This document shows, in pieces, positions 1-38,004 of a stretch of 38,004 bases of DNA (its first letter is position 1; each line of letters begins with the position of its first letter). The notes beneath the pieces are model-generated. The model was not told the origin of the DNA. It did not search any database and saw only the letters and a program-made list of their open reading frames with translations. The translations under genes were made by a program, and so were the position numbers. Source of the stretch: Gammaproteobacteria bacterium (GTDB lineage: Bacteria; Pseudomonadota; Gammaproteobacteria; Steroidobacterales; GCA-2729495); contig JABDLC010000039.1 of NCBI GenBank assembly GCA_013001905.1, forward strand, positions 1 through 38,004, in the 5' to 3' direction.

Positions 1-2
1 AG

Positions 3-557
3 GCCGTGCGCGGCACGACCAGCCCTATTCCACTGGCGCATATCGCATCCGAAGACGCCATCATGGCATCCGGCATGAACTGGACTTTCGTGCGACCGAG
101 CTTCTTCATGCAGAACTTCCGCAGCTCGCTCGACGCTGCACGCAAAACCGGCAAACTTTCGATGCCAATGGGCGACGGCACAGTCGCACTGACCGACACG
201 GCCAATGCCGGCGAGTTCATTGCCAAAGTCCTGACGGATGCAGACTCAACTCAGCACTACGGCAAGTACTACGACATTACGGGCCCCGACCCGGTTATGA
301 CCTTTCAGGATGTCGCTAATGTCATCGGCGAGGTCATCGGCCAGAAGGTTGAATACGACGACTGTGACGCTGATGCCTTTCAGGAGGCGATCCGGCCGTT
401 CCATCGCAATGACTGGCACTCCGATGCGGTCGCCTACCTGTTTGCAGAGATTGCGAACGGGAACACTCCCGGCATCAAAACTGACACCTTTCAGACGATG
501 ATGGGTAAGCCCGGCACCTCGCTGAAAGAGTATCTGCTGGCAATCGACAGTCAGTAA
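3..557 (+). CDS. NmrA-like NAD(P)-binding reductase, C-terminal part (5' end outside window)
   Basis: This is the C-terminal ~184 residues of an atypical short-chain dehydrogenase of the NmrA/HSCARG type. The reading frame is open to the window edge, so the N-terminal Rossmann part with the glycine-rich nucleotide-binding loop lies outside and cofactor use cannot be judged. Visible family features are the segment NWTFVRPSFFMQN, a substrate-side region with the GKLSMPMGDG turn, and the DITGPDPVMTFQDVA stretch typical of NmrA-like proteins, where a C-terminal helix pair follows the sheet. Members act as NAD(P)H-dependent reductases or redox sensors in the cytoplasm; the substrate is unknown. 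The stop lies 24 bases before the quinoprotein dehydrogenase on the same strand, so the two may be co-transcribed. The family call is fairly safe, the function is not. Confidence 0.75.
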   Translation, partial: AVRGTTSPIPLAHIASEDAIMASGMNWTFVRPSFFMQNFRSSLDAARKTGKLSMPMGDGTVALTDTANAGEFIAKVLTDADSTQHYGKYYDITGPDPVMTFQDVANVIGEVIGQKVEYDDCDADAFQEAIRPFHRNDWHSDAVAYLFAEIANGNTPGIKTDTFQTMMGKPGTSLKEYLLAIDSQ

Positions 558-581
558 GTAGCCACCGGTAGCCGGCTGGAG

Positions 582-2534
582 ATGATGCGCACACTACTCG
601 CAATCCTTTCTGTGCTCGTCGGTTGTTCAGCAGCAGCCAGTGACTGGCAACACACGGGTGGCGACATCGGCGGCTCACGCTATTCGCCGTTGGCACAGAT
701 CAATAAAGACAATGTCGGTGATCTGGAGATCGCGTGGCAGGTGCGCACGGGCGAGATGGATAAACGCGGGCCGCTCGCGGCCGCGGGACAATTTCAGGCA
801 ACGCCCGTCCTGACGCCCGAAGCCGCAGGCCAAAGCCTGGTCCTGTGCACGCCGTGGAATAAGGTGATCGCTCTCGACCCTGTGAGCGGCGCCGAGCGCT
901 GGTCCCATGACCCCAAAGCGAAAGGATTACCGCTGTATAACTGCCGCGGCGTCACCTACTGGGAGAACCTCGCCGCCGGGCCAAACGATGCCTGCAGACA
1001 CCGCATCGTATCGGGCACCATTGATTTGCGCATCATGGCGCTGGATGCCCGCAGCGGCGAACTGTGTGCCGATTTTGGCGACGGCGGCTACGTGCAAACG
1101 AAAGACATCATCAAAGCCGAAAGCCCGGCAATGAAGCGTGGCGACATCAAATACTTTTCAGCGCCGGTGATTGTTGATGATGTCATTGTTATCGGCTCGG
1201 CGACATTCACAAAAAACAAATCAACCACGGGGCCCAGCGGGGCCATCCGCGGCTTCGCGGCAAGCAGCGGGGAGCATCTGTGGTCATTTGATCCCGTACC
1301 GCGGGACCCGGCGGACCCGCAGCACGGCACCTGGACTGCAGAGGCGCTGCAGTCGGTCGGCGCAGCGAGCGCCTGGGCGCCGTTGTCCGCAGACCCGGAG
1401 CGCGGACTGGTGTTCGTGCCCACATCATCTGCCACACCTGATTTTTTCGGCGGGAACCGCCCGGGCGACAATCGCTACGCGAACTCCACGGTAGCATTAC
1501 GCGCCACGACCGGCGAAGTCGTGTGGCACTTTCAGAACATTCATCATGACGTATGGGACTGGGACACACCTGCGCAGCCGATTGCGGTCGACATTGAAAA
1601 AGACGGGCGCACGGTGCCGAGCGTTATTCAGCTGACGAAACAGGGGCTGACCTTTACCTTTGACCGTGACACCGGTGAGCCCGTGTTTGCCGTCGAAGAA
1701 CGTGCGGTGCCAACTGCCACTGAATTCGACGACGAGCTGTCGCCCACGCAGCCTTTCCCGGTCGCGCCACCACCGCTCGCAGCGAACGGCATTTACCCCG
1801 ACGACGCGTGGGGCCTGACACCGTGGGACCGGGGCAAGTGCCGTGAACTGATCGAATCGCATAATCACGGCCCGGTGTTCACTCCGCACAGCACCAAAGG
1901 CTCGATCACGGTCACTTCAATTAATAACTGGGCCGGCGGCGCTTACGATCGCCGCAACAATCTGCTCATTACGAACGTATCGAATATTTTCTGGCTGACC
2001 AAGATTACTGCTGAAGCTGATTACGACCCCGCATCGTCGAGCAATTTTGGCCCGCCGGCTCCGGTTATCGATGGCTGGGGCTATGCGGTTACCCGGCAGC
2101 CGCTACTATCGCCCTGGAATATTCCCTGTACGGCACCGCCGTGGGGCAAGCTGGTCGCGATCGACATGAGCAACGGTGCAATACGCTGGGAAGTGCCGCT
2201 CGGCACACTCGAAAAACTCGTGCCTTTCGAACTGCCCTTCGGTCTGCAACTGCCGATCCCCTGGGGCACCCCGGGAGCTGCGGGCGGCCCGATTGTGACA
2301 GGCTCCGGCCTCATCTTTATCGGTGCTACGTCGGACGAAAAATTCCGTGCGTTCGATGTGGCCAACGGTGAAGAGTTGTGGAAAACCGCTTTACCGACAT
2401 CTGCCAACGCAACACCGATGACCTATGCCATTGATGGCAAGCAGTACGTCGTGGCGGTGTCCGGCGGGCATGTCTGGCAATACCCGAATGTCTCCGACTA
2501 CGTGACCGCGTACGCATTGCCTTCAGCCAAATAG
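582..2534 (+). CDS. PQQ-dependent dehydrogenase, glucose/quinate dehydrogenase type, exported
   Basis: This 650-residue quinoprotein of the eight-bladed propeller family oxidises an alcohol, sugar or polyol in the periplasm using PQQ. The opening GGDIGGSRYSPLAQINKDNV and the later NIHHDVWDWDTPAQ (about residues 318-331, containing the aspartate that acts as catalytic base in glucose dehydrogenases) are hallmarks of the membrane glucose/quinate dehydrogenase group. The five-helix membrane anchor of E. coli Gcd is missing. The N-terminus is instead a short export signal ending LSVLVGC, which fits a lipobox, so a lipoprotein is possible; ordinary signal peptidase cleavage after SAAAS is the alternative. 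Two ATGs occur at 582 and 585. A GGAG at 578-581 abuts the first, so the second may be the real start. No cytochrome c domain and no pqq synthesis genes are present. The substrate cannot be told. Confidence 0.85.
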   Translation: MMRTLLAILSVLVGCSAAASDWQHTGGDIGGSRYSPLAQINKDNVGDLEIAWQVRTGEMDKRGPLAAAGQFQATPVLTPEAAGQSLVLCTPWNKVIALDPVSGAERWSHDPKAKGLPLYNCRGVTYWENLAAGPNDACRHRIVSGTIDLRIMALDARSGELCADFGDGGYVQTKDIIKAESPAMKRGDIKYFSAPVIVDDVIVIGSATFTKNKSTTGPSGAIRGFAASSGEHLWSFDPVPRDPADPQHGTWTAEALQSVGAASAWAPLSADPERGLVFVPTSSATPDFFGGNRPGDNRYANSTVALRATTGEVVWHFQNIHHDVWDWDTPAQPIAVDIEKDGRTVPSVIQLTKQGLTFTFDRDTGEPVFAVEERAVPTATEFDDELSPTQPFPVAPPPLAANGIYPDDAWGLTPWDRGKCRELIESHNHGPVFTPHSTKGSITVTSINNWAGGAYDRRNNLLITNVSNIFWLTKITAEADYDPASSSNFGPPAPVIDGWGYAVTRQPLLSPWNIPCTAPPWGKLVAIDMSNGAIRWEVPLGTLEKLVPFELPFGLQLPIPWGTPGAAGGPIVTGSGLIFIGATSDEKFRAFDVANGEELWKTALPTSANATPMTYAIDGKQYVVAVSGGHVWQYPNVSDYVTAYALPSAK

Positions 2535-2551
2535 GGTAAGATGCGCCGCTC

Positions 2552-3337
2552 ATGAAAGACGCCATCGACTCCATCATTCTGGGCATTGTGCAGGGACTCA
2601 CCGAGTTCCTGCCGGTGTCGAGTTCCGGGCATCTGGTGCTCGCACAGGAAGTACTCGGCACCTCCTTCGGTCAGGGCATACTGTTCGAGGTCGCGGTACA
2701 TGTCGCTACGCTGTTTGCCATTCTCATTTTCTATCGACAGCGTGTGATGCAACTGGCAACGGGTGTGTTCACTGCGCGACGCGATGCGCTGGAATACACG
2801 GGCAAGCTAATTGTCGGCACCCTGCCGGCAGTCATTGTTGCCCTGTTGTTGCGTGACCTGATCGAGGAGCAGTTTGATTCGCTGCTGGGCGTGGGCATCT
2901 GCCTCATTGTCACCGGCTTTCTGGTCTGGAGCACCCGCTATACGAACAAGCACGAAGGTGCTGAAGCGCCGGGCTGGGGCGCAGCGCTCATCATCGGCTG
3001 TGTGCAGGCGTTTGCGATTCTGCCCGGCATCTCACGCAGCGGCTCGACCGTTGCCGCAGGGCTGGCGCTCGGGCTGCACCCGTTGGCAGCGGCCGAGTTT
3101 TCATTCATGTTGGGCATGATCGCCATGGCAGGCGCCGGAGTTCTGCTGCTGCCGGAGCTGACCAGTATCGACCCCGCGCTGTTCAACACCATCATGGCCG
3201 GCTCCGTTGCCGCCCTGCTGAGCGGCCTCGCCGCTCTCATCGCATTTGTCTGGCTGCTCAAAACACAGCGCTTTCATATTTTTGCCTGGTACGCGTGGAC
3301 GGTCGGCGCGATTACGATTTATTTCGCGCTCACGTAG
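2552..3337 (+). CDS. uppP: Undecaprenyl-diphosphatase
   Basis: UppP (BacA) dephosphorylates undecaprenyl diphosphate to recycle the lipid carrier used for peptidoglycan and other envelope polymers; overproduction gives bacitracin resistance. The 261-residue length is normal and the protein is almost entirely hydrophobic helices. Both family signatures are present: the N-terminal GLTEFLPVSSSGH (around residues 15-27, with the essential glutamate and serines) and LPGISRSGST (around residues 159-168), which contains the conserved arginine. It follows the quinoprotein dehydrogenase by 17 bases, without an obvious functional link. Its last 8 bases overlap the end of the convergent gene on the other strand. 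Identification is secure. Confidence 0.96.
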   Translation: MKDAIDSIILGIVQGLTEFLPVSSSGHLVLAQEVLGTSFGQGILFEVAVHVATLFAILIFYRQRVMQLATGVFTARRDALEYTGKLIVGTLPAVIVALLLRDLIEEQFDSLLGVGICLIVTGFLVWSTRYTNKHEGAEAPGWGAALIIGCVQAFAILPGISRSGSTVAAGLALGLHPLAAAEFSFMLGMIAMAGAGVLLLPELTSIDPALFNTIMAGSVAALLSGLAALIAFVWLLKTQRFHIFAWYAWTVGAITIYFALT

Positions 3338-3635
3338 CCGCGCTTGCACCGCACTGCCAGCAGAACTCGAACGAACCGGGATTGGTCTCCGCACACGCAT
3401 TGCAGCGCCACTCGTTCGATGAATCGGACGTTTGTTCCCATTCGGCAATCAACTGTTTGGCCCGCGCCTCATCCGCGGCTGCAACTTTTACCCTGACGTT
3501 ACCGAACACCGGCAGCTCGCCCAGCGCACCCTGCAGCGCTTCACCGGATATATCGGCAGCGATATTGTGGCGCGCCAGAAGATGCACAACGAGATGCGCT
3601 TCGGCAGACGTTACGGTTGTAAACACAGTCTTCAT
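3330..3635 (-). CDS. DUF2007-type small protein with C-terminal zinc ribbon
   Basis: This is a 101-residue soluble protein. Residues 1-68 look like the DUF2007 (putative signal-transducing) fold: a start like MKTVFTTVTSAEAHLVVHLL, then IAADISGEALQGALGELP, then a VRVKVAAADEARAKQLI helix. Residues 75-95 form a compact zinc ribbon with two CxxC pairs (WRCNACAETN and FCWQCG). DUF2007 proteins are small ferredoxin-like-fold proteins of unknown role, thought to resemble PII-type regulators. It is the last gene of a three-gene minus-strand set (kinase-like, CPXCG protein, this one) with only 3 bases before it. Its 3' end overlaps uppP by 8 bases tail to tail. The family call is good; the function is unknown. 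Confidence 0.8.
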   Translation of the reverse strand: MKTVFTTVTSAEAHLVVHLLARHNIAADISGEALQGALGELPVFGNVRVKVAAADEARAKQLIAEWEQTSDSSNEWRCNACAETNPGSFEFCWQCGASAAT

Positions 3636-3638
3636 CGG

Positions 3639-3824
3639 TCAGAAGGTTTCGTTCTCGTTATGGACAGACACGATCAACGCACCGTCACCGCCAACAGCAA
3701 TATTGAAGACAATCGGTCGGCAGCACACCTGGCAATCCTCGATGTACTGATGGCCGGCCTCCTGTTCATCGACGACCACTGAGATCGACTCGCCGCAATA
3801 GGGGCAATTGACGTCTTTGACCAT
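3639..3824 (-). CDS. CPXCG-motif cysteine-rich protein
   Basis: This 61-residue protein opens with VNCPYCGESISVVVD and continues with a second pair, CQVCCRPIVFNI. The CPYCG plus CxxC layout and the length match the small CPXCG-motif cysteine-rich family, which is widespread in gammaproteobacteria and presumably folds around one zinc ion. No catalytic residues are evident and no function is established for the family. It lies 6 bases after the kinase-like gene and 3 bases before the DUF2007/zinc-ribbon gene on the same strand, so translation of all three is probably coupled. Two adjacent tiny zinc-binding proteins hint at a shared role in metal or protein binding, but that is inference. Confidence 0.82.
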   Translation of the reverse strand: MVKDVNCPYCGESISVVVDEQEAGHQYIEDCQVCCRPIVFNIAVGGDGALIVSVHNENETF

Positions 3825-3830
3825 GCGCTT

Positions 3831-4796
3831 CTAGCTCAGATTATTTAACTCATGATTCACGGCGGCGAGACGTTGGCGGGGCGCGGCCGGAGACTCCGCA
3901 AAACGCACCGTCTCAAGTATATTCAGCAGCGCATACATACCCCGGTATACAACACTGCGCACGGGGCACGCGTCATTGAGAAGGTTCTCGCCATAGCCCT
4001 CCCAAAATGCTTGCGGCACACCATACAACAGCAATACCCAATCGCTCAGCGGGTCGCCCCAAAACGCGCGTTCACCGTCGATGACGGCGACGATGCTTAT
4101 GCTTCCCTCTGACCTTCGAACGATGACGTTGCGCGGCCAGAGATCGCCGTGCAACAGCTTCGGCGTACTGACCTGATTCAGCGTCTCGGCAAACGCCTCG
4201 ATATGACGTTGATAAACCTCGATATCACGGGTCATCACATTGAGCCGTCTGCTGTCTTCAGCCATGCCGGCGACATTGTCAGCAATAAACGCTGACCAGC
4301 GATCGTGCTGAGAAAATGGCCCCGGATAACCGAAGCCGGAGCCGCTGCAGCTGTGCAGCCGCCGCGCGAACTCGCCCAGTTGCCGCCACAGCCTGTCGTT
4401 TTCTGCATCTGACAAAGTGCCGCTGATCTCATGCCAGAGCTCCCCCTCTACCCAGGGCTGCAGAAACGCCTCGCGGTCATCAACCGTAAAAAATGACAGG
4501 TATCGGGGCACCAGTGCACTGCAGGACGTGAGGCTGGTAGCCATTGCCCGCTCACGCTGCATCAGAAAGCGTTCGTTGTAGAAAACTTCAGCGCCTGCCA
4601 CCGGCGCAATTTTCAGCGCATAAGCGCCACGATCCGTGCTGACACGGTAGGCGTTGTTAAACATGCCGGAGGGCAGTTCTGTAACACTGGTGACCTGTTG
4701 CTTTGAAAGCTCGCGCTGCAACGCTGCGCGCAGCGCCTGTTCGTCAACCGGCTGCTGAAACGCCTGCTCATCACGCGCTATCTGACTGACTCGCAA
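3831..4796 (-). CDS. APH-fold phosphotransferase (aminoglycoside/choline kinase-like)
   Basis: This 321-residue cytoplasmic kinase of the aminoglycoside phosphotransferase superfamily probably phosphorylates a small hydroxylated or amine compound. Visible motifs are the ATP-binding lysine in YALKIAP (K62), the catalytic loop HGDLWPRN (H216 to N223, with catalytic D218 and metal-binding N223) and the second metal motif VIDGERAFWGDPLSD (D240). All catalytic residues appear intact. The HGDLWPRN form resembles fructosamine-kinase and choline-kinase relatives more than antibiotic resistance enzymes, so resistance should not be assumed. The start codon is TTG; a strong GGAGG at 4804-4808, seven bases away, supports it. 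Downstream are two small zinc-binding genes in tight succession; upstream, 44 bases away, is the HD-GYP gene. Confidence 0.75.
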   Translation of the reverse strand: MRVSQIARDEQAFQQPVDEQALRAALQRELSKQQVTSVTELPSGMFNNAYRVSTDRGAYALKIAPVAGAEVFYNERFLMQRERAMATSLTSCSALVPRYLSFFTVDDREAFLQPWVEGELWHEISGTLSDAENDRLWRQLGEFARRLHSCSGSGFGYPGPFSQHDRWSAFIADNVAGMAEDSRRLNVMTRDIEVYQRHIEAFAETLNQVSTPKLLHGDLWPRNVIVRRSEGSISIVAVIDGERAFWGDPLSDWVLLLYGVPQAFWEGYGENLLNDACPVRSVVYRGMYALLNILETVRFAESPAAPRQRLAAVNHELNNLS

Positions 4797-4840
4797 ATCC
4801 CTGCCTCCGGGAGTCAGTGTAACCGAGGCGCAGAATACGC

Positions 4841-5950
4841 CTAGAATCGCCGGGGTCGGAAGGCGTAAATCGCTGACTGCAGACTGCGCTCCATGGCGCC
4901 CGCATGCGCGGGGCGCTCGGCAGGCGGCAACACGCGCACCGCGTTGTGCTGATGCAAACTCAGCCAGCGTACTTCAAGAAAGGGCTGCTGTTGCTCATCT
5001 GCGATCAACGCGACCCGAGCGGTACCCTCATCGGCATCCTGGCCGCAAACAACGCCGGTGCTGCCGTCACTGAACTCGACCCAGGTACCGGTCGGGTAGT
5101 CGCCGATGGCGTTGCAAAACAACTCCAGCAGATCAGGATCAAATTTTTCGTGCTGCCGACGCAGGGTGACGAGTGCCGCATCACCACTGACACCGTCTGC
5201 ATAGTAGCGACTCACAGACAATGCGTCGTAGCTGTCGATAATGGCGGCGATCTGTGCATACAGAGAGATTTCGTCACGCTGCAAACGGCACGGATACCCA
5301 CTGCCGTCGACACGCTCATGGTGTGAGCGCACCATTTCGACGATTTCAGCGGACAACTCTCCCGGATGACGATGATTGATCGCCTCAACAATGCGCACAC
5401 CTTCACTGACATGACGTCGTGCGAACCGGTGTTCGGTATCGCTCAGGCCGCCAGCCTTGACCAGTATGACTACCGGTACGCGTAACTTGCCGATATCAAG
5501 CAGCAGCGCACCCAGCATCAGCTCGTGCAGGGATTTACGATCCAGCTGCAACGCCCGGCCCATGGCCAGCGCCCATATCACACAGCCGACTGACCGTCGG
5601 CACAGATGATACATACGGCCGTTAGCCGTTAACGCCCAGAACAAAGCATCAAGCTCATCAGTAAAGTCATCAATGATGGCGTCGATCACATAACGCGCAT
5701 GATTCAGTTCAGGAAGTTTGCCGCCACGCACGATGCGATGGATATCTTTAACGGTAGTCGACAAAGCGTTGACACGATCAATCGCACGACTGATTTCGCT
5801 GCACCCGCCGGTGCGTGGCACGACTGTGAGTTCAGCTGAATGAATGGAAGACGTTTTTTGCGGAGTCGACAAGCCGCCATCGACCACCCGCAAGGTGACC
5901 GACGACCCACGAGCCCCCGCCAGTGTCTGTCCGTTTGTTTTATCCACCAC
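4841..5950 (-). CDS. HD-GYP domain protein with degenerate metal site
   Basis: This is a 369-residue soluble protein. Residues about 115-270 are an HD-GYP domain, the family that hydrolyses cyclic di-GMP. The GYP signature is intact (HHERVDGSGYP, residues 210-220), as are H180 and the later DSYDALS aspartate. The HD pair itself reads LDIGK (L151-D152) instead of HDIGK, and the preceding conserved histidine (usually xHSV) is arginine in CRRSVG (residue 119). Two metal ligands are therefore missing and phosphodiesterase activity is doubtful; a c-di-GMP-binding or protein-binding role is plausible. The N-terminal ~70 residues are low in recognisable structure and there is no receiver domain. The start is GTG without a clear ribosome site, so the true start could be a little downstream. 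Confidence 0.8.
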   Translation of the reverse strand: MVDKTNGQTLAGARGSSVTLRVVDGGLSTPQKTSSIHSAELTVVPRTGGCSEISRAIDRVNALSTTVKDIHRIVRGGKLPELNHARYVIDAIIDDFTDELDALFWALTANGRMYHLCRRSVGCVIWALAMGRALQLDRKSLHELMLGALLLDIGKLRVPVVILVKAGGLSDTEHRFARRHVSEGVRIVEAINHRHPGELSAEIVEMVRSHHERVDGSGYPCRLQRDEISLYAQIAAIIDSYDALSVSRYYADGVSGDAALVTLRRQHEKFDPDLLELFCNAIGDYPTGTWVEFSDGSTGVVCGQDADEGTARVALIADEQQQPFLEVRWLSLHQHNAVRVLPPAERPAHAGAMERSLQSAIYAFRPRRF

Positions 5951-6036
5951 AACCTAACCCGATTGCTGCGGCGCATTTTAGCGGAAACCAAGGCAAATAG
6001 GGGCTTTTGCGGCGACTTTGGATGAAGTCTAAAGCT

Positions 6037-6054
6037 GCGGGCCCCGTTGCCCGC
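6037..6054 (-). terminator. GC-rich hairpin after the transhydroxylase-like operon
   Basis: Read on the minus strand, GCGGGC, a six-base loop and GCCCGC form a perfect six-pair stem just 13 bases past the small-subunit stop, followed by AGCTTTAG. The T tract is short, so this is a weak factor-independent terminator at best. It would separate the molybdoenzyme operon from the HD-GYP gene that follows on the same strand. Confidence 0.4.
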
Positions 6055-6067
6055 GCGACGAGAATTT

Positions 6068-6916
6068 TCAGCTGCCGAGTTGCAATACACCCAGATAAAC
6101 GCTGTCGTCCCCAAGCTCAAATGCCTGACTGCAGCGACCACCCTGCCCGCTGACCTCAACTGCATACGCGCCGCTGCCCGGAACCAGCTTGTCGACCTTG
6201 AACTCACCGAAGGTGTCGGTCGTGCTACGCGCCACTTCGCTACCGTCTTTCCTGACGATTACTTCAGCATCCGCCACACATTCCTCGACTCCGTTCAATT
6301 GCGCGACCACAGACCCGCTGACGAAACACCGGTTAAAAAAGTGCATGTTTTTGTAATACACCCTGGGCTTTGTGCCGAGCTCCGGCTGCAGCACCTCTAG
6401 TCCCTCATCAGCAACGATGCGCTGCATCTCGCTGTCGTCAACTTTGACAGACCGGAATACATCCATCGCACAGGACTGCTCTTCACGCGTTTGTTCCCAC
6501 CCTTCATCGAACAGGTGCGCGTCAAAAATCCATGCCTGCGGCAGCTGCAGCTCTTCATTCCATGAGATAGCACCATACGGGCAGGCATCGACAATTTGTT
6601 TCTGCCCTTTCGCCTTTTCAGGGTCGATGATCACAAGGCCATCGTCACGTTTCTTCACGGCCCCGTTTTCTGCCGCCTTCATGCACGGCGCATCATCACA
6701 GTGATTGCACATCACCGGCCTGAAGTGCGCATCCATAATCGGATAGCTGCCCCGTTCGTGACGCTCAATTTCGAGCCAGTTATGACCCATTGCAGGCTGC
6801 GGCGCTGCATAGCCCGGAAAATCGTTACCCGTGTGCTCGTCCTTAACCGCCAGAAAGCATCCGCGACAGTTATTGCAGCGCTCGACGTCGACGATCATGT
6901 TCCATTTCTTCGACAT
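6068..6916 (-). CDS. Transhydroxylase-like small subunit, ferredoxin-type with C-terminal Ig-like domain
   Basis: This 282-residue partner of the molybdenum subunit resembles the small subunit of pyrogallol-phloroglucinol transhydroxylase. Shared features are the order VERCNNCRGCF, then CNHCDDAPC, IIDPEKAKGQK, DACPYGAISWNEE, then LQPELGTKPRVYYKN, and finally a C-terminal beta domain with the GEFKVDKL turn, as in that family's carboxypeptidase-regulatory/Ig-like domain. Only C14, C17, C20, C70, C73, C78, C112 and C149 remain. By comparison with the three-cluster family pattern, positions 24, 129, 132 and 153 are V, W, D and V. One [4Fe-4S] site (C70, C73, C78, C112) looks complete and the others are damaged. 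The start at 6916 is chosen because ATG overlaps the large-subunit stop as TAATG behind GGAGGAGG; the 19-residue extension upstream is not credible. The protein has no Tat signal and should be cytoplasmic. Confidence 0.85.
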   Translation of the reverse strand: MSKKWNMIVDVERCNNCRGCFLAVKDEHTGNDFPGYAAPQPAMGHNWLEIERHERGSYPIMDAHFRPVMCNHCDDAPCMKAAENGAVKKRDDGLVIIDPEKAKGQKQIVDACPYGAISWNEELQLPQAWIFDAHLFDEGWEQTREEQSCAMDVFRSVKVDDSEMQRIVADEGLEVLQPELGTKPRVYYKNMHFFNRCFVSGSVVAQLNGVEECVADAEVIVRKDGSEVARSTTDTFGEFKVDKLVPGSGAYAVEVSGQGGRCSQAFELGDDSVYLGVLQLGS

Positions 6917-9891
6917 TACGCAGCCTCCTCCGAGCTCGGTTGAACCGGCTTCCAGGTATCCACACCGGACCATTTTTCGACTTCAATGAGTGTGGTGTTC
7001 GGCCGGATACCGTGACTCTTGGTGGTAATCGGCTTGCTGGTGTTGAGCACATTGACGCAGCCGCCCAGATCGGTTGACTTGCCGGGCTCGCCGGCAGGGC
7101 GATACTCGGCGGAAGCCGTGGGCGCGCTCACGACACCCGGGCGCAGCCGGTCAGTAACCTGCGCCGCGCAGACCACGGAGCCCCGGTCATTCCACAGACG
7201 AATCAAGTCATCGTCCTCAATGCCACGTGCCTCAGCATCCTCACGGCTGAGACGTGCGGTGAGGTAATAGTGGTCACCCACTTTGACCCGATGCTCGCGA
7301 ATATCGCGCAGATAGCAACCCTCGTCATCACCCATCAGATGGAACGGATAGCGCGAATGCGGAGTCAGCAGCTGCAGTGAATACTTTGCCGCGATCTCCG
7401 GTTCGTTCTCTGCGTTCTCAAAGGTTTTCATGTAGCGATTCACAGGCGGACGCTCCGGGTCATCGAAACGCTTCAATGTGGTCGGCACAAACTCGTACTT
7501 GCCCGACGGAGTCTGCAGACCCTCTGCGTATTTTTCGATGTAGTCGGACGGCAGCGGATAAGGCTCCGGCACGTCTTTTTTGCGCCCCTCGTAGAACCAG
7601 CGCAATCCGGTCGGTGCGCGTGAACCCTCCGGCTCCGGCTTCACGACGTAATAGCCCTTCTTCAGGAATTCGCGCCACGACATATCCTTTGCGCAATCCG
7701 AAGACTCGTACGCTCGTCTCGCCCACTCGAACTCTGAGTTGCCACCCTCGGAATACACCGCACCCAGGTCAAGGCGCTCGGCAATCGAGAGGAAAATATC
7801 GTAATCGGACTTCGACTCACCCAGCGGCTCAATGCATTTGTGCTGCATTGAGACCACGCGATGGTTATTCATCGAGTACATGTGATGCACATAGCCCGGG
7901 CCGACGTTGTACCACTCACCCAGATCCCAGCGCTCAAATACCGTGCAGGCCGGCAAAATGACATCAGCAAACTTCGTTTCGCCTTCCATCCAGATCGACT
8001 GGTTGACGACAAATTTCAGGTTGTCGTGCTGATACATGTTGGCCCAGCGATTGGAATCGACCTGCGTACCGAACGACGAACTGCCGTATTTGTAAATCAT
8101 CTCGACCGGCACATGTCCGGGTGAGGGGTAGCCGATCGGAAAAAACTGGCCGACGACAGAATCAACGGCCGTCACGTAACCGAGCTTCGGCTTACCCATG
8201 ATGGCCTCGGGTAACCACATGCGCGGAATCACCTGCTTGACAGAGTTCATCGTCACGATGTGCGGCATACGCTGATAGTTATTGGTCGACTGCGCGCTGT
8301 ACGCCAGATCGCCGGACATGCTGCCCTCGGCATAGCCGGGGAAGTAAAAACTCATGTCGACCGGCGCACCGAATTGCAGATTACCGAGGTTGGAGCCGGG
8401 GCTGCCGATGCCCTGCATGGCCGCGAGTATGGTCATCATCCGGGCCCACTGCGCACCCGTCGGGCCACGACAGGCGCCGCCCAGACCGCAACCCCAGCCC
8501 CCGGCACCGAGGTAGGTTTTCTTGCTGGCCCACTCACGCGCGAGCGCCCGGCAGTCACGCGCCGGGATACCGGTCTCCGCTTCCTGCCACTCCGGCGTCT
8601 TCGGTATGCCGTCGTCTTCGCCCAGCACGTGGGCTTTCCATTCATCAAAACCCGTGGTGCGATTCGCCACAAACTCTTTGTCGTAGGTGCCTTCGGTAAT
8701 CCAGACCCAGGTGAGCGCCTGCGCAAACGCGGTGTCAGTACCGGGTTTCGGTGATATCCATTTGCCGCCCAGATGCGCAGCGGTGTGGTTCAGGTACGGG
8801 TCGATGTGCACCATCTTGATGCCGAGCTCTTTGGCCCAGCGCCGCCGCTCGGTGCCTTCAAAGCCGTAGGAAGCATCCGGGTCGCTCGACCAGAACACCA
8901 TCATGTCGGCTTCTTTAAGGCAGTCCTCGACTGTTCCGTAGGGCTCTGCCGCACCCAGACGCATGCTGTTGCCCCAGTGATGCTGCGCGCCCCAGAACCA
9001 GCCTTCCCAGCTGTCCGGTGTATGCATCAGCTTCGTAACGCCGATCAGGTTCCAGAAACGGTTAAACGCTGACAGGTAGTGGCCCAGGTTGCCCCACTGG
9101 TGATGCGAGCCGTTGGCGACCGCGATCGCGCCGGGGCCGGCCTTCTTACAGCGCTTGATTTCACCGACGACGATATCGAGCGCTTCGTCCCACTCAATTT
9201 CCACAAACTCTGACTTGCCACGATTCTGAATGTTGCGCTCGCCGTGCGGGTCAAAGTCAACTCGCTTCATCGGCTTGAGGATGCGGCTCTTCGAATACAC
9301 CATCGACTTCTGACAGGCGCCGTGCGCGGCCAGCGTAGTGCGCCGGGGCGGCTGGAAGGTCTTGCCGCGGGCTTCGATCGTATAACCTTCCGGGTCGTCC
9401 GCGCCGAGATCCATCGGCGTCGTGCGAAGAATCTTGCCGTCTTTGACATAGACAAAGATCGGCCCGCCATTCGTGCCGTTGGTGTAACGCGTTACACCGT
9501 TGCCCATGTCAGTGCCGATGGTCCAGGTATACGTCTCCATACTGGCGACGAGGTGCATGAACCAGACGATCAGGCTGTCCGGCCCGTCCATCGTAATCTG
9601 AAAATTCTTCGCCGCATGAATGCGCTCAAGCTGATCAAACGGCGGGGTCAGGAAATCCGCCGCGATCTTTGAATTCTTGAAGAAAATCGTGAAGTCAGGG
9701 TTTTCATGGATACCGGCACCGGTGGAAATCTTGCCGTTTTTCAGCTGTATCCAGCGACCCTTGGGCTTGTCCTTGGTCTGAAACTGAGCGATGCAGTCAC
9801 GCTCTTTCAAACGCTCTTTAAATTTCGGGAAAATGGCCGCGCAGGTACGCATGGCCTGCGGGATGCCCCAAAGAATGACAGCTAATCTCAT
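6916..9891 (-). CDS. Molybdopterin oxidoreductase, transhydroxylase-like large subunit with extra N-terminal SCP2-like region
   Basis: This is a 991-residue enzyme of the DMSO reductase superfamily, expected to carry molybdenum bound to two molybdopterin guanine dinucleotides. From about residue 130 it resembles the large subunit of pyrogallol-phloroglucinol transhydroxylase. It lacks the usual N-terminal iron-sulfur cysteines and carries KRVDFDPHGERNIQNRGKS (209-227), NGSHHQWGN (260-268), TPDSWEGW (291-298) and a dinucleotide-binding C-terminal domain (about 838-970). H263, D293 and S294 have the spacing of His144, Asp174 and Mo-ligand Ser175 as I recall them in the Pelobacter enzyme. Residues ~20-125 are an addition resembling an SCP2 lipid-carrier fold. 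A ribosome site AGGAG precedes the ATG. The VOC gene ends 2 bases upstream and the small subunit overlaps the stop. The reaction is unknown: hydroxyl transfer, hydration or hydroxylation are all possible. Confidence 0.85.
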   Translation of the reverse strand: MRLAVILWGIPQAMRTCAAIFPKFKERLKERDCIAQFQTKDKPKGRWIQLKNGKISTGAGIHENPDFTIFFKNSKIAADFLTPPFDQLERIHAAKNFQITMDGPDSLIVWFMHLVASMETYTWTIGTDMGNGVTRYTNGTNGGPIFVYVKDGKILRTTPMDLGADDPEGYTIEARGKTFQPPRRTTLAAHGACQKSMVYSKSRILKPMKRVDFDPHGERNIQNRGKSEFVEIEWDEALDIVVGEIKRCKKAGPGAIAVANGSHHQWGNLGHYLSAFNRFWNLIGVTKLMHTPDSWEGWFWGAQHHWGNSMRLGAAEPYGTVEDCLKEADMMVFWSSDPDASYGFEGTERRRWAKELGIKMVHIDPYLNHTAAHLGGKWISPKPGTDTAFAQALTWVWITEGTYDKEFVANRTTGFDEWKAHVLGEDDGIPKTPEWQEAETGIPARDCRALAREWASKKTYLGAGGWGCGLGGACRGPTGAQWARMMTILAAMQGIGSPGSNLGNLQFGAPVDMSFYFPGYAEGSMSGDLAYSAQSTNNYQRMPHIVTMNSVKQVIPRMWLPEAIMGKPKLGYVTAVDSVVGQFFPIGYPSPGHVPVEMIYKYGSSSFGTQVDSNRWANMYQHDNLKFVVNQSIWMEGETKFADVILPACTVFERWDLGEWYNVGPGYVHHMYSMNNHRVVSMQHKCIEPLGESKSDYDIFLSIAERLDLGAVYSEGGNSEFEWARRAYESSDCAKDMSWREFLKKGYYVVKPEPEGSRAPTGLRWFYEGRKKDVPEPYPLPSDYIEKYAEGLQTPSGKYEFVPTTLKRFDDPERPPVNRYMKTFENAENEPEIAAKYSLQLLTPHSRYPFHLMGDDEGCYLRDIREHRVKVGDHYYLTARLSREDAEARGIEDDDLIRLWNDRGSVVCAAQVTDRLRPGVVSAPTASAEYRPAGEPGKSTDLGGCVNVLNTSKPITTKSHGIRPNTTLIEVEKWSGVDTWKPVQPSSEEAA

Positions 9892-9893
9892 CG

Positions 9894-10892
9894 TTAACTC
9901 CTGACCTGAAACAGTTCCTGCAGCGCACCGCTGCCGGGATTACGCACGATCATTGCCATGCAAACGCCGCGACCGGGCAACGCGATTTCAACCGGCGCCG
10001 TAAATACCTCAGCGCCCTGCTCCGCACAGGCAGCCGCGATCGCCTGCAAATCCTCAACTTCAAACGCTTGTGCGATGTAGCCGATGTTCGGCGCGACAGC
10101 ATCGGGCACCAGACTCGCGACCTCGTAATTCATCGGTGCAGCCAGCGCGATCTTGCCGTACTCATGACTACCCTGCACCAGTACACTCCGCGTGCGGGCA
10201 TCTGCAGGCAAATTCGCCATGCGATTGGCGGCTTCGTTCTCGATCACCCCATCCGAAAACGTCGTCATACCCAGCGGACCGAAATAAAACGCCAGCGCCT
10301 TATCGATATCGGCAACGGTATGCGCAGTCGTTGCCACCGGCGTAAAGCCGGTCGGCGTGCGCCCGTAGCCGTTCACGAAGTGCCACAGATGACCAATCAT
10401 AGATTCTTCATCTTTACTGAGCAGCTCCACGAGATTGATCACCACGCCGTCGGGGCCCTCAAACGCGAACTCCATTGCCTCGCCGACAGCGGGGCCGAAG
10501 TTAATGTGATTCGGCTCACTCCAGAACTCGTATCCCTGCGCAGACAGCTGCTCATAGTCGCGCTTCACGTCGCTGGTATAGATATTCAGATTGAACAGAC
10601 CAATCGCGCGTTTCACACCCGCCTTACGAATTTGTTTGCGCTGGTCACCGCTGAACTGCAGCAGCTGTATCCGGCCGACGGGATCGGCACCGGATGCGAG
10701 AAAGCTGTAGCGCGCCGTGGTACCTGCCGGCACCTGCCAGTACGACTCGAAATCAGCGCCCGCCAGAGTCCCGCTGTCAGTCACATCGAGGCCGAGAATT
10801 CCGGCATAGAATTCGAGTGACTGGTCGAGATCCGCGACACTGATAATCACGGCACTGACGGGCACACTGCGGGCGTCCTGTGTATTGTTCAT
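9894..10892 (-). CDS. Two-domain VOC family protein, first gene of the molybdoenzyme operon
   Basis: This 332-residue protein has two vicinal-oxygen-chelate (glyoxalase/extradiol dioxygenase fold) units. The first starts at VSAVIISVADLDQSLEFYAGILGL and ends at GPDGVVINLVEL. The second starts at TVADIDKALAFYFGPLGM and ends at NPGSGALQELFQV. The usual first-strand histidine is absent from both halves. The C-terminal glutamate is asparagine in the first half (VINLV) and may survive in the second (QELF). A classical metal-dependent dioxygenase is therefore unlikely without other ligands. ATG at 10892 is preferred over the TTG extension to 10979, which would abut moeA; the ribosome site is weak. 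The stop is 2 bases before the molybdenum large subunit, so the products are very likely made together and may act on the same compound. Confidence 0.82.
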   Translation of the reverse strand: MNNTQDARSVPVSAVIISVADLDQSLEFYAGILGLDVTDSGTLAGADFESYWQVPAGTTARYSFLASGADPVGRIQLLQFSGDQRKQIRKAGVKRAIGLFNLNIYTSDVKRDYEQLSAQGYEFWSEPNHINFGPAVGEAMEFAFEGPDGVVINLVELLSKDEESMIGHLWHFVNGYGRTPTGFTPVATTAHTVADIDKALAFYFGPLGMTTFSDGVIENEAANRMANLPADARTRSVLVQGSHEYGKIALAAPMNYEVASLVPDAVAPNIGYIAQAFEVEDLQAIAAACAEQGAEVFTAPVEIALPGRGVCMAMIVRNPGSGALQELFQVRS

Positions 10893-10961
10893 AAGTGATT
10901 CAGAATGCGATAAAAGTGGCGTGTAGGCATACTGTTCAGAGTAGTGACCTGCACCCCGGCA

Positions 10962-10980
10962 GATAATGATTTTTATCAAT
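10962..10980. promoter_or_regulatory. Fur-box-like sequence in the divergent region
   Basis: The minus strand of these 19 bases matches the classical Fur consensus at 14 of 19 positions by my own count, with the right half AATCATTATC intact. It lies in the 86-base region between the divergent VOC/molybdoenzyme operon and moeA and overlaps the first two bases of the moeA start codon. It is strikingly AT-rich for this region. A chance match or another regulator's site is possible. Confidence 0.3.
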
Positions 10981-12202
10981 GATTACATATGAACAGGCGC
11001 TCTCAAGCGTACTGGAGACGCTAACACCGCTCCCCGCCACCACGCAGCCGTTAGCGGATGCGCTCGGTCGCGTTGCAGCAAGCGATCTCTTTACGGAGCA
11101 GGCGGTGCCGCCGTTCAGTAATTCGGCCATGGACGGGTTTGCATTGCGCTCGGTGGACAGCCCGGCCGCTGGCGCGACGGTTGAACTGGAGGTCACTGAC
11201 CTGCTGACCGCGGGTGAAGCCGGCAGCGATCTGCATGTGGGCCCCGGCGGTTGCTGCGAAATCATGACGGGCGCGCCGGTGCCGGACGGCTGCGATGCGG
11301 TTATCCCCGTTGAACAAGTGGAGATCCACCGCGCAACAGATGGCAGGCCGGTCTCCATCACACTTGACCAGCATGTCGCCGCAGGTCGCAACCTGCGCAT
11401 GGCGGGTGAAGACTTTGCGGCGGGCGATCAACTACTTGCCACCGGCCAACTGGTGACAGCCGAACGGGTGATGGGGCTCGCCGCGACGGGCATCAGCCAC
11501 GTCGAGGTTCACGGCAAACCGCGCGCCGCGGTGATTACCACCGGCAACGAACTCAGCGACAGCCCAAAGCTGTCGCCGGGCATGATCAATGACGCCAACG
11601 GCCCCTATCTGCAAAGTGCGGTCGCGAGCTTCGGCGCCGACCTCGACGGCGTGTACCGTACCGGCGACGACGCCACCCGGCTCATCGAAAAGATCGAGTC
11701 ACTTACAGGTAACGACATCATCATCACGACCGGTGGTGTTTCGGCGGGACGCATGGATTTCGTACCTGCCGCACTTGAACAACTCGGTGCGGATATTTTG
11801 TTTCACAAAGTTGCGATCCGCCCGGGCAAACCGGCACTGTTTGCGCGACTGCCGGACGGCCGCGTGGTGTTTGGCCTCCCCGGCAACCCGATCGCCGTCG
11901 CTGTCGGCATGCGTTTTTTTGTCGTGCCGGGCATACGGCGTTTGCGTGGCCTGCCGCAGGAACGGTATGCAACTGCAAGACTGATCGACTCACATCACAA
12001 AAAGGCCGGGCTTACTTTTTTTGCCAAGTCATACGCGGAAACAACGGCAAACGGGGAGATGACCGTGCAAATTCTGCCCGGACAACAGTCGTTCAAAATC
12101 AAACCGCTGATGCGCGCGAATTGCTGGGCGATTGCCGGCGCCGACAGCGAAAACCTGCAGGCGGATACGGTGCTCAGGATCGCACCGCTAGGCGCTGATT
12201 GA
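10979..12202 (+). CDS. moeA: Molybdopterin molybdenumtransferase MoeA
   Basis: MoeA inserts molybdate into adenylylated molybdopterin to complete the molybdenum cofactor. The 407-residue length and domain order are normal: ALGRVAASDLF, VPPFSNSAMDGFAL (about residues 43-56), ITTGNEL, the MoCF-binding block DIIITTGGVSAGRMDF (about 243-258), VAIRPGKPALFA and VFGLPGNP, and a C-terminal beta-barrel domain. It is divergent from the operon encoding a molybdenum enzyme, and mobB lies about 6 kb away. The region is thus enriched in cofactor genes and this copy may be dedicated to, or co-inherited with, the nearby enzyme. Whether other moeA copies exist elsewhere cannot be seen. The ribosome site before the ATG is poor. 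The gene ends 13 bases from the convergent MFS gene. Confidence 0.94.
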   Translation: MITYEQALSSVLETLTPLPATTQPLADALGRVAASDLFTEQAVPPFSNSAMDGFALRSVDSPAAGATVELEVTDLLTAGEAGSDLHVGPGGCCEIMTGAPVPDGCDAVIPVEQVEIHRATDGRPVSITLDQHVAAGRNLRMAGEDFAAGDQLLATGQLVTAERVMGLAATGISHVEVHGKPRAAVITTGNELSDSPKLSPGMINDANGPYLQSAVASFGADLDGVYRTGDDATRLIEKIESLTGNDIIITTGGVSAGRMDFVPAALEQLGADILFHKVAIRPGKPALFARLPDGRVVFGLPGNPIAVAVGMRFFVVPGIRRLRGLPQERYATARLIDSHHKKAGLTFFAKSYAETTANGEMTVQILPGQQSFKIKPLMRANCWAIAGADSENLQADTVLRIAPLGAD

Positions 12203-12215
12203 CGCGATAACGTGC

Positions 12216-13439
12216 TTAGGCTGACGCCGTGCGTGTAACCAGCGGCGTGCTGACAAACCAAAAATAGATACCGGTCAGCACGAGCATCACCGCGCTCACC
12301 TGCAGCGGCAGTACCGTATCGAATTCGTACAGCACCGACATGCTCATCGGCCCTAACACCATGCCGAAGGTCGGCGCAGCGGCCAACAGGCCTGCGGCTG
12401 CACCCTGATCTTCGGCGCCAATACTGAGGCTGGCCGCTGTGGTCAGGCTCGGCATCGCAAGGCTGACCGCAAATCCCATCCCGATAAACGTCAGGTACAA
12501 CTGCGCTACCGTGCTGACGTAAACCATGAGGAAGGTGATGACGCCGAACAGAATGAAGCACACGCGTAACAACGTGCGCGGCTGCATCGATATAAATTGC
12601 ATCACAACGATCTGCACCACGACAGTCACCACTGCCATCTGCAGAAACGCCAAAAAGACGATACGGATCTGCTCGTCCTGACCCGTGATACCGAGCTGAT
12701 CCTGAATCATGAACACGGCGATGGTTTGTATTGCCGTGAACACAAAAAACACAACCGCCCAGCCCAGCAGATACGGGAAAATGATACCGAAAATACGCCA
12801 GGTTCCCGTGGGAGCACCCTGCTCACGCAGGCGGTCGGGTTCAACCAGACTGAACTGCGCCCAGACGGCAACGCCGAGCGCCAGGGCCGCCGCAATGTAC
12901 ATCGGTAGCAACGGATCCAGACTTGCCAAACCACCGGCGTAAATCGGCCCGATGATCGTGCCCAGACCGCCGGATGAAGCAATCAGAGCCATGCGCTTCG
13001 GACGCTCTTCCTCGGTGGATGTATCCGCGATATAAGCCTGCGCTGCCGGCAACATCCCGCCGGCCAGCCCGCCATAAATCAGACGCGCTGCGACCAAAGT
13101 AAAGAACAGCGGCAGCGCAACGATCGTGCCGGCGGCGCCGGCCTGCAGCCCGAAGGCCAGCCCGGCATAGCCCACCGCATAACCAATCAGCCCGAGCACA
13201 AACACCGCACGGCGACCGAGCGAATCACTGCGCCGGCCCCAAAACGGCGCGGCAAACAAGATCGCTAAATTGGAAATCGAGATAATGGTGCCGATCTGCC
13301 ACGCGGGCATGCCCATCGACTGCCCAAGCGGCGCAAAAATCACGTACAGCAACGACTGACCGATGCCATAGGTGATCAACCCGCTCAGGAGAATCAGACG
13401 GTCTTTGCTGCTACCTGCAGTAATGGACGATTCGGTCAT
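12216..13439 (-). CDS. MFS transporter
   Basis: This 407-residue, twelve-helix major facilitator superfamily protein sits in the inner membrane. The loop between helices 2 and 3 carries a version of motif A (GRRSDSLGRRAVF, around residues 68-80). It also has a long proline-glycine rich stretch, TYGIGQSLLYVIFAPLGQSM, in helix 1. The size and motif A fit the proton-coupled drug/metabolite antiporter group, though uptake of a pathway substrate is equally possible. It is flanked by moeA (convergent) and by the second VOC gene upstream on the same strand, with a hairpin in the 114-base gap. That placement suggests transport of a compound handled by the neighbouring enzymes, which is inference. There is no clear ribosome site before the ATG. 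Confidence 0.82.
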   Translation of the reverse strand: MTESSITAGSSKDRLILLSGLITYGIGQSLLYVIFAPLGQSMGMPAWQIGTIISISNLAILFAAPFWGRRSDSLGRRAVFVLGLIGYAVGYAGLAFGLQAGAAGTIVALPLFFTLVAARLIYGGLAGGMLPAAQAYIADTSTEEERPKRMALIASSGGLGTIIGPIYAGGLASLDPLLPMYIAAALALGVAVWAQFSLVEPDRLREQGAPTGTWRIFGIIFPYLLGWAVVFFVFTAIQTIAVFMIQDQLGITGQDEQIRIVFLAFLQMAVVTVVVQIVVMQFISMQPRTLLRVCFILFGVITFLMVYVSTVAQLYLTFIGMGFAVSLAMPSLTTAASLSIGAEDQGAAAGLLAAAPTFGMVLGPMSMSVLYEFDTVLPLQVSAVMLVLTGIYFWFVSTPLVTRTASA

Positions 13440-13458
13440 AGTTTGCGCGCATATACAA

Positions 13459-13484
13459 AGAGGCCGCGAAGTGTCGCAGCCTCT
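13459..13484 (-). terminator. Hairpin between the second VOC gene and the MFS gene
   Basis: AGAGGC pairs with GCCTCT, then one mismatch, then GCGA pairs with TCGC around an AGTG loop: ten pairs in all. Read on the minus strand it is followed by TTGTAT, a poor T tract. It could end transcripts from the VOC gene, attenuate read-through into the MFS gene or protect an mRNA end. It starts 20 bases before the MFS start codon. Confidence 0.4.
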
Positions 13485-13553
13485 GTCAGTGCGGGGATTG
13501 TAACCGAGCGGCAGCGCCTGTGTGAAACAGCGCGACGGGCTCTGTTAATCGCG

Positions 13554-14471
13554 CTATACAGGCGCAAATACGTCTACCATCAGCCCTGTCGGTGACCGTA
13601 CCGTCGCGAGCGTGACCCGACCGAACAGCAATTCAACATCACCGTGATGCGTCACATCCAGCTGCATGCGCTCCGCCCGTCGCTGCCAGTCCGCGAAACC
13701 GGCCACAGCAAAACGCACCGCCAGGCTGCCGGTTGCGGGCGGTATGGCGCCCGGATACAGGTTGTCGCCATCAATGCCGGTGTACGCGACCAGCTCAACG
13801 CGACCGTAAAGATTGACGGGATCACCAAGCACCCGCATGTCGAGTGCCGAGCCCGGCGGCAACCCGACCACCGCTTCGATCTCGGGCCCCGTGATCCGGT
13901 GCTGCAACAATTCCTCATGACTGAACAGCGCGGAAAAAAAACGGGCTTCGGCAGCTAGATCGCTCACTGTGGCCACAAACGATGTGACGCCGCTGAAACC
14001 GGCGCCGGTCATCTCCATATCCCACTCGGGCACTTCGATCAGTACGACATTAATCGCATCGTGTGCCGGCATCTGAACTTCGCGTACGGTCAACCCGTCG
14101 ATCTGGTACTCACTGACTTCAGAACGAAAACTGAAACCGGCGGCCTTCAGCTCCGCGACACGCCGCGGCATATCGATGCAGTTGATATCGATGTTTTTCG
14201 GACACAGTGCGGTAGTCGCCGCGTTCTCACGCACGGGCCGTGCCGGTGTTGTGAACTCGACAAAGTGCAGCCACCCGGTTTGCTCGCCGGGGCTGCGCAA
14301 CAACAGCTGCCCGCTGATGCCGCCCTCAGGCAGTCCCCATATGTTTTCCAGTACAGGGTCGCTACCGTGACGCTCGGCCACTGTTTCCAAACCGAAGTGC
14401 TGACACCAGAGACGGCGCACCGGGGTCAGGTCAGCAACACCAACAACAATCTGGGCAATGGATGAAATCAC
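13554..14471 (-). CDS. Two-domain VOC family protein (second copy type)
   Basis: This 305-residue protein is made of two vicinal-oxygen-chelate units. The first runs from IAQIVVGVADLTPVRRLWCQHFGL to the DAINVVLIEVPEW strand, the second from VTSFVATVSDLAAEARFF to SPTGLMVDVFAP. The position of the usual first-strand histidine is Q in the first half and S in the second, and the final metal glutamate is D in the second half. The divalent-metal site of glyoxalase or extradiol enzymes is therefore largely missing. It differs in sequence from the other VOC protein at 9894-10892 but has the same two-unit plan, so they are probably old relatives with related ligands. The start is GTG at 14471, with TTAGG nearby as a possible ribosome site. 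It diverges from the luciferase-like gene. Confidence 0.8.
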   Translation of the reverse strand: MISSIAQIVVGVADLTPVRRLWCQHFGLETVAERHGSDPVLENIWGLPEGGISGQLLLRSPGEQTGWLHFVEFTTPARPVRENAATTALCPKNIDINCIDMPRRVAELKAAGFSFRSEVSEYQIDGLTVREVQMPAHDAINVVLIEVPEWDMEMTGAGFSGVTSFVATVSDLAAEARFFSALFSHEELLQHRITGPEIEAVVGLPPGSALDMRVLGDPVNLYGRVELVAYTGIDGDNLYPGAIPPATGSLAVRFAVAGFADWQRRAERMQLDVTHHGDVELLFGRVTLATVRSPTGLMVDVFAPV

Positions 14472-14535
14472 AGGCCTAACCTACAATAGCCGCGGCACGC
14501 ATTCATCCCGTGATGCGCATACCGGAACCAGCAGT

Positions 14536-15633
14536 ATGGATATCGACATTATTCTCGAGTGCAATGTCAGCCCGGCACAGGTTGCCGAGCTGGCTGTCGA
14601 AGCCGAAAAGCTGGGCGTCCGCGCAATCTGGACGTCTAACTACCATCAGGACTACGACTGCTACATGGCGCTTATGCCCGCCGCCGCAGCGACCTCACGA
14701 ATAAAACTCGGCGTGATGGCCGTAACGCCGTGGGAATTACACCCGCTGAAAATGGCGAATGCCACGCATACGCTCAATCAGTACTCCAAAGGCCGGGCGC
14801 TGGTTTCCATCAGCGGCGGCGGCGGCGTACTCGGCGCCATCGGTTGGCGAATCGACAAAGATGCACCAATCTGGCCGTTCAAAGACCCGGTCACGCTGGC
14901 CCGCTACCCTGAACGCCGGGTCCGCGGACTGATTGAGACCATCGAGATTCTTAATCTGTTCCGCAGCGGCAAGATGACATTCAATTACGACGGCGAAATC
15001 TTTCAGATCACGCGGCCGTTCCAGAATAAATTCGACCAGTCGGACGAGCCGTTTTTTATTTACGGCTGCTGCAGTGGCCCAATGATGATCCGCGCCGGCG
15101 CGCGCATTGCCGACGGCGTCTTCCTGTCGGACTACACACCCGAGATGATGCCGGTCGCTCACGAGAACCTGGAGCGGGGATTCGCCAAACGCGAATGGCC
15201 TCGCGACAACTTCCGGATTAACAACTTCTGGGCCTGGCACATCAAGAAAGACCCGGAGCAGTCACGGATCGAGGGTAAAAACGAACTGATCTGGCGCGGC
15301 GCGATTGCAGGCAAGTACGCCCACGATATTCGACCCCATGTCGACAGCGATGAAGAGACCCAGATGATTATCGACAACTGGGACAACTTTCTGCAGCCGT
15401 TCTGGAAGCGCGACGGCATCATCCCGAACGTGCCCGAAGCAACCGCGACAAAATTGCTCGATGGCATGTCCTCATGGGGTGGAATCGATGCCATCGACGG
15501 CGAAATTGAGCGCTACAAAGCGTTTGCGGATGCGGGCCTCACAGAGCTCTCGCTGCGGTTGTTTGATAACCCGATGGACAGCCTGCAACTGATCGGCGAG
15601 CACGTGCTGCCGAAACTCCGCGATTACCAGTAA
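14536..15633 (+). CDS. LLM-class flavin-dependent oxidoreductase (luciferase-like monooxygenase)
   Basis: This 365-residue TIM-barrel enzyme of the bacterial luciferase/F420-dependent superfamily has the family-typical strand-helix units: VAELAVEAEKLGVRAIWTSNY, ATSRIKLGVMAVTPWELHPLKMAN (counterpart of the conserved strand 3-4 region), LNQYSKGRALVSISGGGG and GARIADGVFLSDYTPEMM. The ISGGGG run is a likely phosphate-binding stretch for FMN or F420. Such enzymes use reduced flavin and oxygen to hydroxylate or do Baeyer-Villiger chemistry, or use F420 for hydride transfer. The flavin-reductase-like gene 2 kb away could supply reduced flavin. ATG at 14536 is chosen because the 26 residues read in frame from 14458 overlap the divergent VOC gene and do not look like the fold. 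The substrate is unknown. Confidence 0.83.
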   Translation: MDIDIILECNVSPAQVAELAVEAEKLGVRAIWTSNYHQDYDCYMALMPAAAATSRIKLGVMAVTPWELHPLKMANATHTLNQYSKGRALVSISGGGGVLGAIGWRIDKDAPIWPFKDPVTLARYPERRVRGLIETIEILNLFRSGKMTFNYDGEIFQITRPFQNKFDQSDEPFFIYGCCSGPMMIRAGARIADGVFLSDYTPEMMPVAHENLERGFAKREWPRDNFRINNFWAWHIKKDPEQSRIEGKNELIWRGAIAGKYAHDIRPHVDSDEETQMIIDNWDNFLQPFWKRDGIIPNVPEATATKLLDGMSSWGGIDAIDGEIERYKAFADAGLTELSLRLFDNPMDSLQLIGEHVLPKLRDYQ

Positions 15634-15646
15634 CCGTTAATAGCTG

Positions 15647-17455
15647 TCAGGGATGACACTCGGAGGATTCGCAGTCCGGCGTTACAAGTGAACCGATGCC
15701 GCTGAACGCTTCGCCATCCAGAGTGCCGCCGATCAGATCCACGTGCGTGTCTTCGCACACGATGCCTGCCGCCTGCACGTCAAAGGTAAAGGCGGCATCC
15801 TGCAGAGCGTCACCGTCAAAGTCGCCGTACTGCGGCGCTCCGGTGATCAGTGCCTCACCGGTGCCGAGCTGCACCGTTGAGTCATTGATGCGTGTCACGT
15901 CAAGGTCAGCAGGGTCACCGGCTGCCTCACTGCTGCCAAGCACCGCAACCACCACGTTGGTATCGGTGTCCGGATCAACTTCGTTCGCTGCGCTCCACGG
16001 GTCAACATCAATTAGCGCCATCTTGGGCGCGAAGCTCTCAAAGGCCAACAGCCTGTAGCTGCCGTCCTGTATGAGTGTCGTACCCCCCAGCCAGTGGTTG
16101 CCGTTGCCCACCGTAAAATCAATGACACCGGTGGTCTGCGGATGCGCCGCGACATATGACGCGAAATGCGCACCCTGATTCGGGTTCTGCCCCAATGCTG
16201 CCACGGACATCGACGAACCCAGTGACTCTAAAAAGCCATTCCAGGTACCGAAGTTGTACGTGTTGTAGTGCGATACGGCCGCAAACACGATGGTGCCGCC
16301 GGTGTACAGAAACTGCCTCATTACGACGACTTCATCCGCCGAGTAATACACATGGTCGCCCAGCCCAATGTGCAGATACAAAACGGCGACGCCTTTCAGT
16401 TTGTGCGCTGTAATCTCACCGCTGTAACGCTCGGACGTCACGCCGGACAACGCGTTGTAAAACTGGTCAAGCGCTATATTCGGCCAGTAGTTCGGCTCAT
16501 GAATGAGCACACCGTTGCCGCTTCCGAGCAAATTGAGAGCGAACACATCGTTGTCGTTGCCGAAGTCATCGACCACATAGAACGGAAAGGTTTCGGAAAC
16601 AATCACTGTGCCGGGTGCCCAGACAGGAATCTGGCTGCAGTTGCTCGTCACCAGCGGTACCTGCGCCATAAAAGGCTCAAGGTTGTTGCGCTGACCACGC
16701 AACAGCGCCTGCGTATCGCCACAGCGGATGCCCGTGTCCTCGGTGCGAAACACGAACGCCGCATCGTTGACGCCATCGCCGTCGTAATCGCCATACAACG
16801 GCGACTGCGCAATATTGGCAGCCTGGCCCTCACCAAAACTGAAGGCCGCAGCATCAATGTCAGTGACGAAGAAGTCGACGGGGTCGCCTGCTGCCATGCT
16901 TTGCCCCAGCACCGCGAGGTAAAGTGAATTGGTGGAATCCGGTTCCACGATATCGTCGGTCGTCCACGGATCAAGGTCCGCGTCAACAGCCAGCGGATTC
17001 ACCTCGTTAAAGGCAATGAAATGCGAGATTGCATCCAGCGGGCCCGCGCCATTATTGGCCGAGTCCGTCCACTTCTGGTTTGTCCCATAGTCAACAGAGC
17101 CGCCCAACCAGTAGGGAGTGGTAGTGCCGTATATTTCACGAGGCAAGCGCCAGCCCGGACTCGCTTCTGCGGCATTCGGGCCGGCGTCGACGGCCAGCGA
17201 AGCGTCAAGCACTTCCGCGACCAGCGCCCTGGCAATGCGCGCCCCGGCCTGATTATCGACAAACGGCGCTTTGCCATCGGCCTGAAGATCATTAAACGTA
17301 GTGCGGATGAACTCGACGTCGTACAGCGTTCCCTGCACCTCGAGATTGCGGATGCCCGTCGCCGTGGTGCCGTCCAGGATGACCTCGGCAGCCGAGAGCA
17401 TTGAGGGAGTGCCCAATACCATCAGTAGTAACAATCTGCCCAATTTGCTCTGCAC
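15647..17455 (-). CDS. Secreted protein of unknown function with a duplicated acidic module
   Basis: I do not recognise this 602-residue protein. It has a clear export signal (KLGRLLLLMVLGTPSMLSAA) and is otherwise hydrophilic and acidic. Residues about 161-271 and 484-594 are two copies of one module: both run DPW, a stretch of D/E, AVLG-S--AAGDP-D, then YGD-DGD---DAAF, then G-I-C-DT. The YGDYDGDGVNDAAF and YGDFDGDALQDAAF loops look like calcium-binding DxDxDG loops, and the cysteines may pair within each module. The middle (about 280-470) has a Rossmann-like feel (KGVAVLYLHIGLGDHVYYSADEV, RQFLYTGGTIVFA), reminiscent of glutamine-amidotransferase-like domains in secreted proteins; this is only a resemblance. 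The start is GTG with a distant GGGG. It ends 13 bases from the convergent luciferase-like gene. Confidence 0.75.
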   Translation of the reverse strand: MQSKLGRLLLLMVLGTPSMLSAAEVILDGTTATGIRNLEVQGTLYDVEFIRTTFNDLQADGKAPFVDNQAGARIARALVAEVLDASLAVDAGPNAAEASPGWRLPREIYGTTTPYWLGGSVDYGTNQKWTDSANNGAGPLDAISHFIAFNEVNPLAVDADLDPWTTDDIVEPDSTNSLYLAVLGQSMAAGDPVDFFVTDIDAAAFSFGEGQAANIAQSPLYGDYDGDGVNDAAFVFRTEDTGIRCGDTQALLRGQRNNLEPFMAQVPLVTSNCSQIPVWAPGTVIVSETFPFYVVDDFGNDNDVFALNLLGSGNGVLIHEPNYWPNIALDQFYNALSGVTSERYSGEITAHKLKGVAVLYLHIGLGDHVYYSADEVVVMRQFLYTGGTIVFAAVSHYNTYNFGTWNGFLESLGSSMSVAALGQNPNQGAHFASYVAAHPQTTGVIDFTVGNGNHWLGGTTLIQDGSYRLLAFESFAPKMALIDVDPWSAANEVDPDTDTNVVVAVLGSSEAAGDPADLDVTRINDSTVQLGTGEALITGAPQYGDFDGDALQDAAFTFDVQAAGIVCEDTHVDLIGGTLDGEAFSGIGSLVTPDCESSECHP

Positions 17456-17500
17456 GGCAATGCAACCCCGCCCGACCCGGCCTTAAACGACCCTATGACT

Positions 17501-17506
17501 ATTATA
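17501..17506 (-). promoter_or_regulatory. Possible -10 element for the secreted-protein gene
   Basis: On the minus strand this reads TATAAT, a perfect -10 hexamer about 46 bases upstream of the GTG start of the secreted-protein gene, inside the 154-base divergent region. The -35 partner is weak. The same AT-rich spot reads TATTAT on the plus strand and could serve the flavin-reductase-like gene instead. Confidence 0.35.
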
Positions 17507-17609
17507 GATCACGCGAAAAAGCCTGGAGCGCGACGCATACGGGAAAACAACTATTTTGCGGGAGCTGCAGTGCGCTTAGGCTGTGCGGGTCTGTTTCAGG
17601 AATCCCGCT

Positions 17610-18545
17610 GTGAATCCATTATTTAATCTGTTTTCAGTTTTTGACGGCCTGCGCCGGCCCAGCCGGGTGCGAGGTGAAGCATGGAAACGCCTGCACCCGA
17701 AAGACAATTTCTACCAATCCGTCGCGTTTTTCCCGATGCCGTTTGCACTGATCACTACGGTGAATGAGGAAGGCGTCACATCCATCGGCCCGCACTCGCT
17801 GTCGTTCCCCTTCGATCTGATCGAGGAGCCGTCGATGATGGTGGTGTCGCGCGCGGGCTCCAACACCGCGACGAATCTGCGGGCCGGTCGCACCAAAGCA
17901 GCGCTGCACTTCGTTGAATTCAAAAAATCGTGGCTAAAAAGCATTGTGGGGCTGGGATACCCGGGCCTGGAACCGCAGGACAAGATGCAGGACATCCCGT
18001 TCGAAATGGTGCGCTCAACGTCACCCGAGTACCGGGATGACCCGGATTTCCCGCTGCTGATCAATGAGGCCTTTCAGGTCTTCGAGTGTGAACTGGACGG
18101 CGAATTCAAATATCACCCGCATCGTGAAACTGACCCGATCGCCGCAGAGAGCTTTCTCTGTCTGAAGGTCAAAAATGTACTACTGAAACAAAGCTTCGAG
18201 CAAAAACTGCTGAACCAGAAACAGTTCCCGAATATGCCGATCTCGTACGGGTTTCGTCACAATGACAAGGAACGGCGCTTTTTCTTTTCCTCACACAACA
18301 AACCCTTTCCCGTACATATTCCGAGCCCGCCGGGTCTGGAGCATCAGGCGATCTATTACTCGGCGAATAAGCTGGATCCCGAGGTTCGATTCACGGAAGA
18401 CGCCTGCAAACTGCTCGTCGATGTCCCGAAAGCATTTATTAATGTTGCGCTGAAAGGGATCATTAAAGAAGCGAAAGCACAGGGAGTGGATTTCGTGGAC
18501 GAGGAATTCATGAAAGCGTTCAACGAAAAACGCAAGAATTCTTAA
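17610..18545 (+). CDS. Flavin reductase-like FMN-binding split-barrel protein
   Basis: This 311-residue protein belongs to the flavin reductase / FMN-binding split-barrel superfamily. The core is visible as FYQSVAFFPMPFALITTVNEEG, TSIGPHSLSFPFDLIEEPSMMVVS and TATNLRAGRTKAALHFVE, the usual strand pattern where FMN binds. Later come VFECELDGE and FLCLKVKNVLL. It is longer than ordinary flavin reductases (about 170 residues), with a C-terminal extension of about 100 residues that I do not recognise. It may reduce flavin for the luciferase-like monooxygenase at 14536 or hold FMN for its own chemistry. GTG at 17610 is preferred over GTG at 17583 because CAGGAA sits eight bases before it. Its stop overlaps the convergent mobB stop by four bases (TTAA). 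Confidence 0.75.
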   Translation: MNPLFNLFSVFDGLRRPSRVRGEAWKRLHPKDNFYQSVAFFPMPFALITTVNEEGVTSIGPHSLSFPFDLIEEPSMMVVSRAGSNTATNLRAGRTKAALHFVEFKKSWLKSIVGLGYPGLEPQDKMQDIPFEMVRSTSPEYRDDPDFPLLINEAFQVFECELDGEFKYHPHRETDPIAAESFLCLKVKNVLLKQSFEQKLLNQKQFPNMPISYGFRHNDKERRFFFSSHNKPFPVHIPSPPGLEHQAIYYSANKLDPEVRFTEDACKLLVDVPKAFINVALKGIIKEAKAQGVDFVDEEFMKAFNEKRKNS

Positions 18546-19054
18546 CCACGCTGCAGAACAAAATCGACGATAGCGGGCACGTTATCGCGGGGCAACACCG
18601 GTACCGGGGCGTCCGCGATGGCGTAATCAGCAACGATCGCGACGATGGCCGGGTCATCATTGGCCAGTTCCGAATGATCGTAGCCCGCGCGACGCAGTTC
18701 CAGCTTCGGATGAGTACCGTGCTTATAACCCTCAACGAGCACCAGATCGACCTCGCCCAGCCGGGCCAGCAGCGCATCAAACGGCGGCTCATCTTCTGTG
18801 CCGAGTTCTCGTATCTGTGCCCAGCGACGCGACGAAGCCACAATCACCTCTTCAGCCCCGGCTGCCCGGTGCTGGTAGCTATCCTTGCCGGGATGATCGA
18901 TATCGAAGTCGTGGTGCGCGTGCTTAATCGTCGCCACACGCACCCCTCGCTGCCGCAGCTCCTTAATGAGCTCAACGACAAGCGTGGTCTTGCCGGCGTT
19001 TTTAAAGCCGGCAACACCGACTATCTTCAGGGTTTCGCTGCCCAGGCAGAACAC
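18542..19054 (-). CDS. mobB: Molybdopterin-guanine dinucleotide biosynthesis protein MobB
   Basis: This 170-residue GTP-binding accessory protein helps MobA attach GMP to the molybdenum cofactor, giving the bis-MGD form used by DMSO reductase-type enzymes such as the one encoded at 6916-9891. It shows the P-loop GFKNAGKTTL (residues 16-25), ATIKHAHHDFDIDHPGKDS (about 41-59, the family signature with the conserved histidines), and LVLVEGYKHGTHPKLEL, which is typical of MobB. Length is normal. The start is uncertain: GTG at 19054 lies inside the HiPIP gene, giving a 28-base overlap. A CTG at 19030 overlapping the HiPIP stop would give the family's usual start near KIVGVAGFKNAG. Translational coupling to HiPIP is likely either way. 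Confidence 0.92.
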   Translation of the reverse strand: MFCLGSETLKIVGVAGFKNAGKTTLVVELIKELRQRGVRVATIKHAHHDFDIDHPGKDSYQHRAAGAEEVIVASSRRWAQIRELGTEDEPPFDALLARLGEVDLVLVEGYKHGTHPKLELRRAGYDHSELANDDPAIVAIVADYAIADAPVPVLPRDNVPAIVDFVLQRG

Positions 19055-19347
19055 CAGCCGGCTGAAGCAACCGATTTACCCGGGAAGATGGCACACGGGC
19101 GATAGGCGTCACCGTCGTTGCCCTGGATCAATGCACAATTGGCGCAGTTGCTGCCGGGTTTAAAGTTCGGCGCTGTCGATGCCGACGCATCTTCGACGTA
19201 CATCAGCGCGGCCGCCTGCGGATCGTCGGTAGCCAGTGGCGGCAAATCCTGCGCCAGCGACGGCGCGGCTACGATCAGTGAGCTCGCAGGTGCTGCGATA
19301 GCCAGATTGCGCAAGAAACTTCTGCGACTCAGGTGACGATCTCTCAT
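19027..19347 (-). CDS. High-potential iron-sulfur protein, Tat-exported
   Basis: This is a 106-residue periplasmic electron carrier with one [4Fe-4S] cluster. The N-terminus is a twin-arginine signal (SRRSFLRNLAIAAPASSLIVAAPSLAQ). The mature part has the HiPIP cysteine pattern C68, C71, C85 and C99 in NCANCALIQ, YRPCAIFPGKSV and GWCSAW, all four present. HiPIPs shuttle electrons from the bc1 complex to photosynthetic centres or to terminal oxidases. It is divergent from ccoN, so donation to the cbb3 oxidase is a reasonable inference. The start at 19347 is supported by AGGAG six bases upstream. The in-frame ATG further upstream lacks a signal-peptide context. The mobB gene overlaps its 3' end. 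Confidence 0.93.
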   Translation of the reverse strand: MRDRHLSRRSFLRNLAIAAPASSLIVAAPSLAQDLPPLATDDPQAAALMYVEDASASTAPNFKPGSNCANCALIQGNDGDAYRPCAIFPGKSVASAGWCSAWAAKP

Positions 19348-19627
19348 ATTTGCTCCTAATTCGGATTGAATTGTTTCTCCGGGTAATCCCTGTGACATCA
19401 CGCAATGGCCAAGGGTTCACCAACAGGCTGGATTCTAGCAATTCGGCGGGATGAAACCGAGTACGTACAAGCCCTGCGCCTGCCCGACCACGTCACGCTT
19501 CAGGCATCCGTAGGCACAACTACCTATGGGCGATGGCAGGCCTGCAGAGGACAATCCCTCCCCGGACTCACCAGTTGAATTGACAAGGCACGGGCACCTG
19601 CCCATCGCAGGCGCCCCGGGGACAAGG
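19348..19627. other. Divergent intergenic region between the HiPIP gene and ccoN
   Basis: This 280-base gap must hold promoters for both divergent units. I see no convincing -35/-10 pair. No site matches the FNR/ANR pattern TTGAT-N4-ATCAA, which often controls cbb3 operons. Small palindromes are present: GTGACATCAC at 19392-19401, GCAGGCCTGC at 19536-19545 and GGGCA-CC-TGCCC at 19592-19603. The last lies 25 bases before the ccoN start and could be an operator or a leader hairpin. The frame of ccoN stays open back to 19526, but that extension does not resemble CcoN. Confidence 0.4.
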
Positions 19628-21046
19628 ATGGATAAAGCACTCACTTACAACGACGACGTCGTGCGCCAGTTCGCCATCATGACGGTGGTCTGGGGCATCG
19701 TCGGCATGACGGTCGGCGTATTTATTGCCGCTCAGTTAATGTGGCCGCAACTCGGCTTCGACCTGCCCTGGCTGTCATTCGGCCGGCTGCGCCCTCTGCA
19801 TACCAACGCTGTGATATTCGCGTTCGGCGGCTCGGCGCTGTTTGCGACGTCCTACTACGTGGTGCAGCGCACCTGCCATGCCCGGTTGTTCGGCGATCGT
19901 CTCGCCGCATTCACCTTCTGGGGCTGGAATCTGGTGATTGTGCTCGCGGCCATCACGCTGCCGCTCGGGATGACCTCCTCTAAAGAATACGCGGAACTGG
20001 AATGGCCGATCGATTTGCTGATCACCGTCGTGTGGGTTGCCTACGCCGTAGTGTTCTTCGGCACCATTATGAAGCGCAAGGTCAAACATATTTACGTGGC
20101 GAACTGGTTTTTCGGTGCATTCATTCTGACGGTTGCGGTACTGCACATTGTTAATTCACTCGCCATTCCCGTGAGTGCCACCAAATCCTATTCTCTGTAC
20201 TCGGGCGTTGTCGATGCGATGGTGCAGTGGTGGTACGGGCACAACGCGGTGGGCTTCTTCCTGACCGCGGGCTTCCTCGGCATGATGTATTACTTCGTGC
20301 CCAAACAGGCGGGCCGCCCCGTGTTTTCATACCGGCTGTCGGTCGTGCACTTCTGGGCGCTGATCTCTGTGTACATGTGGGCCGGGCCTCACCACCTGCA
20401 CTACACCACCCTGCCTGACTGGGCACAGTCACTGGGCATGGTGTTTTCGCTGGTGTTATTTGCACCCAGCTGGGGCGGAATGATCAACGGCATCATGACG
20501 TTGTCAGGCGCATGGCATAAGCTGCGTACCGACCCGATTCTGAAGTTCATGATCGTTAGCCTGTCTTTCTACGGCATGTCGACGTTCGAAGGCCCGATGA
20601 TGTCCATCAAGACGGTCAATGCGCTGTCGCACTACACCGACTGGACGATAGGTCACGTGCACTCCGGCGCGCTCGGTTGGGTCGCCATGATCTCGATGGG
20701 CTGTATTTACTCGCTGCTGCCGCGGGTGCTCGGCCGTGACGCGATGTACAGCACGAAGCTCATCGACATCCACTTCTGGACGTCAACCATCGGTACCGTT
20801 CTCTATATTGCCGCGATGTGGATGGCGGGGGTAATGCAGGGGCTGATGTGGCGCGCTGTGAATGCCGACGGCACGTTGACTTACACGTTTGTAGAAAGTC
20901 TCAAGGCCACGTATCCGTTTTACGCGATCCGCCTCGCCGGCGGCACTTTGTTCCTCGCCGGCACCTTCATCATGGCCTACAACGTCTGGAAGACGATGGC
21001 CGAAGCAAAATCCGTCGAACCTGTCCCGGTTCCGGACCCGGCGTAA
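19628..21046 (+). CDS. ccoN: cbb3-type cytochrome c oxidase subunit I
   Basis: This catalytic subunit of the high-affinity cbb3 oxidase reduces oxygen to water and pumps protons in the inner membrane. The 472-residue length from ATG 19628 is typical and the sequence shows about twelve helices. Ligand regions are visible: [13 protein letters not shown] (low-spin haem histidine), [18 protein letters not shown] (copper B histidine, with the conserved Tyr crosslinked in this family nearby), [14 protein letters not shown] (the paired copper B histidines) and [17 protein letters not shown] (the two haem histidines). It is the first gene of a compact ccoNOQP-orf-GHIS cluster. GGGGAC lies a few bases before the chosen start. 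Such oxidases are used under low oxygen. Confidence 0.96.
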
Positions 21047-21058
21047 GGAGACGCGGAC

Positions 21059-21670
21059 ATGAAACACGATATTGTTGAAAAAAATGTCGGCCTCATGGCT
21101 ATCCTGATCGTGATAGCCATCAGCTTCGGCGGACTTGCCGAGATCATTCCGCTCATGGTGTCCCGCACCGCATCCGAGCCGATTGAGGGCCTGCAGCCGT
21201 ACACAGCGCTGCAGCTTGAAGGCCGGGATGTCTACATTCGCGAGGGCTGCAACAACTGTCACTCGCAGATGGTCCGTCCTTTCCGTGCCGAAACCGAGCG
21301 CTACGGCCCCTACTCGGAAGCGGGTGAAACCGTCTGGAACCACCCCCATCTGTTCGGTTCCAAACGCACCGGCCCTGACCTGGCGCGTGTCGGCGGGCGC
21401 TACTCGGATGACTGGCATCGCGTGCACCTCATTAACCCGCGTGACCTGGTGCCGGAATCCAATATGCCTGCCTACCCGTGGCTGGAAGACGCGCTGATTG
21501 ATGCCAGCGCAACGCCGGCCAAGCTGAGCACCATGCAAATGCTGGGCGTGCCCTACAGCGATGCTGACATCGCTGGCGCGCAGGCTGAAGTAGAAGGCAA
21601 AACCGAACTCGATGCGCTGGTGGCGTATCTGCAAAACCTGGGCGTACTTATCAAGAACCGGGGTCAATGA
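21059..21670 (+). CDS. ccoO: cbb3-type cytochrome c oxidase subunit II (mono-haem c)
   Basis: This 203-residue membrane-anchored cytochrome c of the cbb3 oxidase relays electrons toward subunit I. One N-terminal anchor helix (about residues 10-33) is followed by the haem c site CNNCH (C64, C67, H68) in [23 protein letters not shown]. That context is characteristic of CcoO. The distal methionine is probably in [12 protein letters not shown]. Length is normal. It lies 12 bases after ccoN with a good AGGAG ribosome site and one base before ccoQ. Confidence 0.96.
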
Positions 21671-21671
21671 C

Positions 21672-21839
21672 ATGGATGCAGGATTACTCAGAGGGCTCTA
21701 CACACTGTTTATGTTTCTCGCCTTCGCGGGAATCGTCTGGTGGGCCTGGAGCGCCCGTCGCAAGGCGGACTTCGACGATGCAGCCGGCCTGCCGCTCGAA
21801 GACGACGACCTGCAAGAACACAAAGGAGATCGATCATGA
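21672..21839 (+). CDS. ccoQ: cbb3-type oxidase assembly/stability subunit CcoQ
   Basis: This is a 55-residue single-helix protein: MDAGLLRGLYTLFMFLAFAGIVWWAWS, then a charged tail with RRKADFDDAAGLPL. This is the typical small CcoQ (FixQ) that stabilises the oxidase complex. ATG at 21672 follows the ccoO stop by one base; the longer frame reading from 21612 is inside ccoO and is not used. Its last bases overlap the ccoP start as ATGA, and an AAGGAG for ccoP lies inside this gene. Confidence 0.92.
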   Translation: MDAGLLRGLYTLFMFLAFAGIVWWAWSARRKADFDDAAGLPLEDDDLQEHKGDRS

Positions 21840-22747
21840 TGAGTGACGCAATCATGAGTCAGGGATGGAGCATTTTTGTGATCGTGCTCATCGTGATCAA
21901 TCTGGCTGGTTGCGGCTGGCTGATCTGGTGGACCATGCACATGCGCACTGACGATCAGGTCGAAGGCGATGAATCGACCGGCCACGTGTGGGACGTTGAT
22001 CTGAAGGAAAACAACAACCCGTTACCCAAGTGGTGGCTCAACACCTTTTATCTGACGCTGATCTTCACCGTTATTTACCTCGTGTTGTACCCCGGCTTCG
22101 GCAACTTCACGGGCACACTGGGCTGGACTCAGGAAGGCCAGTACGTGGAAGAGGTTGCAGCCAGCGACGCCAAATTCGGCGCGGTCTATGCCGCGTTCGG
22201 CGATGCGTCGATCGAGGACCTCGCGAACAACCCGGACGCCGTGCGCATCGGCAAAAACACCTATGACAACTTCTGTGCTGCGTGTCATGGCGCGGACGCC
22301 CGCGGCGCCATCAGTTACCCGAACCTGACGGATAACGACTGGCTCTACGGCGGCAGCGGTGCCGCCGTGCTGCAAACCATCCGCAATGGCAGGAACGGCA
22401 TCATGGCGCCTTTCGGTGCTGTGACAGGTGCAGACGGGGCCAACGAAATTGCCGACTGGCTGCTCGCTGACAACCCCGACGACCCGTCAGCCGCGGCCGG
22501 CAAAGCCCGGTTCATGAGCTCCGGCTGCATCGGCTGCCATGGCATTAACGGTGAAGGCAATCAGGCACTCGGTGCACCCAACCTGACCGATGACATCTGG
22601 CTGCACGGCGGCACGAAGGAGCGCATCGCAGCGATCATCATGAACGGCATTAACAATCAGATGCCGGCCCAACTCGATGTGATCGGCGAAGACCGCGCCC
22701 GATTGGCGGCGGCCTATGTACTCAGCCTGAGCAAGGGCACTGACTGA
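21836..22747 (+). CDS. ccoP: cbb3-type cytochrome c oxidase subunit III (di-haem c)
   Basis: This 303-residue di-haem cytochrome is the entry point of electrons into the cbb3 oxidase. It has two N-terminal helices (about 11-33 and 67-87, the two-helix CcoP form), the ESTGHVWDVDLKENNNPLPKWW segment between them that marks the family, and two haem c sites: CAACH (C147-H151) and CIGCH (C231-H235). The start at 21836 overlaps the ccoQ stop (ATGA) behind AAGGAG; the upstream in-frame extension is arginine-rich and not part of the protein. All ligands are present. Confidence 0.96.
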   Translation: MMSDAIMSQGWSIFVIVLIVINLAGCGWLIWWTMHMRTDDQVEGDESTGHVWDVDLKENNNPLPKWWLNTFYLTLIFTVIYLVLYPGFGNFTGTLGWTQEGQYVEEVAASDAKFGAVYAAFGDASIEDLANNPDAVRIGKNTYDNFCAACHGADARGAISYPNLTDNDWLYGGSGAAVLQTIRNGRNGIMAPFGAVTGADGANEIADWLLADNPDDPSAAAGKARFMSSGCIGCHGINGEGNQALGAPNLTDDIWLHGGTKERIAAIIMNGINNQMPAQLDVIGEDRARLAAAYVLSLSKGTD

Positions 22748-22766
22748 TTCACCGGGAGTAACCGGT

Positions 22767-23099
22767 ATGACAACTGGCATCGGCGAAAACAAGCAGGGTA
22801 TTCCGGAAGATGCGCCGCGCGCCTGGCGACGCTGGTCGCGGCATGCGCAAAACCTGGCAGCCATACTATGGCCATCCTTTATCGCCGCCTGTATCGCTAC
22901 CGGCCTGTTTTTCGGGCAGGTCGACCCGCTCGCACTCGATGCCATCACGACCCCGATGAATGATTTCTCCATCGAGGCCGGCTACGCCATCGGTTTCTTT
23001 TTCTTCTGGGGTATCTGCGCAATTTCGAGCGTGATCTCGGTTTTTCTTGTGCGCACCTCGCGCCGTCGTGACGGTACGCCACGCGACTCGCACCACTGA
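22767..23099 (+). CDS. Unassigned two-helix membrane protein in the cco cluster
   Basis: This 110-residue protein has a basic N-terminal segment (AWRRWSRHAQ), a first helix (LAAILWPSFIAACIATGLFF), a short periplasmic stretch with FGQVDPLALDAITTPMNDFS and a second phenylalanine-rich helix (GYAIGFFFFWGICAISSVISVF) ending in RTSRRR. I cannot assign a named family. It sits 19 bases after ccoP and its stop overlaps the ccoG start as TGATG, so it is translated with the oxidase genes. A role in assembly or stability of the cbb3 complex is likely from position only. No cysteine or histidine pattern suggests metal binding. Confidence 0.78.
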   Translation: MTTGIGENKQGIPEDAPRAWRRWSRHAQNLAAILWPSFIAACIATGLFFGQVDPLALDAITTPMNDFSIEAGYAIGFFFFWGICAISSVISVFLVRTSRRRDGTPRDSHH

Positions 23100-24511
23100 T
23101 GACCACCATGGACGGACAATCGTCAACAACACAGTCTCCGCAGTCAGAACAATCGCTCTATGAGTCGGCGGCGAAGATCCACGCGCGTGAAGTCGATGGC
23201 CTCTTCGACCGGTTGCGTCACTACTCGACGGTCATTCTGCTGGGCGTCTACTACCTGACACCCTGGCTGATGTGGGATGACCGTCAGGCCATTCTGTTCG
23301 ACCTGCCTGCACGCCGCTTCTACATTTTCGGCCTGACCTTCTGGCCGCAGGATTTCTTCTACATGGCGTGGCTGCTGATCATCGCGGGTGTCGCGCTGTT
23401 CTTTTTTACCGCGCTCGCCGGTCGACTGTGGTGCGGCTACGCATGCCCGCAAACGGTCTGGACCAACGCGTACGTCTGGATGGAACGGATCACAGAGGGC
23501 AACCGTTCCCGGCGCGTCAAGCTGGACAAAGCGCCGTGGAATCGCGAGAAAGTGTTGCGCAAAGGTGCGAAACAGTTTCTCTGGATCACCTTTTCACTCT
23601 GGACGGGCTTTACCTTCGTGGGCTATTTCACGCCCATACTCGAGCTGGCACGTGAGGTCGTGACCCTGACCACAGGCCCGTGGGAAACATTCTGGGTGTT
23701 GTTTTACAGCTTCGCCACGTACGGCAACGCCGGCATCATGCGTGAGCAGGTCTGTAAATACATGTGCCCTTACGCGCGTTTTCAAAGCGCCATGTTTGAC
23801 GACGACACACTGGTCGTGTCGTACGACACAGCGCGCGGCGAACCGCGCGGCAGTCGTCGCCGCAGTGAAGCACGCGAAGAGCGCGGCCTGGGCGACTGTA
23901 TCGACTGCACGCTGTGTGTGCAGGTGTGCCCCACCGGTATCGATATTCGGGAAGGCCTGCAATATGAGTGCATCGCCTGTGCTGCCTGCGTCGATGCGTG
24001 CGACGGCGTCATGGACAAGATGGGCTACGCGCGCGGACTCGTGCGCTACACCACCGAGAATGCGCTGGAGGGCGGCAAGAGTCGTGTCCTGCGGCCCCGG
24101 ACCGTGATCTACGGCACCTTGCTGCTCATATTAATAGTCGGCCTCGCGGGCGCACTTTTGAACCGCGCTGAACTACGCCTCGACGTGCTGCGGGACCGCA
24201 ATGCGCTGTACCGCGAGCTTGCGAGCGGCCAGGTTGAAAACGTGTACTCGCTGAAGCTCACCAACAAAACAAAGACTGATTTTGATGTCGTGCTGACGGT
24301 CACCGGTCTGCCCGGCCTCTCGGTCGACAATGAGACCAGCCGTTTCGCTGCACCGGCAGGCGAACTGACCACCATTGCTGCGCGCGTGCAGGTTGAGCCG
24401 TCGCAATCTCGTGGTGGCGGCCATGCAATTACATTTACAGCGACTGCAGCCGACAACCCGGAAATTAGCGTTGAATCAACATCGCGTTTCTTCCTGCCGC
24501 TACCGCGCTGA
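23099..24511 (+). CDS. ccoG: Cytochrome c oxidase accessory protein CcoG
   Basis: CcoG (FixG/RdxA) is a membrane-bound ferredoxin-like protein implicated in reducing copper for assembly of the cbb3 binuclear centre. The 470-residue protein has N-terminal helices, the membrane motif GRLWCGYACPQTVWT, the CKYMCPYARFQSAMFDDDTLVVSYD signature, and two [4Fe-4S] binding motifs: CIDCTLCVQVCPTG and CIACAACVDACDGVMDKMG. The C-terminal ~110 residues form an Ig-like periplasmic domain after a final helix, as usual. The start overlaps the previous stop (TGATG); an alternative ATG three codons later is possible. It is followed closely by the FixH-like gene. Confidence 0.95.
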   Translation: MTTMDGQSSTTQSPQSEQSLYESAAKIHAREVDGLFDRLRHYSTVILLGVYYLTPWLMWDDRQAILFDLPARRFYIFGLTFWPQDFFYMAWLLIIAGVALFFFTALAGRLWCGYACPQTVWTNAYVWMERITEGNRSRRVKLDKAPWNREKVLRKGAKQFLWITFSLWTGFTFVGYFTPILELAREVVTLTTGPWETFWVLFYSFATYGNAGIMREQVCKYMCPYARFQSAMFDDDTLVVSYDTARGEPRGSRRRSEAREERGLGDCIDCTLCVQVCPTGIDIREGLQYECIACAACVDACDGVMDKMGYARGLVRYTTENALEGGKSRVLRPRTVIYGTLLLILIVGLAGALLNRAELRLDVLRDRNALYRELASGQVENVYSLKLTNKTKTDFDVVLTVTGLPGLSVDNETSRFAAPAGELTTIAARVQVEPSQSRGGGHAITFTATAADNPEISVESTSRFFLPLPR

Positions 24512-24526
24512 ATTAAGGAGAACAAC

Positions 24527-24718
24527 ATGAGCACCACACAAAATCCTGCCACCGTCGTCGACAATCGCTGGCATCAGCAGCCCGCCATGTGGGTCGTGTT
24601 CGGCATCCTCGGCTTTTCTGTCGTATCCAGCTTCGTGTTGTTGTTCATAGCCGTGCGCAATCCTCCGGACATTATCGACAAGGCGCCGGTGCGCATCGAA
24701 GCACCCGAGCGCCGCTAA
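24527..24718 (+). CDS. Short FixH/CcoH-like membrane protein
   Basis: This 63-residue protein has an N-terminal NRWHQQPAMWVVFGILGFSVVSSFVLLFIAV helix and a 17-residue tail. Position between ccoG and ccoI and the N-terminal W-P-W-helix layout fit FixH/CcoH, which is needed for cbb3 assembly. Ordinary FixH proteins are about 150-170 residues with a periplasmic domain after the helix. Here the frame stops right after the helix and ccoI begins 15 bases later, so the periplasmic domain is truly absent, not hidden in another frame. A good ribosome site (AAGGAG) precedes the ATG, so it is likely expressed. It is either a minimal form or a shortened relic. Confidence 0.72.
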   Translation: MSTTQNPATVVDNRWHQQPAMWVVFGILGFSVVSSFVLLFIAVRNPPDIIDKAPVRIEAPERR

Positions 24719-24732
24719 AGGAGCCGCTGCGA

Positions 24733-27015
24733 ATGCTGGACCGCACGAAAACTGACGTTAGCAATCGCGACTGGTCCGCGTACGCGCGGCCCGCAGTCGC
24801 GCGCGAGTACGTGCGGGAACTGGATGACGGCACCTGTATCGCCGACCTGCTCGTTCACGGTGTCCACTGCGCCAATTGCACATGGACCATCGAAACGCGT
24901 CTCAGGCAAACACCGGGCGTGACATCAATAGAAATAAATCCACTGACGACACGCGCAGAACTGCGCTGGAACCCCGCACAAACCGGCATTGCCGAGTTAC
25001 TGGAGCAGATCGCTGCACTGGGGTTTACACCCCAGCCATTTACAGATGCCGGCACCCGCAACGAGGCGGAGCAGGAACGGCGACTGGCATTGCGCCGGCT
25101 GCTGGTCGCAGGACTCGGCATGATGCAGGTCACGAGCTACGCAGTCGCAATGTACGCCGGTGCGTTTCAGGGCATGGACGCGCAGATTGCGTACTTTCTG
25201 CGCCTGATCAGTCTGCTGGTGGCCACGCCCATCGTTGTTTACTCGGGCGCGCCGTTTTTTCAGGGCGCATGGCGCAACCTTCAGTCGATGCGTCCCGGGA
25301 TGGACCTGCCGGTCGCGTTAGCGATCGGTGGTGCGTGGGCGGCCAGCGTCTGGAATACGTTCGCCGGCAGTGGCGAAGTCTATTTCGATTCCGCCACCAT
25401 GTTCGTGTTCTTTTTGTCGGGCACCCGTTACCTCGAAGCCGCCGGCCGTTATCGCGCACTCGACGCTACCCATGCGTTAGCGCAACAGCTGCCGACCACA
25501 GCTCTGCGACTAACCGGGGAACACAGCGGAGGGCCGGAGCAGGAGGAAGTCGGTGTAATGGAACTGGAACCGGGTGACCGGGTGTTGGTTCCTGCGGGAA
25601 TTGCCTTTCCAGCCGACGGCCTACTGGCCAGCGAAACAGCAAGCGTGGATGAGTCGATGCTCACCGGCGAATCGATGCCCGTGCGGCGCGAGCAACATGA
25701 TGCAATTAACGCCGGTACGGTGAATGCCGGCGATGCAGTCATTATCCGTGTTGCGAAAACCGGGCCCGACACCGTACTCGCACAGATCGGTCGTTTGGTC
25801 ACTCAGGCCGGACGAGACCGCCCGCAACTGGTGGAACTGACCGATCGCATCGCTTCCGTATTCGTGACTGCTGTGCTCAGCATTGCAGCCATCACCGGCT
25901 GGGTATGGTGGCAACTGGCGCCGGAACGTGCGTTTGAGATTGTGCTCAGTGTGCTGGTCGTCACCTGTCCTTGCGCCCTGGCGCTGGCAACACCCGCGGC
26001 ATTTACGGTGGCAACCAGCCGCCTTGCCCGGGACGGTTTTCTGGTGCGCCGGGCGGGTTCACTGCAACGTCTCGCCGGTATCACCCGCATTCTGTTCGAC
26101 AAGACGGGTACGCTGACCGACAACCATCTGTACATCGCTGACACGGATACGCGGGGCCATTACAGCGCGACTCAGGCGCTGCAGATTGCCGCAGCACTCG
26201 AGTCGGCATCCGCCCACCCGATTGCGCGCGCCTTCCGCCCTTTCGCATCCGGCATCCGGGCGACCGATATCGTGCAGGTGCCGGGCGGCGGCCTGCAGGG
26301 CGCGGTGGGCGGCGCAACGTGGCGGATCGGCAATCGCGAATTTGTGCATGCGCTGAGCCTGCGCAGTGAGACGAACCCGGACGCATCATGCGCAACCGAT
26401 AGCGACAGCCGGGAAATATTTCTCGGCAATAACACGGGGCTGCACGCACGCTTCGTCATCGGCGAAACACTACGAGCCGGCGCAAAGGACGTCATCGATC
26501 GCCTGACTGCAATGCGCATTGCACCCATGATTGCGAGCGGCGATCAGCCGGGACCTGTTGCTGCACTGGCTGCTCAACTGGGGCACATTGACCACCGTGC
26601 CGCACTGTTGCCGGAACACAAATTGCAGCTGGTCCGCGAACTGCAGGCCGGAGGTGCCAGCGTCGCCGCGGTGGGTGACGGGATCAATGACTCGCCTGTG
26701 CTGGCAGGTGCCGACGTCTCCATCGCCATGGGGAGCGGCACCTCGGTCGCGCAGCACTCTGCCGATTGCGTCTGGCTGGGCGAACAACTGGAGGGTCTGG
26801 ACCGGGCCTTTATCGTTGCCCGCAAAACGATGCGCATTGTGCAGCAGAATCTTTGCTGGGCACTCGGCTACAACCTGCTGGCAATTCCGCTTGCGGTAAC
26901 CGGCAGTATCGCTCCGTGGATGGCGGCCGTCGGAATGTCAGCCAGTTCACTACTGGTCATGTTGAACGCGCTGCGACTGCACCGCAGAGACAGCGGCGAC
27001 GATCCGGGCTCATGA
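24733..27015 (+). CDS. ccoI: Copper-translocating P-type ATPase for cbb3 oxidase assembly
   Basis: CcoI (FixI) is a heavy-metal P1B-type ATPase that exports Cu(I) for insertion into the oxidase. The 760-residue protein shows a metal-binding domain with VHCANCTWTIETRL (C46, C49), the phosphatase loop DESMLTGESMPV, the membrane CPC site in TCPCALALATPAAF (about residue 412), the phosphorylation motif DKTGTLTD (about 456) and the hinge GDGINDSPVLAGADVSIAMG (about 648). All key residues are present. ATG at 24733 is chosen because AAAGGAG precedes it and the 48 in-frame codons upstream lie within the FixH-like gene. The stop overlaps the ccoS start (ATGA). Confidence 0.95.
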   Translation: MLDRTKTDVSNRDWSAYARPAVAREYVRELDDGTCIADLLVHGVHCANCTWTIETRLRQTPGVTSIEINPLTTRAELRWNPAQTGIAELLEQIAALGFTPQPFTDAGTRNEAEQERRLALRRLLVAGLGMMQVTSYAVAMYAGAFQGMDAQIAYFLRLISLLVATPIVVYSGAPFFQGAWRNLQSMRPGMDLPVALAIGGAWAASVWNTFAGSGEVYFDSATMFVFFLSGTRYLEAAGRYRALDATHALAQQLPTTALRLTGEHSGGPEQEEVGVMELEPGDRVLVPAGIAFPADGLLASETASVDESMLTGESMPVRREQHDAINAGTVNAGDAVIIRVAKTGPDTVLAQIGRLVTQAGRDRPQLVELTDRIASVFVTAVLSIAAITGWVWWQLAPERAFEIVLSVLVVTCPCALALATPAAFTVATSRLARDGFLVRRAGSLQRLAGITRILFDKTGTLTDNHLYIADTDTRGHYSATQALQIAAALESASAHPIARAFRPFASGIRATDIVQVPGGGLQGAVGGATWRIGNREFVHALSLRSETNPDASCATDSDSREIFLGNNTGLHARFVIGETLRAGAKDVIDRLTAMRIAPMIASGDQPGPVAALAAQLGHIDHRAALLPEHKLQLVRELQAGGASVAAVGDGINDSPVLAGADVSIAMGSGTSVAQHSADCVWLGEQLEGLDRAFIVARKTMRIVQQNLCWALGYNLLAIPLAVTGSIAPWMAAVGMSASSLLVMLNALRLHRRDSGDDPGS

Positions 27016-27221
27016 ATATAATTTTCATCCTGATACCGCTCGGACTCTTGTTGCTGCTGTTCGCCGTAGCAGCGTTTTTCTGGGCAGTGCGCGCGGGGCA
27101 ATTTGATGATCTGGAGTCGCCCGCCTGGCGCATCGTCCTCGACGATGATCGCGCACCGCCCGGGGATCCGGCCGACAATCCGGCTGCCGGCCCCGCCACT
27201 GACCAGCGCCCGCCTGCTTGA
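27012..27221 (+). CDS. ccoS: cbb3-type oxidase assembly protein CcoS
   Basis: This 69-residue protein has one N-terminal helix (MNIIFILIPLGLLLLLFAVAAFFWAV) directly followed by RAGQFDDLESPAWRIVLDDD, the diagnostic CcoS sequence, and a proline-alanine rich tail. CcoS is required for cofactor insertion into the cbb3 oxidase. The start overlaps the ccoI stop as ATGA. It is the last gene of the oxidase cluster; the next gene starts 92 bases later and no strong terminator is visible between them. Confidence 0.94.
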   Translation: MNIIFILIPLGLLLLLFAVAAFFWAVRAGQFDDLESPAWRIVLDDDRAPPGDPADNPAAGPATDQRPPA

Positions 27222-27313
27222 CGATAAAACGAGGCACCCGTCACAGTTTGCCGGTGACAGCGCTGCCATAGTGGCCGCATCATCCAAACGAACGAGCTTT
27301 TGCCCGGACCACC

Positions 27314-28597
27314 ATGGCGCCTACGCGATCAACAGATCGACCCGCTGACAGCGAGCTTAGCCAGCTGAACGCGCACATAGAGCCTCTGTCCGCCAGCTCG
27401 ACGCTTGGCACTCTGGCCAGCGGTCCGGCCTGGACCGACGGCCAGCAACTGCGCATGGGTTTCCGGAACCTGATTGGCGCGCTGGCAGCCAGCACGTTCT
27501 GCGCCTTCGTGACCGTAGCACTGCTGTGGCAGATCGCGCCGCCACAAGGCCTCATCCTGTGGCTCGGCTCTATTTCCACGCTGACGCTGCTGCGACTGAT
27601 GATGCAGCAGCAATACCAGAGCAGCCCGTGCACCGCATTGATGATTCAACGCTGGAAACGCGGTTACGTGGGCGCCACCTTCGCTGCAGGCTGCGTGTGG
27701 GGCAGTCTGGGCTTGTTCCTGTTTCCGGCGGAATCAATTCTGCATCAGGCATACCTTGCGTTAATACTCGGCGGGATCAGCGCAGGCGCCGTCACAACTT
27801 ACGCGCCGGTACCCGCTGCATTTCAGGCCTTTGTGATCCCCGCACTCGGGCCCTTCGCACTGCAGATCGCACTCTCAGGACACGAACACAGCTTCGCGAT
27901 GTCCATGCTGATTGTGCTGTTCACGCTGACGCTGATGCGCACCGCCAGTGAGTCTCGCAGCAATGTCGTCGGCCTGCTGGAAGCGCAGCTGAAAAACGCC
28001 GACCTGACGCGTGAGCTGCATCATCGCGCGACACATGACTCGCTGGTGAATCTGGTCAATCACGGTGAATTTGAGCGCCGGCTGCGAGCCATCACGACGG
28101 ACCTCAACCGCGCCGATGATGTGTTCTCTGTGATCTTCCTCGATCTGGATTTGTTTAAGGCCGTCAATGACACGGGCGGCCATGCCGCCGGGGACAAAAT
28201 TCTGCGGGCAGTCGCGGAGATTCTGCGACGGAACACGCGCGGCTCCGATACGGCAGCGCGCGTCGGTGGCGACGAATTCGCCGCCATCCTCGAAGGTTGT
28301 CCGCAACCACGTGCGCTGGAAATTGCCGAACGCATACGTGACGAGATCACCAACACCCATATTGAACATGACGGCCGCTACTATTCAGTGAATGCCAGCA
28401 TCGGTGTCGCCTACGGACTGGTCGGCGAACATACTGTGGAGAGCATGCTGAAAGCCGCAGATGCGGCCTGCTACGCCGCAAAAGAAGAAGGTCGCAACCG
28501 GGTCTGCAACAATGACGCCTCAGGTCAGCACGAGAGTCATGATCGCTTTGAACTGACCCAGAGTTTTGCGCTGTCGACCTTTTCAGGCGTGCTCTGA
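27314..28597 (+). CDS. Membrane-bound diguanylate cyclase (GGDEF)
   Basis: This 427-residue inner-membrane enzyme is predicted to make cyclic di-GMP from two GTP. Residues about 50-220 hold five or six hydrophobic helices (a MASE-like sensor I cannot name). A short coiled linker (LLEAQLKNADLTRELHHRATHD) follows, then the GGDEF domain. The active site is RVGGDEFAA (about 316-324) and RGSD five residues before GGDEF forms a standard inhibitory I-site. Metal aspartate D in FLDLDLFK is present. The usual LTGLPNR stretch is altered to LVNLVNHGEF. No EAL domain follows. It lies just after the cbb3 cluster, so an oxygen or redox signal is conceivable but not shown. Confidence 0.9.
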   Translation: MAPTRSTDRPADSELSQLNAHIEPLSASSTLGTLASGPAWTDGQQLRMGFRNLIGALAASTFCAFVTVALLWQIAPPQGLILWLGSISTLTLLRLMMQQQYQSSPCTALMIQRWKRGYVGATFAAGCVWGSLGLFLFPAESILHQAYLALILGGISAGAVTTYAPVPAAFQAFVIPALGPFALQIALSGHEHSFAMSMLIVLFTLTLMRTASESRSNVVGLLEAQLKNADLTRELHHRATHDSLVNLVNHGEFERRLRAITTDLNRADDVFSVIFLDLDLFKAVNDTGGHAAGDKILRAVAEILRRNTRGSDTAARVGGDEFAAILEGCPQPRALEIAERIRDEITNTHIEHDGRYYSVNASIGVAYGLVGEHTVESMLKAADAACYAAKEEGRNRVCNNDASGQHESHDRFELTQSFALSTFSGVL

Positions 28598-28615
28598 AAC
28601 GCCTCTATATCGCTC

Positions 28616-28642
28616 CGTTACAATTCGTTACATCCTGTTACC
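28616..28642. repeat. Three GTTAC direct repeats at exactly 10-base spacing
   Basis: CGTTACA at 28616-28622, CGTTACA at 28626-28632 and TGTTACC at 28636-28642 repeat with a ten-base period, that is, on one face of the helix. On the other strand this is GTAAC-N5-GTAAC-N5-GTAAC, similar in layout to OmpR/CpxR-type response-regulator sites. It lies 19 bases after the diguanylate cyclase stop and about 220 bases before padR, in a region that otherwise holds no gene. Confidence 0.45.
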
Positions 28643-28821
28643 GGCCTGACGCCAATCCGTCATCTCGCCCCGATATCGTTGTCAATCCGCAACTTAGCGC
28701 CTTGTGCACTGGCGCAAAGCCAGCCAGCACGGCTGTTTGCGGGTTCGCGGGGGTGATCCGGTCGGTAGAAGCAGCTAAACGCATCGCTTACCCTACTTCG
28801 CCTTCAGACTGATATATATCG

Positions 28822-28851
28822 GCGTGATTTATACGCTGTTGTACTGCAACA
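28822..28851. promoter_or_regulatory. Adjacent inverted repeats before padR, candidate operator
   Basis: GCGT-N7-ACGC (28822-28836) is followed by TGTTG-N5-CAACA (28837-28851), with the palindrome GATATATATC just upstream at 28811-28820. They end 12 bases before the padR ATG. PadR-type repressors commonly bind inverted repeats in their own promoter, so autoregulation of the padR-RND operon is plausible. The promoter itself is not clear. Confidence 0.35.
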
Positions 28852-28863
28852 AGCTTGGTGACT

Positions 28864-29436
28864 ATGGACGTTAAAACTCTTTGCCTTGGGCTGCTCAGCG
28901 TGCGGGAAGCATGCGGGTATGACTTAAAGAAGACCTTTGAGACCTCTTTCAAGCATTTCTTCCCGGCCGGCTACGGGTCGATTTATCCCGCGCTGGCCGA
29001 TCTGGCCGCCACCGGGCTGGTGGAGTGCGAGGAAATTCCACAGGTCGGCAAACCCGATCGCAAGGTGTATCGAATTACGCCAGCGGGTGAGAAGGCGTTT
29101 GTTGAGGCACTGAATCGCACAGAGCCGCAACACAAACTGCGCTCTGAGTTTCTGGCCATGATTTATTTCTCCGATCTTGTCGATGAAAACCGCCTGGTTG
29201 AAGTACTGGACGACCGGGTCGAACAACTGCGTGAGACCGTGCGCAATATCGAAAAACATGAGCGACAAAACGCGGGGGACAACAAATCGGCAGGCGCTGC
29301 ATTTGTTGCGGGTTTTGGCGCGGTAATTGCCAACGCGGCAGCCGAATACATTGAGTCGAACCGGCACATGTTGACTGATGATGACAATCAGTCAGACGGG
29401 ATGCTCGATAACCGCAACTGGGCCGCCAACGGCTGA
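28864..29436 (+). CDS. PadR-family transcriptional regulator
   Basis: This is a 190-residue DNA-binding repressor. Residues about 1-85 form the PadR winged helix: TLCLGLLSVREACGYDLKKTFE, then the recognition part AGYGSIYPALADLAATGLVECEE, then the wing GKPDRKVYRITPAGEKAF. The C-terminal half is a helical dimerisation domain like the longer PadR group (VLDDRVEQLRETVRNIEKHERQ). It is followed 41 bases later by an RND adaptor and pump, so it most likely represses that efflux operon until a toxic compound binds. ATG at 28864 is used; GTG at 28858 or TTG at 28855 are in frame and cannot be excluded because the ribosome site is weak. Confidence 0.88.
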   Translation: MDVKTLCLGLLSVREACGYDLKKTFETSFKHFFPAGYGSIYPALADLAATGLVECEEIPQVGKPDRKVYRITPAGEKAFVEALNRTEPQHKLRSEFLAMIYFSDLVDENRLVEVLDDRVEQLRETVRNIEKHERQNAGDNKSAGAAFVAGFGAVIANAAAEYIESNRHMLTDDDNQSDGMLDNRNWAANG

Positions 29437-29477
29437 ATAAAAATATCGGTACTCGAATTACCGGTGAAGGGAGACAC

Positions 29478-30605
29478 ATGAACATCAGAGCAACCGTATC
29501 GAAAAAGCCCTGGATTCTGGCGGCGGCGGTACTGGGCGTGCTGGCCCTGTGGATGGTCAGCGGCATTTTTCAAAAACCGGAACTTAAGGACGAGGCCTCG
29601 CAGGTCGCGGCAACCAGTGCCACCGAATCCGGCACGGTGCCCGTGCAGGTTGAGCGCTTGTCAGCCGAACTGATTGAGCGGACGGTCGACGTCTACGGGC
29701 GCACCGCACCTGCACGACGTATCAGCCTGGCTGCGGAAACTGAAGGCCGTGTGGAGGCCATCAACGCGGCGCGGGGCAAACTGCTGCGCAAAGGTGACCC
29801 GATTCTGACACTGGACCTGCGCGACCGGCAGGCCAGACTGCGCCAGGCGGAAGCCAGTGTGCGCGAGCATGAAACCGCCTACAGAGCTCAGGAGTCACTG
29901 CAAGCCGAAGGCTACGTGTCAGAAACTGAGATCGCTGCGACGCTGGCCAAACTGGAAAACGCGCGCGCCGAGCTGCTGCGTGCCCGCATCGACCTCAACA
30001 ATCGCATCATCCGCGCACCGTTCGATGGCTTTATCGAGACCCGTGACGTAGAAAACGGAGACTTCGTGCGCTCCGGGGATCAGGTCGCAACGTTTGTCGA
30101 CAACCTGACATTGATTGTCACCGGTAGTCTGGCTGAAAAAGACGTGGCCTTTATTTCCGTCGGCGATAAGGCAGTAGCAAAGCTCATCACCGGTCAGGAA
30201 GCACGGGGCTTTGTTCGCTACGTGTCACCGGTGGCAGACGAATCGACGCGCACGTTCGGCGTGGAGCTTGAAATCGACAACAGCAACGGCGAATTGCCCG
30301 CGGGTGTCACCGCCCAGATGGCCCTCAATGGCGGCGAAGTGCTTGCGTTCCCGATGTCACCGGCCATGTTGTCACTGAATTCAGAGGGCGAGATTGGTGT
30401 GATGACGGTGGACAACGCCTCGCTCGCCAAATTTGTGCCCGTGACGATTGAGAAGTCGACGAGTTCGGGCGTCTGGGTTTCCGGTCTTGGCGATGCCGCC
30501 ACCGTCATTACGGTCGGTCAGGGCTTTGTGCGCACCGGGCAACCGGTGGAAATACTGAATCCGCAGCCACGGGAAACCGCACTCGCCGCCGAAACGCCGC
30601 AATGA
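29478..30605 (+). CDS. RND efflux periplasmic adaptor subunit (membrane fusion protein)
   Basis: This 375-residue adaptor links the inner-membrane RND pump to an outer-membrane channel. It has an N-terminal membrane anchor (WILAAAVLGVLALWMVSGIF), then the lipoyl/hairpin unit with VDVYGRTAPARRISLAAETEGRVEAI and LLRKGDPILTLDLRDRQARL, a short coiled-coil (about residues 112-172), the returning lipoyl half (RIDLNNRIIRAPFDGFIETRDVENGDFV) and a beta-barrel with GSLAEKDVAFI and GFVRYVSP. GGGAG precedes the ATG. The stop overlaps the pump gene by ATGA. No outer-membrane factor gene is present in the window, so a TolC-like partner must be elsewhere. Confidence 0.93.
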   Translation: MNIRATVSKKPWILAAAVLGVLALWMVSGIFQKPELKDEASQVAATSATESGTVPVQVERLSAELIERTVDVYGRTAPARRISLAAETEGRVEAINAARGKLLRKGDPILTLDLRDRQARLRQAEASVREHETAYRAQESLQAEGYVSETEIAATLAKLENARAELLRARIDLNNRIIRAPFDGFIETRDVENGDFVRSGDQVATFVDNLTLIVTGSLAEKDVAFISVGDKAVAKLITGQEARGFVRYVSPVADESTRTFGVELEIDNSNGELPAGVTAQMALNGGEVLAFPMSPAMLSLNSEGEIGVMTVDNASLAKFVPVTIEKSTSSGVWVSGLGDAATVITVGQGFVRTGQPVEILNPQPRETALAAETPQ

Positions 30606-33600
30606 ATAACATTATCGAAGCGGCAAACAGTCGCAGCCGCACTGTACTGATCGGCCTGCTGATCATCATCATTGCGGGCATTACCTCGTATCAGAATATC
30701 CCGAAGGAATCCGAACCGGAGGTGGACGTTCCGTACATCTTCGTCGAGGTATTCCTCGAGGGCGTTTCGCCCGAAGACTCCGAGCGACTGCTGGTGCGGC
30801 CGCTGGAACAGGAGCTGCAGGCAGTCGAGGGCATCAAAGAAATGCTCGGCTCCGGCTCCGAAAACCGGGCCACCGTAACACTAGAATTCGAAGCCGATGC
30901 AGACGTCAACAAGGCACTGGCCGACGTGCGCGAGAAAGTCGACCTGGCCCGGGCGAAGCTGCCCCCGTCGGCGGAAGAACCCCGCGTCATGCAGGTTAAG
31001 TTTTCCCGCTTTAATCCGATGCTCGTGATGCTGCTGGGTGGCGATGCGCCCGAACGCACGCTCAACCGGCTGGCGCGCACGCTCCGCGATGAGATCTCCG
31101 GCCTTCCCGGCGTGCTTGAGGTCAACGTGGTCGGCGTCCGCGAGGAAGTGCTTGAAGTCATTATCGACCCGTTGCTTCTGGAAAGTTACAGCCTCGCACC
31201 CAACGACGTCCTTAATTTCGTCGAAGCCAACAACCGGCTCGTTGCGGCCGGTTCCCTGCAGGGCGATCAGGGGCGCTTCGCGATTAAAGTGCCGGCTGTC
31301 ATCCAGAACCCTGAAGATGTGCTGAGCTTACCCATCAAAGTCGACGGTGATCGCGTCGTGCGCTTTCAGGATATTGCGACGGTGCGCCGCACTTTCAAAG
31401 AGCCGGAAGGCTATGCCCGCATTAACGGCCAGCCGGCCGTGGGCATTGAAGTGGTGAAACGCGGCAAATCCAACGCGCTCGAGACCATCGACAATGTAAA
31501 AGCAATCGTTAATCGCTCGGCTGAAAGCTGGCCGCCCGGCGTCAGCCTCACTTACTCCGCCGACAAGTCGTTCTACATTAAGAAGAACATGGCGGCGCTG
31601 ATGAACAACGTCATCACTGCCGTTTCACTGGTCTTTATCGTGCTGATCGGTGTGTTGGGTATACGCAATGCGCTGCTCGTGGGCGTGGCGATTCCGGGTT
31701 CGTTCTGCGCTGCGTTCTTCATTATGAACCTGACCGGCGCCACGATGAACATGGTTGTGCACTTCTCGATGATCATTGCAGTGGGCATGCTGGTGGACGG
31801 CGCTATTGTGGTGACCGAACTCGCAGACAGGCGCATGGCCGAAGGTGCGCATCGGCGGCGCGCTTATACCGAAGCCGCACAGCGCATGGCATGGCCGATC
31901 ATTGCGTCAACGGCCACGACACTGGTCGCTTTCCTGCCACTGATTATGTGGCCCGGCTTCACAGGTAAATTCCTGAAACTGATGCCGCTGACGCTCATCT
32001 ATATCCTCACCGCCTCGCTGCTGATGGCGCTGATCTTTGTGCCAACCCTGGGCTCCACCTTTGGCAAGCCGGGCCTGTTCAACGACAAGATTCGACGCGA
32101 CCTGCTGGCCGCGGAGAACGGTGATCTGGATTCGATCGGCGGCTTTACCGGCAAATACCTCGGTGTACTGAAAGCAGCGATCGCGGGCCCGACACGGACG
32201 CTGGTCATCATGACCCTGGTGCTGATCTCACTGTTTATTGCTTATTTCACAATGGGTGCCGGCGTTGAGATGTTCCCGAAAGTCGAACCGAGTACCGCCA
32301 GCGTCGACATTCGCGCGCGCGGTGATCTGTCTGTGGCGGAGAAAGACCGGTTGGTGCGCCAGGTTGAAGAACGCATCTACGGCATCGACGGGGTTCGCTT
32401 CGCCTACGTGAAAAGCGGCGACACCGGTCGCGGCGGCGCGCCGGATATGATCGGTTCAGTGCGCATCAATTTCGCCAACTGGCGCGAACGACGGCCGGCC
32501 TCTGAAATCCTTGCGGAGATTCGCGAGCGGACCGCTGACATCGGCGGCATTGTGGTTGAGACCCGCACGCGGCAGGAAGGCGAACAGGAAGGCAAGAAGG
32601 TCGATATCGAGCTGTCGTCCGTCAATGGTGAAGCGCTGCGCGATGCAGCTATCCGTTTGCGCGAAGCGCTGGAAACCATCCCCGGCGTCATTAACGCAGA
32701 AGACACCGCGCCGATGCCCGGAATCGAATGGAAGCTCAAGGTTGATCGCACGGAAGCCGCCCGGTTCGGGGCAGACGTAACTCTGGTTGGCACGGTCATT
32801 CAGCTGGTGACCAATGGCATCAAGGTCGGCGAATTCAGACCGGATGATGCGGATACCGAAATCGATATCCGCGTGCGTTTCCCGCAGGATAACCGCAGCC
32901 TTGACCAACTGAGCGAGCTGCGTGTGCCCACACAGCAGGGCAACGTGCCGATCGGCACCTTTGTAACGCGCGAAGCGGGCAATGCGACGCAGACGATCAT
33001 GCGCACGGACATGCGGCGCACCATGCTGGTGCAGTCAGACCTTGAAGACGGCTATCTGGTGCAGCCGACCATTGACGCACTGATGGCCAAAGTGCCCGCG
33101 CTGAATCTGGACCCGAGCGTGGAGATGCGCATCAAGGGCAGCGCTGCGGAACAGGAGGAAGCCATGGGCTTTCTAATGAAAGCTTTCGGGCTGGCGTTGG
33201 CACTGATGGCCATGATTCTGGTCACGCAGTTCAACAGCATTTTCCAGGCACTGCTGATACTCAGCGCCGTGGTGTTCTCCACCGGTGGCGTATTGCTGGC
33301 GCTGCTGGTTACGGGCCAGCCGTTCAGCCTGGTCAACAGCGGTATCGGCACCATTGCGCTCGCCGGCATCGTGGTGAACAACAATATTGTGCTTATCGAT
33401 ACCTACAATCAGGTGCGAAAAGAATTCCCGAACGCCCGGGAGGCCATCATGCGAGCCTGCGCTCAGCGCATGCGGCCGGTGATGCTCACAACCATCACGA
33501 CGGTGCTGGGCCTGATGCCGATGGCATTAGCGCTCAACGTGGACATCTTTAAACGCGAGTTTTACATCGGTGGCCCGGGTACCCAATGGTGGCAGCAGAT

Positions 33601-33754
33601 GGCGACCGGTATAGCCGGCGGCCTGTTGTTCGCGACCTTCCTGACGCTGCTGCTGACACCGGCGATGCTGATGCTCCAGGCCAATATCTCCGGTCACTTG
33701 CGCGCGCGGCGCGAGCGCCGCCGCGAGGGGCCGGAGCGCGCGCAGACCGCCTGA
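30602..33754 (+). CDS. RND efflux transporter permease (AcrB-like superfamily)
   Basis: This 1050-residue proton-driven pump has the normal duplicated plan of twelve helices and two large periplasmic domains. Recognisable parts are the first helix leading to FVEVFLEGVSPEDSERLLVRPLE, KVDLARAKLPP, helix 4 with AVGMLVDGAIVVTELADRRM, STATTLVAFLPL, and in the second half GIGTIALAGIVVNNNIVLID and RPVMLTTITTVLGLMPMAL. In helix 4 one of the two proton-relay aspartates of AcrB is glycine (LVDGAIV), as several other RND groups also lack it. The substrate cannot be predicted. It is translationally coupled to the adaptor and probably controlled by the PadR protein upstream. Confidence 0.93.
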   Translation: MNNIIEAANSRSRTVLIGLLIIIIAGITSYQNIPKESEPEVDVPYIFVEVFLEGVSPEDSERLLVRPLEQELQAVEGIKEMLGSGSENRATVTLEFEADADVNKALADVREKVDLARAKLPPSAEEPRVMQVKFSRFNPMLVMLLGGDAPERTLNRLARTLRDEISGLPGVLEVNVVGVREEVLEVIIDPLLLESYSLAPNDVLNFVEANNRLVAAGSLQGDQGRFAIKVPAVIQNPEDVLSLPIKVDGDRVVRFQDIATVRRTFKEPEGYARINGQPAVGIEVVKRGKSNALETIDNVKAIVNRSAESWPPGVSLTYSADKSFYIKKNMAALMNNVITAVSLVFIVLIGVLGIRNALLVGVAIPGSFCAAFFIMNLTGATMNMVVHFSMIIAVGMLVDGAIVVTELADRRMAEGAHRRRAYTEAAQRMAWPIIASTATTLVAFLPLIMWPGFTGKFLKLMPLTLIYILTASLLMALIFVPTLGSTFGKPGLFNDKIRRDLLAAENGDLDSIGGFTGKYLGVLKAAIAGPTRTLVIMTLVLISLFIAYFTMGAGVEMFPKVEPSTASVDIRARGDLSVAEKDRLVRQVEERIYGIDGVRFAYVKSGDTGRGGAPDMIGSVRINFANWRERRPASEILAEIRERTADIGGIVVETRTRQEGEQEGKKVDIELSSVNGEALRDAAIRLREALETIPGVINAEDTAPMPGIEWKLKVDRTEAARFGADVTLVGTVIQLVTNGIKVGEFRPDDADTEIDIRVRFPQDNRSLDQLSELRVPTQQGNVPIGTFVTREAGNATQTIMRTDMRRTMLVQSDLEDGYLVQPTIDALMAKVPALNLDPSVEMRIKGSAAEQEEAMGFLMKAFGLALALMAMILVTQFNSIFQALLILSAVVFSTGGVLLALLVTGQPFSLVNSGIGTIALAGIVVNNNIVLIDTYNQVRKEFPNAREAIMRACAQRMRPVMLTTITTVLGLMPMALALNVDIFKREFYIGGPGTQWWQQMATGIAGGLLFATFLTLLLTPAMLMLQANISGHLRARRERRREGPERAQTA

Positions 33755-33768
33755 GTAATCGGCCCCTT

Positions 33769-33792
33769 TAGGTCAATATCTAGGTCACTATG
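33769..33792. repeat. Imperfect 12-base tandem repeat at the transporter start
   Basis: TAGGTCAATATC is followed directly by TAGGTCACTATG: 10 of 12 bases are identical. The second copy ends in the ATG of the queuosine-precursor transporter. It could be a regulator half-site pair or a simple slippage duplication. The AGGTCA before the ATG may also act as the ribosome site. Confidence 0.5.
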
Positions 33793-34551
33793 TTCCCGGA
33801 GTCAGTGCAGGCCTTTTTCGCCACTCAGCAGGACCTGCTGTGGATCTGCACGCTGTTTCTTGACCTAGGGCTGACTGTGGTCATGTACCGGCTGTTCGGC
33901 AAGGAGGGGCTGCTGGGCTGCATCGTACTGTCGATCCTGCTGGCGAATCTGCAGGGCCCGAAGCTGACCATGATTCTCGGCTTCCAGACGACCTTGGGCG
34001 TCATTTTCTATTCGAGCATCTTCTTTGCGACCGACCTGATGAGCGAACGCTACGGGCGCGCGGAGGCTACCAAGGCGGTGCTGATCGGTTTCGGTGTCAG
34101 CTGCATCATTGTGCTGATGCTCAGTGTTGCGCTCCTGTTTGAACCGTCCACCGCACCGGAAACCGCGGCCTTCTCGCGCACCATTCAGGAATCATTCGAA
34201 AACATACTGAACTTTACGCCCCGTTTCGTGTTTGGTTCGTTGTTCGCCTATCTGCTGGCACAAAGTTTTGATGTCTGGCTGTTCCATCGCATCAAGCGCG
34301 CGACCAACGGCAAACACCTCTGGTTGCGTAATAACCTGTCGACACTGTGCTCTCAGGCCTTCGACACGCTGGTTTACAGCTTCGTTGTCTGGTGGGGAGT
34401 GGTCGAGCTGGAGACGGCTTTGCAGCTCGGTCTGGTCAAATACGGCTTCAAGGTGGCGATTGCCGCCATCGACACACCGTTTATATACTGGGCACGCAGC
34501 TGGACCCGGCATCAGGCCAAAGCGGACGAGACTGCGAAACAAGCCGCGTAG
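33790..34551 (+). CDS. Queuosine precursor transporter (YhhQ/VUT family)
   Basis: This 253-residue inner-membrane protein is related to E. coli YhhQ, which imports preQ0/preQ1 used to make the modified tRNA base queuosine. Family features are FYSSIFFATDLMSERYGRAEATKAV, NFTPRFVFGSLFAYLLAQSFDVWLF, the RNNLSTLCSQAFDTLVYSFVVW stretch and the C-terminal LVKYGFKVAIAAIDTPFIYWAR. About six to seven helices are predicted by eye. It is preceded by the RND pump gene (35 bases) and convergent with glnS (19 bases). The neighbouring tRNA synthetase gives only a loose tRNA link. No preQ1 riboswitch fits in the short leader. Confidence 0.88.
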   Translation: MFPESVQAFFATQQDLLWICTLFLDLGLTVVMYRLFGKEGLLGCIVLSILLANLQGPKLTMILGFQTTLGVIFYSSIFFATDLMSERYGRAEATKAVLIGFGVSCIIVLMLSVALLFEPSTAPETAAFSRTIQESFENILNFTPRFVFGSLFAYLLAQSFDVWLFHRIKRATNGKHLWLRNNLSTLCSQAFDTLVYSFVVWWGVVELETALQLGLVKYGFKVAIAAIDTPFIYWARSWTRHQAKADETAKQAA

Positions 34552-34570
34552 CAACGCGAGCAATGCTGTT

Positions 34571-36268
34571 TTAACCTGCGCCCAACTGCTGCTTCTCGAG
34601 CTTGGCCCAGGAATCGCGCAACGTCACAACGCGATTAAAAACCAGCTTTCCGGGCGCCGAATCCTTACTGTCGATCACGAAATACCCGGTACGCTCAAAC
34701 TGCACTGCAGCCGGCCCGGCATCGGTCAGTGAAGACTCCACGCGCGCGCCGGTCAGCACCGTGAGCGAATCAGGGTTGAGGTGCTCACGAAAATCCTTGC
34801 CGGAGCTGTCGGCATCGGGTCGCGGCACGTTGAACAGACGATCATACAAGCGCACTTCCGCTGGCACAGATTCGGTTGCCGATACCCAGTGTATAGTCCC
34901 CTTTACCTTGCGCTGATTGTCGCTGCCACTGCGAGTCTCCGGGTCGAAAGAACACAACAGCTCAATGACGTTCCCTGACTCGTCTTTGACTATCTCGTCG
35001 CAGCGGATAATGTATCCGTAACGTAAACGCACTTCGCCACCAGGGCGCAGTCGGAAGAATTTGCGCGGCGGCTCTTCCATGAAGTCGCTGCGCTCAACAT
35101 AGATTTCACGCGTCAGCGGCAGCTCCCTGTCACCCATCTCCGGCTTGGCGGGATGATTCTGAGCCGTGACCATCTCGACCTTATCGCCCGGCCAGTTGGT
35201 TAACGTGACTTTGAGCGGATCCAGCACCGCCATCACCCGCGGGGCAACTTCGCCGAGGTCCTCTCGGACTGAGTTTTCCAGCACACCCATCTGAATGATG
35301 TTCTCTTTCTTGGTGATGCCCACGCGGCGGCAGAAGTCGCGGATGGCGCCGGGGGTATAGCCGCGCCGGCGCATCCCGGCGATTGTGGGCATTCGCGGAT
35401 CATCCCAGCCCGACACGATGCCTTCATCGACCAGCGTCGCCAGCTTGCGTTTACTCGTCACGGTGTACGCAAGATTCAATCGTGAAAACTCGATCTGTCG
35501 CGGCCGGGACGTAAAATCGAGCTGTTCAATCACCCAGTCATACAACGGCCGGTGATCCTCAAACTCAAGCGTGCACAGCGAATGGGTTACACCTTCCAAC
35601 GCGTCGGAAATAGGATGCGCAAAGTCGTACATCGGGTAAATGCACCACTCATCACCGGTACGCTGATGCGTCGCTTTTCGGATTCGGTATAAAATCGGAT
35701 CGCGCAGATTGATGTTCGGTGAAGCCATGTCAATTTTGGCACGCAAACACAACTCGCCGTCCGCAAAATCACCGCGCTTCATTGCAGTGAACAAATCCAG
35801 GTTTTCTTCGACACTCCGTTCCCGGTACGGGCTTTCTTTGCCGGGCTCGGTCAGTGTTCCGCGGAACTCACGTATCTCATCCGGAGACAGGCTGTCGACA
35901 TAGGCCTTGCCTGTATGGATCAACTGCAGTGCACAATCGTAGAAGTCCTGGTAATAATCCGACGCGTGTGTCAGCCGCTCGCCCCAGTCAAACCCCAGCC
36001 AGCGCACATCCTCCATGATGGCGTCCGCGTAGGCCTGATCCTCTTTGAGCGGATTGGTGTCATCAAAACGCAGGAAACACGGGCCACCGTACTCTTCGCT
36101 GATACCGAAATTCAGGCAGATCGCCTTGGCGTGGCCGACATGCAAAAAACCATTCGGCTCGGGCGGAAACCGGGTGACGACCTGAGCACCGTCAGGCGCC
36201 GTCCGCAGCCAGCTCACAATGCGCTGGCGGATGAAATCGAGACCGGTCGATTCAGTCGAGTCTGTCAT
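34571..36268 (-). CDS. glnS: Glutaminyl-tRNA synthetase
   Basis: This 565-residue class I aminoacyl-tRNA synthetase charges tRNA-Gln. The catalytic start [21 protein letters not shown] holds the HIGH-type motif (HVGH, about residues 43-46). [12 protein letters not shown] and the KMSKS-like [10 protein letters not shown] (about 270) follow, with the C-terminal beta-barrel anticodon domains ([12 protein letters not shown]). Length is as in E. coli. Its presence, instead of the Gln amidotransferase route alone, fits a gamma- or betaproteobacterium. AGGAC lies before the ATG and a perfect TATAAT is found upstream on the minus strand. Confidence 0.97.
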
Positions 36269-36324
36269 GGTGTCCTGTAATCCGGTGGCAAAAAATTCCG
36301 CTTCACACTGAGCGAGGCGCGGGT

Positions 36325-36330
36325 ATTATA
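36325..36330 (-). promoter_or_regulatory. glnS: -10 element of the glnS promoter
   Basis: The minus strand reads TATAAT here, about 57 bases upstream of the glnS ATG, inside the gap shared with the divergent hypothetical gene. The -35 partner is poor (a TTAC lies near the right distance), so only the -10 element is supported. Confidence 0.45.
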
Positions 36331-36367
36331 GTCACAACCCCCGCCCGGTAAGGGCTGGAGGTAGTGC

Positions 36368-36395
36368 TTGATTTAAGCTGCTGATTTTACATAAT
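36368..36395 (+). promoter_or_regulatory. Sigma-70-like promoter for the small hypothetical gene
   Basis: TTGATT at 36368-36373 and CATAAT at 36390-36395 are separated by 16 bases and match the -35 and -10 consensus at 4 and 5 of 6 positions. Transcription would begin near 36402. That supports the ATG at 36442 as the start and rules out the ATG at 36394, which lies inside the -10 element. Confidence 0.45.
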
Positions 36396-36441
36396 GGCTG
36401 AGCTAGACGATGCCAATAACAACAACAATAAAGAGTGTCTC

Positions 36442-36819
36442 ATGCGTCAGATTTCCGATCGCTTTCTCGCTGCTGTCCGTCGCTGCGTCGGCCCAGACCC
36501 GGTCAAACAACGGCTGATTGATGCGTGGAGCCATGAACTGGAAGACATCGGCATAAGCGAATTGCCGCGGCCACTGCGTCGTGAGTTTAAGCAGTTGCGT
36601 GAGGCCATGAGCACCGCGCAGCCACAACCTCATGAATCAGCCGCCAGCGCATCGGTCAGAAAGATGTCAGCGCAACAGGCTGCACGTTATACGCGGCAGA
36701 TTCTGCAGTTGTCGCAGGACCTGCAACGCATCAGCGTGCAAACAGATACATTGCTTGATGCGGATGACAATGCGCAGATTGTGTTGCAGGGAATCGTTGC
36801 GCCGGATCGACTGAACTAA
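36442..36819 (+). CDS. Hypothetical protein, 125 residues, helical and soluble
   Basis: I do not recognise this protein. It is hydrophilic, has no signal or membrane segment, and looks mostly helical: QISDRFLAAVRRCVG, LIDAWSHELEDIG, LPRPLRREFKQLREAM, a polar linker (TAQPQPHESAASAS), then a second long helix AARYTRQILQLSQDLQRIS that could form a coiled coil. ATG at 36442 is preceded by AAAGAG six bases away and by a plausible promoter. An in-frame ATG at 36394 would add an odd asparagine run (NNNNN) and is not preferred. It is divergent from glnS and convergent with the FAD oxidase gene. Confidence 0.65.
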   Translation: MRQISDRFLAAVRRCVGPDPVKQRLIDAWSHELEDIGISELPRPLRREFKQLREAMSTAQPQPHESAASASVRKMSAQQAARYTRQILQLSQDLQRISVQTDTLLDADDNAQIVLQGIVAPDRLN

Positions 36820-36855
36820 CCGGTCAACGCAGTCGTCACGACCTGACTTTGCGAC

Positions 36856-38004
36856 TCAGTCATCCAGCCCCAGCGCGCCCGGGTTCATGAGACCGTTTGG
36901 ATCAAGTGATGACTTGAGCTGACGAATCAGACCCAGTGTTTCAGGTTTGCGCGTTTCCAGATAAGGATAATCCTTACCAATCTGCAGGTGACACGCACCA
37001 TTTTTCGTACAGATCTGCTGAATCCGGCCCTTGATCTCTTTCACCAGTGCCCTGCCCTCCGGGTTGTCCGGGTGAGTCGGCACGGACGGCAAAAGCTGCT
37101 CGGGGTACATTTTCTGATGATAAATCGTCTGTGAGTCGTTCCAGAGGAATGTTGGCTCGTAAATAAAAGCATTGCTGCTGAATGCCATGAGCATTCGCGT
37201 CAACTGCACACCGCGTTTATCCATGCGCTCACGGTACTCATCCACCAGGGCTTCAAAATCCGCATGGTGCTGCAGCAGCTTCGAGAACGGCACGATGCTG
37301 TGGGTAGGCTTCCAGCGCTCACCGTTGGGCCCGAGTATTGGCAGCAGGTCCATAAACGGCTCTGCGCGGAAAAACAGTGGAATCGAGTTGGCGACTTCCG
37401 CACCGTACTTCTGCGCCACCGCACGAACAGCAGCGACCTTCGCTCTCGCCTCTTCGTCAGTGACGCCCTCGCAGCTGAAGTGTGCCGAATACGAGGCATT
37501 TTTCAGGAAATTTCGCCCTGCCATGCCCATCTTGGCGAGTTGCAACAACCCGTCGATCGGGCTGCGCGCCGAGCGCATGATGGAGCGCGCTGCTTCCAGC
37601 GTGCTCGTTGATTCCATGCGCGTGAGTGCTGTTTTCTGCTGCCGCGGATCAAGACCAAAGCTGTGTGCGACGACACCCAGCGCGGCTACCTCCATCTGTG
37701 CTTTTAGCGCGCTCTCGCCATCCGGGAAACCGAATGAACACGCGGCGAAACCCTCAGGGTTTTTAATCAGCCGCATGCTGACACGCGCCTTGACTCCCAG
37801 CGCCCCGGAGTCACCTGCGAAAATACCGGTCAGGTCAGGGCCATAAAAACGGAAAAATGCGGAACTGTTGACGCCACCGCCGGAACCCGTCGACAGCAAC
37901 TCACCGTTGGCGAGCACGATATCGAAACCCGTCAGCGATTCCGCCGACAAACCGTAGGCGCCGGAACCGTAATTAACGGCATAGGACGACATACCTCCGC
38001 CCAC
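36856..38004 (-). CDS. FAD-linked oxidase, C-terminal part (5' end outside window)
   Basis: This is the C-terminal 382 residues of a VAO/GlcD-type flavoprotein; the frame runs off the right edge and the N-terminal part of the FAD domain is missing. What remains starts in the FAD-binding fold (GGGMSSYAVNYGSGAYGLSAES, then LTGFDIVLANGELLSTGSG) and continues GPDLTGIFAGDSGALGVKARVSM, as in the family. A substrate-binding cap domain follows (about 90-340) and the sequence ends with IRQLKSSLDPNGLMNPGALGLDD, the classic C-terminal motif where the chain returns to FAD. Members oxidise hydroxy acids, phenols or alcohols. Given the putative aromatic-compound genes elsewhere in the window, a phenolic substrate is conceivable, but this is only inference. 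Confidence 0.85.
   Translation of the reverse strand: MGGGMSSYAVNYGSGAYGLSAESLTGFDIVLANGELLSTGSGGGVNSSAFFRFYGPDLTGIFAGDSGALGVKARVSMRLIKNPEGFAACSFGFPDGESALKAQMEVAALGVVAHSFGLDPRQQKTALTRMESTSTLEAARSIMRSARSPIDGLLQLAKMGMAGRNFLKNASYSAHFSCEGVTDEEARAKVAAVRAVAQKYGAEVANSIPLFFRAEPFMDLLPILGPNGERWKPTHSIVPFSKLLQHHADFEALVDEYRERMDKRGVQLTRMLMAFSSNAFIYEPTFLWNDSQTIYHQKMYPEQLLPSVPTHPDNPEGRALVKEIKGRIQQICTKNGACHLQIGKDYPYLETRKPETLGLIRQLKSSLDPNGLMNPGALGLDD

Follow-up and report, generated by a model that had tools for sequence, protein, structure and literature searches.

We found that a molybdenum enzyme encoded in a stretch of gammaproteobacterial DNA of 38,004 nucleotides (hereafter, the window) carries an N-terminal SCP2 (sterol carrier protein 2-like) domain on its large subunit and lacks part of the cluster-binding Cys of its small subunit, two features that go beyond an earlier note on this DNA. 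The enzyme certainly belongs to the PF21423 transhydroxylase-like family, to which, to our knowledge, only two biochemically known members have been assigned, both from anaerobic phenol degradation. The name pyrogallol–phloroglucinol transhydroxylase, taken as a statement of the same function, is not supported, as the defining features of that function were looked for and not found. With a probability of roughly 0.4, we favor the reading that this is a cytoplasmic Mo-bisPGD enzyme that transfers or shifts a hydroxyl group, without net redox change, on a hydrophobic ring substrate bulkier than pyrogallol, and that it serves core metabolism and not the breakdown of pyrogallol.

Operon layout and surroundings

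The genes for a VOC protein, the large subunit and the small subunit form an operon at positions 6068–10892 on the reverse strand (Table 1). The earlier note had described three genes packed with a 2-base gap and a TAATG overlap, and both junctions could be read in the sequence, with the genes placed as it said: the VOC stop (9894–9896) is followed by two bases and the large-subunit ATG at 9891 (TAA-CG-ATG), and the large/small junction reads GTAATG, so that the stop codon of the large-subunit gene and the start codon of the small-subunit gene overlap. Two starts differ from the mechanical open reading frames, which give 6068–6973 for the small subunit (real ATG, 6916) and begin the VOC protein from a TTG at 10979 (ATG, 10892). 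All genomes used here are metagenome-assembled, and that of the window (G000) is 92% complete with 5% contamination; it is very unlikely that the operon is a contamination artefact, because it is present across the window's family.

Table 1. Positions of the operon, its domains and selected neighboring genes in the window
Feature	Position	Strand	Basis
Two-module VOC protein, first operon gene	9894..10892	-	Pfam, orthologues
Large subunit, Mo-bisPGD (DMSO reductase superfamily), PF21423 family, 991 aa	6916..9891	-	Pfam, solved relative, alignment, tree, model
N-terminal SCP2 domain, residues 1 to about 118 (extension 1–132)	9538..9891	-	fold match
PF21423 AhtL-like domain 1, residues 143–197	9301..9465	-	Pfam
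Active-site stretch H263 ... D293-S294 (Mo ligand position: S294); H271-Y272 in place of Y152-R153	9010..9105	-	alignment
Small subunit, 282 aa counted from the TAATG start codon; ferredoxin-like with C-terminal Ig-like domain	6068..6916	-	
Region with the four lost cluster ligands: V43, W148, D151, E164 (ORF numbering from 6973), equivalent to Pelobacter C23, C126, C129, C145	6482..6847	-	
NmrA-like NAD(P)H-binding protein, cut at contig end; orthologues beside large/small subunits in 12 relatives	6..557	+	
MoeA (inserts molybdenum into molybdopterin), transcribed away from the VOC gene; neighbor in several relatives	10979..12202	+	
Second, distant VOC-like protein, 24–25% identical to the VOC orthologues	13557..14471	-	
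Luciferase-like (LLM) oxidoreductase, 81% identical to its L006 counterpart	14458..15633	+	
MobB (molybdopterin guanine dinucleotide synthesis), about 8 kb from the operon	18545..19054	-	

Neighbors of the enzyme in relatives include TorD-like, NmrA-like, MFS and MoeA proteins. The window also encodes a cbb3 oxidase (COX1, FixP, FixG, Cu ATPase) and a HiPIP, which, with the LLM flavoenzyme, are the oxygen-related neighbors that the earlier note had reported. The nearby Moco genes need not form a cluster dedicated to the window enzyme, as the same genome also holds, on contigs C40 and C141, two further Mo enzymes. These belong to the type II DMSO reductase family and resemble ethylbenzene and steroid-C25 dehydrogenases (TIGR03479, TIGR03478). 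Several other genes were observed in passing. A periplasmic PQQ-dependent dehydrogenase of the glucose/quinate/shikimate family without a membrane domain is encoded at 582–2534 (+), and a homologue lies between the VOC and large-subunit genes in locus L008. At 15647–17455 (−), a 602-aa frame was matched by neither Pfam nor NCBIfam; it has a signal-like N-terminus and a pair of similar repeats (DxDPW...YGDxDGDxxxDAAF), and probably encodes a secreted protein. A conserved 320-aa protein at 17583–18545 (+), near the LLM enzyme, has no Pfam match, is 81% identical in L006 and looks, by eye, split-barrel flavin-reductase-like. In the alphaproteobacterial loci L044, L047, L048 and L049, a DUF1838 protein occurs in the transhydroxylase neighborhood, directly upstream in three of them.

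The large subunit and its SCP2 domain

The large subunit matched PF21423 (AhtL-like domain 1) with 85.5 bits against a cut-off of 27, as well as Molybdopterin (99 bits) and Molydop_binding (57 bits). Its best solved relative was the Pelobacter transhydroxylase, which carries hydroxyl groups from one phenol to another in an anaerobic fermenter (4v4c_A; E = 4e-264, 882 bits), followed by DMSO reductase with 216 bits, and its predicted model fitted the 4v4c_A crystal structure from residue 130 with Z = 41.7 over 828 residues at 48% identity (next Z, 31.8). The kinship with the Pelobacter enzyme that had been proposed for this subunit is thus borne out, at a level well above chance. Overall, the window enzyme shares with Pelobacter acidigallici AthL/BthL (PDB 4v4c) the two-subunit make-up, PF21423, a Ser at the Mo-ligand position, equivalents of His144, Asp174, Tyr404 and Trp176, and the Ig-like tail, whereas an extra SCP2 domain, the reduction of the cluster Cys from 12 to 8 and a VOC partner gene set it apart.

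In an alignment of 77 rows, for which the Pelobacter sequences were taken from HMMER alignments (residues 4–869 of the large and 3–274 of the small subunit), H263, D293 and S294 fell exactly on H144, D174 and S175, and Y520 on Tyr404, so that the Ser at the Mo-ligand position, the His, the Asp and the Tyr are all present. The earlier note had placed the first three residues correctly, but they do not single out transhydroxylase activity: H144, S175, W176 and Y404 are identical in 77 of the 77 aligned relatives and D174 in 76, which makes the three residues a signature of the family that says little about the substrate.

Residues at the presumed substrate-pocket positions of the Pelobacter enzyme (R153, W354, F468 and C557) differ. 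In the window enzyme, Y152-R153 is replaced by H-Y (R153 by Y272), W354 by L470, F468 by T574 and C557 by V663, and across the window clade these four positions hold Y, V or L, T, and V, respectively. H271 is specific to the window clade, with Tyr at this position in all 23 other sequences, and about a dozen further residues are diagnostic of the clade.

Catechol dehydroxylases and acetylene hydratase belong to the same Mo/W-bisPGD superfamily and act on phenols or alkynes, in some cases with redox-neutral chemistry, but they lie on another branch (46 bits to acetylene hydratase), and the window enzyme has Ser, not Cys, at the metal-ligand position. A reductive dehydroxylase, or another reductase of a hydroxylated ring that takes in electrons via the small subunit, would share the superfamily and its reaction types on phenols with the catechol dehydroxylases (PMC7028382). 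These enzymes are closest to acetylene hydratase and away from PgtL (PMC7028382), which is not so for the window large subunit (46 vs 882 bits), and the electron chain is interrupted here (see below); we consider this reading improbable.

The 4v4c_A match begins at residue 133; residues 1–132 are absent from the Pelobacter enzyme and conserved wherever a related locus extends that far. When modeled by itself with AlphaFold2 (pLDDT 81), the N-terminal domain aligned with a human SCP2-like protein over 111 residues (Z = 12.4, rmsd 2.5), and the leading rows of a Foldseek search (E about 1e-5) were all SCP2 or SCP2-type, including UbiJ and C-terminal domains of alkylsulfatases. The assignment is one of fold, because Pfam SCP2 (PF02036) gave no match at 0.001 for the window protein (12.5 bits vs a gathering threshold of 21.3); at a limit of E = 1 it was weakly seen in 16 of the 34 relatives, the best value being 0.0017. 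SCP2-extended enzymes formed a single clade on the tree (support 100), and the extension was a single change. SCP2-less and SCP2-fused large subunits adjoin each other in four loci (in tandem in L066, in opposite orientation in L067, L097 and L099), in some of which each type has its own small subunit. A search of the open-access literature, which is weak evidence of absence, found no paper on an SCP2-fused transhydroxylase.

As SCP2 domains occur in UbiJ and UbiT, and the fold matches include UbiJ, we considered an O2-independent ring hydroxylase of ubiquinone biosynthesis. Against this, the window genome already has COQ7 and a pair of UbiH/UbiI-type hydroxylases, all encoded within a span of about 10 kb, on which ground we ruled the reading out; moreover, the presence of the large subunit does not track that of COQ7 across the family, and relatives occur in Acidobacteriota, which mainly use menaquinone. 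It retains at most a marginal probability. As a separate observation, a COQ7 match was missing from 17 of 40 genomes of the window's family (f1), for example from the single-contig genome G467, with UbiH-type hydroxylases kept, which suggests that ubiquinone ring hydroxylation differs within the family.

The small subunit and the electron path

The small subunit matched 4v4c_B with 258 bits along its whole length (23–299), including the C-terminal Ig-like part, in accord with the ferredoxin-like subunit with an Ig-like tail given in the earlier note; residues 218–279 had a CarboxypepD_reg-like match. The ferredoxin part of the Pelobacter subunit contains 12 Cys. Of these, eight are kept in the window clade (13, 16, 19, 68, 71, 76, 109 and 149; Pelobacter numbering), and Cys 23, 126, 129 and 145 are missing in all 61 window-clade sequences where those positions are reached. 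Positions 126 and 129 hold W and D in every case, giving the pattern CCC-x-CCCC-WD-x-C. On the tree, the change of C126/C129 to W/D was a single event, and C23 and C145 were lost later, in several steps; all 12 Cys are kept in the deep relatives L063, L069, L071, L074, L066, L068 and L070 and in the SCP2-less forms. By the standard ligation pattern of 2[4Fe-4S] ferredoxins, rather than by coordinates, the four positions belong to one cluster. To judge from these sequences, one of three [4Fe-4S] clusters has probably been lost from the window-clade small subunit, together with the fall from 12 to 8 Cys.

We looked in the large subunit for the Cys motif of an N-terminal [4Fe-4S] cluster (FS0) before the Mo domain and found none. 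With the chain in the small subunit broken and this motif missing, electrons are unlikely to have a route away from the Mo site, which would favor redox-neutral chemistry, although electrons could still leave via the two remaining clusters to some partner. Such an exit is part of the main rival to our reading, namely an oxidative hydroxylase that, like resorcinol hydroxylase (RhLS), would place a water-derived OH onto a phenolic ring and pass two electrons to an acceptor along a shortened but conducting chain. By published description, RhLS of Azoarcus anaerobius belongs to the same Ser-ligated family, with RhL and PgtL as one family (PMC10100899); respiring aerobes are among the window-clade relatives, and a HiPIP and a cbb3 oxidase lie in the same window. 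The missing ligands of one cluster and the lack of FS0 speak against it, as does the absence of a hydroxyquinol-type intradiol dioxygenase from 40 of 40 family genomes, and we regard it as rather unlikely.

Another candidate is an enzyme that hydrates, dehydrates or isomerizes a non-aromatic enol or ketone. In its favor, redox-neutral chemistry fits the lost cluster, and the genus has neither of the ring-cleavage dioxygenase classes searched (intradiol and LigB-type). However, the equivalents of the phenol-handling residues H144, D174, Y404 and W176 are strictly kept, and we give this reading only a small chance.

Distribution, downstream pathways and proposed function

The enzyme was found in 37 of the 40 genomes of the window's family, and the three without it are 70–87% complete. 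Elsewhere in the order it occurred in about a tenth of the genomes (about 26 of 256), and in a sample of 398 genomes from the phylum only one or two, including that of the window, were above the cut-off. SCP2-extended relatives are present in many Pseudomonadota and Acidobacteriota genomes, so that the description as an enzyme of strict anaerobes, given in the earlier note, is too narrow. Related loci from genomes labeled Alphaproteobacteria and Acidobacteriota are about 70% identical, which indicates strong purifying selection. Up to four PF21423 enzymes were found per genome in family f98 of the same order.

The VOC gene largely co-occurs with the enzyme: an orthologue was present in 33 of the 37 enzyme-bearing family genomes and in none of the three others, and in 26 genomes it lay on the enzyme's strand, at most 3 kb upstream. 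The VOC protein has a conserved E326, and by motif the two usual His positions of the 2-His-1-Glu triad of type I extradiol enzymes are non-His; it has no close solved relative.

We also searched for pathways into which the product might flow. Intradiol dioxygenase (PF00775) was found in 0 of 40 family genomes, and LigB-type dioxygenase (PF02900) in 5 of 40, none of them in the window's genus; aerobic cleavage of hydroxyquinol or gallate rings was rejected on these counts. Phloroglucinol catabolism in the host was likewise rejected, as a query for the phloroglucinol-pathway cyclase and the beta-keto-acid cleavage enzyme (BKACE) had no match in the 92%-complete window genome, in which, in contrast to the Pelobacter system, no cyclase or lyase of this pathway was found.

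The deep, SCP2-extended enzymes of L063 and L069 present a different picture. They share the SCP2 domain and about 55% large-subunit identity with the window enzyme, but keep 12 small-subunit Cys, and genes for an SDR, a cyclase, a 3HCDH-like protein (3-hydroxyacyl-CoA dehydrogenase) and BKACE lie directly upstream. In these 'Deltaproteobacteria' genomes, L069:1223–9499 and L063:1–7963 make up an apparently complete pyrogallol-to-acetoacetate cluster. The same four enzymes form the phloroglucinol pathway characterized in Clostridium scatologenes (PMC10470551), and part of the SCP2 clade is therefore probably a pyrogallol-pathway transhydroxylase. In another branch (L073, L098), TPP enzymes of the acetolactate synthase type are encoded nearby.

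These loci bear on the reading that automatic annotation would give, a true pyrogallol–phloroglucinol transhydroxylase feeding phloroglucinol catabolism. The best solved relative is exactly that Pelobacter enzyme, and SCP2-extended L063 and L069 sit with the C. scatologenes-type set. Nevertheless, the cyclase/cleavage query that was empty for the window genome did match distant homologues in 12 of the 40 family genomes, and the pathway-linked relatives are unlike it in the pocket-candidate residues and in one Fe-S cluster; for the window enzyme, we find this reading distinctly unlikely.

Since nearly every family genome has the enzyme and no catabolic pathway was recognized downstream of it, a core function is indicated. 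The proposal of the earlier note that the reaction is a different, undescribed one gains indirect support (40 genomes without intradiol dioxygenase, a host genome without cyclase or BKACE, a genus without LigB-type dioxygenase and the loss of one cluster) and falls short of proof. In the reading that we favor, a two-subunit PF21423 transhydroxylase-family enzyme would have been repurposed, with the SCP2 domain binding or presenting a substrate that exceeds pyrogallol in hydrophobicity. H263, D293 and Y520 may act as acid/base and hydroxyl-binding groups at the Ser-ligated Mo. One hydroxyl would be added and one removed, by transfer or positional shift, and no net electrons would leave the protein, which agrees with the missing FS0 motif and the broken small-subunit chain. 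The VOC protein probably binds or isomerizes the substrate or product, and the pathway would be a core one of these aerobic bacteria rather than gallate/pyrogallol fermentation.

At present, near-universality argues for a core role and is no proof of it, and an SCP2 domain need not mean a lipid-like substrate, because L063 and L069 have the domain and yet sit in phloroglucinol-pathway clusters. Only tentatively do we extend the favored reading to the whole gammaproteobacterial family: with an SCP2-fused, cluster-reduced enzyme of the transhydroxylase type, these aerobes would transfer a hydroxyl group on a hydrophobic ring compound in a redox-neutral reaction that is as yet undescribed and part of core, possibly biosynthetic, metabolism.

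For this group of enzymes, widespread in Gammaproteobacteria, Alphaproteobacteria and Acidobacteriota, automatic annotations of the type 'pyrogallol hydroxytransferase' are probably incorrect. The role of the small-subunit clusters is puzzling in the Pelobacter enzyme, the net reaction of which is not redox. In this respect the window clade amounts to a natural experiment that opens the clusters' role to direct tests, since a single deletion of one cluster has persisted in it alongside a retained active site.
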